Assembly: GCF_002224225.1 (NCBI RefSeq)
Contig: NZ_NJGG01000001.1
Span: forward strand, 310,001-374,000
Source of the DNA: Polynucleobacter cosmopolitanus
GTDB lineage: Bacteria; Pseudomonadota; Gammaproteobacteria; Burkholderiales; Burkholderiaceae
Direction of reading: 5' to 3'
Length of the DNA: 64,000 nucleotides
Shown: in pieces, positions 1 through 64,000 of the stretch
Layout of the letters: the number at the start of each line of letters is the position of its first letter
Numbering within the stretch: position 1 is the stretch's first letter
Translations under genes and position numbers: made by a program
The notes under the pieces: generated by a model
Told to the model about the DNA's origin: nothing
The model's input: the letters and a program-made list of their open reading frames with translations, nothing else
Databases searched by the model: none

Positions 1-405
1 GATGGCTGGCTCACCAGCCAGGTAGATGCCTGGCGCCCCTGATTTTCTTTGACTCACAATGCCAAAATCTGCCAAAGTATCAATGATGGCCTGCTCAATG
101 CGATGCACCAAGTCTCGAACAAATAGACGTCTGCGGCGCAAATCCAATAACAAATAAATGACCAATTGCCCAGGGCCGTGATAAGTGATCTGACCACCTC
201 GATCAATTGGAATCAACGGTATTTGTGCATTAGGCTGAAGTAAGTGAGCCGCATCCCCAGCTTGGCCCAATGTGTAAGTCGGCGGATGCTGCAACACCCA
301 AATCTCATCAGATGTTTCAGTTGAGCGTTGCGCCGTGAAGTTTTTCATCGCCTCAAATGTTGGCAAATACTCCTGCAAACCTAATTGGCGAATGATGATC
401 GTCAT
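1..405 (-). CDS. lipB: Octanoyltransferase LipB (partial, N-terminal 135 residues)
   Basis: LipB transfers the octanoyl group from acyl carrier protein to lipoyl domains, the first step of lipoate assembly in the cytoplasm. Reading the minus strand from ATG at 405 gives a clean frame to the window edge. The family hallmark [12 protein letters not shown] lies at residues 69-80, followed by a leucine-rich LLLDLRR stretch, and RKSGAPGIY near residue 121. The catalytic Lys/Cys pair of the family lies further C-terminal and is outside the window. The gene begins 3 bases after the DUF493 gene, the usual ybeD-lipB pairing, so the two are probably one transcript. The family call is secure; the truncation is only the window edge. 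Confidence 0.93.
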
Positions 406-408
406 TAT

Positions 409-681
409 TTATAAAACAACACTCACCATTGGGTGGGTTGATAGGGTTCTGTAAAGCTCATCTAATTGCTCGCGGCTTATGACATGCACCGTCACTGTTA
501 AACCCAAATAATTACCATTTTTTGATGGCCTACATTCAGTGGTAGTGATGTCGTAATTTTTATCGAACTGTAAAACAATATTCTGAACAGCTTCTTGATA
601 ACCAGGCACAGACTTACCCATGACTTTGATCGGAAAGTCACACGGGTATTTGATCAACGATTCTTCTGCTGGAATATCCAT
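409..681 (-). CDS. ybeD: DUF493 (YbeD/UPF0250) family protein
   Basis: This is a 90-residue cytoplasmic protein of the DUF493/YbeD family, a small alpha-beta fold often compared to allosteric ACT-like domains. The visible signature is YPCDFPIKVMG near the start and a C-terminal half ending in LYRTLSTHPMVSVVL. I chose ATG at 681; a TTG two codons upstream is possible. The start sits two bases past the stop of the upstream hydrolase and the gene ends 3 bases before lipB. The conserved linkage to lipB suggests a link to lipoate metabolism, but no biochemical role is established that I can point to. Confidence 0.9.
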   Translation of the reverse strand: MDIPAEESLIKYPCDFPIKVMGKSVPGYQEAVQNIVLQFDKNYDITTTECRPSKNGNYLGLTVTVHVISREQLDELYRTLSTHPMVSVVL

Positions 682-683
682 GC

Positions 684-1403
684 TCAATCAACGCCTCGAG
701 GATCAGGTTGCCCATGAAAAGCACTCACAATCAAATCACGGATGCAATGTAACTTGCGGTGGAAAAAATGATCGGCGCCCGGTATCACTTGCACTGTTAA
801 CTCTTGAGGTCTGGCCCAATCTAAAACACTGGTCAAGGGAATCACATCGTCCACTTCTCCATGGATCACAATCGTGTTCTTAGGCACTGGAGCAACATCC
901 CATTTACCTGTTGCAGAACCCACCATGATGAGTCGCTCAGGCGGCATCTGCATTTCTTCTAAATGCTTCACAACATAACTGCTGACATAACTACCAAAAG
1001 AAAAACCTGCGATCACCAAAGGTAATTCACCCACCAATAATGGCCAACCTTGCCCCTCTAATTCAGAAATCTCTTGCCAACCAAAAGAATCTTTCATCCA
1101 GGCAATGACAGCCAATATATCTTGCGTTTCACCTTTGCCATCGTCGTGCACGCCTTCAGATGCACCAACACCTCTGAAGTTTGGTCTGACAGTCACATAA
1201 TTTAATTGCGCAAGTGTGCGCGCCAAAGTTTGTGCCACTTTATTGTCCATCGTGCCGCCCAACAGCGGATGAGGGTGCGCCACCAAGGCAATGCCTCTTG
1301 GACGAAAGTTTGCTGGGTCATGCTTTAAACCCTCAGGCAAATCTAAAGATGCCTCAATGATTCCAGCAGGCCCCTTCAAATGAATTTTGATGGTTCGATT
1401 CAC
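684..1403 (-). CDS. Alpha/beta hydrolase of the COG2945 type
   Basis: This is a 239-residue cytoplasmic alpha/beta-hydrolase. The nucleophile elbow is GFSFGS with Ser135. The oxyanion-side motif HPHPLLGG is at residues 43-50. A candidate acid lies in HGEVDD, and the catalytic His is in GADHFFH. NFRGVGASEG is typical of this family, whose substrates are not known. The start is GTG at 1403, immediately after the TAA of the ferredoxin gene, with AAGGA upstream in a good position. The tight spacing with the ferredoxin and DUF493 genes indicates an operon. The fold is certain but the substrate cannot be inferred. Confidence 0.88.
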   Translation of the reverse strand: MNRTIKIHLKGPAGIIEASLDLPEGLKHDPANFRPRGIALVAHPHPLLGGTMDNKVAQTLARTLAQLNYVTVRPNFRGVGASEGVHDDGKGETQDILAVIAWMKDSFGWQEISELEGQGWPLLVGELPLVIAGFSFGSYVSSYVVKHLEEMQMPPERLIMVGSATGKWDVAPVPKNTIVIHGEVDDVIPLTSVLDWARPQELTVQVIPGADHFFHRKLHCIRDLIVSAFHGQPDPRGVD

Positions 1404-1715
1404 TTAATCAATCCTTAATCGATCAACCACTTGGCCTTTAACAAAATGTGTATCAATGATTTCATCAATGTCACTTTGATCAATGGCGGTGTACCAAATC
1501 CCTTCTGGATAAACAACCATCACCGGGCCATGAGCACAGCGGTCCAAACATCCCGCTTTATTAACTCTCACCTTGCCTTCGCCTGACAAGCCCAAGTCCT
1601 TACACCGAAGCTTGGCATGCTCAAATAGGCCTTGAGCGTTGTGCTGGGCACAACAGTCTTTACCGTTTTCACGCTGGTTCAAACAAAAGAATAAGTGGTA
1701 TTTAAAGTGGCTCAT
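1404..1715 (-). CDS. [2Fe-2S] thioredoxin-like ferredoxin
   Basis: This is a 103-residue protein of the thioredoxin-fold ferredoxin family, a soluble one-electron carrier. Candidate cluster ligands are Cys11, Cys21/Cys22, Cys56 and Cys60, the last two in AGCLDRCAHGP, followed by the family segment VMVVYPEGIWY. I placed the start at the ATG at 1715 (MSHFKY). A longer reading from 1799 would overlap the VanZ gene by 76 bases and adds residues that do not belong to the family. The gene starts 8 bases after the VanZ stop and is followed directly by the hydrolase. Its redox partner is unknown. Confidence 0.9.
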   Translation of the reverse strand: MSHFKYHLFFCLNQRENGKDCCAQHNAQGLFEHAKLRCKDLGLSGEGKVRVNKAGCLDRCAHGPVMVVYPEGIWYTAIDQSDIDEIIDTHFVKGQVVDRLRID

Positions 1716-1723
1716 TTTGAAAA

Positions 1724-2812
1724 TTATATAGACGACTTGAGTTTCAAGCCTTTTATTAAAGAGAGGCATGCTGCTACTGGCCAAATCCAAGCCAGCCATG
1801 ACATCAAATGGTTAAAGTGCAATAACCGACCTTGGCGCCACTCTTGAATGGTCACTAAATAGTATGGGTTTTGCGGAAAGAAATTCACCAAGAACAACAT
1901 ACCAAGCAAAGCGCAAATACCAATCAAATACAAATAAACCCTGTTCAATTGCAAAGCCCCAAACAATAGAATTGTTGAAAATATCATTCCCCATAATGCA
2001 GGCGGAGTTAACCACGCAAAGCTTTTATCAGCCCCAAACTGCATTCCTGAAAACAAAGCTTTCAAAATAATCGTGGTGATCAGTAAACAAAATAACAGTA
2101 CTAATTTGGGCGCATCCTTGCGCATGGTCAATGCAATGCTGATACCAGCGAAAATCCAGGCCAGCATCGTTGTGGCGATTTCAATCGTGGCAAAGTTAAA
2201 AGTACTTGTCCAAAGAATCGAATTGGGCCACTTGGTCGCAAGTCCACCCATGGCCAGCCATGCTGTTTGGGGATAAATTTGCGCCCATGGAAATGCCATT
2301 AGCAACAAAATACCGCTAGATCGCACCCCAAACCATTCAACCCTCTTTCTTTGAAAAATACTTCCAGAAAGCCAAGCGGGGTCCAATGTGATGGCAATGA
2401 GTGCGCCTATTGCTACCCCAGATATGTTTGCCCACCAATCAACATTGCTGGGTATCCGAGTCACTAGCCAAGTCTGTAAAGATTCCAAACCTGCAGAAAG
2501 AAAAGCGCCAATGATGATTGACAACAACAAGGCACGATAAGATTTCAGGCGAGGATAAACAGCAAAAACAATTAAAAAACCCAAGGGCAAATAACCCAAA
2601 ATATTGGTAAAAACATCAAATGAAGTGATGTACTGAGGGATTGGCGCAAAAATCCAATCCAAGTAAGTGGCGCCCACGCTGACATTGAAATTGAACGGAT
2701 AAATACTGGCGTAAATGATCAACAAAATATAAGAAAAGCATGCCATCCTTGCGGTTGGCATCGGCAAATCTGGCCAGTTAAGGCGTTGAGGTCTTTGAAA
2801 ATTTCCTGTCAT
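1724..2812 (-). CDS. VanZ-like family integral membrane protein
   Basis: This is a polytopic inner-membrane protein of about 362 residues with many hydrophobic segments. The N-terminal half carries VanZ-like features: an early helix with YASIYPFNFN, then DVFTNILGYLPLGFLIVFAV, then SAGLESLQTW and an NVDWWANISG segment. The C-terminal half adds several more hydrophobic helices of no recognised function. VanZ-like proteins are widespread and their role outside teicoplanin resistance is not defined. I prefer ATG at 2812 over the TTG at 2845, which would overlap divergent birA. It is the first gene of the minus-strand run through ferredoxin and hydrolase. Confidence 0.82.
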   Translation of the reverse strand: MTGNFQRPQRLNWPDLPMPTARMACFSYILLIIYASIYPFNFNVSVGATYLDWIFAPIPQYITSFDVFTNILGYLPLGFLIVFAVYPRLKSYRALLLSIIIGAFLSAGLESLQTWLVTRIPSNVDWWANISGVAIGALIAITLDPAWLSGSIFQRKRVEWFGVRSSGILLLMAFPWAQIYPQTAWLAMGGLATKWPNSILWTSTFNFATIEIATTMLAWIFAGISIALTMRKDAPKLVLLFCLLITTIILKALFSGMQFGADKSFAWLTPPALWGMIFSTILLFGALQLNRVYLYLIGICALLGMLFLVNFFPQNPYYLVTIQEWRQGRLLHFNHLMSWLAWIWPVAACLSLIKGLKLKSSI

Positions 2813-2838
2813 AGCCACATAGTACCTACAATATTGAA

Positions 2839-3621
2839 ATGGCAATCAATTGGATCCTAGAAACTGTTGATCAAAGTCCTTCAACCAACGAAGACTTGAT
2901 GGCTCGGTGGCGAGCTGGTCAGCTATGGGAACCCATTGCCAGAAAAGCCATCACACAAACCTCTGGCAAGGGACGCCTTGGCAGATCTTGGGTCAGCCAT
3001 GCCCAGCAAGCACTGACATTTTCAGTTGCTTACCCATTCAAAAAAAACATTTCTGAACTATCAGGATTAAGCCTTGCCTGCGGACTTGCCGTGGTCAAAG
3101 GAATCAGTCAAGCCAGCGGAATTTCTCAGGAAGATTTAAAAAAATCAGGTTTGGGTCTCAAATGGCCGAACGATATCTTCTTCAATGAAAAAAAATTAGC
3201 TGGCATGCTCTTAGAAGGCGGTCAATTAGATTCAAATCAATCAACTTGGTTGGTGATTGGCATTGGGATTAATTTGACGACGGATGAGGCCTTAGAAAAT
3301 ACCATTCAACGCCCCATTGCCAGCTTAGATCAGATCAGCCAAACTAAAAAGATAGATGCTGATGTTTTATGGCTTGCTATCCTCAAAGAACTCGCGAAGA
3401 CCATTGAAGTCTTTGAACAACATTCTTTCGCTAAGTTTCAAGAAGAATGGAACTCATGGGATATTTATAGAAATCAATCCTGTGCCATTATTCAGAATGA
3501 GCAAATACAGTTTGAGGGTTTTGAGCGAGGGGCGGATGATCAAGGTCATTTACTGATCGAATCTAACAATAAGATACAAAAAATTATCAGTGGTGACGTT
3601 TCTTTAAAGGCAAAAGCATGA
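2839..3621 (+). CDS. birA: Biotin--[acetyl-CoA-carboxylase] ligase
   Basis: BirA activates biotin with ATP and attaches it to the biotin carboxyl carrier protein of acetyl-CoA carboxylase. Family motifs are all visible: SPSTNEDL at 13-20, the biotinyl-AMP loop GKGRLGRSW at 43-51, KWPNDI at 108-113 and KLAGMLLE at 119-126. At 260 residues it begins directly with the catalytic domain and lacks the N-terminal helix-turn-helix of bifunctional BirA. It should therefore be an enzyme only, not a biotin-operon repressor. The gene overlaps coaX by four bases, so the two cofactor genes are translationally coupled. Confidence 0.95.
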   Translation: MAINWILETVDQSPSTNEDLMARWRAGQLWEPIARKAITQTSGKGRLGRSWVSHAQQALTFSVAYPFKKNISELSGLSLACGLAVVKGISQASGISQEDLKKSGLGLKWPNDIFFNEKKLAGMLLEGGQLDSNQSTWLVIGIGINLTTDEALENTIQRPIASLDQISQTKKIDADVLWLAILKELAKTIEVFEQHSFAKFQEEWNSWDIYRNQSCAIIQNEQIQFEGFERGADDQGHLLIESNNKIQKIISGDVSLKAKA

Positions 3622-4409
3622 GCATCTTGTTGATTGACATCGGCAACAGCAGACTCAAATGGGCGATGGCCTCCAGTAATGGTGACTTAGACTCTGATTT
3701 TATTGATCAAGGCTCGAGCATGAATGATTCACCCACTCAACTTACTGAATTTGATCCACTATCAAAAAATCAATCTATTGAGAAAATCATCTGCTCAAGT
3801 GTCATCGGCGAAACTCAAACACTTGCTCTTAAAAAACATTTAAAAACAATCATGCCTCAAGCATCGTGGTTTAAAATGAATGGCTTATCAGCCATAGAGC
3901 ACCTGGGTAGTCAATATGATCAACCAGAGCAGTTGGGTGCTGACAGGAGAGCCATGGCGCTTGGGGCTCATCAGATGTTTCCAAATAAAAATCTATTGGT
4001 GATCAGTGCTGGAACTGCGACGACCATTGATCTCATCACACCCTCTCACCACATGGGTGGGTGGATTATTCCTGGCATGGCATTGATGACCAATGCTCTG
4101 AATTTAAACACCGCTCAACTACCCAAGGTTTCAACCGACAAAGAAGATTCATCATTGAAGATTGGCACGAACACCCACGATGGTATCTATCAAGGGATTC
4201 TGGCCAGCCACATTGGTGCCATCACGATGGCTCAAGAATATGCAAAGAATCAAAAAATCAAACTGGATCTGATGATTGTTACTGGTGGAAATGCCAAAAC
4301 TTTGGTCGCACTTCTTAAAGAATGTTCTTCATCAGTGCCGGTTCATCATGAAGAGCAAATGGTTCTTAAAGGACTTTTAGCTTGGAACAAGATGGGATTA
4401 ACTTCATGA
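3618..4409 (+). CDS. coaX: Type III pantothenate kinase
   Basis: CoaX phosphorylates pantothenate in the first committed step of coenzyme A synthesis. The protein has the ASKHA-fold motifs of the type III family: DIGNSRLKW at 7-15, GADRRAMALG at 107-116 with the catalytic Asp109, SAGTATTIDLI at 130-140, GGWIIPG at 147-153 and a C-terminal TGGNAK phosphate motif. Its 263 residues are normal for the family. The start codon overlaps the birA stop (ATGA). A small membrane protein gene overlaps its 3' end, giving a birA-coaX-small ORF operon. Type III enzymes are not feedback inhibited by CoA as a family trait. Confidence 0.95.
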   Translation: MSILLIDIGNSRLKWAMASSNGDLDSDFIDQGSSMNDSPTQLTEFDPLSKNQSIEKIICSSVIGETQTLALKKHLKTIMPQASWFKMNGLSAIEHLGSQYDQPEQLGADRRAMALGAHQMFPNKNLLVISAGTATTIDLITPSHHMGGWIIPGMALMTNALNLNTAQLPKVSTDKEDSSLKIGTNTHDGIYQGILASHIGAITMAQEYAKNQKIKLDLMIVTGGNAKTLVALLKECSSSVPVHHEEQMVLKGLLAWNKMGLTS

Positions 4410-4645
4410 GTAAAAAACTAAAAGCCGCTTTGATCATTGCCATCAGCGTTGTCATTTTGCTGGCGCTACAAATTAATGCCAACTCTTTTAGAGCTCAAAG
4501 CCATATTAATTCTTGGGTTGAAACTGCGTCTCAAGGATCAACAACATCGACTCAAGAAAACGATCAAATCAAAATTTTCAGTCCAGCTCAATCGGTGCAA
4601 TCTAACTCATCAAGCCCTGATCTTGTTGACAAGAGCCGTCGTTGA
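4406..4645 (+). CDS. Small single-pass membrane protein, function unknown
   Basis: This 79-residue protein is not one I can assign to a named family. It starts at the ATG overlapping the coaX stop (ATGA), which supports real translation. After a short basic start (MSKKLK) it has one hydrophobic segment at about residues 7-21, then a Ser/Thr/Gln/Asn-rich polar tail ending in DKSRR. The layout suggests an inner-membrane anchor with an exported, low-complexity tail. Its 3' end overlaps the convergent heptose adenylyltransferase gene by 36 bases. It could be a SPOR-family remnant or a lineage-specific protein; nothing in the sequence decides this. Confidence 0.6.
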   Translation: MSKKLKAALIIAISVVILLALQINANSFRAQSHINSWVETASQGSTTSTQENDQIKIFSPAQSVQSNSSSPDLVDKSRR

Positions 4646-5122
4646 TCGATCGTGAATGAATGGAATCGCGTAAGCTTTTCCACCCCAAGTTTTGACCAAG
4701 GCTGTTTCGGCCAAATCATCAATTTGATAATCGCCACCTTTGACATAAATATCTGGCTTTACTTTAGCAATCAACTCAACCGGTGTTTTTTCTGCAAACA
4801 TCACAACCAAGTCAACAGACTCCAAAGCGGCCAATAAGGCCATGCGATCATCTTGCGTATTGAGTGGTCTTGCGTCCCCTTTGCCCAGCATGCGTACTGA
4901 ACTGTCTGCATTAACGCCCAGCACCAAACTAGCGCCAAGGCTTTTAGCCTGAGCAAGGTAACTCACATGACCTCTGTGCAAAATATCAAACACACCATTT
5001 GTAAAAACGATGGGTTTTGGCAAACGAGCCAAAGCTTCCTGCAGATTCTCTACAGAACAAATCTTCTTCTCAAATGCTGGCAGCGGTAATTTATCAAGAT
5101 TTAGCGTTGTCATAGGCAACAT
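4610..5122 (-). CDS. rfaE2: D-glycero-beta-D-manno-heptose 1-phosphate adenylyltransferase
   Basis: The enzyme makes ADP-heptose precursors for the lipopolysaccharide inner core. The nucleotidyltransferase signature TNGVFDILHRGH is at residues 41-52 and contains the HxGH ATP-binding motif. Further C-terminal are a GVNADSSVRMLGKG region and KPDIYVKGGDY, both typical of RfaE domain II. At 170 residues it is the stand-alone C-terminal domain; the kinase domain I must be encoded elsewhere. The gene begins 11 bases after the photolyase stop and may be read from the litR-photolyase transcript, an odd neighbour for an LPS gene. Two ATGs (5122 and 5113) are possible starts. Confidence 0.92.
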   Translation of the reverse strand: MLPMTTLNLDKLPLPAFEKKICSVENLQEALARLPKPIVFTNGVFDILHRGHVSYLAQAKSLGASLVLGVNADSSVRMLGKGDARPLNTQDDRMALLAALESVDLVVMFAEKTPVELIAKVKPDIYVKGGDYQIDDLAETALVKTWGGKAYAIPFIHDRSTTALVNKIRA

Positions 5123-5133
5123 CTTACAACCGA

Positions 5134-6660
5134 CTAGATATTTTCTAAATTATTTAACAATGTTTGAGCGTGCTGAGTGATCAGGAGCTGCTCTTCTGCA
5201 TCAATTTTCTGTAGATTGGCCGTCATCAAACGAGTTCTCGGATTTTTTTCAAACTCAGCCCGATGATTGATTAAAAAATTCCAATACAAGGTCGTCATTG
5301 GGCAAGCATCGGGCCCATATCTTTTGCTTGATTGGTATGAGCAAGACTCACAATAATTACTCATTCTTTTGATGTATGCGCCACTGGCAACATAGGGCTT
5401 GCTCGTAAATCTTCCACCATTGGCAAATAAAGCCATACCAGCCGTATTTGGCAACTCAACCCACTCAAGCGCATCCACATAAATGGCCAGATACCACTCA
5501 CAAACTTGCTGAGGCAATAACTCCGCCAACAGAGCAACATTACCCGTGACCATCAATCTTTGAATGTGATGAGCGTAACCATATTTCAGAGTTTGTTGAA
5601 TAGCGTCTTTCATGCAGGCCATTTTGGTGTTAGCCGTCCAATACCAATCAGGCAACTTTCTTTGATGCTGATAAAAGTTATCCTCTGCCATTTTTGGCAT
5701 ATCCAAGTAATACATGCCTCGAATAAATTCACGCCAACCTAAAATTTGACGCACAAAGCCTTCAACCGCACTCAAAGATACTTGCTTCTTTTCATATGCC
5801 TGAATGGCGGAATCAACCACTTCTTTGGGATCAATGAGTTTTAAGTTGAGTGATGTGGACAATATGGAGTGCCAACCAAAAGGAGTGTTGGTCCACATGG
5901 CATCTTGATGAGCTCCGAATAAGGGCAAGCGATATTCAATAAAATGACTCAAAGCTAACAATGCTTGCTCCCTGGTCACAGCCCAGGCAAAGCTCTCTAG
6001 CTCTCCAGGATGCTTGGAGTATGTTGACTCAACATAAGTCATCACCTCTTTGCTGATGGCATCAGGAGTAAACCATTTAGGTTCAGTTATTTGTCCAGGG
6101 CCCTTTTTGGGATAGGGCTTTCTGTTTTGCTCATCAAAGTTCCATTGACCACCCTCAGGTTCCCCATCTTCTTGAATCAGGACCTTGTGTTTTTTACGCA
6201 AGTACCGATAAAAGTATTCAAGTCTGATTTCTTTTTTATCGCCCACCCATTCTTTGAACTCATCAAAGTCACAATAAAAATGATTGTCAGGTTCAATCGT
6301 CAAATAGATTTGAAGCTCACTGGCTAAATCTTGTAACTCTTTTCTTAATCGCCATTCACCAGGCTCAACACAAACCAAATGAGTGAAATGGTGTTTCTGA
6401 ATATGCTCCTTGAGCACAGAGACTATTGATAGCTTGCTTTGCTTCACATACGTCAGTGCGTATTTTTTCTTTTTTAATACTTCTGCAAAGTGGCGCATCG
6501 CTGATAAGAAAAGAGCGATCTTTGCTTTATGTGTCCAAACATAATTGGCCTCAAATTCAGACTCAATCATGATCACTTCATCTTTTGCCGCATCGAAATG
6601 ATTAAAGGCCGAACTATCGGCCTTTAATTGATCACCTAGAACTAAGACAAGTTTTTTCAC
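5134..6660 (-). CDS. phrB: Iron-sulfur bacterial cryptochrome/photolyase (FeS-BCP, 6-4 photolyase type)
   Basis: This is a 508-residue flavoprotein of the FeS-BCP family, whose characterised Agrobacterium member repairs (6-4) photoproducts with blue light using FAD and a lumazine antenna. Four cysteines sit where that family binds its [4Fe-4S] cluster: Cys349, Cys437, Cys440 and Cys453, the last three in NYCESC and DACPMTTLYW. GYAHHIQRLMVTGN at 361-374 carries the active-site histidines and the N-terminal FLxLGDQL-like strand is VLVLGDQL. The start is GTG at 6660, one base after the litR stop, so the genes are coupled and light-dependent expression is plausible. Photolyase versus sensor function cannot be told from sequence alone. 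Confidence 0.93.
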   Translation of the reverse strand: MKKLVLVLGDQLKADSSAFNHFDAAKDEVIMIESEFEANYVWTHKAKIALFLSAMRHFAEVLKKKKYALTYVKQSKLSIVSVLKEHIQKHHFTHLVCVEPGEWRLRKELQDLASELQIYLTIEPDNHFYCDFDEFKEWVGDKKEIRLEYFYRYLRKKHKVLIQEDGEPEGGQWNFDEQNRKPYPKKGPGQITEPKWFTPDAISKEVMTYVESTYSKHPGELESFAWAVTREQALLALSHFIEYRLPLFGAHQDAMWTNTPFGWHSILSTSLNLKLIDPKEVVDSAIQAYEKKQVSLSAVEGFVRQILGWREFIRGMYYLDMPKMAEDNFYQHQRKLPDWYWTANTKMACMKDAIQQTLKYGYAHHIQRLMVTGNVALLAELLPQQVCEWYLAIYVDALEWVELPNTAGMALFANGGRFTSKPYVASGAYIKRMSNYCESCSYQSSKRYGPDACPMTTLYWNFLINHRAEFEKNPRTRLMTANLQKIDAEEQLLITQHAQTLLNNLENI

Positions 6661-6661
6661 A

Positions 6662-7627
6662 TCAATTAGCTGAACGTTTTGTGCGCCAACCTTTGACGTT
6701 CGCAGAAATATCTTGAAGTGCGGCCATGACCTTTACACCTTCAGGTGTTCGCTTGCGCAGGGCTTGATTCTCGCCACCCACCCATAACTCCACTCCTGGT
6801 GCTAACTTTGACTTGAGCTCATTCAAACCATCAACCACTTGGTTTTGATTCATTTGTGAAGAAAACGATAAAGCAATCACATCTGCTTTTTGAGCTCTGG
6901 CTGCTTGAGCAATTTCAAGAATCGGGGTTTGCGTTCCTAAAGATACACATGAACACCCTTCCAAAGCCATCAACGCTTCGGCCATCAAAAGACCCAAGCT
7001 GTGAGGCTCCTGCGGAAATGTTGTTAATAGGATTCTTGGTCTGGATGATTCTTCATTTTGACCGATGTGTCCACGTGGCACTGAATTAATCGCTGTTCTC
7101 AACAAGTGTTTGATTTGTTCTGTGAACAAATGTTCTTCGTGGATCTCCAACTTACCATTGGCCCAGTACTCACCAATATTTCTGATGAGTGGTGCAACCA
7201 CCTCAATCACAAAGCGATCCAAGCCAATCTTCATCAACGTTGTGGAAAGTGCCAATCTCAAAGCTTCAGTTTGATGAGATCTCAATAAATCTAAATACCG
7301 ATCCATTTCTTCTTGAGAAATCATCGATAAAGAATGAGTAGTGACCTCTGCGGTTTGATTACTTTTAGCACTTAACTCTTTGAGGGCTTCGATAGGCAAT
7401 GGAACGATTCGCCCAGGACGAAATCCCAGGTCTAATAATCTTTTTAAAACTCGCAGTTTTTCGATTTGATCGGCCGGATAAACACGATCGTCATTCTTAT
7501 CCCTGAGTGGTATTGGAAAGTCATAACGTCTTTCCCACACTCGAAGTGTGTCTTTAGCGATGCCAGTGTCTCGCTCTACTGCAGCGATACTCAGCATGTC
7601 TGGCAAATTGTTAAACCTAACATTCAT
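6662..7627 (-). CDS. litR: MerR-family B12-dependent photoreceptor regulator (LitR/CarH type)
   Basis: The 321-residue protein has a MerR winged helix at about 11-75 (AKDTLRVWERRYDFPIP), a four-helix bundle and a C-terminal cobalamin domain. Both signatures of light-sensing adenosylcobalamin regulators are intact: W155 followed nine residues later by E165-H166 (the Wx9EH motif), and E207-P-H209-S-L-G212 (ExHxxG, with His209 as expected lower ligand of cobalt). Family members bind DNA in the dark and release it when light breaks the Co-C bond. It is transcribed away from the gpx-folE2 genes and leads directly into the photolyase gene. A palindrome lies in its own promoter spacer, suggesting autorepression. 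Confidence 0.9.
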   Translation of the reverse strand: MNVRFNNLPDMLSIAAVERDTGIAKDTLRVWERRYDFPIPLRDKNDDRVYPADQIEKLRVLKRLLDLGFRPGRIVPLPIEALKELSAKSNQTAEVTTHSLSMISQEEMDRYLDLLRSHQTEALRLALSTTLMKIGLDRFVIEVVAPLIRNIGEYWANGKLEIHEEHLFTEQIKHLLRTAINSVPRGHIGQNEESSRPRILLTTFPQEPHSLGLLMAEALMALEGCSCVSLGTQTPILEIAQAARAQKADVIALSFSSQMNQNQVVDGLNELKSKLAPGVELWVGGENQALRKRTPEGVKVMAALQDISANVKGWRTKRSAN

Positions 7628-7678
7628 AAGGGAAAACTCAAGTTTGTCGCCAAGTTAATACGAGGTATCGACGAGTAA

Positions 7679-7708
7679 ATTCTACACTGTCTAAGACATA
7701 ATTTGCAT
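7679..7708 (-). promoter_or_regulatory. Predicted litR promoter with MerR-type palindrome in the spacer
   Basis: On the minus strand a -10-like TAGAAT lies at 7684-7679, with ATGCAA 18 bases upstream at 7708-7703 as a weak -35. The spacer contains TGTCTAAGACA (7688-7698), a palindrome with one odd central base. MerR-family regulators classically bind inside a long spacer, so this is the expected place for LitR autoregulation. The palindrome is directly seen; its recognition by LitR is inferred. Confidence 0.55.
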
Positions 7709-7730
7709 TTATTTTAATTTATGCTTAATA

Positions 7731-7784
7731 TTGCACCATATTGTCGATTTGACCTAGACAAAGTTAAATGTTGTCCAAGGTCAA
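7731..7784 (+). promoter_or_regulatory. Predicted light-responsive operator/promoter of gpx-folE2
   Basis: The region carries TTGCAC (7731-7736, possible -35) and TAGACA (7755-7760, weak -10). A long inverted repeat has left arm TTGACC-TA-GACAA (7749-7761) and right arm TTGTC-CAA-GGTCAA (7771-7784). The half-site TTGTC/GACAA occurs at 7741, 7757 and 7771, and again in the TGTCTAAGACA site on the litR side. Shared half-sites over both divergent promoters suggest one regulator, most simply LitR. The repeats are visible; promoter elements are weak matches. Confidence 0.5.
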
Positions 7785-7826
7785 TGTGGCAAATACTCAT
7801 AAAAATGGGTCGAGGAGACAAACCCA

Positions 7827-8459
7827 ATGATGGTCGGAGCTGAGAACAGGTCCAAAACCCCACAACAGGCAGGTAAAAGCCTGGGGGCTGATTTTTACAG
7901 AATGGCCTTAACAGCCCTTCTGCTGATGGTTCTTATGTGGAGTTTTTGGCCAAAGGAAGCTGTTGCGATGAATTGTTCAAAAACGCTGTCCCATACCTTT
8001 TTAAGACTTCAGGATGAAGCCCCTCAGAATCTTTGCCAATATCAGGGCAAAGTGGTGCTCATCGTCAATACAGCCAGTTATTGCGGCTTTACAAGCCAAT
8101 ATGATGGTCTAGAGAAGCTTTATAGCCAGTACAAAGACAAAGGATTCGTCATTCTTGGCTTTCCATCCAATGACTTTGGCAAACAAGAGCCTGGATCCAA
8201 CAAAGAAATCGCTGATTTTTGTCACAACACCTATGGGGTTAAATTTCCCATGTTTGCCAAATCATCCGTCACTGGCCCTGATGCAAACCCACTTTTTAAG
8301 CACTTGATTGAACAAACAGGCACCAAACCCCGTTGGAACTTCTATAAATATTTGGTGGATCGTCAAGGTAATGTCATTGAGGCATACAGCAGCATGACAT
8401 CCCCCAGCAGCAAAAAGATTGTTGCTCAAATTGAAAAGTTACTTCAGGAGAAACCATAA
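7827..8459 (+). CDS. Glutathione-peroxidase-family thiol peroxidase, membrane-anchored
   Basis: This is a GPx-fold peroxidase of 210 residues that reduces lipid or organic hydroperoxides. The catalytic residue is Cys86 in NTASYCGF rather than selenocysteine, with Gln in FPSNDFGKQEPG and Trp/Asn in RWNFYKYLV completing the tetrad. Bacterial Cys-GPx enzymes usually use thioredoxin. Unusually, about 45 residues precede the domain, with a hydrophobic stretch at 26-41, so the enzyme is probably anchored to or exported across the inner membrane, near lipid peroxides. A strong GAGGAG at 7812-7817 fixes the start at 7827. It overlaps folE2 by one base (TAATG). Confidence 0.92.
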   Translation: MMVGAENRSKTPQQAGKSLGADFYRMALTALLLMVLMWSFWPKEAVAMNCSKTLSHTFLRLQDEAPQNLCQYQGKVVLIVNTASYCGFTSQYDGLEKLYSQYKDKGFVILGFPSNDFGKQEPGSNKEIADFCHNTYGVKFPMFAKSSVTGPDANPLFKHLIEQTGTKPRWNFYKYLVDRQGNVIEAYSSMTSPSSKKIVAQIEKLLQEKP

Positions 8460-9262
8460 TGAATGCCCCGGAAAAGATTTTTCTTCCTGATGTTCAAGCA
8501 AGCCATGATGAACGCAACATTGTCATTCAGAAAGTGGGCATCAAATCTGTGCGTCATCCTGTTCAGATTAAAACCAAAGCAGGCTCACAGGCGAGCGTCG
8601 CCATGATTGACATGACTGTTAAGCTTCCATCAGATGTCAAAGGCACTCACATGTCTAGATTTTTAGAAGTTTTACAAAACCAACACGCGCCACTTGAGTT
8701 TGATTCTGTTAAGTCTTTGATGAGCACCATGCTTGAGCGCCTAGAAGCAACAGAAGGTCATATTGATATGAAGATGCCACTTTTCTTAAATAAAGTGGCG
8801 CCAGTGTCAGGCGTTGAGAGTTTGCTTGATTACGACTTACACATCAAAGCAGCTTTTGAGAAAGGTGCGCTGCGTTACACGCTTCAAGTGCAAGTTCCAG
8901 TGACCAGCTTGTGCCCTTGTTCGAAAAAAATATCAGAGTACGGCGCTCACAATCAGCGCTCACACATTGTGATTGCAGCCGAGATCACAGAAAACATGGA
9001 CGCTGAAGACTTGATCAAAATAGCTGAGCAAGCAGCTTCTTGTGAACTATGGGGTCTACTGAAGCGCCCTGATGAAAAATACGTCACTGAAAAAGCTTAT
9101 GACAATCCTAAATTTGTAGAGGATTTGGTTCGAGACATTGCTGTGGCACTTGATCACTCAGACAAAGTGGTTGCTTACGAAGTGTCATCAGAGAATTTTG
9201 AATCTATTCACAACCACTCTGCTTATGCATGGTTAGCCAAAGATAAACGTCACACCCATTAA
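8459..9262 (+). CDS. folE2: GTP cyclohydrolase IB (FolE2)
   Basis: FolE2 converts GTP to dihydroneopterin triphosphate, the entry to folate and pterin synthesis, using a metal site less dependent on zinc than FolE1. The 267-residue protein shows the family N-terminus NIVIQKVGIK at 20-29, KGTHMSRF at 61-68 and SLCPCSKKISEYGAHNQRSH at 150-169, with Cys152 as the expected active-site thiol. CAGGAG at 8445-8450 precedes the start, which overlaps the peroxidase stop. Co-transcription with the peroxidase next to a light regulator suggests this copy serves stress or pterin demand rather than only housekeeping folate, but I cannot see whether folE1 exists elsewhere. Confidence 0.95.
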   Translation: MNAPEKIFLPDVQASHDERNIVIQKVGIKSVRHPVQIKTKAGSQASVAMIDMTVKLPSDVKGTHMSRFLEVLQNQHAPLEFDSVKSLMSTMLERLEATEGHIDMKMPLFLNKVAPVSGVESLLDYDLHIKAAFEKGALRYTLQVQVPVTSLCPCSKKISEYGAHNQRSHIVIAAEITENMDAEDLIKIAEQAASCELWGLLKRPDEKYVTEKAYDNPKFVEDLVRDIAVALDHSDKVVAYEVSSENFESIHNHSAYAWLAKDKRHTH

Positions 9263-9269
9263 CCCTTTT

Positions 9270-9350
9270 AACCACAAGACATGAAGCCCGCTGAGCGCAG
9301 TTTCTCTCCCTCCCTTATTTATGCTCAGGGGTGTCTTGTGGTTTTCTTAT
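9270..9350 (+). terminator. Long hairpin terminator after folE2
   Basis: A perfect 12-base inverted repeat (9270-9281 AACCACAAGACA and 9332-9343 TGTCTTGTGGTT) encloses a second helix, CCC-g-CTGAGC (9287-9296) with GCTCAGGGG (9323-9331), leaving a 26-base pyrimidine-rich loop. A T-rich run follows at once (9342-9350). This fits a rho-independent terminator separating gpx-folE2 from the lipid operon. The outer arms also contain the AAGACA/TGTCTT element seen at the litR operator. Confidence 0.75.
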
Positions 9351-9372
9351 TTAAAGCCAATGAAAGAGTCTC

Positions 9373-10704
9373 ATGAAAATAGCCATCGTTGGCGCTGGCA
9401 TATCAGGCCTTGGCTGTGCATATGCTCTTAGCAAATTAGATAACTGTGAAGTCACCATCTACGAAGGTGGCAATCACATTGGTGGACACAGCAATACAGT
9501 TGATCTGACCCTTGATACCCCATCAGGCAAAGTCAGTCACGGTGTCGATACCGGATTTTTGGTATTCAATCAAAGAACCTATCCAAGACTGATTCGCTTG
9601 TTCCATGAGATAGACGTAGAGATTGCTAAATCTGACATGTCTTTCTCTGTGTCCATCCCCAAACAAAATGGTGATGTACTTGAGTGGTCGGGCACCAGCA
9701 TTGACTCATTATTTGCTCAAAGAAAAAATATCTTGAGCCCTTCATTTTTGCGCATGGTCAAAGACATCATTCGATTCAATCGAATCTGTACAAAATTGGC
9801 TGCGGATAAGCGATTGGATGAGATTGATTTAACTGTTGGTGAATTTATTAAAAAACATCGCTTCAGTCAGGAATTTCAAGATTGGTATTTTTTACCCATG
9901 GTTGGAGCCATTTGGTCCTGCCCGGTTTCTCAAATGTTGGCATTCCCAATTGCAACCATGATCAGATTTTGCTTCAACCATGGATTGATTCAGATTGCAG
10001 ATAGGCCTCAATGGTTAACTGTCCAAGGTGGCTCAAGAGAATACGTCAAAAAATTATGTGCCCACATCGAACAGAATGGTGGCTCATTCATTCGAGAGCA
10101 CGTCACCTCTGTTTCAAGAAATGCGAATCAAGTCAACATCAACACTGCTCATGGCACCATCAGTTATGACCATGTGGTGATGGCCTGTCACAGCGATCAA
10201 GCGCTTGATGTCTTAAAAGATCCAAGCGCTGAAGAAAATAACATTCTTGGTTCTGTTAAGTATCAAGATAATCGAGCCGTTTTACACACCGACAGTTCTT
10301 TATTGCCAAGTGAAAAAAAATGCTGGGCTGCCTGGAACTATGCCAGTACCCAAAGTGAAAATCTCCAAGATCAAGAAGTTTGCGTTAATTATTTAATCAA
10401 TCAACTGCAACCCTTGCCTGAAAGCTGGGCCAATCAGCCAGTGATTGTCAGCTTGAACCCCGTGGTTGAGCCCAAAGCAGAAACAATTCATGCCGACATT
10501 CAGTATGCGCACCCCGTGTTTGATCAGGCAGCCATTCTTGCTCAACAAAACTTATCTTTAATACAAGGTCTGAGGAATACATGGTACTGTGGAGCATGGA
10601 CCGGTTACGGATTCCACGAAGATGGCCTGCGCTCGGGTGAACTTGTGGCTGAAGCAATCCAGGAAATTTTAAGATCTCCGAGAAAAACACCAATATCAGC
10701 ATGA
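9373..10704 (+). CDS. FAD/NAD(P)-binding amine-oxidase-like oxidoreductase (COG2907)
   Basis: This 443-residue protein has the dinucleotide-binding motif GAGISGLG at 7-14, an acidic strand end in VTIYEGG, the GG doublet NHIGGHSNT, and a C-terminal FAD-closing motif GAWTGYGFHEDGLRSGE. These define the flavin amine-oxidase/desaturase superfamily, close to the COG2907 proteins found beside CFA-like synthases. Plant cyclopropane fatty acid synthases carry a related domain fused N-terminally, which supports a role on a fatty-acyl substrate. The start is ATG at 9373 after GAAAGAG. It is the first gene of a five-gene run and overlaps DUF1365 by ATGA. Confidence 0.88.
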   Translation: MKIAIVGAGISGLGCAYALSKLDNCEVTIYEGGNHIGGHSNTVDLTLDTPSGKVSHGVDTGFLVFNQRTYPRLIRLFHEIDVEIAKSDMSFSVSIPKQNGDVLEWSGTSIDSLFAQRKNILSPSFLRMVKDIIRFNRICTKLAADKRLDEIDLTVGEFIKKHRFSQEFQDWYFLPMVGAIWSCPVSQMLAFPIATMIRFCFNHGLIQIADRPQWLTVQGGSREYVKKLCAHIEQNGGSFIREHVTSVSRNANQVNINTAHGTISYDHVVMACHSDQALDVLKDPSAEENNILGSVKYQDNRAVLHTDSSLLPSEKKCWAAWNYASTQSENLQDQEVCVNYLINQLQPLPESWANQPVIVSLNPVVEPKAETIHADIQYAHPVFDQAAILAQQNLSLIQGLRNTWYCGAWTGYGFHEDGLRSGELVAEAIQEILRSPRKTPISA

Positions 10705-11474
10705 GCATTGCAAAAATTTGTTTTGGCCAAGTTCGACATGCTCGACTAAAACCTGCCATTAATAAGTTTGCATACTCTGTCTTTACTTTGCGCATACCGA
10801 TGCGCCAAAGAAAAACCAATCCCAAAGGGATATCTCAAATTGGCTTGGGCGATAACAAGCTTTCTTGGCTCACTTTCTACGACAAAGACCATGGTAGAGG
10901 TGAAAACGATTCCCTTACCTGGGCTCTTGATCTAGTCAAAAGCGAAGGCATCACAGACATTGATGGCGAAGTCTGGCTCCAAACATTTCCCAGGGTTTTA
11001 GGCTATGTATTTAATCCTGTGAGCTTTTGGTTTTTCGAAAATCACTCAGGCGATTTGAAAGCCATCTTGGCGGAAGTCAACAACACCTTTGGCGAGAGGC
11101 ATTGCTACCTGTTGAGCAACCCAGACGGTCGCTCCATTCAATGGGGTCAAAGCTTTTTATCCAATAAGGTCTTTCATGTATCACCCTTTTGCGAAGTCAA
11201 AGGTGAATACCAATTCAGATTTTTCTCCAAGGCAGACTCTGGACAACACGTTGCTCGAATTGAATACCATGACCAGGGCCCCCTCCTGATCACCAGCGTT
11301 AGTGGGACTGAACAAGATATTGATTTAAAAAGTATCATTTGGTCTGCAATTAGATATCCAGCCATGAGCATTGGAGTGATTGTCAGAATTCATTGGCAAG
11401 CTTTACGTTTGTGGCTAAAAGGTGTCCAATTTCATAGCAAACCAACACCGCCTTCTACGGAAGTGAGTAAATGA
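10701..11474 (+). CDS. DUF1365 family protein
   Basis: A 257-residue DUF1365 (COG3496) protein. Recognisable family segments are FGQVRHARLKPAINKFAYSV at the N-terminus, LQTFPRVLGYVFNPVSFWF in the middle and FNPVSFWFFE followed by EVNNTFGERHCYLL. No biochemical activity is established for the family. It is almost always found between a COG2907 oxidoreductase and a CFA-type methyltransferase, as here, so it is likely part of the same lipid-modifying pathway. Both ends overlap neighbouring genes by four bases, showing tight translational coupling. Confidence 0.9.
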   Translation: MSIAKICFGQVRHARLKPAINKFAYSVFTLRIPMRQRKTNPKGISQIGLGDNKLSWLTFYDKDHGRGENDSLTWALDLVKSEGITDIDGEVWLQTFPRVLGYVFNPVSFWFFENHSGDLKAILAEVNNTFGERHCYLLSNPDGRSIQWGQSFLSNKVFHVSPFCEVKGEYQFRFFSKADSGQHVARIEYHDQGPLLITSVSGTEQDIDLKSIIWSAIRYPAMSIGVIVRIHWQALRLWLKGVQFHSKPTPPSTEVSK

Positions 11475-12703
11475 GTTCAAACACCAATACCATCGATGGA
11501 TTCTTGCCAAGCTTGCCTTGGCACGCAAGAGCCGTTCTTTCACTTTTAAAGAATATCCAAGTCGGTCAATTACAAGTTATCAGCCCTGAAGGCGAGCATC
11601 TCACCTTTAAGGGTGCGCATGCCGGTATTGAAGCAACGATTCAGATTCATGACTGGGAAGTTTGCAAATCTTGTTTGAAGTCTGGTGACATTGGCTTTGC
11701 AGAAAGTTACATCAAAGGTCTTTGCGACTCACCCGATCTTTTGGCTCTACTTAGATTGCTGTTGGCCAACAGACAAGAAATTGAAACCATCATCTATGGC
11801 AATTGGTGGGGTCGCTTGGGTTATCGCATCAAACATTGGTTCAATAAAAATACCAAAGCGGGCAGCAAAAAAAATATTCATGCGCACTACGACATCGGCA
11901 ATGCTTTTTATGCCCTTTGGCTAGACCCCAGCATGACCTACTCAAGCGCTTGCTTTGATAACAAAGACACGCCTTTGGTAGAAGCTCAAATTGCTAAGTA
12001 TCAAAAAATCATTCAATCGCTCACGGTTGCTCCTGGAGAAAAAATTCTTGAGGTTGGTTGTGGGTGGGGCGGCCTCATGGAGCAAGCCTGCTTGAATGGC
12101 ATCAACATTGACTGCTTGACCATCTCTGAAGAGCAAGCCAAATATGCGCGTGAGCGTGGTGGCAGAATTCAATCAACAGATTCAGGTACTCATCAAGTTT
12201 TGTTACAAGACTACCGAGATCATCAAGAACAGTACGATGGCATTGCCTCAATTGAAATGTTTGAGGCCGTTGGTGAAAGTTACTGGCCAAGTTATTTTGA
12301 GATGCTTCAACGATGCTTAAAGCCTGGTAAAAAAGCCTGCATCCAAACCATCGTTATTGCTGATGACTTATTTGAAAAATACCGCAACAGCTCTGACTTT
12401 ATTCAACAGTACGTGTTTCCTGGTGGTATGTTGCCTTCAGAAGAAAAATTCAAAGAAGCTGCAGCCAAGCAGGGTCTTGTGACTGAAAGCGTTTATCGAT
12501 TTGGGCAAGATTATCAAAAGACCTTGGTCTTATGGCATGAAAAGTTCAATCAGCAGTTAGACGCCATCAAAGCCCAGGGGTTTGATCAAAAGTTCATTCG
12601 TCTATGGAATCTTTACTTGATGTACTGCGCTGCAGGTTTTGCTGAGAAGAGCACTGATGTCATTCAATTCACATTGAGAAAGCCCGACACAAATGGCGCT
12701 TAA
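11471..12703 (+). CDS. cfa: Cyclopropane-fatty-acyl-phospholipid synthase-like methyltransferase
   Basis: The 410-residue enzyme transfers a methyl(ene) group from S-adenosylmethionine to unsaturated acyl chains of phospholipids. Family features are HYDIGNAFYALWLDPSMTYS at 139-158, the SAM motif KILEVGCGWGG at 191-201, and the C-terminal YCAAGF with the expected active-site Cys, ending in IQFTLRKP. The product may be a cyclopropane, a methyl-branched chain, or the methylated precursor of a furan fatty acid, since UfaM enzymes belong to this family. The neighbouring flavoprotein and SDR favour an oxidised product over a simple cyclopropane, but this is inference. It overlaps DUF1365 by four bases and the SDR by eleven. 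Confidence 0.92.
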   Translation: MSSNTNTIDGFLPSLPWHARAVLSLLKNIQVGQLQVISPEGEHLTFKGAHAGIEATIQIHDWEVCKSCLKSGDIGFAESYIKGLCDSPDLLALLRLLLANRQEIETIIYGNWWGRLGYRIKHWFNKNTKAGSKKNIHAHYDIGNAFYALWLDPSMTYSSACFDNKDTPLVEAQIAKYQKIIQSLTVAPGEKILEVGCGWGGLMEQACLNGINIDCLTISEEQAKYARERGGRIQSTDSGTHQVLLQDYRDHQEQYDGIASIEMFEAVGESYWPSYFEMLQRCLKPGKKACIQTIVIADDLFEKYRNSSDFIQQYVFPGGMLPSEEKFKEAAAKQGLVTESVYRFGQDYQKTLVLWHEKFNQQLDAIKAQGFDQKFIRLWNLYLMYCAAGFAEKSTDVIQFTLRKPDTNGA

Positions 12704-13472
12704 TCAGCGAGTCATTAGTTTTTATAACAAACGGATCTGGATCATTGGCGCATCCAGTGGGATTGGCGAAGCTTGCGCCCAGGCTTTCCTGAGTCATGGT
12801 GCCAAAGTAGCTCTCAGTGCACGTCGCATCGACAAACTCAAAGCCATTCAAGATAAATGGCCAACAGATCAAACCCTTTGCTTACCAGCCAATGCACAAA
12901 ACAATGATGAATTAAGCACAGCCTACCAATCAATCAAGCAAACATGGGGTGGTATTGATTTGCTCTTGTATGTTTCTGGCATCTACGAACCCATGCGTGC
13001 CGATAATTTTGATTTGGCCAAAGCCACTGACATCATCAATACCAATATCATTGGTGCTATGAGCGCTTGCTCAATCACTTTGCCTGATTTCATCCAACAA
13101 CAATCTGGTGGCATTGCCATTGTGAGCAGTGTTGCTGGCTACAGTGGCTTGCCGCAATCTCTTGCTTATGGACCAAGCAAAGCAGCGATGATCAATTTTT
13201 GCGAAACGCTTTATTACGACTTGAAACCAAAGAACGTGGCCGTTTACATGATCAACCCTGGTTTTGTGTCCACGGAAGCAACTGCTAAAAATGATTTTGA
13301 AATGCCGGCTTTGATCACAACAGAACAAGCTGCTACTGAAATTTTAGATGGCATACAAGCTGGGGAATTTGACATTCATTTCCCTAAGAGATTTTCATAT
13401 TTTTTGAAATTTTTGCGACTACTGCCTTATCCAGTTTATTTTTTTCTTATCAAAAAATTCATTAAGATTTAA
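12693..13472 (+). CDS. Short-chain dehydrogenase/reductase
   Basis: A 259-residue classical SDR with a Rossmann motif GASSGIG at 19-25 and the catalytic set Ser145/Ser146, Tyr159 and Lys163 in SSVAGYSGLPQSLAYGPSK. The C-terminus ends in a hydrophobic and basic stretch (YFLKFLRLLPYPVYFFLIKKF), which suggests membrane association and fits a lipid or lipid-like substrate. The substrate is not known. The gene begins 11 bases inside the cfa-like gene and is followed without a gap by the NTF2-like gene, so it belongs to the lipid operon. Confidence 0.9.
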   Translation: MALNQRVISFYNKRIWIIGASSGIGEACAQAFLSHGAKVALSARRIDKLKAIQDKWPTDQTLCLPANAQNNDELSTAYQSIKQTWGGIDLLLYVSGIYEPMRADNFDLAKATDIINTNIIGAMSACSITLPDFIQQQSGGIAIVSSVAGYSGLPQSLAYGPSKAAMINFCETLYYDLKPKNVAVYMINPGFVSTEATAKNDFEMPALITTEQAATEILDGIQAGEFDIHFPKRFSYFLKFLRLLPYPVYFFLIKKFIKI

Positions 13473-13901
13473 ATGACAAGTCAGCATATTCAACGGGTGA
13501 TTGATCAGTTTGAAAAGCTATCGCCCAATTCCATTGATGCATTGGTGGCGCTTTACTCAAAAGATGCCTTTTTCAAAGATCCTTTCAATGAAGTTAAAGG
13601 GCATGCAAACATCAGACATATTTTTACTCACATGTTCACGCAAGTGAACAACCCACACTTTGTGATTAAAAATACCCTAGAAAATGGATCTCATGCTTGC
13701 TTGATCTGGGAATTCATTTTTCAACTCAAGAAATCTCCCGAAATTAATCAAGTCATCAGAGGTTGTACCTGGATGACCTTCAATGAAGAAGCCCTCATCA
13801 CAGAACATCGCGACTACTGGGATGCCGCTGAAGAGCTTTATGAAAAAATTCCAGTCCTGGGTGGACTGATGCGTTGGCTAAAAAAAAGGGCCCGTGAATA
13901 G
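13473..13901 (+). CDS. NTF2-like/SnoaL-type protein
   Basis: This 142-residue protein has the cone-shaped NTF2-like fold pattern: an N-terminal helix with DQFEKLSPNSIDALVALYS, then DAFFKDPFNEVKGHANIRHIF, then alternating strands with WEFIFQLKK and GCTWMTFN. Members are binding proteins or small enzymes acting on hydrophobic compounds. Its ATG follows the SDR stop directly, so it is the last gene of the lipid operon. A hairpin overlapping the stop codon and another just downstream end the run. Confidence 0.85.
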   Translation: MTSQHIQRVIDQFEKLSPNSIDALVALYSKDAFFKDPFNEVKGHANIRHIFTHMFTQVNNPHFVIKNTLENGSHACLIWEFIFQLKKSPEINQVIRGCTWMTFNEEALITEHRDYWDAAEELYEKIPVLGGLMRWLKKRARE

Positions 13902-13947
13902 GCCCGATTTAAAGATTTATATGAATATTTAAATTTAAAAATCTTTC
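13888..13947. terminator. Two hairpins between the lipid operon and dsbA
   Basis: GGGCC (13888-13892) pairs with GGCCC (13901-13905) across the stop codon of the NTF2-like gene. A second perfect 8-base stem, AAAGATTT (13911-13918) and AAATCTTT (13939-13946), lies in the gap between the convergent genes. T-rich stretches flank it on both strands, so it can serve as a bidirectional terminator. Confidence 0.6.
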
Positions 13948-13951
13948 AGTT

Positions 13952-14608
13952 TTACTTCTTTTCTTTTCTAGCTTTGCTCACTAAAAAATCCATCGTTTGA
14001 ATCGCTCTGGCTTTAGAGCCACCGGCGATTGATGGTGAGGTCAAATATTTACCTTGAACTGCAACAGATGGCACACCATCAATTCTGTAAGTTTGAGCAA
14101 TCTGATTGGCCGCTCTTGCTTTTGAAATCACAGTGAATGATTTAAAGGCCTTCAAAAAAGCTTGGCGATCAATGCCTTGGCTAACAACCCACTCTGTTAT
14201 TTCAGCTTCTGCTAGAAGCTTTTTCTTATTAACGTGCATTGCCACCATGACCTTGGCGTGTAAATCATTTCTACCAAGGCTATCCAAGGCATAAAACAAT
14301 TGGCTGTGCGGCAATAATTCATCTCTAAACGCAACCGGTATTTTCTTAACAACAACATCTTGACCTTGTTTAGCAATCCAAGCACTTAGCTCTGGCTCAA
14401 AGTCATGACAGTGCGGACAACCGTACCAAAAAAACTCTAGGACCTCAATCTTGCCTTTTGATTCTGTGGCCTGGGCCACTGGCATCACGCGGTAATCAAA
14501 ACCTTCTTCAATTGGTCTACCTTGCGATAGCGCTAACTGAGAAAATCCCAGGCAAATAAGCCCTAAGAATAAATTTTTGAACAGGGTAAATAAATTGATG
14601 TTTTTCAT
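13952..14608 (-). CDS. dsbA: Periplasmic thiol:disulfide oxidoreductase DsbA
   Basis: DsbA introduces disulfide bonds into exported proteins. The 218-residue protein starts with a typical signal peptide (hydrophobic core about 10-26, cleavage near ALSQG). The active site is CPHC at 64-67 in FFWYGCPHCHDF. The cis-Pro loop is in RIDGVPSVAVQGKY. The length fits betaproteobacterial DsbA. It starts 7 bases after the SPOR-protein stop and forms an argS-SPOR-dsbA run. The oxidising partner DsbB is not in this window. Confidence 0.95.
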   Translation of the reverse strand: MKNINLFTLFKNLFLGLICLGFSQLALSQGRPIEEGFDYRVMPVAQATESKGKIEVLEFFWYGCPHCHDFEPELSAWIAKQGQDVVVKKIPVAFRDELLPHSQLFYALDSLGRNDLHAKVMVAMHVNKKKLLAEAEITEWVVSQGIDRQAFLKAFKSFTVISKARAANQIAQTYRIDGVPSVAVQGKYLTSPSIAGGSKARAIQTMDFLVSKARKEKK

Positions 14609-14615
14609 ATCAGCA

Positions 14616-15179
14616 TTAATTTGATTTATTGATACGAATGATTGTAGAAGGAATACCAGCGCTTTGCAGTCTGGCCCTTGTTTGAGTCACTTCGCTTTGA
14701 CCAACAAATGGCCCAACACGTACCCGCCAAAGAGCTGCGCCGTCCAATTCCCTTTCAGAAATGAGGGCTTCTAAGCCTTGCATCGCCAGCATGGCTTTTT
14801 GACGTTGCGCTTCATCTTGATTTCTGTATGCCCCCGTTTGCAACCAATATTCTGGTCCTTGAGTTGCAGCAGCAATCGAGGCAATAGGATCTTTAGACGT
14901 TGCTTCACCTGGCAATGGCACTTTGCTTTGCAATGGTTTATTCAAATTAGGCTTGTCTTCAACTTGAACTTCGCCCTCTTCAATGGCTTCCATAGGCTTA
15001 GCTTTGCTCACCGCTTCCGGCGCTCTTTGATTGAGTTTTGGCTCCGGAGCCCCTTTGGTCAACATGATGGCAACACCCACAGCAATTGCCAAGCCCAGCA
15101 ATAAGCCGAGCACAAAACCCATCAATGTGCCACCTGATGCACCAGACTCTAAAGACACATGTTGATTGTTATTTTTCAT
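14616..15179 (-). CDS. SPOR-domain membrane protein
   Basis: A 187-residue bitopic protein: a short cytoplasmic N-terminus, one transmembrane segment at about 20-43 rich in Gly/Leu, a Pro/Glu/Lys linker, and a C-terminal SPOR domain starting at WLQTGAYRNQDEAQRQKAML and ending IPSTIIRIN. SPOR domains bind denuded septal peptidoglycan, so the protein likely acts in cell division, FtsN-like but short. The start is ATG at 15179, eight bases after AGGAG; a GTG three bases upstream is possible. The argS-SPOR-dsbA order is common in Burkholderiales. Confidence 0.87.
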   Translation of the reverse strand: MKNNNQHVSLESGASGGTLMGFVLGLLLGLAIAVGVAIMLTKGAPEPKLNQRAPEAVSKAKPMEAIEEGEVQVEDKPNLNKPLQSKVPLPGEATSKDPIASIAAATQGPEYWLQTGAYRNQDEAQRQKAMLAMQGLEALISERELDGAALWRVRVGPFVGQSEVTQTRARLQSAGIPSTIIRINKSN

Positions 15180-15191
15180 CACATTAACTCC

Positions 15192-16952
15192 TCACATTTT
15201 TTCAGGTGCTGATACACCTAAAATACCTAATCCATTAGCAATCACTTGTTTGGTCGCTAAGAGTAAAGCCAAGCGCGCTGAGCGAATGTTTTCCTCATCG
15301 ACCAACACTCTATCTGCATTGTAAAAAGTGTGGAAATCGCTGGCCAAGTCTCTTAAATAAAATGCCAAGGAATGAGGCGTCATGTCTTTTGCTGCCTCAG
15401 CCAACACATCAGAGTACTCAGATAAACGGGTTAAAAGCATATTAGATGCGTGACTATCTAATGCAAGAAGAGATGCTGACTTCAGACTATTCTCATCCCC
15501 CGCCCATTGCCTCAAAATTGAACAAATTCTAGCGTGTGCATATTGGACATAGAAAACAGGATTTTCATCATTTTGTTTTAATGCCAAATCAATATCGAAG
15601 ACAAATTCAGTGTCAGCTTTACGAGATATCAAGAAGAATCGAACAGCGTCTCTGCCACGGCGAATCGCATCTTGACGCTCAGCATCATTCATGTCAGCTG
15701 TCACACCACCCGACCACTCGATGAGATCTCTAACTGTCACATAAGAGCCAGCGCGCTTAGATATCTTGACCTCTTCGCCACCTTTCATCACGGTGACCAT
15801 TTTGTGCAACACGTACTGCGGATAATCTTTCGGAATATCCCAAGACCGCTTCTGTGCAACACCTTGGATACCAGAACGCACCCGGGCAATCGTGCCATGG
15901 TGATCACTGCCTTGGATATTGATCACATGAGTAAAGCCTCGTGACCATTTGCTGGCATGATAAGCAACATCTGGAACAAAATATGTGTAGCTACCATCTG
16001 ACTTTTTCATGACACGATCTTTGTCATCGCCATCATCAGTGGTGCGTAACCAAAGAGCACCCTCGGCTTCAAAGCTCTTGCCAACTGACGCTAAATCAGC
16101 AACAACCGATGCCACACTGCCATCACTGTACAAAGATGATTCCAAGTAATAGCAATCAAATTGAACGCCAAATGAGTGCAGGTCAATGTCTTGCTCTTTA
16201 CGCAAATAAGCCACAGCAAATTGACGAATAGATTCGATGTTGTTGATATCACCATCTGCATGCACAGGCTGACCGTCTGAAGCTGCCACTGTGGCTTTGG
16301 CTAAATAGTCTTTTGCAATATCCGCAATGTACTCACCGTTATAGGCAGATTCCGGCCAGTCCTTATCGCCAGGATTCAAACCTTTTGCCCTTGCTTGAAC
16401 AGAAATGGCCAAATTTTGTATCTGCACACCAGCATCGTTGTAATAAAACTCTTTGTGAACCGACCAACCTTGGGTTTTCAAAATATTCGATAGAGCATCA
16501 CCCAGCGCTGCCTGGCGGCCATGACCCACATGCAGTGGGCCGGTTGGGTTTGCAGAAACAAACTCAACCAATACTTTTTTACCCAGTTCAGCTTGCTGAC
16601 CATAACAATTGCCATCAGCAAATACTTTTCCAATCACTTGCAAGCGAGCTTTTTGAGTCAAGCGTAAATTAATGAATCCTGGACCCGCAATTTCAGCACT
16701 CGCAATTAATTCTTGGGCTCCTGTTTGAGCCATTAACTTCTCAACAAATACTTGTGCCAATTCCCTTGGATTAGCTTTCCACGCCTTAGACAACTGCATA
16801 GCAATATTGGTGGCCAAATCGCCGTGCTCGACGACTTTTGGTCGCTCCACATGAGGCTCTGGCAATGGATCCAGAATGCTTCGCTCTTTAGCGATCTCAG
16901 CTAAAGCGGCTTGCATCAATGAAATAATTTGTTTTTTAATGGCTGGTAGCAT
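15192..16952 (-). CDS. argS: Arginyl-tRNA synthetase
   Basis: ArgRS charges tRNA-Arg. This class I enzyme of 586 residues has the N-terminal tRNA-recognition domain (Add-1), the HIGH-type motif [10 protein letters not shown], and a KMSKS-equivalent [12 protein letters not shown], and ends with a helical anticodon-binding domain finishing in LGVSAPEKM. The length is normal. It leads the argS-SPOR-dsbA minus-strand run and is divergent from the DUF1840 gene with only 44 bases between starts. Confidence 0.97.
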
Positions 16953-16996
16953 AGAGGTTTAGTTTATCAGTTAACTTTTGGTGTTAATCTTTGCTA

Positions 16997-17326
16997 ATGT
17001 TATATAAATTTCAATGTAAAAAAGCTGCAGATGTTTTGATGTTAGAAGACCTAACCTCAAAGATCTTTGCCATCATCGGTAGGCCTTTGGAGCCCAGGGG
17101 TATCTTTCTGCTTGAACAATTGCCAATTGCCATTGCAAAGTTAGAAGCTGCCATTGCAGAAGACCTGGAACGCAAAAAGAATTCCCCTGAAAACACCCCC
17201 TCAGAATCTTCTGAAGAATCTGGCCACAGCATCAACCATGATCGTTTAGGGCAAAGAGCATATCCATTCATCAACTTACTCAAAGAAGCTTTGCTTAAGA
17301 AAGAGATGGTGTCTTGGGGCGTTTAA
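16997..17326 (+). CDS. DUF1840 family protein
   Basis: This is a 109-residue protein with the DUF1840 opening [16 protein letters not shown] and the conserved [26 protein letters not shown] Ser/Glu-rich linker (about 62-75) separates this from a C-terminal helical segment, [19 protein letters not shown]. Function is unknown; the family is nearly restricted to betaproteobacteria. I chose ATG at 16997 over the upstream TTG. Its last 32 bases overlap the convergent metH gene. Confidence 0.82.
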
Positions 17327-20009
17327 CAAAATCCTCGAGCTGATCTTCACCAATGCGACCCACATCAAAGTATTGAGCCTGTGGGTTTGCCAAATAGAAA
17401 CCACTGACGCTAGACGATGGCGTCATGGCCATGGACTCAGTCAAAGCCATATCAACTTCATCAGCCTTTAAGCATTCAAACATGTCTTTTTTAACCAAGT
17501 GATCTGGACATGCTGGGTAACCAGGGGCTGGACGAATACCTTGGTACTTTTCCTGAATCAAATCTTCATTGCTGAGACCCTCATCAGTGACGTAGCCCCA
17601 AAGTTCAGTTCTCACCCTTTGATGCATCTTTTCAGCGAACGCTTCAGCGAATCTGTCTGCCAAAGCCTTGAGCATGATTGAGCTGTAATCATCATGCTTG
17701 TCTTCAAACTCTTTCAGCTTCTTTTCAATCGCATGTCCTGCTGTTACCGCAAACATGCCAACATAATCAGAAACTCCCGAATCTTTCGGTGCGACAAAAT
17801 CAGCCAAACAACGATTTGGTTTCTTGACCCCATCCACAACAGGACGGTCACTTTGCTGACGATAATTCTTCCACGTCAACAAAACATCTTGGCGTGATTC
17901 ATCAGCATAGATTTCAATATCATCGCCAACGCTGTTTGCTGGATAAAGACCAATCACAGCATGGGCTTGTAACCAACGGCCTTGGATGATTTTTTGCAAC
18001 ATTGCTTGAGCATCAGCAAACACCTTCTGCGCTGAATCTCCAACCACCTCATCTTTTAATATCTGCGGGTATTTTCCTGCCAAGTCCCAGGTCTGAAAGA
18101 ATGGTGTCCAGTCAATGCATTGGGCAATGTCTGCTAAATCGTAATTCTTAAAAACACGGCGCCCGATAAATTTAGGCTTGGTAATTTTTTGCTTGCCCCA
18201 ATCAATGATTTCTTTATTGGCTCTTGCTTCTTCAATGCTGATGATGGGAGTTTGTTTTTTATTGGCATGCTGAATCCGAATTCTTTCGTAGTCGGCTTGC
18301 AACTCATCAATGTATTTATCAGCACCTTCTTCTGATAACAAACTAGATGCCACTGAAACTGCTCGGGAAGCATCCGGCACATAAACAACTGGACCTTCAT
18401 AGTGAGGCGCAATTTTTACTGCAGTGTGAACCCTTGATGTGGTGGCGCCACCAATCATCAATGGCATTTTTTTAGATCTGAAGTAATCATCACGCTGCAT
18501 CTCTTCGGCAACGTAGGCCATTTCTTCCAATGACGGAGTGATCAAGCCTGACAATCCGATCAAGTCAGCTTTTTCTTCTTTGGCCTTTTTGAGAATTTCA
18601 TTACAAGGCACCATCACGCCCATGTTCACAACATCAAAGTTGTTACATTGAAGCACCACGGTCACAATATTTTTACCAATATCGTGAACGTCGCCTTTCA
18701 CGGTTGCCATGATGATCTTTCCGCGAGAACGCACATCTCCGCCGCTCTCAAGAATCTGTCGTTTTTCTTCTTCAATGTATGGGATCAAATGAGCCACCGC
18801 TTGCTTCATCACTCGAGCGCTTTTCACCACCTGAGGCAAGAACATCTTTCCAGCACCGAATAAATCACCCACCACATTCATGCCGTCCATCAAAGGCCCT
18901 TCGATGACCTCGATCGGTCGACCTCCGGCTGTTGATATTTCAAGACGCATTTCTTCAGTGTCTTCAACAATGTGCGATGTCACTCCATGCACCAGGGCAT
19001 GGGTTAAACGCTCTCTGACTGAACCCTCACGCCAAGCCAAGGTCTCTTCTGCGCGCGCACCACCACCCTTGTATTCGTCGGCGATCTCTAGCAAACGCTC
19101 CGTGGGAGTCTTGCCATCTTTTTCAGTAAAGCGGTTTAAGACAACATCTTCAACACGTTCTTTTAACTTTGCATCTAAATCAGCATAAACACCCAACTGA
19201 CCGGCATTCACAATGCCCATGTCTAAGCCGGCGCGAATCGCGTGATATAAAAATACTGTATGAATTGCTTCGCGGACAACATCGTTGCCCCTGAATGAGA
19301 AACTCACGTTAGAAACACCACCGCTGACTTTTGCACCAGGCAAGTTAGCTTTTATCCATGCCGTTGCCTGAATAAAGTCATTGGCATAGTTATCGTGCTC
19401 ATCAATACCAGTGGCAATCGCAAAAATATTCGGATCGAAAATAATATCTTCTGGAGGAAAGTCGAGCTCATCCACCAAAATCTTGTAGCTTCTTTGGCAA
19501 ATCTCAATTTTTCGCTGATAAGTATCAGCCTGACCTTTTTCATCAAAGGCCATGACCACAGTCGCTGCACCGTAGCGTCGAATCAATTTCGCTTGATGCC
19601 TGAATAAGTCTTCGCCCTCTTTCATAGAAATCGAGTTGACGATGGCCTTACCTTGAACACATTGCAATCCTGCCTCGATGACTGACCATTTTGATGAGTC
19701 AATCATGATGGGTACTCTAGAAATATCAGGCTCTGAAGCAATCAAATTTAAAAAGCGCACCATCGCAGCTTTTGAATCCAACATCGCCTCATCCATGTTG
19801 ATATCAATGATCTGTGCACCGTTCTCAACTTGCTGTCTTGCAACTGATAAAGCTTCATCGTATTGCTCATTCAAAATCATTCTTGCAAATGCTTTTGAAC
19901 CTGTGACGTTGGTTCTCTCACCAACGTTCACAAAGCCCACGTGCGGGCTGATATTGCATGGCTCTAAACCAGATAATTTCATTGGAGGGATCTGTTTTGT
20001 TGCTGACAT
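17295..20009 (-). CDS. metH: Methionine synthase, pterin-, cobalamin- and activation-domain part
   Basis: This is the C-terminal three-domain portion of cobalamin-dependent methionine synthase (904 residues). In order: a pterin-binding domain ([13 protein letters not shown] near 30-42), a cap and cobalamin domain with the cobalt-binding [10 protein letters not shown] (His442), then the activation domain with the SAM-binding [11 protein letters not shown] near the end. The homocysteine-binding domain is missing and encoded by the upstream gene, which overlaps by one base (TGATG). AAGGAG lies 9 bases before ATG 20009. Together the two proteins should rebuild one enzyme. I see no cobalamin riboswitch in the short leader of the pair. 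Confidence 0.95.
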
Positions 20010-21046
20010 CACACAGACTCCTTATAAGCATTCCAACGACGACTTGATCTCTTCGCTACGGCATCTGCAATTGCCTTGATATGCGCAGGCGTTGTTCCGC
20101 AGCAGCCGCCCACCAAATTCACCAAACCATCTTTAGAGAATTCATCCAATAATCTAGATGTCATTTCAGGCGTTTCATCAAAGCCTGTATCGCTCATAGG
20201 ATTAGGCAGGCCTGCGTTGGGATAACAAGAAACAGCAACATCACATACCTTGGCTAATTCGGCAATGTATGGGCGCATCAGCGTTGCGCCCAATGCGCAA
20301 TTAAGTCCAAACGTCAAAGGCTTGGCGTGGCGCAAGCTATTCCAAAACGCCTCGACTGTTTGACCTGACAAAATTCGCCCTGATGCATCTGTCACTGTTC
20401 CAGAAATCATGATTGGCAAGCGAACTTGCTTTTCTTCAAAGAACTCATCAATTGCAAACAAAGCGGCTTTAGCATTGAGCGTATCGAAAATTGTTTCAAC
20501 CAAAAACACATCTGCGCCACCTTCATACAAAGCTTCAACCTGCTCTTTATATGCTTGACGCAATTGCTCAAACGTCACGTTTCTAACAGCCGGGTCATTC
20601 ACATCCGGAGAAATGCTGGCAGTCTTTGGAGTTGGTCCTACAGCACCAGCAACAAATCTTGGTTTGTCTGGTGTTGAAAATTCATCACAAGCTTGCTTGG
20701 CTAATTTAGCCGCAGCCAAATTCATCTCTCTGGCCAATTCAGGCATTTTGTAATCATCTTGAGCAATCGTGGTTGCACCAAATGTATTTGTTTCAATCAA
20801 ATCTGCACCAGCCGCCAAATACTGACGATGAATATCTAAAATGATTTCTGGGTGCGTGATATTTAGCAACTCATTATTGCCTTTTAAATCAATGGCATGA
20901 TTTTCAAAACGAGTTGACTCTGGCAAACCGCGGTATTGCTGTTCATTTAATTTGCGTTGCTGAATCATGGTGCCCATGGCACCATCCAAGACCAAAATAC
21001 GGTCTTTTAATAATTGAGGCAAGTTTGCGCCGCGGGTATAAAGCAT
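20009..21046 (-). CDS. metH: Homocysteine S-methyltransferase domain protein (N-terminal half of split MetH)
   Basis: A 345-residue barrel that binds homocysteine through zinc. Ligand cysteines are visible in GLNCALGA and in the C-terminal [10 protein letters not shown]. The N-terminus has [10 protein letters not shown], as in MetH domain 1. It is the first gene of a two-gene operon and overlaps the cobalamin part (TGATG), so equal synthesis by coupled translation is expected. This two-gene arrangement differs from the single 1,200-residue enzyme of enterobacteria but occurs in other Burkholderiales. About 110 bases separate it from divergent phaM. Confidence 0.94.
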
Positions 21047-21159
21047 AAGTAAAACTCTTATTTGGTCACAAATGATTGCGACAAATTGATTAAACCTATA
21101 TTTTATCGGTATTACGTATATTTATCTGATTACATTAACTTTTTTATTTGGAGGTCAAA

Positions 21160-21621
21160 ATGTTCGGTGCCATGCCAGATTTCAATCAAAGCCTAGAAAT
21201 GTTTAAAACCATGTGGGGCAATTCGCCAACCCCAGGCAATATGTCAGGCTTTGGCGCTGGAATTGGGGGCGGTGCCGGCATGCCAACCTTGGATATAGAA
21301 GAGCTAGACAAGCGCATTCAGGACCTCAAAAGCGTTGAAAACTGGTTGCAACTGAATATGAACGTCTTGCGCAGCACCATCCAAGGGCTGGAAGTTCAAA
21401 GAGCCACTTTGGAGGCGTTAAAGAGCTTCAGTGCTGCAATGACCCCAGAAGCATTGGCCGAAGCCACCAAAGCAGCCCAAAAGGCTGCCAGCCAAGCCAC
21501 TCAAGCGGCCTCTGATATGGCCACCGAAATGGCTTCAGGCAACTTTACCGGCAAGAAAACCGCAAAACCCCGTCAGAGCAAACCTCGCGCAACAAGTACC
21601 CGCCGCGCCAAAGGTGATTAA
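21160..21621 (+). CDS. phaM: PhaM-like polyhydroxybutyrate granule protein
   Basis: The 153-residue protein opens with MFGAMPDFNQSLEMFKTMWG and has the central segment IEELDKRIQDLKSVENWLQLNMNVLRSTIQGLEVQRATLEAL, which matches PhaM of Cupriavidus. It then has an Ala-rich helix and a Lys/Arg/Ser/Thr-rich tail like histone H1. PhaM activates PHB synthase and ties storage granules to the nucleoid, and the basic tail fits DNA binding. GGAGG at 21150-21154 selects ATG 21160. The last 77 bases encode the basic tail and overlap the convergent hydrolase gene. Confidence 0.85.
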   Translation: MFGAMPDFNQSLEMFKTMWGNSPTPGNMSGFGAGIGGGAGMPTLDIEELDKRIQDLKSVENWLQLNMNVLRSTIQGLEVQRATLEALKSFSAAMTPEALAEATKAAQKAASQATQAASDMATEMASGNFTGKKTAKPRQSKPRATSTRRAKGD

Positions 21622-22603
21622 GGTGGGCGATGGCCTCGCCCATCGCAAAGGTCAACTGGTGCAAATCTAAATCCCGCTTGAATAAAACCGGGACCAAATC
21701 TCTGGCACTTTGTGGGCTGCTCTTACAGGCTGCCAAAGTGTCCGCCAAGCGATCACGATGATGGGCATGCAGTTGCTCAATTCGCACATGAAGCCCTTTA
21801 AAGGGCTTTCCATGGGACGGCAGAATCATGACATCCTCTGGTAATTCTTTTAAAGAAGTCAGAGAATCCAAATAAAGACCCAATGGATCTGCATCAGGCT
21901 CTGTATCAAAGACGCTGACATTGGTTGAAATGCGTGGCAACACCATGTCACCGGAAATCAAGGTTTGAGTCTCATGGCACCACAAACAGGCATGCTCTGG
22001 CGCATGACCATAACCCACCAATACCTGCCAATCCTGTCCACCAATTTGAATCAGCTCTTGATCCATGATTCTTCTAAATCTTGGCGGCACTGAAGAAACC
22101 ATGTTGCTGAAATAATTAGCTCTGGCTCTGATTTTTATCAAGTCTTCTTCATTGGCTAGACCATGACGTGCAAAATGATCTGCAGCACCACCCCCGCCAG
22201 CCACTGATCCAACTTCAGAACCTCTTGGATCAGATAGCCATTTTGCTAAAACATAATCCGTCATCGTCATCCACAAAGGTGCTGACCATCTTTCAGATAA
22301 CCAAGAGGCCAGGCCAATGTGATCTGGATGCATGTGAGTCACAATGATTCTGACGATGGGTAAATTCTCTAGCTCTGCATTAAAAATATTCAACCAAGCA
22401 TTTTTGCTTGCTTCATTAGATACTCCGCAATCCACCAAAGTCCAACCATCCCGGCCCTCAAATGAATCTCTGATTAACCATAAATTAATGTGATCTAAAG
22501 CAAAAGGCAGGGGCATGCGCACCCACTTCAAGCCCGCATGAATCACTTGGGTTGTACCGGTCTTAGGAATCTGATCATCAAACGAATAAATAATTTTTTG
22601 CAT
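21545..22603 (-). CDS. Metallo-beta-lactamase-fold hydrolase
   Basis: A 352-residue cytoplasmic hydrolase. The metal-binding motif THMHPDHIG is present, with further ligands in HAPEHACLW and LPSHGKPF. The C-terminal about 100 residues form the extension common in the GloB/LACTB2-like group. Substrates may be thioesters or other hydrolysable esters; none can be deduced. It is divergent from carbonic anhydrase and convergent with phaM, where its final 77 coding bases lie antisense to the phaM tail. Confidence 0.85.
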   Translation of the reverse strand: MQKIIYSFDDQIPKTGTTQVIHAGLKWVRMPLPFALDHINLWLIRDSFEGRDGWTLVDCGVSNEASKNAWLNIFNAELENLPIVRIIVTHMHPDHIGLASWLSERWSAPLWMTMTDYVLAKWLSDPRGSEVGSVAGGGGAADHFARHGLANEEDLIKIRARANYFSNMVSSVPPRFRRIMDQELIQIGGQDWQVLVGYGHAPEHACLWCHETQTLISGDMVLPRISTNVSVFDTEPDADPLGLYLDSLTSLKELPEDVMILPSHGKPFKGLHVRIEQLHAHHRDRLADTLAACKSSPQSARDLVPVLFKRDLDLHQLTFAMGEAIAHLNHLWRGGYLLREVCSDGVLRFSCR

Positions 22604-22732
22604 ATTAATTTATAGGGTTTTTAAAGCACTCTCATCAACTACCTGTAATATTCATCTATCAGCATCCGTGCCACATCGCTAAACTGCATTTGTGACACAT
22701 CATGATGCCCAATTAATAACGAAAATACGCTC

Positions 22733-23407
22733 ATGATCACATCAAACAATCCTTATATCCTTAGCAAGCTTCTTGAAAACAATAAAGAATGGGTTGACTC
22801 CGTCACTAAAAGCGATCCTGATTACTTTAGCAGACTTGTGCACCAACAGGCCCCTGAATATTTGTGGATTGGCTGCTCAGATTCTCGTGTTCCCGCCAAT
22901 CAAATCACGGGGCTGGCTCCTGGTGAAGTGTTCGTCCATCGCAACATTGCTAACGTAGTCGTTCACACTGATCTCAACGCCTTATCAGTCATTCAATTTG
23001 CTGTTGATCAAATCAAGGTAAAACACATCATTGTGGTGGGCCATTATGGTTGTTCAGGTGTAAAAGCTGCGCAAACAAAAACCAGAATTGGTTTAGCTGA
23101 TAACTGGATCAGGCACATTCAAGACGTTCAAGATAAGCACGGTAAGTATTTAGGGCAAGTTTTGAGAGAGTCAGATCAATTTGATAAGTTATGTGAATTA
23201 AATGTGATTGAGCAAGTGATGAACGTTTGCCAAACCTCGAGCGTTCAAGATGCATGGGCCAGAAATCAAGAAGTCACTGTGCACGGTTGGATCTATGATT
23301 TAAAAGATGGGCAAGTACGAGATCTTGGCATCAGCATCAAAAATTGTAATGAGTTGAATGCCCGCTACCAAACCATCCTAGAAAAAAATTATCCCAAAAG
23401 TGAATAA
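22733..23407 (+). CDS. can: Beta-class carbonic anhydrase
   Basis: The enzyme interconverts CO2 and bicarbonate, needed for biosynthetic carboxylations at air-level CO2. Zinc ligands are Cys48, His104 and Cys107, with the Asp50-Arg52 dyad in GCSDSR. The 224-residue length and C-terminal NARYQTILEKN fit bacterial Can. The gene overlaps DUF1289 by eight bases, and the pair is closed by a strong terminator. Confidence 0.95.
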   Translation: MITSNNPYILSKLLENNKEWVDSVTKSDPDYFSRLVHQQAPEYLWIGCSDSRVPANQITGLAPGEVFVHRNIANVVVHTDLNALSVIQFAVDQIKVKHIIVVGHYGCSGVKAAQTKTRIGLADNWIRHIQDVQDKHGKYLGQVLRESDQFDKLCELNVIEQVMNVCQTSSVQDAWARNQEVTVHGWIYDLKDGQVRDLGISIKNCNELNARYQTILEKNYPKSE

Positions 23408-23594
23408 TCCACAACCCGTTAAGCGTCCTGAGTCGCCTTGTATCAACTTGTGCACCATGGATGATGAAGATCGTTACTGCCTGGGCTGCCATCGAACACT
23501 GGATGAAATTGCCTTATGGTCAAGCCTTGATCAAGAAGAAAAAGAATTAGTTTGGCAACTTCTTGAAGAACGCTCAAACTTAAAAACTAAATAA
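23400..23594 (+). CDS. DUF1289 small cysteine-rich protein
   Basis: A 64-residue protein with the family motif SPCINLCTMDDEDRYCLGCHRTLDEI, whose four cysteines (C-x3-C, C-x2-C) suggest a bound metal. The start is GTG at 23400, inside the end of the carbonic anhydrase gene. DUF1289 proteins have no established role. The family is easily recognised and the short length is normal. Confidence 0.88.
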   Translation: MNNPQPVKRPESPCINLCTMDDEDRYCLGCHRTLDEIALWSSLDQEEKELVWQLLEERSNLKTK

Positions 23595-23626
23595 ATACCA
23601 ATCTATAAATAATGATGTGGAAACAA

Positions 23627-23670
23627 TTTGGCCCCACCTACCAGAAGGTAGATGGGGCCAAACTTTTATT
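23627..23670. terminator. Strong bidirectional rho-independent terminator
   Basis: TTTGGCCCCACCTACC (23627-23642) and GGTAGATGGGGCCAAA (23647-23662) form a 16-position stem with one mismatch and an AGAA loop, followed by CTTTTATT on the plus strand; the minus strand also ends in an A/T-rich tract. It lies between the convergent DUF1289 and Bug-protein genes and can serve both. Confidence 0.9.
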
Positions 23671-23694
23671 GCGCTTATTTAATTAATTTATTAA

Positions 23695-24678
23695 TTAATC
23701 AGCGTAAACGCCAGCCTTCTTGATGATTGGTGTCCACAAATCAATTTGAGCTTTCAAATGAGCTTTGTGACCTGCAGGGCTTGCATTCTTTGCATTAGGA
23801 ATATTAGCGCCTAACTCAGCCATTTTTGCTTTATAGCCAGCATCGTTGATACCTGCTTGAAGGGCTGCAGAAATCTTATCAGTTGCATCCTTAGGAGTGC
23901 CCTTTGGCGCATAAACACCGTGCCAAACGTTCACTTCAAAGTTCTTCAAACCTTGCTCATGCATTGTTGGAATATCTTTGAATGCAGCAATACGTTGCAT
24001 GGTTGTTGCACCGTAAGGTTTTACTGAACCAGCCTTCAATTGGCCTGCCAAGTTTGTAGTTTGATCACACATCAATTGAACTTGACCACCCATCAAATCT
24101 GTCAAAGCAGGAGCGGTTCCTTTGTATGGCACAGTAGTCATGTCTTGCTGAATAGCGCTCATGAACAACAATCCGCATAGATGTGAAGCAGAACCAATAC
24201 CAGCGTTGGCATAGTTAACTTTAGTTCCGTTTGCTTTGATGTAAGCAAGCAATTCAGTTAAGTTTTTTGCTGGCAAATCTTTGTTAGCAACCATGACCAT
24301 TGGCACATCTGCAACCATTCCAAGATGCTCAAAATCTGTCATTGGATCGTAGCCCAAGTTTTTATACAAACCTGGGGCTGTTGACATACCAATGTGATGA
24401 ATCAACACTGTGTAACCATCCTTAGGGGCATTCATTACTTTTTTAGCAGCAATCGTACCGCCAGCACCTGGAGAGTTATCAACGATCACTTGTTGCTTCA
24501 AAGTTTTGCCCATCGCTAGAGCAATTTCACGAGCAACTTTATCAGTTGGACCACCAGCAGCAAATGGAACAACCATGGTTACTGGCTTATCAGCTGGGAA
24601 TGCTGCCTGGGCGCCAGCAGAAAGGCTGCCAGCGATAATACCTACTGCCAACATGGCATGACGAATACTTTTCTTCAT
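23695..24678 (-). CDS. Tripartite tricarboxylate transporter (Bug/TctC family) substrate-binding protein
   Basis: A 327-residue periplasmic binding protein with a clear signal peptide (cleavage near AQAAFP). The Bug-family opening PADKPVTMVVPFAAGGPTD and the carboxylate-binding loop AAGGP, plus VDNSPGAGG, are plain. Bug proteins bind carboxylates or amino acids and usually feed TctAB, but no TctA or TctB gene is present here. Such orphan copies are abundant in Burkholderiales. AGGAGATAATT gives a strong ribosome site. The ligand cannot be predicted. Confidence 0.93.
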   Translation of the reverse strand: MKKSIRHAMLAVGIIAGSLSAGAQAAFPADKPVTMVVPFAAGGPTDKVAREIALAMGKTLKQQVIVDNSPGAGGTIAAKKVMNAPKDGYTVLIHHIGMSTAPGLYKNLGYDPMTDFEHLGMVADVPMVMVANKDLPAKNLTELLAYIKANGTKVNYANAGIGSASHLCGLLFMSAIQQDMTTVPYKGTAPALTDLMGGQVQLMCDQTTNLAGQLKAGSVKPYGATTMQRIAAFKDIPTMHEQGLKNFEVNVWHGVYAPKGTPKDATDKISAALQAGINDAGYKAKMAELGANIPNAKNASPAGHKAHLKAQIDLWTPIIKKAGVYAD

Positions 24679-24868
24679 AATTATCTCCTGTATGGTTGTT
24701 GCCGTAAAAGAAGCAAATCAACACTACGATTGTAAGGAATTATTAAGAAAAATCACTAAAAGTAATTCTTAAAGTGACTGGTGTTTACCCTAGGGCGATC
24801 GAATGAAAGCCTCTAAATTGAAGGCTCAAACAAGCTTAAAACCCATCTTTAATATAAGGGATTTAGCC
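24679..24868. other. 190-base gap between PIN-domain and Bug-protein genes
   Basis: This non-coding gap should hold the Bug gene promoter and the 3' region of the PIN gene. A 7-base inverted repeat, TTAAGAA (24743-24749) and TTCTTAA (24766-24772), could be an operator. A weaker stem AGCCT/AGGCT (24808-24812, 24822-24826) could end the PIN transcript on the minus strand. I see no gene remnant. Confidence 0.35.
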
Positions 24869-25291
24869 TCAGAAGGTAATACAGATTTGATGATCCGAGG
24901 TAATCGTGACTTTTTCTTTAATGGCACGTTTAGCAATTTTTAATACCTGCTTATCTTTACTGATCAATGCCGATGGTCTAAGACTGTAGGCTAAATTAAT
25001 AAAGACTTGATCATCCCGATCTTTGCATTTCCATGGAGCCTGGCAGAGCTCATTATCAGAAATGATTCTTGCCCAACTTTTCCATTGCTCGCCGATGAGA
25101 TGTTGCTGATCTTTGTCCAAAGAAAATTGCTCTCGCCCGATGACGTCTAAGAATTCTGCAAAGGTTTTATCAGTGGCGACTGCATCAAGCAGTTTGGCAT
25201 CAAGCGCTGCTCGCAAAGGATGAGCTCGTTCATCATCAAATACCAAAATATCTAAAAGAATGTTGGTATCTAAAATAATGATTGGCTTCAC
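24869..25291 (-). CDS. PIN-domain putative toxin/ribonuclease (COG1569 type)
   Basis: A 140-residue PIN-fold protein. Conserved acidic residues are in ILDTNILLDIL near the start, an internal Glu in TFAEFLDVIG, and KDRDDQVFINLAYS with SALISKDKQVL. These are the metal-binding acids of PIN ribonucleases. The COG1569 group is annotated as putative toxins of toxin-antitoxin pairs, but the upstream gene is far larger than a normal antitoxin, and none is seen. The start is GTG at 25291. The activity and its antidote are open. Confidence 0.82.
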   Translation of the reverse strand: MKPIIILDTNILLDILVFDDERAHPLRAALDAKLLDAVATDKTFAEFLDVIGREQFSLDKDQQHLIGEQWKSWARIISDNELCQAPWKCKDRDDQVFINLAYSLRPSALISKDKQVLKIAKRAIKEKVTITSDHQICITF

Positions 25292-25329
25292 CTCACCATC
25301 ACCATAAAGTTTTTTCCGCCAGCCTTATC

Positions 25330-26007
25330 TTATTGAGCAATTGAAAAAGAGGGGATCTTGATTTGATCTTTATGTGATTCAAAGTAAATCTCCCATGGGG
25401 AATCAGAAGGTTTATTGACGACCAAATTGAGGCCTTGCTGAACAAAGTCAGAAACATCAGCGCCCAAATCATAGCGATCAGTGAATGCAGAAATATTGGC
25501 TGCTAAGTTATTCATACTTTCTGTAGCAATCAAATATTCATCACTTGCTTGATCTTTTATTTTGGGCTCAATTTTTTGATAAACACTCATACCAAACCAG
25601 TAATGCAAAGCAATGAGCCAAGCATAAATATTATAAAAATCGGCCGTTCTATCCGAAAGTTGTTTTTTTTGAAAATACAAACCGAGGAAGGAGTCATTAA
25701 AAGTTCTTAGGCAGGCGAGGTGTTGCATCCACTCTGCTTCAATTTGATCCCACTCAGTATCATCGAGTAACTCAACAATGTGTCCCACAGTATATAAAGT
25801 AAATTTAAATTGTTCCTTATGAACCGCTAACTTGTCTCGATCAAGTCTTTGAGCAGCGGTCATCCATAAAGACGTTAAATGCCAAATCGTGATTTCGTGA
25901 GGTGTTAGATTTGGAATCTTATTTGCAATTGCTAAATACTCTGGCTTAAGAATGCTCAATATTTCTTTGACCATTTCTTCATGTTCGTTTGAACCATATA
26001 TTGACAT
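25330..26007 (-). CDS. Hypothetical helical protein, 225 residues
   Basis: I do not recognise this protein. It has no signal peptide or clear membrane segment and is rich in aromatic residues and acidic/basic helical stretches (for example WLIALHYWFGMSVYQKIEPKIKD). The gene ends 38 bases before the PIN gene on the same strand and the two may be co-transcribed. It could be the PIN partner, an unrelated accessory protein, or a lineage orphan. The reading frame is long and uninterrupted with an ATG start, so it is very likely a real gene. Confidence 0.65.
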   Translation of the reverse strand: MSIYGSNEHEEMVKEILSILKPEYLAIANKIPNLTPHEITIWHLTSLWMTAAQRLDRDKLAVHKEQFKFTLYTVGHIVELLDDTEWDQIEAEWMQHLACLRTFNDSFLGLYFQKKQLSDRTADFYNIYAWLIALHYWFGMSVYQKIEPKIKDQASDEYLIATESMNNLAANISAFTDRYDLGADVSDFVQQGLNLVVNKPSDSPWEIYFESHKDQIKIPSFSIAQ

Positions 26008-26168
26008 TGATTGCTTTCGTAATTTTCTTTAATTAGTTGATGATAACAATCATATGGTTTTTAGGCGTCAACCTTTGATTGGGTAGCCTCTTGGATGACG
26101 GCTTTGGCACCAAGAACAAGTTATTTTGCAGAATCACAGGCATCCTGCCATAGGCAGTATTGACGAAA
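26008..26168. other. 161-base gap between the hypothetical gene and glmS
   Basis: The gap follows the glmS stop and should contain the promoter of the hypothetical-PIN pair. A small stem CTGCC-ATA-GGCAG (26145-26157) and a 6-base inverted repeat TCTTGG/CCAAGA (26089-26094, 26110-26115) are visible but not followed by a clear T run. No recognisable gene or known RNA is seen. Confidence 0.3.
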
Positions 26169-27989
26169 TTACTCGACCGTCACCGATTTTGCAAGATTGC
26201 GAGGCTTATCAACATCAGTGCCTCTTGCGCATGCAGTGTGATACGCCAGTAACTGCAGCGGAATGACGTGCAAGATTGGTGACAAATCACCATAATGCTC
26301 AGGCATTCGAATCACATGGATACCCTCTTCAGCAGATATTTGTGTATCACTATCAGCAAATACAAATAGCTTGCCGCCGCGCGCCTTCACCTCTTGCATA
26401 TTCGACTTCAGCTTCTCGAGCAATGCATCATTAGGCGCCACCGTGACCACCGGCATTTGCTCTGTGACCAAAGCCAATGGTCCATGCTTCAATTCTCCAG
26501 CGGGATAAGCTTCAGCATGAATATAAGAAATCTCTTTTAATTTAAGCGCGCCCTCAAGTGCGATCGGATAGTGAAGTCCGCGACCTAAAAAGAGCGCATT
26601 TTCACATTGAGCAAACGCCTCACTCCACGCAATGATTTGAGGCTCAAGGGCTAGCACGGCATGAATCGCAGCGGGTAAATGACGCAGACGATTGAAGGCG
26701 ATGCGCTCTTGCTCACTGGTCAAGCAGTTCTTATTCTTCGCCAAAGTCAATGCCAACAAATACAGCCCCACCAATTGAGTCGTGAAAGCTTTGGTCGACG
26801 CCACGCCAATCTCTGTGCCAGCATGGGTTAAAAATTGATATTTTGTTTCTCGAACCATGGCACTGGTTGCCACATTGCAAACCGCAAGAGTTTCTTGATG
26901 ACCCAAAGCTTGAGCATGTCTTAACGCTGCAAGCGTATCAGCTGTTTCTCCTGATTGAGAAACCACCACGACCAAAGAGCGAGGATTCGGCACTGTTTTT
27001 CGGTACCTGTATTCACTCGCAATTTCAACCTGAGTGGAAATGCCGGCAATATCTTCAATCCAATACTTAGCAGTACTTGCTGCGTAATAACTGGTGCCGC
27101 AAGCCAAAATCAAAACGCTGTCAATGTTTTTCCAATCAGCTTGCTTGGCGCCAAATAAACTTAGATCAGCAAACTCAGCATGACCCAAAGTATCAGCAAC
27201 GGCTCTTGGCTGCTCAAAAATTTCTTTTTGCATGTAGTGTTGATAAGGGCCTAAATCAACCTCAACATTTTGAGTGGGCACAGGCTTTTTGATTCTCTCT
27301 TGAACTTTGCCAGACACATCTGTGATGATGACTTGATCTGTTGTTAAAACAGCAATATCACCTTCTTCCAAATACGCCATCATGCTCGCATGATCAGATA
27401 CGGCCAAGGCGTCTGAAGCCAAGAAATTTTCTTGCTCGCCATAGGCCACGACCAATGGTGAGCCAGCCCTTGCGCCCACCAATAAACCTGGGGCATCTTT
27501 GGCAATCACAGCAATGGCATAAGCACCGTGGAGCTTTGGCACAACTGCGCGCACAGCTTTTGCCAAATCTCGCACAGGCATGTTGATATAGGTTTGATGA
27601 ATTAAATGAGCAATCACTTCAGTGTCTGTTTGAGACACAAACACATAGCCCGCTGCTTTTAATTCTTCACGCAAGCTTTCATAATTTTCAATGATGCCGT
27701 TATGCACCAAGCCAATCAAATCATCAGAAAAGTGAGGGTGAGCATTAACAGTGTCCGGTTTGCCGTGTGTGGCCCAGCGTGTGTGAGCAATACCAACATT
27801 GCCTGACATTGTTTGACCTTGATCAGCTAAATCCGTAACCCTTGCAGTGGTGCGCGCACGAACCAACTCTTGACCACTTAATAAAGCAAAGCCGCAGGAA
27901 TCGTAGCCACGATATTCAAGTCGGCGCAGACCTTCAACTAAAACATTGACCACATTTTTTTTAGAAACTGCACCAACGATCCCGCACAT
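26169..27989 (-). CDS. glmS: Glutamine--fructose-6-phosphate aminotransferase (isomerizing)
   Basis: GlmS makes glucosamine-6-phosphate for peptidoglycan and LPS. The N-terminal glutaminase begins MCGIVGAVS with catalytic Cys2, followed by [11 protein letters not shown] and AHTRWATHG. Two SIS sugar-isomerase domains follow ([35 protein letters not shown]) and the C-terminus ends NLAKSVTVE. The 606-residue length is standard. It sits 36 bases after glmU, the usual amino-sugar pair. No glmS ribozyme is seen, as expected outside Firmicutes. Confidence 0.97.
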
Positions 27990-28025
27990 GATTTTCCCTA
28001 TTCACCAATACTTAACGAAAAGTAT

Positions 28026-29393
28026 TTATTTTGATTTTTTGGTTGGCCTTTGCCAATTAATTGAAACTTGCTTCACCCTTGTTACAGTCAATTGATTGGC
28101 TGGTGCATCTTTTGTCAATGTTGTGCCAGCTCCCAAGGTCGCACCTTTGCCAACTGTTACTGGCGCTACTAGCTGAGTATCTGAGCCAATGAATGCTTCG
28201 TCTTCAATGATCGTGCGGTGCTTGTTCACACCGTCATAGTTACAAGTGATGGTGCCAGCACCAATATTGACTTTTTTACCGATGGTCGCATCGCCCACAT
28301 AGGCCAAATGATTGGCTTTGCTCCCTGCACCCACATCACTGTTTTTGATTTCAACGAAATTGCCCACATGAACTTCTTCAGCAAGCACTGTGCCTGGGCG
28401 CAATCTGGCATAAGGTCCGATCACACTGCCAGCACCAACGGTTGCCTGGTCAATATGAGTGAAGGCTTGAATCTTGGCATTGGCGTCAATCACAGCGTCC
28501 TTGATCACGCAATGCGGACCAACAGATACGCCTGAACCAAGAACAACCTTTCCCTCAAAGACGCAACCGATATCAATTTTGACATCAGTACCACATTGAA
28601 GTTCTCCACGAATATCGATTCGAGATGGATCCAATAGTGTGACACCTGACTCCAATAAACGATTGGCTAACTCATGCTGCCAAACTCGCTCTAAGTCAGC
28701 AAGTTGAGTTCTACTGTTAACACCCACGGTTTCCCAATCATTGCTTGCCTGGGTTGTATAAACCGGAACGCCTTCAGCCACTGCCAAAGCAATCACATCG
28801 GTCAAGTAATACTCACCTTGCGCATTGTTTGGCTTAAGTTGCTTTAACCAACCCTTCAATTTTTCTGTGGGCAAGGCCATGAAGCCAGTATTAATTTCAG
28901 TGATTTGACGAATCTCTGCGCTGGCATCCTTTTCTTCAACAATCCCGGATACATCGCCATCATGATTGCGCAAGATTCGACCATAGCCCGTTGGATTAGC
29001 CATGCTTTGAGTCAACAAACCGAGACCGCCAGACTCCGCCAACTGTGCCAACTGTTGAAGGGTCTGCGTTTGTATCAAAGGCACATCGCCATAGAGTATC
29101 AATGTGACCGGATCATCAGATAATTGATCGCAAGCCTGCAAAACAGCATGGCCTGTGCCTTTTTGCTCGGATTGAAGCGCTGTTTTTGCTTGAAAAGCTG
29201 TTTTTGAAAGGAATTCTTGAACAAATTCGCCGCCATGGCCAAGAACCAAGATGGTCACATGATCACCCGCCAAGGCTTTTGCACTGGTGAGCACGTGCTC
29301 CAACATGGGCCGACCGGCGATTGGATGAAGGACCTTGGGCAGCGTTGACCGCATGCGCTTTCCCTGTCCAGCGGCTAATATGACAATATTCAT
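28026..29393 (-). CDS. glmU: Bifunctional UDP-N-acetylglucosamine pyrophosphorylase/glucosamine-1-phosphate acetyltransferase
   Basis: GlmU makes UDP-GlcNAc. The N-terminal uridyltransferase has LAAGQGKRM near 6-14 and YGDVPLI. The C-terminal left-handed beta-helix acetyltransferase shows hexapeptide repeats and [20 protein letters not shown], with [12 protein letters not shown] and NYDGVNKH. It is 455 residues long, as usual. It heads the glmU-glmS transcript and is divergent from the DUF6279 lipoprotein gene, with only 13 bases between the two starts. Confidence 0.97.
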
Positions 29394-29406
29394 TATTAAT
29401 AATTAT

Positions 29407-30324
29407 ATGAGCTTATCCAAACCTCTCCAAACAATCAAAATAACGGCCATTTGCTGCCTTTTTTTGCTGATCACCGCCTGCAGTGCCGTGAGGTTTGTTT
29501 ACAACCAGGGCGACACCCTCATTCGCTGGTGGATTGATGACCACATTGGCTTAACAGCAGAACAAGAATTTTTGACCCGCGAACTCTTAGAGCAACAATT
29601 TTGGTGGCATCGCACAGAACAACTCACGGATGTTTCTAAAACTCTTGAGCAGCTGCGCCGTCAACTCAATCGCCCACTTTCCACAGATGAAGTCAGCCAA
29701 TTTTCTGATGACCTCAAAAAGTTCATTTACAAAATTGCCAAGAAAACCACTCCGGACGCTGCAAAACTTTTTGTGACGCTGCAAAGTAATCAAATCGAAA
29801 CAATGCAAAAAAGAATGCAAAAGGGCAATGAGAAATTCGTCAAAGAATGGCTGCCACCAAGTTTAGAAAAACAAAACAAGGTTCGAGCAGATAAGGTGAT
29901 TGATCGAGTTGAGTGGCTGTTTGGCAGCATCAATAAAGAACAAGAAGAAAAAATCAGGCAGCACATCAAAAATAATCCATTAGACATGAACATGGTTTAT
30001 CAAGAACGCCTGCGCCGTCAAAATGATTTAATCAAGATTGTTAAATCAATCCAACAAAATAAATTAAATCAGCAACAAGCCGAAGATTTGCTGACAACTT
30101 ACATAAAAAACTTTGAATACGGCACCACCAAAGAACAGCTGGAGTTTGGTAAAAGAAGAAGTGCCCTAGGCGTTCAGCTGAGTGCGTTCATCACTCAGAC
30201 CATGAATGATGAACAAAGAAAATACGCCAGTGGTCGAGTTGAAACTTGGGCTCTGGATGTTCAAGAGCTGATCAAAGAGTCATCTGTATTGGCTGCCAAG
30301 CGTTCTGCTCTGACGAATCGCTAG
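29407..30324 (+). CDS. DUF6279-type lipoprotein
   Basis: A 305-residue exported protein. After a basic start it has a hydrophobic core and a lipobox LLITAC, so it should be lipid-modified. The mature part is almost wholly helical and highly charged, starting [18 protein letters not shown], a pattern typical of the DUF6279 family. Function is unknown. I chose ATG at 29407; the longer frame from 29335 would overlap divergent glmU. The 3' end overlaps convergent ttcA by 53 bases. Confidence 0.82.
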
Positions 30325-31123
30325 AACCCACATCCTGACTTAAATCTTTAAAATCAAATTGGGTGGCATCCATTAAGTGTGAAGGCACCACATTTTGAAT
30401 GGAACTGAATAAGCTTTCTACGCGACCTGGGTATTTCTTTTCCCATTCCTTGATCAAAGCCTTCATCGCATTTCTTTGTAAATTTTCTTGGCTACCGCAC
30501 AAGTTACAAGGAATGATTGGAAAATCCATCTGCGCAGCATATCTCTCAAGATAACTCTCTGGTACATAAGCCAAAGGTCTGATCACAATGTGCTTGCCAT
30601 CATCAGACTTTAATTTCGGTGGCATGCCTTTTAACTTGCCGCCATGAAACATATTCATCAGCAAAGTTTCAATGATGTCATCTCGGTGATGACCCAGCGC
30701 AATCTTGGTGGCGCCAAGCTCACCAGCAACCCTGTACAAGATGCCACGCCTTAAACGCGAGCAAAGACCACAGGTTGTTTTCCCCTCAGGAATCACACGC
30801 TTCACAATCCCATAGGTATCTTGATCTTCAATATGAAACTGCACACCCAATTTTTTAAAATAATTGGGCAGGGTTTCTTTTGGAAAGCCTGGCTGGTTTT
30901 GATCAAGATTCACAGCCACCAAATCAAAATCAATCGGAGCACGCTCTTTCAGCTTCATCAAAATATCGAGCATGGCATAGCTGTCCTTACCGCCCGACAT
31001 GCAAACCATGACCTTGTCACCATCTTCAATCATGTTGTAATCAACGATGGCTTGACCAGCTAGACGACAAAGCTTCTTGTCTAGCTTATTTTCTTCGTAG
31101 GCTACTTTGCGTGGATCTTTCAT
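30272..31123 (-). CDS. ttcA: tRNA 2-thiocytidine biosynthesis protein TtcA
   Basis: TtcA thiolates cytidine 32 of some tRNAs using ATP and a [4Fe-4S] cluster. The PP-loop SGGKDS is at 43-48. Cysteine pairs Cys118/Cys121 (CGLC) and Cys206/Cys209 (CNLC) are as expected. [14 protein letters not shown] is also diagnostic. At 283 residues it is normal, and it overlaps folB by four bases in a folM-folB-ttcA operon. Confidence 0.95.
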
Positions 31124-31512
31124 TCTTTGATCAGGAAAATTTCAACACCAACTGCTTCACAATCAGGATAAACATCCGGCTTTGCAGTTGAAACTTTAAC
31201 GGCTCTCACATTTGGATGAGCCAACATGATTTTTGCAACATCATCACACAAAGTCTCTTGAAGATGTATGTGCCCTTTAGAAACTCTTTCAATGATACTT
31301 TGACGCATGAAGTCGTAATCAACCACTTCATCCAGACTATCTTTCGATGGTGTGTTTTCTACCAAAGGTACAAATAAATCAACATTGATTAAAACGCGTT
31401 GCTCACCGCGCTTCTCAAAATCATGAACCCCAATATTGATATAAACCTCATAATTGCTCAGAAACAATCTTCGGCAATCCATCAGGCGAGGGTGAGATAA
31501 CAATGCTTGCAT
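31120..31512 (-). CDS. folB: Dihydroneopterin aldolase
   Basis: FolB converts dihydroneopterin to 6-hydroxymethyl-dihydropterin for folate synthesis, and the family may also epimerise. The 130-residue protein has [19 protein letters not shown] with the conserved Glu, VVDYDFMRQ and the catalytic-region Lys in [11 protein letters not shown]. It lies between a pteridine-reductase-like SDR and ttcA, two to four bases from each, so one operon is likely. The order supports a pterin role for the upstream SDR. Confidence 0.93.
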
Positions 31513-31514
31513 AT

Positions 31515-32297
31515 TTACTCCGTCAAAAACATCACGTCACGATTAGTCGAAAGTAAATGCTGCCCACCATCAACATACAAAGTTGTACCAGTGATGGCTT
31601 TTGCCTTGGCCAAATAAATCACCGCATCAGCAATGTCATCAGGAGTTGATGATTGCTCCAAAGGAGTCATGCCGTGGGCTTTGGCAAAGCCATCTTCAGA
31701 TTGATCGCCTGACACCATCGTGATTCCCGGAGCCAATCCTACAACGCGTAAATTAGGCGCAAAAGATTGCGCCAATAAATTAGTTGCTGAGTTGAGCGCG
31801 GCCTTTGACAAGGTGTAAGACAAAAAGTCTGGGTTCAAGTTTTCTAATTTCTGATCAAGCAAATTGATCACCACTCCGCTTGGGCCACGAGTATCAGCAG
31901 TTCTTAACTTTGCATGCTGACGATACAGATCTCTTGACAAGATCAATGGCGCAGCCACATTGGTGAGCATGTGACGATCCAGTGAGGCATAACTGAAACT
32001 TGAAGCGACATCGTATTGAAACAAAGAAGCATTGTTCACCAAACAAGATGGCAACCCTAGGGCTTCGCAACATCGATTGATCAACTGACTCGCTTGCGCT
32101 TCATCTGATAAGTCTGCCTGCAAAGCAACACCTCGCTGCCCAGTTGCCAAGATATCTTTAACAGTCTGTTCAGCAGCGTCTTTGGAGTTGCCATAATGAA
32201 TCGCAACATCCCAGCCATCCTTGGCTAGGCCAATCGCAATAGCGCGTCCAACGCGCTTGGCGGCTCCAGTTACTAAGGCAATTTTTGGGTTTTTCAT
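31515..32297 (-). CDS. folM: Pteridine-reductase/FolM-like SDR
   Basis: A 260-residue SDR with the Rossmann motif TGAAKRVGRAIA. The Arg within this motif, in place of the usual Gly-rich SGIG, is characteristic of pteridine reductases and FolM. The catalytic Tyr and Lys are in LSYTLSKAAL, and NNASLF is the NNAG equivalent. FolM reduces dihydromonapterin or dihydrofolate. Adjacency to folB, two bases downstream, strengthens the call. The exact pterin substrate remains open. Confidence 0.8.
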   Translation of the reverse strand: MKNPKIALVTGAAKRVGRAIAIGLAKDGWDVAIHYGNSKDAAEQTVKDILATGQRGVALQADLSDEAQASQLINRCCEALGLPSCLVNNASLFQYDVASSFSYASLDRHMLTNVAAPLILSRDLYRQHAKLRTADTRGPSGVVINLLDQKLENLNPDFLSYTLSKAALNSATNLLAQSFAPNLRVVGLAPGITMVSGDQSEDGFAKAHGMTPLEQSSTPDDIADAVIYLAKAKAITGTTLYVDGGQHLLSTNRDVMFLTE

Positions 32298-32340
32298 ATT
32301 TTTTGCAGCACCACTTATAAGAGTTGTAGACTCGCGAGGT

Positions 32341-33528
32341 ATGGATATTAACCCCAGTATCGAAGAAGCGTCTCATAGTCAAACGCTGGCTCGTTTAATT
32401 CAGCAAGAAATTCAAGCTCAAAATGGGCGAATTTCTTTCGCTAAGTATATGGAAATGGCCCTGTATGCGCCAGGATTAGGCTATTACGCCGCAGGTAAAC
32501 GCAAGCTTGGCAGCCAGGGGGATTTCACCACAGCCCCTGAAATCAGCCCTTTATTTGGGGCCACGATTGTGCAAACCTTGCTGCCCATCATTGAACATCT
32601 TCAAAAATTGAATCTACCGGTCCAAATCCTAGAATTTGGAGCCGGAACAGGCGCCCTGGCCGAGTCGATTTTGACAGAATTACAGCGCCAAGGCATTGCG
32701 GTTGATAGTTACAGCATTCTTGATTTATCAGCTGATTTGATTGAGCGCCAACAATCTAGGCTTGCTCAACCATTTCCCATGGCTACTTGGATCAATCAAT
32801 TACCAAAAAACTTCTCAGGCATCATCCTTGCCAACGAAGTCTTGGATGCCATGCCCATTGAATTGATCACTTACCAAAATCAGCAGTGGGTGTTTAAAGA
32901 TGTTACTTTGGACGAAGAATCATCTGAAGATGCATCTGAAGATACCATCAGCTTCAGACATTGCCTGGGCAAAGAAGTCCCCGAAACAATGCTTCCAGAA
33001 TACTTGCAACAACAATCATTCGAAAATGGTTACACCACTGAAGTCAATGTAAATGCCAAAGCTTGGATCAACAGCATCTCCGAAATCTTGGGCATGGGAA
33101 TCGTATTAACGATTGATTATGGATTTCCTGAGCATGAGTACTATCACTCTCAGCGCAACCAAGGAACGGTCATGGGTCACTATGCGCATCAAGCGGTTCA
33201 AGACCCCTTCTTTTATCCTGGGCTTTGCGATCTAACCTCGCACGTTGATTGGACTGGCATCGCAAAGACCGGCATCGGTTCAGGTCTATCACTCCTCGGA
33301 TTCACAAGCCAAGCCGCCTACTTATTAGATGCAGGCATAGGATCCTTGCTGATGGAAAAGGTTGATCCATCGAATGCCACGGAATTCATGCCACATTCAA
33401 ATGCCATTCAAAAATTATTATCAGAAGCAGAAATGGGCGAGCTATTCAAAGTGATGTGTTTTGGTAAAGGCCTCCCTTTTGAAGAAGGTGATTTACCCGG
33501 GTTCAGATCAAGGCCTCGATCTCTGTAA
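32341..33528 (+). CDS. MidA/NDUFAF7-type SAM-dependent methyltransferase
   Basis: A 395-residue methyltransferase of the DUF185 family. Visible features are ISFAKYMEMALYAPGLGYYAAG near the start, GDFTTAPEISPLFG, ILEFGAGTGALAESI as the SAM motif, and NEVLDAMPIE. Mitochondrial homologue NDUFAF7 dimethylates an Arg of complex I; the bacterial target is not settled. I chose ATG at 32341; the long upstream reading overlaps the divergent SDR. The gene stands alone. Confidence 0.88.
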   Translation: MDINPSIEEASHSQTLARLIQQEIQAQNGRISFAKYMEMALYAPGLGYYAAGKRKLGSQGDFTTAPEISPLFGATIVQTLLPIIEHLQKLNLPVQILEFGAGTGALAESILTELQRQGIAVDSYSILDLSADLIERQQSRLAQPFPMATWINQLPKNFSGIILANEVLDAMPIELITYQNQQWVFKDVTLDEESSEDASEDTISFRHCLGKEVPETMLPEYLQQQSFENGYTTEVNVNAKAWINSISEILGMGIVLTIDYGFPEHEYYHSQRNQGTVMGHYAHQAVQDPFFYPGLCDLTSHVDWTGIAKTGIGSGLSLLGFTSQAAYLLDAGIGSLLMEKVDPSNATEFMPHSNAIQKLLSEAEMGELFKVMCFGKGLPFEEGDLPGFRSRPRSL

Positions 33529-33544
33529 TTTCCCGCAACCCTAT

Positions 33545-34645
33545 TTAATTGCTTTTGATTGCCAAGAGTCTTCTGTCTTCAATCAATTGCTTGATCTTCG
33601 CTCCAGTGGATGAGCCTTGCTCACCGACCTCCTGAACAATCTGCGCAATGTCTACTTTTTTTGCGCAGTCATATGAATGCATCAACTGCTTCGTAGGGAG
33701 TCTTAATAAATCAGCCACCTTGATCAACTCCTCAAAGCGTTCAGGCTTTCTCCAAACATCCACGCGATTTAATAAATCTAATAAATTTCGAGGTTCAAGA
33801 GTGGCTGACTGTAAGCCCATCTGTAATTCACGAACCAGCACAGCATGATCGCGACACTCAACTGGGATGCCCCACAATGCCGCCCAAGCATTGATATCTT
33901 CAACATTCAAACTTGACAACAAAACTGCGCACCGCTGAGACAAATTCAATTGGTGGTTTGCTGCCAAATCAATATCACCCAATAAAGATGAATTGTTTGA
34001 ATTCATCTTTGGGAAAAATAATTCAAAAACTCCCATCTCAACCAGCACTTCCAACATCCTAGATGGCTTCTCAGACATCAAGCCTCTGGATATTTCTTGC
34101 CACACTCTTTCTTTGACCAAAGCATTGAGTTCACCACTCGAATGAATTTCTTTGAGCAAAGTGAGCGTGGATGGCGCTATTGAAAAATCAGAAAAACGTG
34201 CTGCAAATCTTGCGATGCGCAAAAGGCGCACAGGGTCCTCGCTAAAGGCGGGACCAATGTGCCTAAATAATTTATTGTTGATATCTTTTTGACCACCATA
34301 GGGATCAATCACATCACCAACAGGTTGCCCATTCACATCAGCCTCTTTGGCCATTGCATTGATGGTCAAATCGCGTCGTGCCAAATCTTGCTCTAAGGTC
34401 ACCCCTGGGTCTGCATGAAATACAAAGCCCTTATAGCCTGGCGAAACTTTTCGCTCAGTTCTGGCCAATGCATATTCAGCATGTGTGACGGGATGTAAAA
34501 ATACTGGGAAGTCTTGCCCAACAGGGGTATATCCCTGGGCGAGCATTTGCTCGGTTGTTGCGCCCACAACAACGTAATCAAGATCCTTTACTGGCAATCC
34601 CAGTAACTGATCTCTGATGGCGCCCCCAACAACATAAATCTTCAC
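33545..34645 (-). CDS. cca: CCA-adding enzyme (tRNA nucleotidyltransferase), HD region degenerate
   Basis: The enzyme adds or repairs the 3' CCA of tRNAs. The nucleotidyltransferase head has GGAIRD at 7-12, catalytic Asp21 and Asp23 in KDLDYVV, FPVFLHP, and RRDLTINAMA. At 366 residues it is shorter than the about 410-residue multifunctional enterobacterial enzyme, and the C-terminal part lacks the His-Asp pair of the HD phosphohydrolase; the matching region reads SQRCAVLLSSLNVEDI. CCA synthesis should be intact but the phosphatase activity probably lost. The start is GTG, overlapping the upstream SDR gene by four bases. Confidence 0.92.
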   Translation of the reverse strand: MKIYVVGGAIRDQLLGLPVKDLDYVVVGATTEQMLAQGYTPVGQDFPVFLHPVTHAEYALARTERKVSPGYKGFVFHADPGVTLEQDLARRDLTINAMAKEADVNGQPVGDVIDPYGGQKDINNKLFRHIGPAFSEDPVRLLRIARFAARFSDFSIAPSTLTLLKEIHSSGELNALVKERVWQEISRGLMSEKPSRMLEVLVEMGVFELFFPKMNSNNSSLLGDIDLAANHQLNLSQRCAVLLSSLNVEDINAWAALWGIPVECRDHAVLVRELQMGLQSATLEPRNLLDLLNRVDVWRKPERFEELIKVADLLRLPTKQLMHSYDCAKKVDIAQIVQEVGEQGSSTGAKIKQLIEDRRLLAIKSN

Positions 34646-35559
34646 TTGATTAAAACATTCAATGCTTGTGGGTTGATGCCAAATACTTTTTCTAAAGCAT
34701 TTTCAGCGCCCGCTGGCAACACATTGTCTTCGCTCATCGAAGCCAAATTATCTCGTGACATCAAAGTAGGTCCTGGCATCATTTCTAATAAGCCAGCCTG
34801 CAAATAAGCCAATGGTTTTGGTAAAGGAATAATCATACTTTTTCTACCACCAACCATGCCAGCAAAATTCACCAATTCAGCCAAGGTGTAAACGCGAGGT
34901 CCTGCCAAATCAAATACTCGGCCAATCGTCTCTGACATTGAAATTGATTTCACAAACGCTTGCGCAACATCGGACACATAGACTGGCTGAAATTTAACGG
35001 CTGCACCGCCCAAAGGCAAAACTGGGGCGAACTTTTGCAAAGAGGCGAATAGATTGATGAACTTATCATTTTCACCAAACACCACAGAGGGTCTAAAAAT
35101 TGTCCAATCCAAATCGCTGGCCTTGACCAAATTTTCTGCATCACCTTTGCTGCGCTGATACATCGATGCGCCTGAGCTACTAGCGCCCAAAGCACTCATG
35201 TGAATGTAGCGCTTTAAGTTTGCAGCACCCATTGCAGCAATGATTTTTTTAGTGAGCTCAACATGGTTTTTTAAAAAGCCTGGGCCGTAAGGTGATCCAG
35301 TTTTGTCATGCAAAATACCCACCAAGTTAATCACCACGCCACCAGGACCCAAACGTTGGCACATATCCGCCAACACAGCAGGGTCATGAATATTGGCTTC
35401 AATCACTTGAAGCTTGGGTAACACCCATAATTCTTTGGCGTATGCAGCTTTGCGTGTTGGCAATAAAACTGAGTGGCCAAGTGCGCTCAATCCACTGGCT
35501 ATTTTCTGACCAATGAACCCGCTACCACCTATCAATAATATTTTTGCTTCGTTCATCAT
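34642..35559 (-). CDS. Complex I NDUFA9-like/atypical SDR
   Basis: A 305-residue NAD(P)-binding protein of the atypical SDR group that includes complex I subunit NDUFA9. The dinucleotide motif is GGSGFIGQKIA near 11-21, followed by VVINLVGILHD and YIHMSALGA, then YQRSKGDAE with the Tyr-x3-Lys remnant. Bacterial members are often annotated as NDUFA9-like; a real role in complex I is unproven. It overlaps slt upstream and cca downstream by four bases each, so the three form one operon. Confidence 0.85.
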   Translation of the reverse strand: MMNEAKILLIGGSGFIGQKIASGLSALGHSVLLPTRKAAYAKELWVLPKLQVIEANIHDPAVLADMCQRLGPGGVVINLVGILHDKTGSPYGPGFLKNHVELTKKIIAAMGAANLKRYIHMSALGASSSGASMYQRSKGDAENLVKASDLDWTIFRPSVVFGENDKFINLFASLQKFAPVLPLGGAAVKFQPVYVSDVAQAFVKSISMSETIGRVFDLAGPRVYTLAELVNFAGMVGGRKSMIIPLPKPLAYLQAGLLEMMPGPTLMSRDNLASMSEDNVLPAGAENALEKVFGINPQALNVLIK

Positions 35560-37520
35560 GGCAATTCCGACAATACAGATGCTTTAGGAGAAACCGTTCC
35601 AAGATTCTGCTTAAGAGACGGCGTTTTATTGCTAGACATGGCGGTGTAATAACTGGCATTTGCTAAAACATTTTTCACATATCCCCTGGTTTCATTGAAG
35701 GGAATTGTTTCTGCAAAGATTGCCCCCTCAACCACTCGAGGTAATTTTTCACGCCACATCTTGGGTCTTCCGGGTCCAGCGTTATAAGCAGCCGAGGCCA
35801 AAGCCCATGAGCCATCCAAATCCTGTAAAACCATATTTAAATAATTACTGCCCAAGGTTAAATTAACTTTCATATCATCTAATTGGGATGGCTTAAAGCT
35901 GTTCATTCCTATTTTTTTCGCCACATACTTCGCTGTTGCTGGCATCACTTGCATCAGGCCGGAAGCTCCAACATGAGAGCGCGCATTCATGATGAAACGT
36001 GATTCCTGACGAATCAAACCATAAGCCCAATTGGTATCTAAACCAATCGATCCAGCAATTGGAGCAAGAGATTCTTTGAATGGGGTGGGATAACGCAAAC
36101 TGAAGTCATGCTCCAGTTTTGTTCGATCCGCCGTGTTAACTGCGCGATCATATAAACCAATTCGCTTGGCGTGCTCAGCCACTGCAATCAATTGCTTATC
36201 GCTAAGATTACGTAATTCCCAATTCCACTCCCTATTTCCTTCGAAACGCAAACCCATGTCATAAAAGCGCACGGCTCTTGCGAAGGCTTTATTCGATGAC
36301 GCTTGCTTGACCAAACTTTCGTCAGCCGCCACACGCTTAGGAACATGAATTTTCATGCCCAAGTCTTCTCTGGCCAGCTGTCCATAAAAATGGTACTGAT
36401 CCGACAAAGCTTGCAAACTTTCTTTTGCCAAAGATTCATCGCCCAATTCTTTTTGTGCTCTGGCATGCCAATACGTCCATGCCGGATCACGCTTTCTGAC
36501 GGATGGCGTCATATGATCAATGGTCTCTTTGACGATTCGCCAATCACCTTCTCGCAATGCAGCCCTCACCTTCCACTCTTGAGTTTCTGGTGTCAACAAA
36601 TGATGGTGCCCCAGCTCATGTTGCATCTTGAAGGCTTTCAAGCCATTAGGGTCTAACTTCTTCGCCAAATACTGACCAACACTTCCCCATGCAGCCGCGG
36701 TGTTCTCTTTGCTTGTGCGCCACGCCTTTTTATCAAAATCACGGAAAGCTACTTCAGGTGATTTTCTGGCACTTCTGACAATGTCTGCCATCGGATCAGG
36801 CACATCGAATCGATTGGCCAAGGTTTCAAAATTGTTCTCTACGGCCATTCTTGAAAATGTCGCTACTTCATGTTTTGAAAATCCATTGGCCTTGTATATC
36901 GAGTTCACAAGATCTGGACAAGCATCTCCAAAATAGCGAGAGTCCAATAAAATATTTTTAACTTCAGCGGCCAGCACATTCACTGACTCACCCTTGGTCA
37001 ATCTTGACTGAAGGGCATAACACTTCACTTGAGTGTCATCATCTAAAACGAATTGCGCATACTCTCGATCAAAAGTAGGCCAATCTTTGCGCTTGCCCAA
37101 CACCAAAAGCCAATCATTTCTCAATCTATCAGCCAGAGCAGTACCATCATATTTTTTTAAGAATTGATCAACGGCATCATCAGCCATTGTTTCAGCTCTT
37201 GGGGCTCCACCTTTATCAAACAGGCGAGGCTTGATTTGAAAATATGCAACGTAATCAGCGATGTCATAATTTGAGAGCTTTTGACCCAAATCTTTGGCTT
37301 TGCTAGCCTCATTGTTTTTCGAGGCTTCTCTTAATTCAAGAAAGATCTTGTCATCAGAAGTTAAACTGATGTCAGATGATTTTTTCTTGGTGGCCGTTTG
37401 ATTCTTTTGAGCATAAGCAAGTTCTAAAGAAGTTGATGCAAAAGCGACAACTACCAAGCTCATGAGCAGGTGTTTATTTATCAATTTTGTGGTTTTTCGT
37501 TGTAGCATAGCCCTAATCAT
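35556..37520 (-). CDS. slt: Soluble lytic murein transglycosylase
   Basis: A 654-residue exported enzyme that cleaves peptidoglycan to 1,6-anhydro products. The N-terminal signal segment is followed by a long helical superhelix (U- and L-domain-like) and a C-terminal SLT catalytic domain with YGLIRQESRF, the catalytic Glu, then GASGLMQVMPATA and AYNAGPGR. The length agrees with Slt70. It leads the slt-SDR-cca run and is divergent from the 5-formyl-THF cyclo-ligase gene. Its anhydro-muropeptides are the substrates of AmpG, also encoded in this window. Confidence 0.93.
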   Translation of the reverse strand: MIRAMLQRKTTKLINKHLLMSLVVVAFASTSLELAYAQKNQTATKKKSSDISLTSDDKIFLELREASKNNEASKAKDLGQKLSNYDIADYVAYFQIKPRLFDKGGAPRAETMADDAVDQFLKKYDGTALADRLRNDWLLVLGKRKDWPTFDREYAQFVLDDDTQVKCYALQSRLTKGESVNVLAAEVKNILLDSRYFGDACPDLVNSIYKANGFSKHEVATFSRMAVENNFETLANRFDVPDPMADIVRSARKSPEVAFRDFDKKAWRTSKENTAAAWGSVGQYLAKKLDPNGLKAFKMQHELGHHHLLTPETQEWKVRAALREGDWRIVKETIDHMTPSVRKRDPAWTYWHARAQKELGDESLAKESLQALSDQYHFYGQLAREDLGMKIHVPKRVAADESLVKQASSNKAFARAVRFYDMGLRFEGNREWNWELRNLSDKQLIAVAEHAKRIGLYDRAVNTADRTKLEHDFSLRYPTPFKESLAPIAGSIGLDTNWAYGLIRQESRFIMNARSHVGASGLMQVMPATAKYVAKKIGMNSFKPSQLDDMKVNLTLGSNYLNMVLQDLDGSWALASAAYNAGPGRPKMWREKLPRVVEGAIFAETIPFNETRGYVKNVLANASYYTAMSSNKTPSLKQNLGTVSPKASVLSELP

Positions 37521-37549
37521 GCCTTATTTTTTCTACTTTTGAATAGCTT

Positions 37550-38116
37550 GTGAAAACTTTAAATCATTTAAGACAAGAATTGCTCGCCAAGAGACTCGAT
37601 CTTCATCAAGATTCGAGTCTTCGCGACGAACTTGAAATCAAAATCTCTCAATTCTTAAATGAAACTGATGCCAACTGTGTGGGTATTTATTGGCCGATCA
37701 AAAGCGAATTTGACCTGCGTCCTCTGGCACTTGATTGGTCTGCTAAAAACCCCAAGAAAAAATTAGCACTGCCGATTGTCGAACTCAATAAGCCTCTGAT
37801 CTTTGGTGAGTGGAATCAAGACACCACCTTGGTCAAAGGCCCTCAAAACATCAATGAACCCTTGCTTGATTCATTCAGCTCCAAAATCGAACCAGATTTG
37901 CTCATCATTCCTTGCCTTGGCTGGTCATTACAGGATGATCAGTTTTGGCGAATAGGCTATGGCGGTGGGTATTACGACCGAACCATTGCTGAATTCAAAA
38001 AAGATAAGCGCCCCGTTAAAACAGTTGGTGTCGGATATAAAGCTTTAGAAGTAAAAGAGGGCGCATGGCGCCCTCAGAGTCACGATCAAGCACTCGACTT
38101 GATGATTGTTGCTTAA
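37550..38116 (+). CDS. 5-formyltetrahydrofolate cyclo-ligase
   Basis: The enzyme converts 5-formyl-THF to 5,10-methenyl-THF, returning a storage folate to the one-carbon pool. The 188-residue protein has an N-terminal Arg/Lys helix, the middle DLLIIPCLGWS, and the phosphate-binding GYGGGYYDR. The start is GTG at 37550. The position beside metF is metabolically fitting. The 3' end contains a perfect hairpin (38057-38075) that on the other strand looks like the metF terminator. Confidence 0.92.
   Translation: MKTLNHLRQELLAKRLDLHQDSSLRDELEIKISQFLNETDANCVGIYWPIKSEFDLRPLALDWSAKNPKKKLALPIVELNKPLIFGEWNQDTTLVKGPQNINEPLLDSFSSKIEPDLLIIPCLGWSLQDDQFWRIGYGGGYYDRTIAEFKKDKRPVKTVGVGYKALEVKEGAWRPQSHDQALDLMIVA
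38057..38075 (-). terminator. Predicted metF terminator inside the convergent gene
   Basis: GAGGGCGC (38057-38064) and GCGCCCTC (38068-38075) form a perfect 8-base GC-rich stem with a 3-base loop. On the minus strand the stem is followed by TTTTAC, the layout of an intrinsic terminator, 49 bases beyond the metF stop. The plus strand lacks a T run here. It is therefore oriented to end metF transcripts while lying within the last codons of the cyclo-ligase gene. Confidence 0.7.
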
Positions 38117-38123
38117 AGTTCGA

Positions 38124-38966
38124 TCAAGCCTTCAACAAATCCAAATTCTTAGCGATTGTCAAAGTGGTTTCTGCCTGATTCAGGCTATAGAAATGCAAGC
38201 CTGGAACACCCGCCACGCGTAATTGATCACACAAATCCGTCACCACATCCAAACCAAATGACTTGATGGATGCAGAGTCGTCACCAAATGACTGTAGACG
38301 CAAACGAATCCAGCGAGGAATCTCTGCACCACAAGCATCTGAGAAGCGTAACAGCTGAGTACTGTTGGTGATTGGCATGATGCCAGGCACTATGGGTTGA
38401 TCAACGCCCAGCTTGTATGCCTCGTCCACAAATCTGAAATAAGCATCGCTGTTGAAAAAGTATTGGGTGATGGCTGAATCTGCGCCAGCTTTCATCTTAT
38501 TGGCAAACATCAAGATGTCATCACTCATTGATTTCGCCTGAGGATGCATCTCTGGATAGGCTGCTACTTCGATATGGAAATGGCTATCAGTTTCTGAACG
38601 AATAAATCTGACCAATTCTTCGGCGTGATGAAACTCTCCATACTGACCCATGCCAGAAGGCAGATCGCCACGCAAAGCCACAATCCGACGAATACCGATT
38701 TGCTTATATTGCTGTAGTAATTCACGAATCTTTTCTTTTGAACTTCCCACACAAGAAAGATGAGGCGCGGCCTCTTGGCCTGCCTCATGGATTTCTTTGA
38801 CGGTCGACAAAGTGCCGTCTTGGGTTGAGCCACCAGCACCAAACGTTACAGAAATAAATGTTGGCTTAAGCGCTCTAGATAACTGCTCTCTAACAGAGCG
38901 GAGCTTCGCAGCTCCTTCTTCTGTTTTGGGTGGGAAAAACTCAAGGCTTAATTCCATGTCATTCAT
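38124..38966 (-). CDS. metF: Methylenetetrahydrofolate reductase
   Basis: MetF reduces 5,10-methylene-THF to 5-methyl-THF, the methyl donor for MetH. The 280-residue flavoprotein barrel starts MELSLEFFPPKTEEG, the family signature with the catalytic Glu, and has ALRGDLP and TQYFFNSDAYFRFVDE. Length is normal for bacterial MetF. It follows ahcY by 14 bases, so both are likely under the SAH riboswitch. The gene ends 7 bases from the convergent cyclo-ligase. Confidence 0.96.
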   Translation of the reverse strand: MNDMELSLEFFPPKTEEGAAKLRSVREQLSRALKPTFISVTFGAGGSTQDGTLSTVKEIHEAGQEAAPHLSCVGSSKEKIRELLQQYKQIGIRRIVALRGDLPSGMGQYGEFHHAEELVRFIRSETDSHFHIEVAAYPEMHPQAKSMSDDILMFANKMKAGADSAITQYFFNSDAYFRFVDEAYKLGVDQPIVPGIMPITNSTQLLRFSDACGAEIPRWIRLRLQSFGDDSASIKSFGLDVVTDLCDQLRVAGVPGLHFYSLNQAETTLTIAKNLDLLKA

Positions 38967-38980
38967 TCCTGATCACGTTT

Positions 38981-40420
38981 TTAATAACGGTATGTTTCAG
39001 GCTTGTAAGGGCCTTCTTTTTTCACGTTGATGTAGTTGGCTTGTTGCTCTGACAATTCAGTGAGCTGAGCGTTCAGTTTCTTCAACTGCAAACGAGCCAC
39101 TTTCTCATCAAGGTGCTTAGGCAATGTGTAAACGCCCACTGGGTACTTATTTGTTCCAGCAGATTGCCACAACTCGATTTGAGCAATTGTTTGATTGGCA
39201 AATGATGAGCTCATCACGTAAGACGGGTGACCTGTACCGCAACCCAAGTTAACCAAACGTCCTTTGGCCAAAATGATGATGCGCTTTTCTGGCTGACCAT
39301 TGCTGGCAGGGAAAATCACGTGGTCCACTTGTGGCTTGATCTCTTCCCACTTGTACTTCTCAACACCAGCGATATCGATTTCATTGTCAAAGTGACCAAT
39401 GTTACAAACGATGGCTTGGTCTTTCATTTTTGCCATATGGTCATGAGTGATCACATGGTAGTTACCTGTTGCAGTAACAAAGATGTCTGCCTTATCTGCA
39501 GCGTAGTCCATGGTCACAACACGGTAACCTTCCATGGCTGCCTGAAGTGCGCAAATTGGATCAACTTCTGTCACCCATACTTGAGCTGACAGCGCGCGCA
39601 AGGCTTGTGCTGAACCCTTACCCACGTCACCATAACCAGCAACCACGGCCACCTTGCCCGCAATCATCACGTCTGTGGCGCGCTTGATACCATCGACCAA
39701 TGATTCACGGCAACCATACAAGTTATCAAACTTGCTCTTAGTCACTGAGTCATTCACGTTGATCGCTGGGAACTTTAATTCGCCCTTAGCGTGCATTTGA
39801 TACAAACGATGAACACCCGTTGTGGTTTCCTCTGTCACACCTTTTACTTTCTCAAGACGAACTGAATACCAAGTTGGATCCATTTTTAATTTGGCTTTGA
39901 TCGAAGCAAACAACACGGTTTCTTCTTCGCTGGTTGGGTTGTTCAATACTGATAAATCTTTTTCAGCTTTTGTACCCAAATGCAACAACATGGTGGCATC
40001 GCCGCCATCATCCAAAATCATGTTTGAATAACCACCGTCTTGCCATTCAAAAATACGGTGTGTGAATTCCCAATATTGCTCAAGCGTTTCGCCTTTGATC
40101 GCAAACACCGGTGTGCCGTTTGCAGCAATCGCAGCAGCAGCGTGATCTTGTGTTGAGAAAATATTGCAAGACGCCCAGCGCACTTCAGCGCCAAGAGCTT
40201 CTAATGTTTCAATCAAAACAGCTGTTTGGATTGTCATGTGTAAAGAACCAGTAACGCGAGCACCGCGCAAAGGCTGGCTAGCAGAAAACTCTTCACGAAT
40301 CGCCATCAAGCCAGGCATTTCTGTTTCGGCAATGATGATTTCTTTGCGACCCCAATCAGCCAATGAAATATCGGCGATGGCGCAATCTTTAAGCACATTT
40401 AAATCTGTAGGTTTGTTCAT
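38981..40420 (-). CDS. ahcY: S-adenosylhomocysteine hydrolase
   Basis: AhcY splits S-adenosylhomocysteine (SAH) to homocysteine and adenosine, removing a methylation inhibitor. The 479-residue protein has the NAD-binding [35 protein letters not shown] and the C-terminal [10 protein letters not shown], all strongly conserved. I selected ATG 40420, five bases after GGAG; a GTG two codons upstream is possible. Its leader is an SAH riboswitch, so expression should rise when its substrate accumulates. metF follows within 14 bases. Confidence 0.97.
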
Positions 40421-40460
40421 ATCCACTCCAAGCTAGTAAGGAAGATCATGGAGGGCAAAT

Positions 40461-40584
40461 AAAAAAAGCCCGCCAACCAATCACTTCACAGGTTAGCGAG
40501 CGTCGTTGCTAAAGGCCTGGGGCCTTCCTCTAAGCCTAGGGTGTTTAAGACTTTAGAGACTTAAACACCTCGCAACGCTCCTTA
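40461..40584 (-). promoter_or_regulatory. S-adenosylhomocysteine (SAH) riboswitch with intrinsic terminator
   Basis: Reading the minus strand from 40584, the leader contains AGGAGCGTTGCGAGG, then CCCCAGGCC, then GCAACGACGCTC, matching the conserved core of the SAH riboswitch class. P1 can form between GAGCG-TTGC and GCAA-CGA-CGCTC. The 3' strand of P1 is shared with a terminator: GCTCGCTAACC (40501-40491) pairs over 11 positions, two of them G-U, with GGTTGGCGGGC (40478-40468), followed by seven T. SAH binding should stabilise P1, block the terminator and turn ahcY on. Confidence 0.93.
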
Positions 40585-40597
40585 GAGATTTTGCGAA

Positions 40598-40603
40598 ATT
40601 ATA
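40598..40603 (-). promoter_or_regulatory. Possible -10 box of the ahcY transcript overlapping the metK stop
   Basis: A consensus TATAAT on the minus strand spans 40603-40598 and includes the metK stop codon. Transcription starting about 7 bases on would begin just ahead of the riboswitch aptamer. No good -35 is seen at 16-18 bases, so read-through from metK is an alternative source of the leader. Confidence 0.4.
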
Positions 40604-41765
40604 AACCAGCAGCGGCCCTCAAGGCTGCAGCCTTGTCTGTGGCTTCCCATGTGAACTCTGGCTCTTCACGACCAAAGTGACCGTAAGCAGCTGTTTTGCG
40701 GTAGATTGGGCGCAACAAATTCAACATTTTCACGATACCCTTTGGCCTTAAATCAAAGTGAGTGCGCACTAACTCAGCGATCTTCTCATCTGAAATCTTG
40801 CCCGTGCCATACGTGCTGACCATCACAGACGTTGGCTGAGCAACGCCAATCGCGTAGGAAATCTGTACCAAACACTTGCTAGCCAAACCAGCGGCCACAA
40901 TGTTTTTTGCCACATAACGACCTGCATAGGCAGCTGAACGATCCACTTTGGATGGGTCTTTGCCTGAGAAAGCACCGCCGCCGTGGGGGGCTGCGCCACC
41001 GTATGTATCAACAATGATCTTGCGCCCTGTCAAACCACAATCGCCCTGTGGGCCACCAATCACAAAACGACCGGTTGGGTTCACCAAGTATTTGATTTCG
41101 CCTTTGATCAACTCTTTTGGAAGTACTGGCTTGATGATTTCTTCAATCACGGCTTCACGAAGCTTCTCTAATGAAATATCTGGAGAGTGCTGAGTTGACA
41201 AAACAATCGTATCAATTGAATCTGGCTTGCCGTCAACATAACGCAAAGTCACCTGTGACTTTGCATCTGGGCGCAACCAATTCAAACGACCGTCACGACG
41301 CAAATCGGCTTGACGCTCAACCAAGCGGTGAGCCAAATGAATTGGTAAAGGCATTAATTCTGGGGTTTCATCAACCGCATAACCAAACATCAAGCCTTGG
41401 TCGCCAGCACCCTGATCAAGACCATCATCATGGGCTTTATCAACGCCCTGAGCAATGTCCGGGCTTTGCTTGTCATAAGCCACCAAAACTGCGCAGCCTT
41501 TGTAATCAATGCCGTACTCAGTGTTGTCGTAACCAATTTGACGAATGGTGTCTCGCGCGACGTGGATGTAGTCAACGTTTGCGGTTGTGGTGATTTCGCC
41601 CGCCAGAACAACCAAGCCGGTATTGCAAAGAGTCTCTGCAGCCACACGTGCTGTTGGGTCTTGCGCCAAAATAGCATCAAGAATTGCATCAGAAATTTGG
41701 TCAGATACTTTATCTGGGTGGCCTTCAGAAACTGACTCTGAGGTAAAGAAATAATTGTTCGCCAT
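40599..41765 (-). CDS. metK: S-adenosylmethionine synthetase
   Basis: MetK makes S-adenosylmethionine from methionine and ATP. The 388-residue protein begins with [20 protein letters not shown], the substrate-binding signature, and contains [12 protein letters not shown] and [16 protein letters not shown]. Length and motifs are standard. It lies upstream of the SAH-riboswitch-controlled ahcY-metF genes on the same strand. Its own leader of about 110 bases has several mutually exclusive pairings and may be regulatory. Confidence 0.97.
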
Positions 41766-41911
41766 GATTGCTCCTTAGTTAAATAAGCGACAACACGTGC
41801 CGAGTATTACTAAGTGCGGCGACGCTTTAGCGGATATTTTGAATTCGCCCCGCAAGTTGTCTTAACTCGGCGAATACCTAAATTCTATAACATTCTCACT
41901 TTTGATGGCAA
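41766..41911 (-). promoter_or_regulatory. metK promoter and structured leader (candidate cis-acting RNA)
   Basis: A plausible promoter is TTGCCA (41911-41906) and TATAGA (41889-41884), 16 bases apart. The leader that follows can form a hairpin ATTCGCC/GGCGAAT (41875-41869 with 41849-41843). It can alternatively pair 41871-41865 with 41805-41799 (GCCGAGT/ACTCGGC) and 41861-41856 with 41794-41789 (GACAAC/GTTGTC), which together cross as a pseudoknot. ACTAAG of the ribosome-binding region (41779-41774) can pair with CTTAGT (41814-41809). It does not match a SAM riboswitch class I can recall. Pairings are seen; function is inferred. Confidence 0.4.
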
Positions 41912-41929
41912 ACCTGTATATTTACCCCT

Positions 41930-42805
41930 ATGACGGGCACAAGATTACGCTTCACCAAAATGCATGGCGCAGGCAATGATTTCATTGTCTTAAATGGCAT
42001 ATCTCAAGACCTCTCGGGCATCACCAAAGAGCAGTGGGCAAGACTTGCGCATCGTCAATTGGGCATTGGCGCCGACCAAATCCTTTTAGTAGAAAAGCCC
42101 ACCGTGGCTGAAGCAGAATTTCGCTACAGAATATTTAACTCTGATGGCGGTGAAGTTGAGCAATGCGGCAACGGATCTCGTTGCTTTGTACGCTTTGTGA
42201 GAGAAAAAGGTTTGACCAAGAACAAAACCGTCAAAGTTCAAGTGGCTCACACCATTTTGTCACTGACTGAAAATGATGATGGTCAAGTCACGGTCAACAT
42301 GGGCGCCCCGATCTTAACGAATGAACGAATTCCATTTACATCTTCAGGCCTTCAAGAAAAAATTGAAGGCAAGACGAACTTATACCAACTTGAACTTTCT
42401 GATCATGCGGTGTGGATCAACGCCGTCTCTATGGGCAATCCACACGCTGTACAAATTGTGCAAGATGTTGACACTGCACCTGTTGCAAAAGATGGCCCAC
42501 AGATAGAAACACATTTGGCATTTCCGAAAAAGGTGAATGCTGGCTTCATGCAAATTCAAAATCGCCATGAAATCAAATTGCGCGTCTTCGAAAGAGGTTC
42601 AGGAGAAACCTTGGCTTGCGGAACTGGTGCTTGTGCAGCTGTTGTGTCCGGAATTTTAAGAGGTCACCTGGATTCGCCAGTAACAGTTCATACCCGTGGT
42701 GGAGATCTGAGCATCGCTTGGAATAGCGCTTCATCGGCACAAAATCCAGTCATGATGACCGGACCAGCTCAAACTGTTTTTGAAGGCGAGATCACTCTCG
42801 ATTAA
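41930..42805 (+). CDS. dapF: Diaminopimelate epimerase
   Basis: DapF converts LL- to meso-diaminopimelate for lysine and peptidoglycan. The two-Cys active site is visible: QCGNGSRCF in the first half and [10 protein letters not shown] in the second. [11 protein letters not shown] near the N-terminus is diagnostic. At 291 residues it is slightly longer than the 275-residue norm. It is divergent from metK. A 7-base hairpin contains the stop codon. Confidence 0.96.
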
Positions 42806-42818
42806 GCGTTAGCTTAAT
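42801..42818. terminator. Small hairpin between convergent dapF and pyrE
   Basis: ATTAAGC (42801-42807) and GCTTAAT (42812-42818) form a perfect 7-base stem with GTTA loop, including the dapF stop codon. T runs are short on both sides, so it is at best a weak terminator. Confidence 0.4.
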
Positions 42819-42822
42819 GACT

Positions 42823-43494
42823 TTAAACGCCGTACTGATCTCGGTAGGCCTTCACAGCTGGCAAGTACTGTTGCAATTCTTTGCTTTGACTTGATTCTAA
42901 AAAGCTCATCAAGCTTGCTAGATTTGCAATAGATACCACTGGCATACCAAATTCTTTTTCTACGTTTTGAACCGCTGAACTCTCAGCGATTTCTGTTGCA
43001 GTGCCTGCTCTTTCCATGCGATCCAAAGCAATCAGAACAGCTGCAGGGTTTGCGCCAGCGCGACGAATGATATCGACTGATTCGCGCACGGAAGTGCCTG
43101 CTGAAATCACGTCATCAATGATCACCACTCGGCCTTTTAATGGTGCACCCACCAAAGTACCGCCCTCGCCATGATCTTTGGCTTCTTTGCGATTAAAACA
43201 AAACGGCACTGGGCGTCCCATACCAGCCAAGGCAACAGCGGTGGTGGCCGCCAAAGTAATGCCTTTGTAGGCCGGGCCAAACAACATATCAAACTGAATG
43301 CCCGAGTCAATCAATGCCTTGGCATAAAACTCACCCAAAGCTTTGAGGAGCGCGCCATCATTGAAACCACCGGCATTAAAAAAGTAAGGAGATAATCGAC
43401 CCGCCTTTGTTTTAAATTCGCCAAAAGCTAACACTTTGGCATCTAAGGCAAAATGGATAAATTCGTTTTTAAAGTTTTCTTGATTGGAAGTCAT
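42823..43494 (-). CDS. pyrE: Orotate phosphoribosyltransferase
   Basis: PyrE joins orotate to PRPP in pyrimidine synthesis. The PRPP-binding motif [17 protein letters not shown] is clear, with [17 protein letters not shown] near the N-terminus and the catalytic-loop [14 protein letters not shown] chose ATG 43494, giving 224 residues. A longer frame from 43575 would run into the divergent xthA gene. The starts of pyrE and xthA are only 7 bases apart, so each promoter must lie inside the other gene. Confidence 0.95.
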
Positions 43495-43501
43495 AACCGA
43501 G

Positions 43502-44281
43502 ATGTTACGCATCATTACCGCCAACCTCAATGGTATTCGTTCAGCCGCTAAAAAAGGTTTCTTTGAGTGGGTCAATACTCAAAGCCCTGACATCCTTTGT
43601 ATTCAAGAGCTTAAGGCTCAAGAAGCTGATTTAGACAACGCTTTGATGAGCCCCAATGGCTACCATGGATTTTTTCAGTATGCCAATAAAAAAGGCTACA
43701 GCGGCGTTGGGCTTTATTCAAAAAAAGCACCTGACAGCATCAAAATTGGCTTTGATGATGGCGAGTTTGATGCCGAAGGTCGCTACGTTGAAGCGCGGTT
43801 TGGCAAGCTGATTGTTATTTCTGTTTACTTTCCTTCAGGCTCCAGCGCTCCTGAGCGTCAAGAAGCCAAATTCAGATTTCTTGATTTATTCATGCCCCAT
43901 ATCAAACAACTGAAATCAGAGGGTCTAGAAATTATTCTTTGTGGTGACATCAATATTGCTCACAAAGAAATTGATTTAAAGAATTGGAAAGGCAATCTCA
44001 AAAACTCGGGCTTCACACCAGAAGAACGCGAATGGATGACCCATCTTTTTACTGAGGCGGGCTTCATGGATGTCTATCGACACTTACATCCAAATACCGA
44101 AGATGAATGCTACACATGGTGGAGTCAAAGAGGTCAAGCATACGCAAAGAATGTGGGTTGGAGAATTGACTACCAAATCGCAACCCCAGGAATCGCCAAG
44201 AAAGCTCAGCGAGTAGAAATTTATAAAGCTGAAAGGTTCTCTGATCACGCCCCGCTGATCATTGACTACGAGGGCGTATAA
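43502..44281 (+). CDS. xthA: Exodeoxyribonuclease III (AP endonuclease)
   Basis: This DNA repair enzyme cleaves at abasic sites. The 259-residue endonuclease/exonuclease/phosphatase-fold protein begins [19 protein letters not shown], with CIQELKAQE (metal-binding Glu), GDINIAH and a final [11 protein letters not shown] carrying the catalytic Asp-His. ATG 43502 gives the normal N-terminus. It is convergent with the M48 protease gene, three bases from its stop. Confidence 0.95.
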
Positions 44282-44284
44282 ATC

Positions 44285-45154
44285 TTAAGGCTTGTAATTG
44301 GGTAATTTATCAACGGTGGTATTTTTGGCGCGTGCATACAAAAATAAAGCCTCGTTGATATTTTTTTGAATCTCATAAATTCGACTATCGCCAGATGGGT
44401 GCGTAGAGAGCCACTCTGGTTGCTTTTCTTTTGATAGCTGACCCATCTTTTGCCACAAAGAAATTCCCGCCCGCGGGTCATAGCCAGCCCTAGCAGCAAT
44501 GTCCATGCCAACCAAATCAGCATCTCTTTCATCAGCCCTTGAAAAACTCAAGCCCAAGATTTGTAGACCCTGCCCCAAGGCTTGTCCTCCCACGTTGCCC
44601 AAGCCCAAGGCTGAAGATAGAACACTGGCGCCTAAATTACTTAATTGCGCTTTAGCGATTCGGTCTCTTGAGTGCTCGCGCAAAGCATGGGCAATTTCAT
44701 GGCCCATCACAGTAGCCACTTCATCATCATTTAACTTCAGCTTTTCGATGATGCCGGTATAAAAAGCAATCTTTCCGCCGGGCATACAAAATGCATTGAC
44801 CTGATCAGAAATGAACAAGTTAACTTCCCATTTCCAAGCCTGAGAGTCTGGATTCCATGCATAAGCATGCGGCAATATATTTTTTGCAATCGCACGCAAA
44901 CGAATCAACTGCGGATGATTATCAGGTGCCAAGGTATTTTTTTCAGAAGCTTTTTGCTTCATGGTGTTGTATTGCTTGGTGGCGGATGCCTCCAGCTGAC
45001 TAGCAGGAACCATGTCCTTCAAACTCGAGCCGTTGCCAACTTTCACACCATCAGTTGGTCCAACTTGCCTTGAGGAAGAACTACAAGCCCCCAATAAAGC
45101 TATCAGAGAAAATAAAAAATATCTTTTGAAATTAGAAGAAATTAAGAAAGTCAT
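44285..45154 (-). CDS. M48-family metalloprotease, lipoprotein
   Basis: A 289-residue Oma1/LoiP-like zinc protease. The lipobox LLGAC follows a short hydrophobic segment, so it should be an outer- or inner-membrane lipoprotein facing the periplasm. The active site VMGHEIAHAL holds the HExxH motif, and the third ligand is in DERDADLVGMDIAARAGYDP. Members handle quality control of envelope proteins. I chose ATG 45154, four bases after the ampG stop. Upstream residues up to 45208 overlap ampG and look unrelated. Confidence 0.9.
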   Translation of the reverse strand: MTFLISSNFKRYFLFSLIALLGACSSSSRQVGPTDGVKVGNGSSLKDMVPASQLEASATKQYNTMKQKASEKNTLAPDNHPQLIRLRAIAKNILPHAYAWNPDSQAWKWEVNLFISDQVNAFCMPGGKIAFYTGIIEKLKLNDDEVATVMGHEIAHALREHSRDRIAKAQLSNLGASVLSSALGLGNVGGQALGQGLQILGLSFSRADERDADLVGMDIAARAGYDPRAGISLWQKMGQLSKEKQPEWLSTHPSGDSRIYEIQKNINEALFLYARAKNTTVDKLPNYKP

Positions 45155-45158
45155 CTGA

Positions 45159-46418
45159 TCACACAGTTTTTTCAAATGGAGATTTTTTTTCTTCGCGCCA
45201 TGGTGCAATCTTAGGCAACAACATCAAGCCAGGCAATGCCAAAATAACGCAAATGATAAAAAAGTTAGTCCAACCAGTGATTTCAACAATGTAACCAGTC
45301 AATGCATTGATAAAAGTTCTGGGTACAGCAGATAGACTGGTGAACAAAGCAAACTGAGTTGCCGTGAAACGTGGATTGGTCTCTAAAGCAAGATAGGCGG
45401 TGAAAGCTGCTGTACCAAGGCCTGCCGTGATTGCCTCAAAACCAATCACCCATGACAAGACCCACAAATCAGGACCTGATTGAGCCAGCACGACAAACCC
45501 AAAAGTGGCCACTGCTTGCAAGACTCCAAAAATCCACAAGCCTTTATTGACGCCTGTTTTTAACATCCAATAGGCGCCAAGGATTCCGCCCAAGATACTG
45601 GCCCAAAGACCTGCATTCTTGGCAACGATGCCAATCTCAGTTCGAGTAAAACCAAGCTCAATATAAAACGGTGTTGCCAAGGCGCTTGCCATCGAATCAC
45701 CGAGTTTATAAAGAAAAATAAATAACAAAATTAAAGCGGCGTGCTTCCAGCCAGAGCGATGAATGAACTCCTTAAAAGGTTCAATCACTGCGTCTCTCAT
45801 GGTGAGTGGCGGAGGGCCGTACTCTCTAGGCTCTGACACCAACAATGTTGTCAAAATACCTGGGAGCATGAATAAACCGGTGATTAAAAATACCCAATCC
45901 CAGCTAATTAAATCTGACAAGATCAATGAAAGTGATCCAGGCACCAGGGTTGACAACTTATATGCATTCACAAAGAGAGCTGTGCCAGAACCCATTTGAC
46001 CCTCGGTCAACCACTCGCGTCGATGAGCATCAACCACGATGTCTTGGCTTGCTGAGAAAAAAGCAACAATCGATGCTAAAAAAACCACAATCCAAATTTC
46101 AGTACTTGGATTGAATTGACCCATCAAGATCACAGCCAACATCACAGCAATTTGAGTCACGACCATCCAGCCGCGGCGACGCCCTAAAAACGGTAACTTG
46201 AATCTGTCCATCGCAGGAGCCCACAAGAACTTCCATGTGTAAGGCATACCGACCAAGGCAAACAGACCAATGGCTTTTAAATCGACGCCTTCACTTTTTA
46301 ACCATGCTGAAAGCAAGTTATAAAGAATGAACAAAGGCAGTCCACTAGAAAACCCTAGAAAAATACAAACAAGTAATGCTTTGGTTCTACTTGGCCCGAC
46401 GTGCACGATAGACTGCAA
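45159..46418 (-). CDS. ampG: AmpG-type muropeptide permease (MFS)
   Basis: A 419-residue MFS transporter with about 12 hydrophobic segments. KFLWAPAMDRFKLPFLGRRRGW at 63-84 is close to the AmpG loop signature, and GLPLFILYNLLSAWL matches its first helix pair. AmpG imports GlcNAc-anhydroMurNAc peptides made by lytic transglycosylases such as the Slt in this window. The start appears to be TTG 46418 behind AAGGGG; it overlaps metW by 32 bases. A GTG at 46406 is an alternative. Confidence 0.88.
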   Translation of the reverse strand: MQSIVHVGPSRTKALLVCIFLGFSSGLPLFILYNLLSAWLKSEGVDLKAIGLFALVGMPYTWKFLWAPAMDRFKLPFLGRRRGWMVVTQIAVMLAVILMGQFNPSTEIWIVVFLASIVAFFSASQDIVVDAHRREWLTEGQMGSGTALFVNAYKLSTLVPGSLSLILSDLISWDWVFLITGLFMLPGILTTLLVSEPREYGPPPLTMRDAVIEPFKEFIHRSGWKHAALILLFIFLYKLGDSMASALATPFYIELGFTRTEIGIVAKNAGLWASILGGILGAYWMLKTGVNKGLWIFGVLQAVATFGFVVLAQSGPDLWVLSWVIGFEAITAGLGTAAFTAYLALETNPRFTATQFALFTSLSAVPRTFINALTGYIVEITGWTNFFIICVILALPGLMLLPKIAPWREEKKSPFEKTV

Positions 46419-46971
46419 GACTTCCCCTTAGGTTAGGCAAAAATTCCACAGACTGTCCGTCATGGAAAACCACGCGATCAAGTAATTCAAGACCAACCGC
46501 TGGTGCTAAAGCTTCAAAATCAGCAATCGTTAAAACTCTGACGTTGGGCGTGTCGTACCACTGATAAGGCAATGATTTAGAAACGGGCATCCTACCCAAT
46601 AAAACAGCTGAGCGGTGCGACCAATGGCCAAAGTTAGGAAATGAGACAACGCATTCTTTACCAACCCTGGCAATTTCACTCAAGATCCTGGCCGTTTGAT
46701 GGATCGTTTGTAATGTTTGCGAGAGGATTACTTTGTCAAAGCTTTGATCTTCAAACAAAGCCAAACCACCTTCAAGATCTTGCTGGATAACATTCAAACC
46801 TTTTTGCGCACAAGCCAAAACTTTGTCATCAGCCAACTCAACGCCATATACATGGGCTTGCTTGGCTTCTTTTAAGTAATGCAATAAGCTGCCATCACCA
46901 CAGCCAACATCCAACACCTGAGAGCCGGGCTCTACCCACTTCGCAATCGCGGCAAAATCTGAACGCATCAT
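46387..46971 (-). CDS. metW: Methionine biosynthesis protein MetW
   Basis: MetW is a small SAM-methyltransferase-fold protein (194 residues) that pairs with MetX in homoserine acetylation. The motif [15 protein letters not shown] is near residue 20, with [11 protein letters not shown] and the family stretch [10 protein letters not shown]. It overlaps metX by four bases, the standard metXW layout. Its exact catalytic role is not settled; it is thought to support MetX. Confidence 0.95.
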
Positions 46972-48110
46972 GATTGAAGCTCCTGGGCAATTTGCTCAAA
47001 ATAAGCTCTGACCAAGTTGTGATATCGAGGATCCTCTAACAAGAATGCATCATGGCCATGGGGTGCATCAATCTCACCATAAGTGACATCCAACTTATTG
47101 TCCAACAATGCCTTAACGATTTCACGACTGCGCTCTGGGGCAAAACGCCAATCGGTTGAGAAACTCACCACCAAAAACTTAGCAGCAATATTTTTCATGG
47201 CTGCGCTGAGATTGTTGGCAAATGATTTTGCAGGATCAAAGTAATCCAAGGCACGAGTGATCAACAGATAAGTATTTGCATCAAAGTAATCTGCAAACTT
47301 CTCACCTTGATATCTCAAATAACTTTCCACCTCAAACTCAACATCAAAATTAAAGTTGTATTCATCAGAATCGCCATCGGCACGCCTTAATTCGCGGCCA
47401 AACTTTTCAGCCATGTCATCGTCTGACAAATAAGTGATGTGACCAATCATGCGCGCTACTCTCAAGCCACGGCGTGGCTTGACATCATGGGCGTAGTAAT
47501 CGCCCCCATGAAAATCTGGGTCGCTCAAAATCGCACTGCGAGCCACTTCATTGAATGCAATGTTTTGTGCTGATAGCTTGGGGGTTGATGCAATCACAAT
47601 GCAGTGGCCAATACGATTGGGATACATCATGCTCCACGCCATGGCTTGCATGCCGCCGAGGCTACCACCCATCACAGCAGCAAATTTTTGAATTTGGAAA
47701 TGATCGGCCACGCGTGCCTGGGCATTCACCCAATCTTCAACCGTGACAACTGGAAAGGTCGCGCCATAAGGCTTGCCAGTAGAGGGATTCACACTCATCG
47801 GCCCAGTAGAACCAAAACATGAGCCCAGATTATTAACACCAATCACAAAAAATCGATTTGTATCAACAGGCTTGCCAGGACCAACCATGTTGTCCCACCA
47901 ACCTAGATCATTGGGGTCGCTTGCACTCACGCCAGCCACATGATGAGAAGCATTGAGCGCATGACAAATCAGAATCGCATTACTTTTTTGGGCATTTAAT
48001 TGGCCGTAAGTCTCAACCACCAAGTTGTAATCAGCAATACTTGCTCCGCTTTGCAACTTCAATGGTGTTGCAAAGTTAAGTACTTGAGGCGTTACAAGCC
48101 CTAGACTCAT
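46968..48110 (-). CDS. metX: Homoserine O-acetyltransferase
   Basis: MetX activates homoserine with acetyl-CoA (some family members use succinyl-CoA) for methionine synthesis. The 380-residue alpha/beta-hydrolase has nucleophile Ser in GGSLGGMQA, plus the acid in FSTDWRFAP and the His in [12 protein letters not shown]. The opening [29 protein letters not shown] is typical. It lies between slmA and metW, overlapping both by four bases. Which acyl donor is used cannot be read from sequence with certainty. Confidence 0.95.
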
Positions 48111-48763
48111 GCGGAGAATAAAACTCTCATAGGTAACTCGTTAAATTCAGTCGGCGACTTCTTAAAGCCACTTCTTGCGTAACGATGCCAGCGACCAACC
48201 ACATAGCTCATCATCATGGCCGCTCTGGCGCTCACCTCTTGACCATCTGCAGACTGCGTCAAGCGACCCTGAGTTTGAGCGATGCGCAAAGATTGTTTTA
48301 ATGAAGACTCAATGCGTTCAAAAATCTGCAAGATTCTTTCTTGCAAGCGCTCATCTTCAAGCCATAAAGCATCGCCCAATAAAACCCGAATCATTCCAGG
48401 GTTCTTTTCACCAAAACCCAATAACAACATCAAAATTTCTTGAGCCTGGCGATCACCCGATTCTTCACGATCTGTGATTTGATTGATCAGACCAAAAATA
48501 GTTTGTTCAATGAAGGCAATCAGCCCCTCAAACATCTGCGCCTTGCTAGCAAAATGTCGGTACAAAGCTGCTTCAGAAACATCCAATCTGGCAGCCAAGG
48601 CAGCAGTGGTCACGCGATCACCCTTTGGGCTCTCTAACATTTCGGCCAATACTTGCAAAATTTGTATTTTTCGCTCGCCCGGACGCGGACGTTTACGAAC
48701 TGGGGCAGCAGAAGTATTTTCGGCTTCGTCAGAGATGGGCATTTGATTAAATGGTGAGTTCAT
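48107..48763 (-). CDS. slmA: Nucleoid occlusion factor SlmA (TetR family)
   Basis: SlmA binds chromosome sites and blocks FtsZ ring assembly over the nucleoid. The 218-residue protein has a basic, disordered N-terminus, then a TetR helix-turn-helix ([23 protein letters not shown]) and a helical dimer domain ending [15 protein letters not shown], like known SlmA. I chose ATG 48763, which gives an ATGA overlap with the nucleotidase gene, over the upstream TTG. SlmA sites elsewhere in the chromosome were not searched. Confidence 0.92.
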
Positions 48764-49449
48764 TTTAGTTTTTGCCAACTTTTAAATAAGTGATGGATTG
48801 ATTGTACTTCCAGAGAGACACTTCCTCGATTTTGAGTGTAAGCCCTAACATGTCTTTTAAACCATACGGTCTTTATGCCCAATTTTGAATACTCAAGTAA
48901 ATGCCCCAGTGTGTCATCCACCAAAATGGCTCTTTGAGGGGCGCATCGGTACTTATTTAAGAGTCTTTTGATCATCAGGTGATCTGGCTTGGGTCGCCAT
49001 TGTTGGTGAAGCTCCATGTCTTCAATGGCCTCAACTGCTTTGAAACATTTTGTAAGGCCCAACTCTTTTAATACCTTTAAGGCATAAGATTTTGGGGCAT
49101 TGGTGAGCAAGATCTTTTCGCCCGGTAAGCGATTCAATATCTGCCGAAGCCCTTTTTCACCACGAACCATGCCTGCCAGATCTTGCAAATGCTTGCCGCT
49201 GACCTCGTTAAAGAGGTGGGTTTCACGCAAAAAATGGTGTGGATCAACTGCATGATGTTTGACCAAGCCCAACAATGTTGCGCCATACATGCGCCAGTAA
49301 TGGTCTCTTAATTGACTTGCAGCTTGGGTATCTAAATTTAAATGACGAGCCACATAGCTCGTCATTGCATGATTGATAGAAGGAAAAATTGCACTTGATG
49401 CATCGTGCAAGGTGTTATCTAAATCAAATAACCATAAAGGTTGGCGCAT
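48760..49449 (-). CDS. Pyrimidine 5'-nucleotidase (HAD family)
   Basis: A 229-residue HAD hydrolase with motif I FDLDNTLHDAS, motif II LLTNAPKSYAL and motif III/IV KPDHLMIKRLL with ILVDDTLGHL. These match the SDT1-like pyrimidine nucleotidases often found beside argB and slmA. Phosphatase chemistry is secure; the nucleotide substrate is a family-based guess. It lies 16 bases after argB and overlaps slmA by four bases. Confidence 0.88.
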   Translation of the reverse strand: MRQPLWLFDLDNTLHDASSAIFPSINHAMTSYVARHLNLDTQAASQLRDHYWRMYGATLLGLVKHHAVDPHHFLRETHLFNEVSGKHLQDLAGMVRGEKGLRQILNRLPGEKILLTNAPKSYALKVLKELGLTKCFKAVEAIEDMELHQQWRPKPDHLMIKRLLNKYRCAPQRAILVDDTLGHLLEYSKLGIKTVWFKRHVRAYTQNRGSVSLEVQSIHHLFKSWQKLK

Positions 49450-49465
49450 GCCAATCTCAATTAGC

Positions 49466-50383
<918 letters not shown>

Positions 50384-50423
50384 TTAGTTGCCATGCTTGG
50401 CTAGAATTTTTATGCAATTAAGC

Positions 50424-50449
50424 AAAAAGGCGGCCCAAAGCCGCCTTTT
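50424..50449. terminator. Bidirectional terminator between the TonB receptor and argB
   Basis: AAAAGGCGGC (50425-50434) and GCCGCCTTTT (50440-50449) form a 10-position stem with a 5-base loop. The A and T tracts make U-runs on both strands. It ends the TonB-receptor transcript, which reads toward argB. Confidence 0.85.
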
Positions 50450-50496
50450 ATGAGGAAAACTTTCGTGAAGCTTTCCCAGGTCACCATCAGAATTGC

Positions 50497-52596
50497 TTAG
50501 AAGTTGCCTCTTAAGCCCACCTTGATAGCGCGAGCACCTGCAGGAGCCATGTCGCGCAAAACAGATGAGGCATTACGAGCTTCTACATCGGTAAAGTTGT
50601 CCACTCTCATGAAAAGATATGCAGACTTCATGCCTGTAACGGCCGTTTTATAAGAGGCCCCCAAACCGAACATTGTGTAACTTGGCGTAGCGCCTAAATC
50701 ATCGGCATAACGATTCTGACGAGCGGAATATTGCACATCGACTTGGCTTGAATACTTGCCCTCCGAGTACACCAAGGCAGAACTCAAACGCAATGGTGAG
50801 ATACGAGGCAATGCAACACCTGTTGAGCGATTTTCACCACGCACATAATCAGCTTTCCAATCCATGTTCAGCTGACTAACCTTGCCAAATAAGCCAGAAG
50901 CCAACGGGAAACGACCATCAGCCTCTAAACCATACAAGCGAGCTTTGATGCCACTGAAGTTGTATTTAGGGACGCAGTGGCCACTGCCGCCCCCCTGACA
51001 TTCATCGATGTCAAGCGACTGAATTCTTCCATCTAACTCATCTACGTATCCGCCTTGAGTCAAGCCAATAAAATTAGAGAACTCCGTGACATACGCTCCA
51101 AAATTAGCGCGCGTGGTTGGGGTTTTAAACTTCATCCCTAACTCAAGCGTTGTGCCTTTTTCTTTTTTGTTGTCGGCGTTTCCTTTCTCATAAGTCTCTG
51201 TGGCGTGATGCATGCCGTTGGCATAAAGTTCATAAAATGTTGGGGCGCGTTCGGTGTAAGACAAACCACTGGTAGCGGTCCATCCAGAACCCATGTCTTG
51301 GCGATAGCCGACTGAAGCGCTGAATGGTTTGAATTTTTTGCTATCAGCAGTGAATGACTCAGTTTCACCATTTGTGCCACCACCAAAACTATCCACCTTC
51401 ACAGACTCCAGTCTTAAGCCTGCGTTAACAGCTTTGCCCGGGGCAAAAGAAAGTTCCTCAAATACAAATAGGGCCATGCTGTTGGTTTGAGTGTTGGGAA
51501 CGAAAGTTGCATCACCGATGGCAGAGAATTTAGACTCAGCTCCCTGAACACCCCATGCACCCTTTAATGAGCCTAAAGAAGTTTGAATGGGTAAATGAGT
51601 TCCTTCAATGCGACTGTCCCAACCTTTATTTTTAAAGGTTGACTCAACCACTCCACCAGCTGATTCTTCATGCTTGTAATCCGTTGTACTGAATGAGCCT
51701 CTGATAGATTCAAAAGGACCGGTTTTGCCTGATAAATTTCTTTGCTCACCGGCAAGCGTTAATTTGTCTTGTTTTAATTTGATTCTGGTTGGGCTCGCAA
51801 TATCGCCCTCTTCATACAAACCTGTGCCGTATTCATTGCGATAAGTGTCAAGTGAAAGCCCCAGATACCCATGGTCATTGGTCAAAGAAAATCCCAATGC
51901 GCCGCCTTGTTGATCAGCATCACTGTTCAGCAATTTACCTTGGCTGATAAAGCCCTCGCGTCCAGCTTGCTTTGGAACCTTTAGATCATCCGTTTTTCTG
52001 CTTGAACCATCAACATGAATTGCAAATGCGCCGTTACCAACGGTTACCAAACCAGCGGCTGCGCGCTCTGATTCAGCTCCACCAGCTCTTACTTCGGCGC
52101 GGCCATGAACACCTTTCACAGGAGCCTTTGGTATGCGGTTATCAATCACGTTAACCGCGCCTCCAATAGCGCTACCGCCATACTGAAGAGCCGCTGGTCC
52201 ACGAACCACTTCAATTTGCTCAACTAACAAAGGCTCTATTGCAACCGCATGATCGTAAGACAAAGTGGAAGCGTCCAAACTTGCGCCACCATTGCTCATC
52301 ACTCGAACGCGATCACCATCCAAACCTCGAATGGTTGGTCGACTGGAATTTGGTCCAAAATCTGTTGACCCAACGCCTGGTAAACCATTCAGGGTTTGGC
52401 CCAAAGTGCTTGATTGTTTTTGTGACAATTGATCGCCACGCAAAACACTCACAGGAGTGATTAAATCATTGATATCTGCGCCAAGAGGGTTGGCACTAAC
52501 AATCACTGGCTCCAAAGTTTGTTGAGCCTGTGCGAACGAAATTGATAAAGCAGCAATTGCTGCAGCACTGAAAGCAGTGCGCATAAAGTCTTGCAT
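50497..52596 (-). CDS. ZnuD-like TonB-dependent outer-membrane receptor
   Basis: A 699-residue TonB-dependent receptor: a signal peptide ending near SFAQAQQ, a plug domain (VLRGDQLSQKQSSTLGQTLNG, then RPTIRGLDGDRVRV) and a beta-barrel ending in aromatic NF. SYDHAVAIEPLLVEQIEVVRGPA, FYELYANGMHHATETYEKG and the final VLRDMAPAGARAIKVGLR closely resemble ZnuD zinc receptors. A Cys pair and His/Asp-rich loops are present (DECQGGGSGHCVP). Proximity to a His-rich secreted protein and a CobW GTPase favours zinc as the ligand, though haem cannot be ruled out. Confidence 0.88.
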   Translation of the reverse strand: MQDFMRTAFSAAAIAALSISFAQAQQTLEPVIVSANPLGADINDLITPVSVLRGDQLSQKQSSTLGQTLNGLPGVGSTDFGPNSSRPTIRGLDGDRVRVMSNGGASLDASTLSYDHAVAIEPLLVEQIEVVRGPAALQYGGSAIGGAVNVIDNRIPKAPVKGVHGRAEVRAGGAESERAAAGLVTVGNGAFAIHVDGSSRKTDDLKVPKQAGREGFISQGKLLNSDADQQGGALGFSLTNDHGYLGLSLDTYRNEYGTGLYEEGDIASPTRIKLKQDKLTLAGEQRNLSGKTGPFESIRGSFSTTDYKHEESAGGVVESTFKNKGWDSRIEGTHLPIQTSLGSLKGAWGVQGAESKFSAIGDATFVPNTQTNSMALFVFEELSFAPGKAVNAGLRLESVKVDSFGGGTNGETESFTADSKKFKPFSASVGYRQDMGSGWTATSGLSYTERAPTFYELYANGMHHATETYEKGNADNKKEKGTTLELGMKFKTPTTRANFGAYVTEFSNFIGLTQGGYVDELDGRIQSLDIDECQGGGSGHCVPKYNFSGIKARLYGLEADGRFPLASGLFGKVSQLNMDWKADYVRGENRSTGVALPRISPLRLSSALVYSEGKYSSQVDVQYSARQNRYADDLGATPSYTMFGLGASYKTAVTGMKSAYLFMRVDNFTDVEARNASSVLRDMAPAGARAIKVGLRGNF

Positions 52597-52622
52597 GTGT
52601 TTCTCCTAAACATGAATAAAGA

Positions 52623-52639
52623 TCACGCACTTGGCGTGA
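52623..52639. promoter_or_regulatory. Inverted repeat ahead of the TonB receptor
   Basis: TCACGC-ACTTG-GCGTGA is a perfect 6+6 inverted repeat in the 57-base gap between the His-rich protein and the receptor gene. It has no T run, so an operator or mRNA hairpin is more likely than a terminator. It does not resemble the AT-rich Zur box. Confidence 0.35.
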
Positions 52640-52653
52640 GTAAATTTCAGTAT

Positions 52654-53025
52654 TTAAGAATTAGGCGGACCTCTGACATCAAAGGGTCGATAGGCTTCGA
52701 TCGAAGCCTGATATGTTAAATAGCTATTGATGGCCGCATTGGTTTTATCAATGACTGACAAAGTCATTGGAGCCGTTGGCATTGCCATGCTCAATGTTTG
52801 AGAATCATAAGCAGCACAGTGATGTTTGCCATCAGACTCATTGCCATCATGACGATGATGATGTTTTGCGCCATCCACTTGATGTTCATTCGCAACACCA
52901 TCGGACGCGCTATGCTGCGTGACCGCTAAGCCATGAGAAACGCTATGGCTAAAACCTTGCCACTGGGCCACAAATAAGCCCATGACAAGGAAAATTAAAA
53001 AAGAAATTGTGCGGGCTTTAAACAC
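52654..53025 (-). CDS. Secreted/anchored histidine-rich protein
   Basis: A roughly 123-residue protein with an N-terminal hydrophobic signal or anchor (about 7-23) and a central His-rich run (KHHHRHDGNESDGKHHCAAYD), then a helical tail with a final GPPNS. The His cluster suggests binding of Zn, Ni or Cu in the periplasm. I do not recognise a named family. The start is probably GTG 53025 (TTG 53028 possible). It lies between dksA and the TonB receptor on the same strand, supporting a metal-related role, which is inferred. Confidence 0.65.
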   Translation of the reverse strand: MFKARTISFLIFLVMGLFVAQWQGFSHSVSHGLAVTQHSASDGVANEHQVDGAKHHHRHDGNESDGKHHCAAYDSQTLSMAMPTAPMTLSVIDKTNAAINSYLTYQASIEAYRPFDVRGPPNS

Positions 53026-53037
53026 CAATGATTGTGT

Positions 53038-53454
53038 TTAGTTACCAAATAACTTTTGGCGCAATTCGCGGCGCTCTTGAGCTTCTAAAGATAGATTGGC
53101 TGTTGGGCGAGCCAACAAACGTGGAATGCCAATTGGCTCACCAGTTTCTTCGCACCAACCATAGTCGCCAGACTCGATACTCAATAAAGACTGCTCTACT
53201 TTTTTGAGAAGCTTGCGCTCGCGATCACGTGTGCGCAATTCCAAAGCATGCTCTTCTTCAATCGTTGCACGGTCGGCTGGATCTGGAACCAAAACGTTTT
53301 CGCGAAGATGCTCAGTGGTTTCGTTTGCATGAAGCAAAAGATCTGCTTTCAAAGCCAATAGCTTAGCTTTGAAAAATTCTAGTTGAGCAGCATTCATATA
53401 ATCCTTTTCAGGCATTTTTACGATATCTGCTTCTGTTAATGCTTTCTTGCTCAT
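53038..53454 (-). CDS. dksA: RNA polymerase-binding regulator DksA, zinc-finger cysteines mostly lost
   Basis: DksA inserts into the RNA polymerase secondary channel and, with ppGpp, mediates the stringent response. The 138-residue protein keeps the coiled-coil tip DPADRAT (Asp58, Asp61, Ala63). The C4 zinc finger is not intact: Cys101 remains, but the other three positions are Thr104, Ser122 and Ala125 (WCEETGEPIGI, RPTANLSLEAQ). This resembles the alphaproteobacterial and zinc-independent DksA forms, which fold without zinc. Function should be kept and may respond to thiol oxidation. Confidence 0.92.
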   Translation of the reverse strand: MSKKALTEADIVKMPEKDYMNAAQLEFFKAKLLALKADLLLHANETTEHLRENVLVPDPADRATIEEEHALELRTRDRERKLLKKVEQSLLSIESGDYGWCEETGEPIGIPRLLARPTANLSLEAQERRELRQKLFGN

Positions 53455-53459
53455 TTCTT

Positions 53460-53472
53460 GTCCTTTCGGGAC
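53460..53472 (-). promoter_or_regulatory. Hairpin at the dksA ribosome-binding site
   Basis: On the minus strand GTCC-CGAAA-GGAC forms a 4-base stem whose 3' arm holds the GGA of the ribosome-binding site, 7 bases before ATG. It could limit translation, but the stem is short. Confidence 0.3.
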
Positions 53473-53500
53473 TTTGGTCTTACTTCGCTAAATTTAAATC

Positions 53501-53533
53501 TCTTACAACCGCTTTACAAGCTCTTTACAAGCT
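53501..53533. repeat. Three tandem 11-base repeats in the dksA upstream region
   Basis: The plus strand reads TCTTACAACCG, CTTTACAAGCT, CTTTACAAGCT at 53501-53511, 53512-53522 and 53523-53533: two identical units and one diverged. An 11-base period places each on about the same face of DNA, as for a cooperative binding protein. They lie 47-80 bases before the dksA start, near its likely promoter. Confidence 0.6.
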
Positions 53534-53604
53534 ATTTTTGCGCCGCAATACCCCTTAATTTTTATAAGAGCTCAGGGCGCGGATTCTACTCTAATCTATA
53601 AAGA

Positions 53605-54684
53605 TTACACCAAACATGTTTCAAGGCCACCCAATAAAACATCTTTGGGCAGGTCAATTCCAATAAAAACCATCCTGGTCTCTTTTTTATCCTTACCCCA
53701 CGGAGCGCCTAAATCAGAAGCCATCATTTCATGAACGCCCTGAATGATGACTTTGCGTGCACCACCCTTGATAAACAAAACACCTTTATATCTCAACATC
53801 TTAGCGCCAAAAACAGACAAAATTCCACCCAAAAAATCTTCAAGCTTCTGAGAATCAAATGGTCGATCGCTTTTAAATACAAATGATTGAATTTTGTCGG
53901 TGTGACCCTTTTTCATGAATTGCACGGGTTGAGTGTGCTGGTGACCATGCTGATGGTCATGCCCGTGGTTGCAGTCTGGGCCATGCTCATGATGATCGTG
54001 ACCGCAATTTGCATGGTCATGGTCGTCTTGCTCCAAGAAATGCGGGTCAATATCCAACTTGTCGTTCAAATTAAAGCCACGCAAATCCAATACCTGATCC
54101 AAAGACACGGTTCCTTGAGTAATGCCTGTGATTGGCGCACGAGGATTCATGTGCATCAATCGATGCTTTAGCTGATCAACCGCTTTTGCATCGACCAAAT
54201 CTGTTTTAGTGATAAAAATTCTGTCAGCAAAACCAACTTGCTGCTGTGCTTCTTCGTGTTGGTCTAACTGTTGGTTACCGTGCTTGGCATCAACCAAGGT
54301 CACAACAGCATCCAAAATGTAGTGGCTGGCAACCTCATCGTCCATGAAGAATGTTTGAGCCACAGGACCAGGGTTGGCAACCCCTGTGGTTTCAATCACC
54401 ACTCGATCAAAATGAATTTTCTTCTCTTTGCGAGACTCAAATAAGTCATTGAGCGCTTTGACCAAGTCTCCGCGAATCGTGCAGCAAACGCAACCATTGC
54501 TCATCTGAACAATTTGCTCATCACTGTCCTGAACCAAAATATCATTATCGATGTTCTCTTCACCGAACTCGTTTTCAATCACGGCAATTTTTTTGCCATG
54601 ATTTTCATGAAGAATATGTTTGAGCAAAGTTGTTTTGCCACTACCCAAAAAACCGGAAAGAATTGTTACTGGTATCAAAGCCAT
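53605..54684 (-). CDS. CobW/COG0523 GTPase with His-rich loop, putative metal chaperone
   Basis: A 359-residue P-loop GTPase. Walker A GFLGSGKTT is at 11-19, ENEFGEENIDND follows, and the metal site GCVCC is at 64-68 (Cys65, Cys67, Cys68). NGCVCC and a TKTDLVD guanine motif confirm the family. Between the GTPase and C-terminal domains is a His/Asp/Cys-rich loop (EQDDHDHANCGHDHHEHG onward). Such proteins hand zinc to client enzymes under deficiency. It precedes dksA. No clear Zur box is visible upstream. Confidence 0.9.
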   Translation of the reverse strand: MALIPVTILSGFLGSGKTTLLKHILHENHGKKIAVIENEFGEENIDNDILVQDSDEQIVQMSNGCVCCTIRGDLVKALNDLFESRKEKKIHFDRVVIETTGVANPGPVAQTFFMDDEVASHYILDAVVTLVDAKHGNQQLDQHEEAQQQVGFADRIFITKTDLVDAKAVDQLKHRLMHMNPRAPITGITQGTVSLDQVLDLRGFNLNDKLDIDPHFLEQDDHDHANCGHDHHEHGPDCNHGHDHQHGHQHTQPVQFMKKGHTDKIQSFVFKSDRPFDSQKLEDFLGGILSVFGAKMLRYKGVLFIKGGARKVIIQGVHEMMASDLGAPWGKDKKETRMVFIGIDLPKDVLLGGLETCLV

Positions 54685-54735
54685 GATTGCATCCTTGTGT
54701 AATCTATTAATTATGAGCCTATCGAGCGCAGATGG

Positions 54736-55941
54736 CTATAGCCTCTGAAGCAACAAGCCCTTTAAGTAATCTCCCTCAGGGAAACTTGTTAAAAGTGGGT
54801 GATCGGCGCCCGAAGACAAGCGCTGCATCAACCTAAAGTCCATCGAAGTATTGCCTGAATGTGCCATTGCCTCGGCGCTGGCCATCGCGATCGTTCTTTC
54901 AAATAATGCGGAATCAACCGCACCAGAGCAAGAAAACGTAAAAAGCAAGCCGCCTGGTTTTAAAAGCTGCATGCCAGCACGATTAATCTCTTTGTAGGCA
55001 CGCAAAGCTTTATCCAAATGATGGGAGGATGGGGCAAATTTAGGTGGGTCTAAAACAACGATGTCGAATTGCTTCTCTTCTTTTCTTAATTGCGTCAACA
55101 CGGCAAACGCATCTGAATCAATCCATGTCGCACGACGCTCATCAAAACCATTTAACAACATCTGTCTTTGAGCCATTGCCAAAGCTTCACCTGAAGAATC
55201 AACCGAAGTGACGTGCTTTGCACCACCTTTTAAGGCCGCCAAAGAAAAGCCGCCGGTGTAGCAAAACATATTCAACACTTCTTTATCGTTTGATAGCTCA
55301 CTTAAAAGATGTCGACTATCTCTTTGGTCGATATAGAAACCAGTTTTGTGGCCATGCACCACGTCCACGCTGTACAGCACACCGCATTCATTCACATTGA
55401 TTGGAGCCTCTGGCATCTGGCCAAACAGCGCCCCGACATGAGGCTCAAGACCTTCGCGGGCACGAACGGCCGCATCAGATCGCTCAACAACAGTTTTGCA
55501 AGCTGTTTGTTGAACCAAGGCCTGCACAATCGCTTCTTTCCAATGCTCCATACCAACAAATAAAAACTGGCACACCAAAGTATCTGCGTACTGATCAACC
55601 ACCAATCCTGGTAGACCATCGCTCTCGCCAAAAATCAAGCGAATCGCGTTGGTGTTTTTTACCCACTGCGCTCTGTGCGCAAGGGCCTTAGAAATACGCT
55701 CTTTAAAAAAAGCATGGTCAATTGTTTTGCCTTCATCCCAAGTCAGCACCCGCACCCTGATTTGTGAAGTTGGACTGTAAAGACCTTTGGCAATGAACTT
55801 GCCCTCGTGTGATAAAACTTGAACTGTTGCTCCAGGATAAATCTTGCCATCAACACGTTCGATCGCATTCGAGTACACCCAAGGATGTCGTCTTAGGAGT
55901 GGGCGTTCTTTACCGGCTTTTAATGTGATGCTCGCTTGCAT
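54736..55941 (-). CDS. rlmI: 23S rRNA (cytosine-C5) methyltransferase RlmI-like
   Basis: A 401-residue protein with an N-terminal PUA domain (LKAGKERPLLRRHPWVYSNAIE) and a SAM methyltransferase domain (EVLNMFCYTGGFSLAAL, VVLDPPKFAPS, FSCSGAV with the catalytic Cys). RlmI methylates C1962 of 23S rRNA. It overlaps xerC by one base (TAATG). Close relatives RlmK/L or YccW-type enzymes give the same call. Confidence 0.92.
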   Translation of the reverse strand: MQASITLKAGKERPLLRRHPWVYSNAIERVDGKIYPGATVQVLSHEGKFIAKGLYSPTSQIRVRVLTWDEGKTIDHAFFKERISKALAHRAQWVKNTNAIRLIFGESDGLPGLVVDQYADTLVCQFLFVGMEHWKEAIVQALVQQTACKTVVERSDAAVRAREGLEPHVGALFGQMPEAPINVNECGVLYSVDVVHGHKTGFYIDQRDSRHLLSELSNDKEVLNMFCYTGGFSLAALKGGAKHVTSVDSSGEALAMAQRQMLLNGFDERRATWIDSDAFAVLTQLRKEEKQFDIVVLDPPKFAPSSHHLDKALRAYKEINRAGMQLLKPGGLLFTFSCSGAVDSALFERTIAMASAEAMAHSGNTSMDFRLMQRLSSGADHPLLTSFPEGDYLKGLLLQRL

Positions 55942-56900
55942 TATTCACTCTTCTTATTTTTAGCTCTTGGATGCGCCAAATCATAGGCCTGCGCCAAATG
56001 CTGAAAATCCAAGGCGGTATAAATCTGCGTACTGGTGATGCTGGCATGACCCAACATTTCTTGAACTGCACGCAAATCACCCGATGATTGTAGAACGTGA
56101 CTGGCAAAACTATGTCTCAACATATGCGGATGAACATGTGTGGGCAGTCCCGCTTTGACTGCCAGTGCTGCCAAATGTTGCTGAATGGTTCTTGCTGAAG
56201 CTCGCTTACCTTGTTTGTTGATAAATAATGCCTGAACCACCTCTTTTCCAGTCAAGGCATGATTGGCGCGCACCGCCAGCCAATCTTTCAAAGCATGAAG
56301 TGCTGCCTCACCAACGGGCACCGTTCTTCTTTTTTTACCTTTACCTAAAACCATCACTTCACCAGCTTCAAAATCAATCCAGCCAGCGGACGAATACTCT
56401 TTCGTTTCAATCGGATTCAAATCAATGCCCAGCAATTCAGACAAGCGCAAACCAGACGAATAAAGTAATTCAACAATGGCCCTGTCTCTTGCCCTCAAAA
56501 AATCATCTGCCTGAACGCTTTCTTTATTGGCACTCTCCACCAAATTGATCGCTTGTTCAACCGACAGCGCCTTAGGTAAAGGCTTCTTTCGTTTGGGGGC
56601 CTTGATATCACTCAAAGGGCTTTTATTGACCAAACCTTTTTGATTGGCCAACCATAAATAAAAACCTCTCCAAGCGGAGAGCATTCGCGCAATGCTTCTT
56701 GATGCTTGACCCTGAGAGTGCAGTTTCACAACCCATGAGCGCACATGATCTGAAGTAACCTCGGCCAACTCAAGCCCTTGCTCATCAAGTCTGGCCAACA
56801 AATAATCAAGATCTTTTGTGTAAGCGGCAATCGTGTGTTGCGAAACCTGCCTGACCACATGAAGTTCACGCAGGTATTCTTGCGCGAGCAAAGACTTCAT
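55941..56900 (-). CDS. xerC: Site-specific tyrosine recombinase XerC
   Basis: XerC with XerD resolves chromosome dimers at dif. The 319-residue protein has an N-terminal SAM-like domain (YLRELHVVRQVSQHTIAAYTKDL) and a catalytic domain with Arg in SGLRLSELLG, HPHMLRHSFASH (His and Arg), LGHASI (His) and Tyr in TQIYTALDF. It follows DUF484 by 13 bases in the typical DUF484-xerC order, so it is the housekeeping recombinase rather than an element integrase. Confidence 0.94.
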   Translation of the reverse strand: MKSLLAQEYLRELHVVRQVSQHTIAAYTKDLDYLLARLDEQGLELAEVTSDHVRSWVVKLHSQGQASRSIARMLSAWRGFYLWLANQKGLVNKSPLSDIKAPKRKKPLPKALSVEQAINLVESANKESVQADDFLRARDRAIVELLYSSGLRLSELLGIDLNPIETKEYSSAGWIDFEAGEVMVLGKGKKRRTVPVGEAALHALKDWLAVRANHALTGKEVVQALFINKQGKRASARTIQQHLAALAVKAGLPTHVHPHMLRHSFASHVLQSSGDLRAVQEMLGHASITSTQIYTALDFQHLAQAYDLAHPRAKNKKSE

Positions 56901-56913
56901 GATTAGATCAATC

Positions 56914-57516
56914 CTATTCTTTTGAACGGGTTAATGCTGCTAAAGCAAGCTCACCGATTTGATCCAAGTAAACACGCCCCATGTCAGAGGTGAACTTTTC
57001 AGCGCTTTGACTAGCAAGTAATATTTGAACGTTTAACGATGACAAGTTAATCACTGCAAGACTTTGAATATTCTCTTTTAAAAGAGCTTTGATGGCATCG
57101 CTGGATTGATTTGCTGAACCACAGAAATTACCATGATCACCATCCAGCAATTCAACCTGCTCAATGTCAAAAATTGTGGCCAGTCCAGCGCTGATGGCAG
57201 CCCTGACATCAGCCTCAGACTTGGCAGACAACAAATTTGATAACCACTGAATCATCAAACCCTGCGTTTTATCGTTTTGACTACCAAAGCGCAGCATGTC
57301 TGAAAGACGCTGGTTCAAAGCCTGGTTTTGTTGACGCAAAACACCCAACTGACGCTCTTGCAAAGAAATGGCCCGGTCGCCGTGTGGATTTTTTAATTGA
57401 ATGTCTGCCAATAAATCAGCATGTCTTTCAAAAAACCCTGGGGTCGCTAAAAGCCACTCTGCAACTAAAGCTTCGCGCTCTTGTTGCTCAGCCGTTTGAT
57501 TGTTTGCTTGTGTCAT
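56914..57516 (-). CDS. DUF484 family protein
   Basis: A 200-residue protein with the DUF484 N-terminus [29 protein letters not shown], a coiled-coil section with [17 protein letters not shown] and a C-terminal GAF-like domain. The family is linked to xerC and has no proven function; a GAF-like ligand sensor has been suggested. It overlaps gatB by four bases and precedes xerC by 13, forming a gatC-gatA-gatB-DUF484-xerC-rlmI run. Confidence 0.88.
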
Positions 57517-58979
57517 GATTGATTTAACTTATCCGTGAGTAATTTGTTGACTTGCTGTGGATTGGCCTTGCCTTGAGTTGCCTTCATGATCTGGCCAATC
57601 AAAGCATTAAAAGCCTTTTCTTTGCCAGCGCGGAATTCCTCTACCGACTTTTGATTGGCTGCTAAAACTTGATCAATGATCGCCTCCAAAGCGCCGCTAT
57701 CACTGATTTGCTTAAGACCTTTTGCCTCAATGATGCGATCAACAGCATCAGGGTCTGATGCTTTCTCATCCCACATGGCCGTGAAAATTTCTTTAGCAAT
57801 TTTGTTAGAAATCGTGCCATCGGCAATGCGTTGAATGAGTTGCGCCAACTGAGAAGGATTCAGTGGTGACTGCGCTGCACTGATGCCTTCTTTATTCAGG
57901 GCCGACGCAAACTCACCAGTCATCAAATTAGCCGCTGCCTTGGCTTGATCTTTGCCTACTTGTTTAAGCAAGTCTTCATAAAAATCAGCCGTGGCACGCT
58001 CTTGCGTGAGAACCTGGCAATCATAAGCAGACAAACCGAATTCAGACTGCCAGCGCTCTGATTTTTGTGCTGGCAATTCTGTCATTTCAGAACGCTCTTT
58101 AGCAATCCACTCTTCAGAAATCATCAGCGGCAATAAATCTGGATCGGGGAAATAGCGATAGTCATTCGCGTCTTCCTTGCTGCGCATGCTACGTGTTTCT
58201 TTTTTATCTGGATCGTATAGTCGCGTTTCTTGAACAACTCGGCCGCCATCTTCGATCAATTCAATTTGACGACGAACTTCGTATTGAATCGCCTCTTCTA
58301 AAAAGCGGAAAGAGTTCAAGTTTTTAATTTCGCAACGAGTGCCATATTCTTTTTGCCCAACAGGTCTGACAGAAACGTTGGCATCACAACGGAATGAACC
58401 TTCTTGCATATTGCCATCGCAAACACCCAGCCAAACCACCAAGCTATGGAGCGCCTTGGCATAAGCCACAGCTTCTGCAGCGCTTCTCATGTCTGGCTCT
58501 GTGACAATCTCAAGCAAAGGTGTGCCAGCACGATTTAAATCGATGCCGCTGGATGACTCGCCGTGAGGGCCACGAAAATCTTCATGCAATGATTTACCGG
58601 CATCTTCTTCTAAGTGAGCCCTGGTCAGCTGAACAGTTTTAGCCACACCATCTAAAACAATGTGAACCTTGCCACCTTGCACCACCGGGATTTCAAATTG
58701 ACTGATTTGATAACCCTTGGGCAAGTCAGGATAGAAATAATTCTTGCGCGCAAAAATACTCATGGGTGCAATGTGTGCACCAACGGCCAAACCAAAACGA
58801 ATCGCATGAGCAACCGCTGCCTTATTTAAGACAGGCAAAACACCGGGCAAAGCCAAATCAACCGCGCACGCTTGTCTATTTGGTTCGGCACCAAACTCAA
58901 TCGATGCACCGCTGAATATTTTTGAATTAGTTCTTAGTTGCGCATGGGTTTCCATGCCAATCACGACTTCCCATTTCAT
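57513..58979 (-). CDS. gatB: Asp/Glu-tRNA amidotransferase subunit B
   Basis: GatB binds the misacylated tRNA and carries out the kinase/amidation half of GatCAB. The 488-residue protein starts [15 protein letters not shown] with ATG 58979 sharing a base with the gatA stop (TGATG). Visible motifs are [36 protein letters not shown] and a C-terminal YqeY-like helical tail ending [14 protein letters not shown]. The longer frame upstream lies inside gatA. Its presence implies indirect Asn-tRNA or Gln-tRNA formation. Confidence 0.96.
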
Positions 58980-60481
58980 CACGCACCACCTTTCACTGCA
59001 AAAGGTGATTGAGCTTGATGCCAATTGGTTTCTTGCTGATAAGCATGTGCTACTTGTAGCAAAGCAGCTTCAGAGAAGTAATTACCAATTAATTGCAAAC
59101 CTACTGGCATGCCGTGATCACCGAAACCACAAGGCACGCTCATGGCTGGCAAACCTGCCAAGTTTGGTGAAAGCGTGTAAATATCTTCTAAATACATTTG
59201 TGTTGGATCAGAAACTTTTTCACCCAGCTTGCCGGCAACATTCGGCGCAACCGGTCCTGCGATGATGTCGCAGGCATCAAATGCATTTTGAAAATCTTGC
59301 GCAATGATGCGACGAATTCTCTGTGCTTTTAAATAATAAGCATCGTAATAACCGTGCGACAAAACGTAAGCACCAATCATGATGCGGCGCTTTACTTCTG
59401 CGCCAAATCCTTCTGATCTTGAACGCTTGTACATGTCTGTTAAATCGCCGTACTCTGCCGCGCGATGTCCATAACGAACACCATCAAAACGACTCAAATT
59501 ACTCGACGCTTCTGCGGGAGCCAATACGTAATACACCGGGATCGATAACTCTGTTTTTGGCAAAGACACTGACACACACTCGGCGCCCATTTTTTTCAAT
59601 TGCTCAATGGCGGCATCGACAGCCGTTCTAACATCTGCGTTCAAGCCATCGCCAAAATATTCCTTAGGCAATCCCACTCTTAAACCTTTGAGAGGCAAGC
59701 CTGGCTCACCAGACCAAGTTTTACCAAGTGCTTTTGTGTAATCTTCTTTGGCGCGCTCTAAGCTCGTGGAATCTTTTGCATCATGTCCCGCCATAGCATT
59801 GAGCATGATGGCGCAATCTTCTGCGGTCTTTGCCATTGGCCCTGCTTGATCCAGTGACGATGCATAAGCAATCATGCCGTAACGTGACACTCGGCCATAG
59901 GTAGGCTTAATGCCAGTGATGCCGCAAAACGCTGCGGGTTGGCGAATCGATCCGCCAGTATCTGTTCCAGTTGAAGCGGGTGCCAAACCTGCAGCAATTG
60001 CTGCAGCGGAACCACCTGATGAACCACCCGGAACTCGTGCGAGATCCCAAGGATTTTTAGTGGGGCCTGCGTAAGCACTTTCATTGGAAGATCCCATGGC
60101 GAACTCATCCATGTTGACCTTGCCCAAACAAACCATGCCCGCACGACCAACTCCAAGCTCAGCAACCACATGCGCATCAAATGGACTGATGTAGTTATTC
60201 AATATTTTTGAACCAGCGGTTGTCTTCCAATGCTTGGTGACAAAAATATCTTTATGCGCCAGTGGTACACCCGTCAATTTAGTTGCAGAACCATCAGCCA
60301 ATTGAGCATCAGCAGCCTTGGCTTGCAACAAAGTTTGTTCAACGTTCACATCAACAAAAGCATTCAGCTCTTTTGATTCGGCAATACGCGCTAAAAAATA
60401 ATTTGCGAGCTCTTGGCTGCTCACTTCTTTTGAATGAAGTGATTTTGATAATTCTGCAATGGTTTTGGTGTGCCAACTCAT
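58979..60481 (-). CDS. gatA: Asp/Glu-tRNA amidotransferase subunit A
   Basis: GatA is the amidase that releases ammonia from glutamine or asparagine. The 500-residue protein has the amidase signature [17 protein letters not shown] and [11 protein letters not shown], with the catalytic Lys in LAHKDIF and Ser pair in the Gly/Ser loop. Length is standard. It overlaps gatC by four bases and gatB by one. Confidence 0.97.
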
Positions 60482-60771
60482 TCGATCACCTTTGGCACAA
60501 GAAATAAACCATCATGCTCAGCGGGTGCATTTTTCAAATAAGCATCTCTTTGATCATGCTCTGTGACCATATCTTCACGCAATGGCTGGGCAATGGCCAT
60601 GATTTGCTCAATTGGGTGAGCCAAAGGCTCAATACCATCGGTATTCACGGCCTGCATTTGCTCAACCAAATGGAAGACTTTCTGCAACTGGGCCAAAGTG
60701 GCCTTAGCTTCGTCTTCCGAGAGCGATAAATGGGATAAATGCGCTATGCGCTTAACATCTTCGAGATTCAT
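60478..60771 (-). CDS. gatC: Asp/Glu-tRNA amidotransferase subunit C
   Basis: GatC is the 97-residue subunit that holds GatA and GatB together. The family start [17 protein letters not shown] and the C-terminal [35 protein letters not shown] are clear. It is the first gene of gatCAB and is divergent from mreB across 67 bases, which must hold both promoters. Confidence 0.96.
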
Positions 60772-60814
60772 TTGTCCTGCTACGGTATCATTAAAGGGTT
60801 CATTAACGTATTAA

Positions 60815-61882
<1,068 letters not shown>

Positions 61883-61909
61883 GTTCGCTAAGCAGCTAGA
61901 GAAATTTAA

Positions 61910-62824
61910 TTGCAGCTTAGCCCTCCTCCTCTCTTCAAACAAGGTACGCCAGCTCTCATCAAGCTGGCGGGCTGTCTTTTGGTCAGCATTTTGCTGATGG
62001 TCATGGACCATCAATTCAAGGCGCTGAATCAGGTTCGCTCTGTTGCAAGCTACTTAATCACCCCGTTTCAATATGCCATGCAAATGCCTAGAAATGCTTT
62101 GGTGGGTACTTACGACTACCTCACCAGCAAAGGCTCTTTAGAAGTTCAAAATGAGCTCTTAACTAAGCGCGTGGCCGAGTTAACACTTCTAGCCAATCAG
62201 TCAGAACTGTTCATGTCTGAAAATGCACAATTGAGAAAACTGATTGGTATCCAAGAACAATCTCGCTTTAAGATTTTGCTTGCGCAAATTCTTTATAGTC
62301 CATCGAACCCCATGTCTCAACGCGTTGTGATTGATCGGGGTGCAGCAGACAACCTCTCTCTTGGCCAAGCGGTCTCAGATCATCAAGGCATCATTGGTCA
62401 AGTGGTGCGTGTCATGGAAAACAAATCTGAAGTCACTTTGTTGGATGACAGAGACATGGTGATTCCAATTCAAGTCGCCAGAAATGGTCTGCGAGGCGCC
62501 CTTCATGGCAATGGCAGAGGTCAGCCATTGGAGTTGCGACACATGGCTGCAGTGAGCGATTTGCAAGTGGGTGACGTCTTGATGACATCTGGCATTGATG
62601 GCGTTTATCCACCAGGTTTTGCAGTTGCCACCATCGATAAAATTGAGCGCAACGTCGACAAAAATTTTGCCTACGTTTACTGCTCCCCCGTGGGCGGTGT
62701 GAATCGCTTTCGTCACGTGATGATTCTTTTCTACGACGCTGGATTTGGTCCTAAGCCAGAAGCCAATAAAAATTTCAAAGAAACTGATACAAAGTCCAAT
62801 CGTTTATACAGAGGTAAGCCATGA
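61910..62824 (+). CDS. mreC: Rod-shape-determining protein MreC
   Basis: MreC links cytoplasmic MreB to periplasmic wall synthases. The 304-residue protein has one N-terminal membrane segment (about 18-34), a coiled coil (SLEVQNELLTKRVAELTLLANQ) and the beta domain with VIDRGAADNLSLGQAV and LMTSGIDGVYPPGFAVATI. The start is TTG at 61910, matching the normal MQLSPPPLFKQG N-terminus of relatives. It overlaps mreD by four bases. Confidence 0.94.
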   Translation: MQLSPPPLFKQGTPALIKLAGCLLVSILLMVMDHQFKALNQVRSVASYLITPFQYAMQMPRNALVGTYDYLTSKGSLEVQNELLTKRVAELTLLANQSELFMSENAQLRKLIGIQEQSRFKILLAQILYSPSNPMSQRVVIDRGAADNLSLGQAVSDHQGIIGQVVRVMENKSEVTLLDDRDMVIPIQVARNGLRGALHGNGRGQPLELRHMAAVSDLQVGDVLMTSGIDGVYPPGFAVATIDKIERNVDKNFAYVYCSPVGGVNRFRHVMILFYDAGFGPKPEANKNFKETDTKSNRLYRGKP

Positions 62825-63339
62825 TAGAAAGCGGCTACATCCTTCGTCCTGCAAATCCTCTGTTCATTACCTTTAGCTTGCTAGCAGCCACTTTGCTCAA
62901 CTTTTTACCGCTGGGCAATGCTCCGTGGGTGCCTGATTGGCTGTTGCTTTGCTTGGTGTTTTGGACCATTCATCAACCAAGAAAAGTGGGTGTGATTTGG
63001 GCGTTTTGTTTAGGCTTGGTCATGGATGTTCACAATGGCAATTTACTTGGCCAATACGCATTCATGTACCCACTGGTTGCCTACTTTGGTATTTTTTGGC
63101 AAAGACGGGTGATGGGCTTTACGCGCATCCAACAAGCTTTGCATCTCTTGCCGCTTTTTATATCAGCTTCAATTTGGCCGTTGATCATTCGTTGGGTTGC
63201 TACGGGTGAAATTCCATTCTGGGCATGGTCGAGTCTGTTTTCTGGTTTTATTGAAGCTCTCTTGTGGCCAATGGCAGTCGTCCTCTTATTGGCACCGCAA
63301 CGCAGGCCAACCGACGTTGACCTCAACCGTCCAATTTAA
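62821..63339 (+). CDS. mreD: Rod-shape-determining protein MreD
   Basis: MreD is an integral membrane partner of MreC in the elongasome. The 172-residue protein has about five hydrophobic segments and the family stretch PDWLLLCLVFWTIHQPRKVGV, GLVMDVHNGNLLGQYAF. It overlaps mreC by ATGA and precedes mrdA by ten bases. Confidence 0.93.
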   Translation: MIESGYILRPANPLFITFSLLAATLLNFLPLGNAPWVPDWLLLCLVFWTIHQPRKVGVIWAFCLGLVMDVHNGNLLGQYAFMYPLVAYFGIFWQRRVMGFTRIQQALHLLPLFISASIWPLIIRWVATGEIPFWAWSSLFSGFIEALLWPMAVVLLLAPQRRPTDVDLNRPI

Positions 63340-63349
63340 TTGACGGCAC

Positions 63350-64000
63350 ATGAATCGATTTAATCACTCTCAACCAACGGTTAAGTCATTTCAAGATCGG
63401 CTGAGTGTTGCCATGATTTTTGTATTGATTTGCTTTTCAATACTTTTGTTGAGATTTGTCTGGCTACAAGTATTCACTCATCACCGTCATTCTTTAGCGG
63501 CGGAAAATAATCGCATTGCCTTGATTCCGGTTCCTGCTAATCGCGGTCTTATTTATGATCGCAATGGTATTGTGATTGCGCGCAATTACTCTGCTTACAC
63601 CCTAGAGATCAATCCTTCACAAGTTGAGACCAACTTAAATGAATTGCTTGATCAACTGTCATTGGTCATCGACATTCAACCGAAAGATCGTCGTAACTTT
63701 TTGAAATTAGCAGCAGAGTCAAAAACTTTTGATTCATTTCCAATCAGAACTTTGCTCAGCGATGTAGAGGTTGCAAAATTCACGGCACAACGCTTCAGGT
63801 TTCCTGGGGTAGAAATTCGTGCGCGTTTATTTAGACAATACCCTTATGGTGAGCTTGGCTCACATCTGATTGGCTACATCGGCAGAGTCTCACAAAAAGA
63901 TCGTGAAAAATTAATTGCCGAATTAGACTCCAGCAAAAGCATGGATGAGGATTGGGCTCAGAGAAAAAATATCAACTTATTGGGCATGCCCTACATTGGC
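63350..64000 (+). CDS. mrdA: Penicillin-binding protein 2 (partial, N-terminal 217 residues)
   Basis: PBP2 is the transpeptidase of cell elongation. The visible part has a short cytoplasmic tail, one membrane segment at about 21-42 and the start of the pedestal domain: PANRGLIYDRNGIVIARN near 63-80, then FPGVEIRARLFRQYPYGELGSHLIGYIG. The transpeptidase domain is beyond the window. The start ATG 63350 follows mreD by ten bases. The gene order mreBCD-mrdA is canonical. Confidence 0.95.
   Translation, partial: MNRFNHSQPTVKSFQDRLSVAMIFVLICFSILLLRFVWLQVFTHHRHSLAAENNRIALIPVPANRGLIYDRNGIVIARNYSAYTLEINPSQVETNLNELLDQLSLVIDIQPKDRRNFLKLAAESKTFDSFPIRTLLSDVEVAKFTAQRFRFPGVEIRARLFRQYPYGELGSHLIGYIGRVSQKDREKLIAELDSSKSMDEDWAQRKNINLLGMPYIG

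Follow-up and report, generated by a model that had tools for sequence, protein, structure and literature searches.

Gene organization of the locus

The window, a 64,000-nucleotide stretch of Polynucleobacter cosmopolitanus DNA, carries a five-gene operon with gpx and folE2 upstream in the same direction and a litR gene diverging from them. The features are given below by position in the window.

5134..6660, minus strand: photolyase/cryptochrome-related protein (DPRP family), beside litR (PF04244, 253.9 bits)
6662..7627, minus strand: MerR regulator of the LitR/CarH type that has both B12-binding domains, a probable light sensor transcribed away from the operon (PF13411, PF02310 and PF02607 above cut-off)
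7688..7698, no strand assigned: palindrome TGTCTAAGACA, tentative candidate operator in the litR-gpx gap (conservation upstream of litR)
7753..7780, no strand assigned: inverted repeat CCTAGACAAA-N8-TTGTCCAAGG, tentative second candidate operator (pattern derived from here)
7827..8459, plus strand: gpx, glutathione peroxidase-like protein with an N-terminal hydrophobic, export-like segment (PF00255, 125 bits)
8459..9262, plus strand: folE2, GTP cyclohydrolase (PF02649, 310.7 bits; NF010200, 288.9 bits, cut-off 215)
9270..9343, plus strand: conserved RNA hairpin, pyrimidine loop with TTTCTCTCCCTCCCTT, then TTTTCTT (fold z, covariation)
9373..10704, plus strand: ufaD-like FAD desaturase, 443 aa (PF01593, Amino_oxidase, 72 bits; also PF13450)
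10701..11474, plus strand: ufaO, putative DUF1365 fatty-acyl oxygenase, 257 aa (PF07103, 239.6 bits, cut-off 25)
11471..12703, plus strand: ufaM-like SAM-dependent acyl methyltransferase, 410 aa (CMAS, 268.1 bits)
12693..13472, plus strand: short-chain dehydrogenase/reductase (SDR), FuFA-linked accessory, 259 aa (PF00106, adh_short, 140.3 bits)
13473..13901, plus strand: NTF2/SnoaL-like protein, FuFA-linked accessory, 142 aa (SnoaL_2, 54.2 bits)

A preliminary description of this DNA had placed five overlapping or abutting genes of these families at 9373-13901, which was confirmed by the ORF coordinates and by Pfam domain matches above cut-off for all five proteins. From ufaD to the SDR gene, each gene overlaps the next one, by 4, 4 and 11 bases in turn, and the NTF2 gene directly abuts the SDR gene. 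The light sensor that had been noticed beside the operon is the LitR/CarH-type MerR protein encoded on the minus strand at 6662-7627.

The 110-base gap between folE2 and ufaD houses the conserved hairpin, which has an outer stem of 12 pairs and an inner stem of 10 pairs. Its fold z ranged from -3.1 to -3.3 in three sequences, and two-sided changes were found at 4 pairs among 4 distinct rows. The hairpin model (R1) matched 6 of 61 genomes, the own genome included, once each. In Rfam, it matched no family at its gathering score; the weak matches included the bacterial sRNA sX5 (12.1 bits vs 50).

A probable furan fatty acid pathway

By family and gene order, the first three genes are assigned as the putative UfaD, UfaO and UfaM of a pathway already described for furan fatty acids (FuFA); its three synthetic steps were shown in R. 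sphaeroides and also with genes of R. palustris. In that work UfaO, a DUF1365 protein, was both required and sufficient for the furan step, which depends on O2; UfaD, encoded next to UfaO, was a desaturase resembling NAD/FAD-binding dehydrogenases/desaturases; the R. sphaeroides (Cereibacter)/R. palustris pathway uses the same three families with the same ufaD-ufaO adjacency (PMC7380195). Because the UfaO activity and the UfaD desaturase are published, a methylated FuFA is the clear expectation. The five-gene operon very probably makes a methylated FuFA on phospholipids of the membrane, which would serve as a light-induced defense against singlet oxygen.

An operon of uncertain product is thereby placed in a defined pathway, and FuFA genes together with a B12-type light sensor are located in Polynucleobacter, a freshwater genus. 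The preliminary description had proposed an oxidized or methyl-branched acyl chain; its idea of a protective lipid stands, and its open-ended product gives way to methylated FuFA. Its link from UfaM to furans and singlet oxygen is supported by the published UfaM-UfaD-UfaO pathway (PMC7380195). Its observation that plant proteins fuse the first and third activities agrees with AT3G23510, which resembles both UfaM and UfaD, and a further plant protein, AT1G30130, resembles UfaO (PMC10940516). The accessions given in that paper are Q3J4I7 for UfaM, Q3IYV7 for UfaD and Q3IYV8 for UfaO. That DUF1365 has no known activity is outdated, since the activity has been published since 2020 and UfaO is the DUF1365 protein driving the furan step (PMC7380195); the undescribed genes of the operon are those for the SDR and the NTF2-like protein, to neither of which a separate role had been given, not DUF1365 as had been thought. 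For this operon, gene family, order, linkage and, in a relative, one deletion event were observed, and activity of the ufa enzymes in this host is presumed. New here are the NTF2 and SDR linkage, the ufa deletion in a relative, the LitR with both B12 domains and the hairpin.

One hundred DUF1365 loci were hand-picked from the listed profile-search matches. The own genus supplied 19 of them and the rest of Burkholderiales 21; 32 came from further orders of the same class and 28 from outside that class within the phylum. A ufaD-family gene adjoined the DUF1365 gene in 100/100 loci, and a ufaM-family gene lay near in 95/100. The SDR family was near the DUF1365 gene in 76/100 loci, scoring at least 250 bits in 73 and less in 3; the NTF2 family was near in 49/100. 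Within the genus, DUF1365 was present in 35 of 36 relatives. Eight Rhodobacteraceae loci had the order ufaD-ufaO-transporter-SDR, in five a small protein is also encoded ahead of the SDR, and their gene sizes are near those published for RSP1091-1087 (UfaO 250, 402, 186, 245 aa; PMC7380195).

One could suppose that the methyltransferase acts as an ordinary synthase of cyclopropane or methyl-branched fatty acids, with the neighboring genes as unrelated passengers. Its closest solved sequence relatives are the cyclopropane synthases 5z9o and 6bqc, and 11-methyl C18:1 has been reported from the genus with no furan beside it (PMC5018217). However, the protein scored under three curated CFA-synthase cut-offs (261.6 vs 400, 225.2 vs 600 and 191.2 vs 650 bits), the association of ufaD-ufaO in every locus with ufaM near in 95/100 argues against unrelated passengers, and the Polynucleobacter fatty acid table lists no cyclopropane acid by name (PMC5018217). 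This explanation is very improbable, and a plain CFA synthase identity for the methyltransferase was rejected with all three curated cut-offs missed.

The fatty acid 11-methyl-C18:1w7c makes up 1.1-8.1 % in four Polynucleobacter type strains (PMC5018217 Table 4). If the identity of the peak is taken from its name, this would be the kind of product that UfaM makes. 11-methyl-C18:1 alone would equally fit a pathway halting after UfaM, and no report of FuFA from Polynucleobacter was found in the literature examined. The strains measured were PnecC species, other than that of the window; a PnecC 16S tag, seen in 20 of 31 same-genus genomes and 0 of 3 others, ties the genus to the window. In three Polynucleobacter strains the ambiguous 'Summed feature 7 (including C19:1w6c)' amounted to 0.3-2.0 % (PMC5018217).

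The ufaD product has LkcE as a sequence relative in the PDB (E 1.1e-26), and the DUF1365 protein had no match among PDB sequences at E <= 10. The UfaO model was predicted as a beta-rich fold with a C-terminal helix (pLDDT 84.2). Its best Foldseek E was 2.4e-3. Comparison with the designed barrel 8uzl gave a VIA Z of 8.0 and with nitrobindin 2a13, a calycin/nitrobindin-like barrel, 7.7 (131 residues, 4.1 A), both in the range typical of models with no clear match; the comparison speaks only for the families compared. In plasmids, tblastn of UfaO gave 99 records under 60 % identity. A megablast search of plasmids gave no match, and a search of a viral fold library gave nothing at E <= 0.001.

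In the proposed synthesis, UfaM would methylate the double bond of cis-vaccenoyl chains to an 11-methyl trans-monoene. The flavoprotein UfaD would desaturate this to a conjugated 10,12-diene, O2 being its likely acceptor. In the next step UfaO would add O2 to the diene and close the ring to the furan. The conversion of diene and O2 to furan and H2O is redox-balanced, so on paper an outside reductant is not needed.

Linkage and possible role of the SDR and NTF2-like proteins

Profiles of both families were built from ufa-adjacent genes and searched in 397 Pseudomonadota genomes, with up to 10 NTF2 and up to 6 SDR candidates scored per genome. DUF1365 was scored positive at E <= 0.001 in 187/397 genomes, 186 of them over the cut-off. 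Strong NTF2 matches, leaving out those below 98 bits (partial or paralogous), were in UfaO-bearing genomes in 90/90 cases. They lay within 8 kb of the DUF1365 gene in 83/83 genomes with a listed position; the other 7, with no listed DUF1365 position, are outside the adjacency count. Strong SDR matches, leaving out those below 260 bits, were in DUF1365-positive genomes in 140/147 cases. The Fisher p values of 1e-36 and 1e-55 ignore relatedness and are not readable as probabilities. Two enzymes are thus singled out with a testable function, and strong NTF2 matches are found only in genomes with the DUF1365 oxygenase.

The SDR/NTF2 pair follows the ufa genes in Burkholderiales, mostly precedes them in the remaining orders of the class and is divergent in some loci from other classes, yet it keeps close to them. 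The NTF2 gene was missing nearby in 11 of the 19 own-genus loci, and the profile search gave no strong NTF2 match in Rhodobacteraceae genomes, indicating that NTF2 is dispensable. R. sphaeroides deletions of RSP1087 (SDR), RSP1088 or RSP1089 left the fatty acid profile unchanged (PMC7380195), indicating that FuFA synthesis in that organism does not require the SDR. Both proteins are tied to the pathway and would probably not be synthetic.

The SDR has an intact Ser-Tyr-Lys, with S146, Y159 and K163 invariant in 50 sequences, and a cationic, hydrophobic C-terminal tail. In the NTF2-like protein, D36, P37, F63, W79, G97, D114 and D117 are invariant in 36 sequences; its single-sequence AlphaFold model (pLDDT 44) was unusable. 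Within the NTF2 superfamily, to which SnoaL also belongs, profile matches were found to the ketosteroid isomerase (KSI) 6f53 (E 2.7e-5) and to the limonene epoxide hydrolase (LEH) 5aif (E 9.4e-8). We take KSI to use a catalytic Asp base with a Tyr and Asp oxyanion hole, and LEH an Arg-Asp...Asp triad. The first conserved Asp aligns with the KSI base and is kept in 36/36 sequences, but the Tyr/Asp oxyanion positions are F and S/T-like, and KSI activity was rejected. LEH activity was likewise rejected: the second Asp is kept, but W79 and a hydrophobic residue stand where LEH has its Arg and its first Asp.

Tentatively, and at somewhat below even probability, we favor that the SDR and NTF2-like proteins act on oxidized FuFA, the most likely substrates being singlet-oxygen-reacted forms (ene-dione or related oxo-lipids). 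If they repair oxidized furans, the lipid would be a catalytic antioxidant. General lipid-peroxidation carbonyls are commonly reduced by SDRs, and the two proteins might detoxify such carbonyls made in light by chemistry that is not furan-specific. A fungal NTF2-like protein conferred resistance on Neurospora to cercosporin, a singlet-oxygen generator, but belongs to a different NTF2 family (DUF1348) from that of the operon; disrupting its gene in its own fungus did not affect resistance (PMC4608573). General detoxification would not predict that 90/90 strong NTF2 matches are in UfaO-bearing genomes, and we consider it unlikely.

The same distribution, all strong NTF2 and nearly all strong SDR matches being in UfaO-bearing genomes, could also mean that the pair carries the chemistry beyond known FuFA, turning the furan or one of the intermediates into something else (e.g. 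an oxo-/hydroxy-lipid), which would be the true end product or would act as a signal. Residues that look catalytic are kept in both proteins, and the pair remains near the ufa genes despite its differing position. Against this, deletion of the SDR RSP1087 in R. sphaeroides, a FuFA-making strain, left the profile unchanged; the operon listed there has no NTF2 gene, so NTF2-dependent products fall outside that deletion test (PMC7380195). A further product seems rather improbable.

Action on oxidized FuFA could extend to a complete furan cycle of synthesis and regeneration after a singlet-oxygen hit, which we regard as quite doubtful, the rebuilding of the ring being speculative. FuFA and singlet oxygen would give a peroxide, which would turn into a (Z)-ene-1,4-dione; an exported Gpx, in this clade, would reduce the FuFA peroxide. 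A membrane-docked SDR with NAD(P)H would reduce one ene-dione carbonyl to a gamma-hydroxy-enone, which the NTF2-like enzyme (acid/base Asp36, His112, Asp114, Asp117) would isomerize and cyclodehydrate to the furan. The hydroxy-enone could be the last intermediate of UfaO, which would explain the loss of NTF2. If such a cycle is true, FuFA would be a regenerating, rather than one-shot, membrane quencher.

A relative with a deletion of the ufa genes

In one relative (G009), a single deletion has taken out everything from before ufaD to well into the NTF2 gene, of which it removed the larger part, and has left the flanks on either side in place. This genome retains litR, gpx and folE2 in the absence of ufa genes, so those three are not strictly FuFA genes. 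The hydrophobic N-terminus of Gpx was also present in nine listed relatives, and gpx was near ufa genes in 24/100 loci, all Burkholderiales. The view that Gpx belongs strictly to the FuFA system is weakened.

LitR and control by light

LitR of the window has W155-x9-EH and E207PHSLG, with PF02310 and PF02607 above cut-off. We take Wx9EH and ExHxxG to be the motifs of AdoB12-type LitR/CarH. Class II LitR identity was rejected, both B12-binding domains and both motifs being kept. The protein scored 104.6 bits against the NCBIfam CarH equivalog, under the cut-off of 400. The ATP:cob(I)alamin adenosyltransferase family PF01923 was present in the genome, and the family PF02572 was absent in the profile search. 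LitR may bind adenosyl-B12 and regulate the ufa operon by light: with adenosyl-B12 it would probably keep two divergent units, litR-cryB and gpx-folE2-ufa, repressed in darkness and release them under illumination. This LitR was missing in 28 of 33 Polynucleobacter genomes searched, yet DUF1365 is in 35/36 relatives, indicating that light control is not universal in Polynucleobacter. Similar FuFA genes have a B12-type LitR as neighbor in Burkholderiales and sigma factor/ChrR genes in Rhodobacteraceae; in the remaining orders of the class of Burkholderiales the neighboring LitR is mostly B12-less.

Of 25 other ufa-linked litR genes, 7 have the palindrome at 7688..7698, exact or with one mismatch, within 350 bp upstream, against a background of 0.014 per 350 bp. 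TGTCYWAGACA occurs at three places in the own genome, and a reversed control gave 1 forward and 2 reverse matches. The site as a LitR-only operator is weakened because the near form TGTCTTAGACT lies upstream of gpx in 8/26 LitR-less Burkholderiales loci and TGTCYWAGACA is absent from 18/25 LitR-linked loci. The exact CCTAGACAAA-N8-TTGTCCAAGG pattern occurs once in the window, and the repeat was recognizable by eye in four loci (L066, L067, L076, L077).

Comparison with known systems

The R. sphaeroides ufa operon also has an SDR (RSP1087), but ufaM is elsewhere (RSP2144), control is by sigma-E/ChrR, and the operon has no listed NTF2-like gene (PMC7380195); in the window all five genes are contiguous, and LitR, gpx and folE2 are their neighbors. 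Similar in gene content, the RpoE regulon of R. sphaeroides lists folE2, phrA (photolyase) and the SDR RSP_1087 (PMC7074977). In the Chlamydomonas singlet-oxygen response, CFA1/CFA2, a DUF1365 gene and GPX5 need SAK1 for induction, a system that differs in being eukaryotic with no operon (PMC4067076). The PplR1/PmlR1 cluster of P. putida/P. mendocina combines LitR, photolyase, SDR, an FAD-dependent oxidoreductase, ufaM and hypotheticals in one light-induced unit, although its LitR belongs to class II, which lacks the C-terminal B12-binding domain and so keeps a single one, where that of the window has both (PMC9758184). In the P. mendocina PmlR1 operon (phrB, SDR, FAD oxidoreductase, ufaM, hypotheticals), ufaM rose 25-33 fold by light, and PmlR2 responds to a LOV protein (PMC9758184).

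The ufa operon encodes probable members of a furan fatty acid pathway

The operon of interest and its surroundings are arranged as follows.

Features of the ufa locus
5134-6660 (-), photolyase-related gene, divergent from gpx-folE2 and the operon
6662-7627 (-), LitR/CarH-type regulator, divergent from gpx-folE2 and the operon
7688-7698 (unstranded), palindrome TGTCYWAGACA, candidate operator, recurring in LitR-bearing relatives
7753-7780 (unstranded), inverted repeat, candidate operator, recurring in LitR-bearing relatives
7827-8459 (+), glutathione-peroxidase-like gene (gpx), upstream of the operon in the same direction
8459-9262 (+), folE2, upstream of the operon in the same direction
9270-9343 (+), conserved hairpin, between folE2 (or gpx) and ufaD
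9373-13901 (+), ufa operon, five overlapping or abutting genes (ufaD, ufaO, ufaM, SDR and NTF2-like, families as in the preliminary description)
13952-14608 (-), ORF with DsbA-like sequence on the opposite strand, ending the unit, by reading of the sequence

The first three genes are in the order D-O-M, with families matching UfaD, UfaO and UfaM. In the R. sphaeroides study (PMC7380195), UfaM forms 11Me-12t-18:1 by methylating cis-vaccenate. UfaD (RSP1091), for which a NAD-FAD-binding domain is predicted, then desaturates this to 11Me-10t,12t-18:2. The O2-dependent step from the diene to the furan fatty acid 9M5-FuFA requires UfaO (RSP1090), a DUF1365 protein, and UfaO suffices for it. The three R. 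palustris homologues, when placed in R. sphaeroides, yielded these products too. The preliminary description, which held that DUF1365 has no known activity, was mistaken on this point given the furan-forming role of UfaO; its overall direction and the gene families it named were right.

Linkage was examined in 100 DUF1365 loci, selected by hand from the listed match positions. A ufaD-family gene adjoined the DUF1365 gene in every locus (100/100) and a ufaM-family gene was near in 95; four of the five loci without one nearby were from Rhodobacteraceae. The eight loci assigned to this family by record names have the order ufaD-ufaO-transporter-SDR, with a small protein ahead of the SDR in 5/8, and are close in order and protein length to the published RSP1091-1087 operon. 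The first three genes are assigned to the UfaD/UfaO/UfaM pathway by family, order and linkage. The finding is real and for the most part accounted for, as an operon for furan fatty acids in a Polynucleobacter. The MFS_2 transporter, DUF3833, DUF2878 and Chalcone_3 families were further recurrent neighbours in the fetched ufa loci.

In four Polynucleobacter type strains, 11-methyl C18:1w7c makes up 3.1, 8.1, 1.1 and 4.2 % (PMC5018217, Table 4), and, judged by its name, it is the kind of product that UfaM makes; furans are not mentioned alongside these fatty acids in the accessible part of that source. The genome studied here is 1.78 Mb, with a GC content of 44.4 % in the window, and its genus had at least 37 relatives in the genome set. 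A 16S tag described there as diagnostic for the PnecC complex (PMC5018217) was present in one copy in 20/31 same-genus genomes searched and in 0/3 genomes of other genera, which identifies the genus as Polynucleobacter; the window's GC content agrees with this. The species is placed outside the PnecC complex because a search of its genome for this tag found none.

The predicted UfaO structure (66 sequences; pLDDT 84.2, pTM 0.84) is rich in beta strands and carries a long helix at its C terminus. Among structural matches, a designed barrel ranked first with Z 8.0, followed by nitrobindin 2a13 (Z 7.7, 131 residues, 4.1 A) and the OlmO spirocyclase (Z 7.6), values that may arise by chance, and the best Foldseek E value was 2.4e-3. 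Diene plus O2 giving furan plus H2O is a balanced equation. The UfaO reaction ran without added reductant, which its authors attribute to a reductant coming from the wheat germ extract (PMC7380195).

The SDR and NTF2-like genes are linked to ufa genes

Profiles were built from ufa-adjacent genes (50 SDRs; 36 NTF2-like proteins, namely the window's and 35 others), and 397 Pseudomonadota genomes were searched whole, with a limited number of candidates scored per genome; strong matches were set at 98 bits or more for NTF2 and 260 bits or more for SDR. A DUF1365 match was present in 187/397 genomes. Among the scored candidates, all 90 genomes with a strong NTF2 match carried DUF1365 (90/90), and the match lay no more than 8 kb from the DUF1365 gene in 83/83 cases with a listed position. 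Strong SDR matches were found in 147 genomes, 140 of them DUF1365-bearing, and in 86/90 of the NTF2 genomes; the SDR was close by in 48/49 NTF2-bearing loci. Six of the seven SDR exceptions were inspected (L246-L251), and five had no ufa-family neighbour. In the sixth, L248, from a genome without a DUF1365 match, the ufa-type SDR adjoins a ufaM-family gene tail to tail. The SDR-NTF2 pair is retained near ufa genes although its position shifts: in Burkholderiales it lies downstream, in the rest of the class it is mostly upstream, and in some loci of other classes it is divergent.

A possible role for the SDR and NTF2-like enzymes

Deletion of RSP1087, RSP1088 or RSP1089 caused no detectable fatty acid change in R. 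sphaeroides, as far as the accessible text of PMC7380195 describes. Since RSP1087 is the SDR of that operon, the SDR is dispensable for synthesis there. In the 50-sequence alignment, the SDR keeps Ser146, Tyr159 and Lys163. Its C-terminal 30 residues are cationic and hydrophobic, suggesting contact with the membrane; over 77 sequences their mean net charge is +5.4, versus -0.5 in stretches drawn at random from these proteins. The NTF2 family has Asp36, Pro37, Phe63, Trp79, Gly97, Asp114 and Asp117 in 36/36 sequences, and His112 in at least 90 %. Asp36 aligns with the base of ketosteroid isomerase (KSI); a KSI or limonene epoxide hydrolase catalytic set was rejected for this protein because the other positions, which we take to be catalytic in those enzymes, are not kept.

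Reaction of a furan with singlet oxygen to give an ene-dione is a known fate. The SDR and NTF2-like pair would suit such oxidised furans: reduction of one carbonyl would give a hydroxy-enone, and loss of water would restore the furan. That these enzymes regenerate furans is our speculative inference, and this pair is the remaining part worth a bench test. No published proposal of furan regeneration was found among the matches listed for the furan fatty acid and short-chain dehydrogenase literature, as far as their accessible text goes.

Upstream genes, hairpin and a natural deletion

The Gpx may act outside the cytoplasm, since an N-terminal hydrophobic export-like segment was seen in 10/10 sequences inspected from the window and relatives. 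The hairpin loop has 16 identical bases, a pyrimidine stretch, in the window, L066, L067, L076, L077 and the locus of genome G009 (L270), and resembles an anti-Shine-Dalgarno sequence. Three sequences folded more stably than their shuffled versions, with z of -3.1 to -3.3. Two-sided changes occurred in 4/22 pairs against a shuffled mean of 1.8, four being reached in 19/500 shuffles, a modest signal from four distinct rows; slid controls gave at most two. Under strict filters the hairpin model was found as a single copy in each of 6/61 genomes, our own included, and 36 other Burkholderiales loci gave one weak match only (L098, 24.7 bits). It had no Rfam match at gathering score; it may be a terminator or a small RNA derived from a UTR. 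The window's sole Rfam match at that score is an SAH riboswitch at 40491-40589 (-), 50.2 bits.

In the relative G009 (84 % complete, 5 % contamination), no DUF1365 match was found. Both flanks of the operon survive on a single contig without N, one with photolyase, litR, gpx, folE2 and the hairpin, the other with the DsbA-like gene; between them ufaD, ufaO, ufaM and SDR are absent, and the NTF2 gene is reduced to about its last 29 codons, in frame to the stop. The scar lies at about 8580-8710 of L270, past the hairpin. G009 thus once had the operon and lost it by an apparent single deletion. From this one event it follows that a genome can lack the five ufa genes and still keep litR, gpx, folE2 and the hairpin.

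LitR and its candidate operators

In the window's LitR both B12-binding Pfam domains score above cut-off. This differs from the published class II LitRs of Pseudomonas, which probably do not bind B12 and of which PmlR2 acts with a LOV protein, according to PMC9758184. The genome also encodes an adenosyltransferase of family PF01923. Among 25 other ufa-linked LitR homologues (2-8 kb from ufaO), both B12 motifs were found in 15, neither in nine and one in one; both were present in 13/14 from Burkholderiales, 1/10 from other orders of the class and 1/1 from another class. LitR of the window type occurred in 5/33 Polynucleobacter genomes searched.

The 7688-7698 palindrome was found with at most one mismatch in 7/25 LitR-linked loci. 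Its assignment as a LitR operator is tentative, because a near form also precedes gpx in 8/26 LitR-less loci; that of the inverted repeat is likewise tentative. TGTCTTAGACT lies about 31-60 bases before the gpx start used in the LitR-less Polynucleobacter loci L062, L063, L065, L068, L069, L072, L073 and L078.

The palindrome also occurs at 1501-1511 of locus L255 (C1:62256 in the genome), starting 38 bases before a rhodopsin gene at 636-1463 (-; PF01036, 155.7 bits), which is followed by a polyprenyl-synthase-like ORF by reading of the sequence. Among 16 genus genomes tested, rhodopsin was found in this one alone. A shared light regulon is possible, but the palindrome's 3 places per genome are close to the 1 and 2 of the reversed control.
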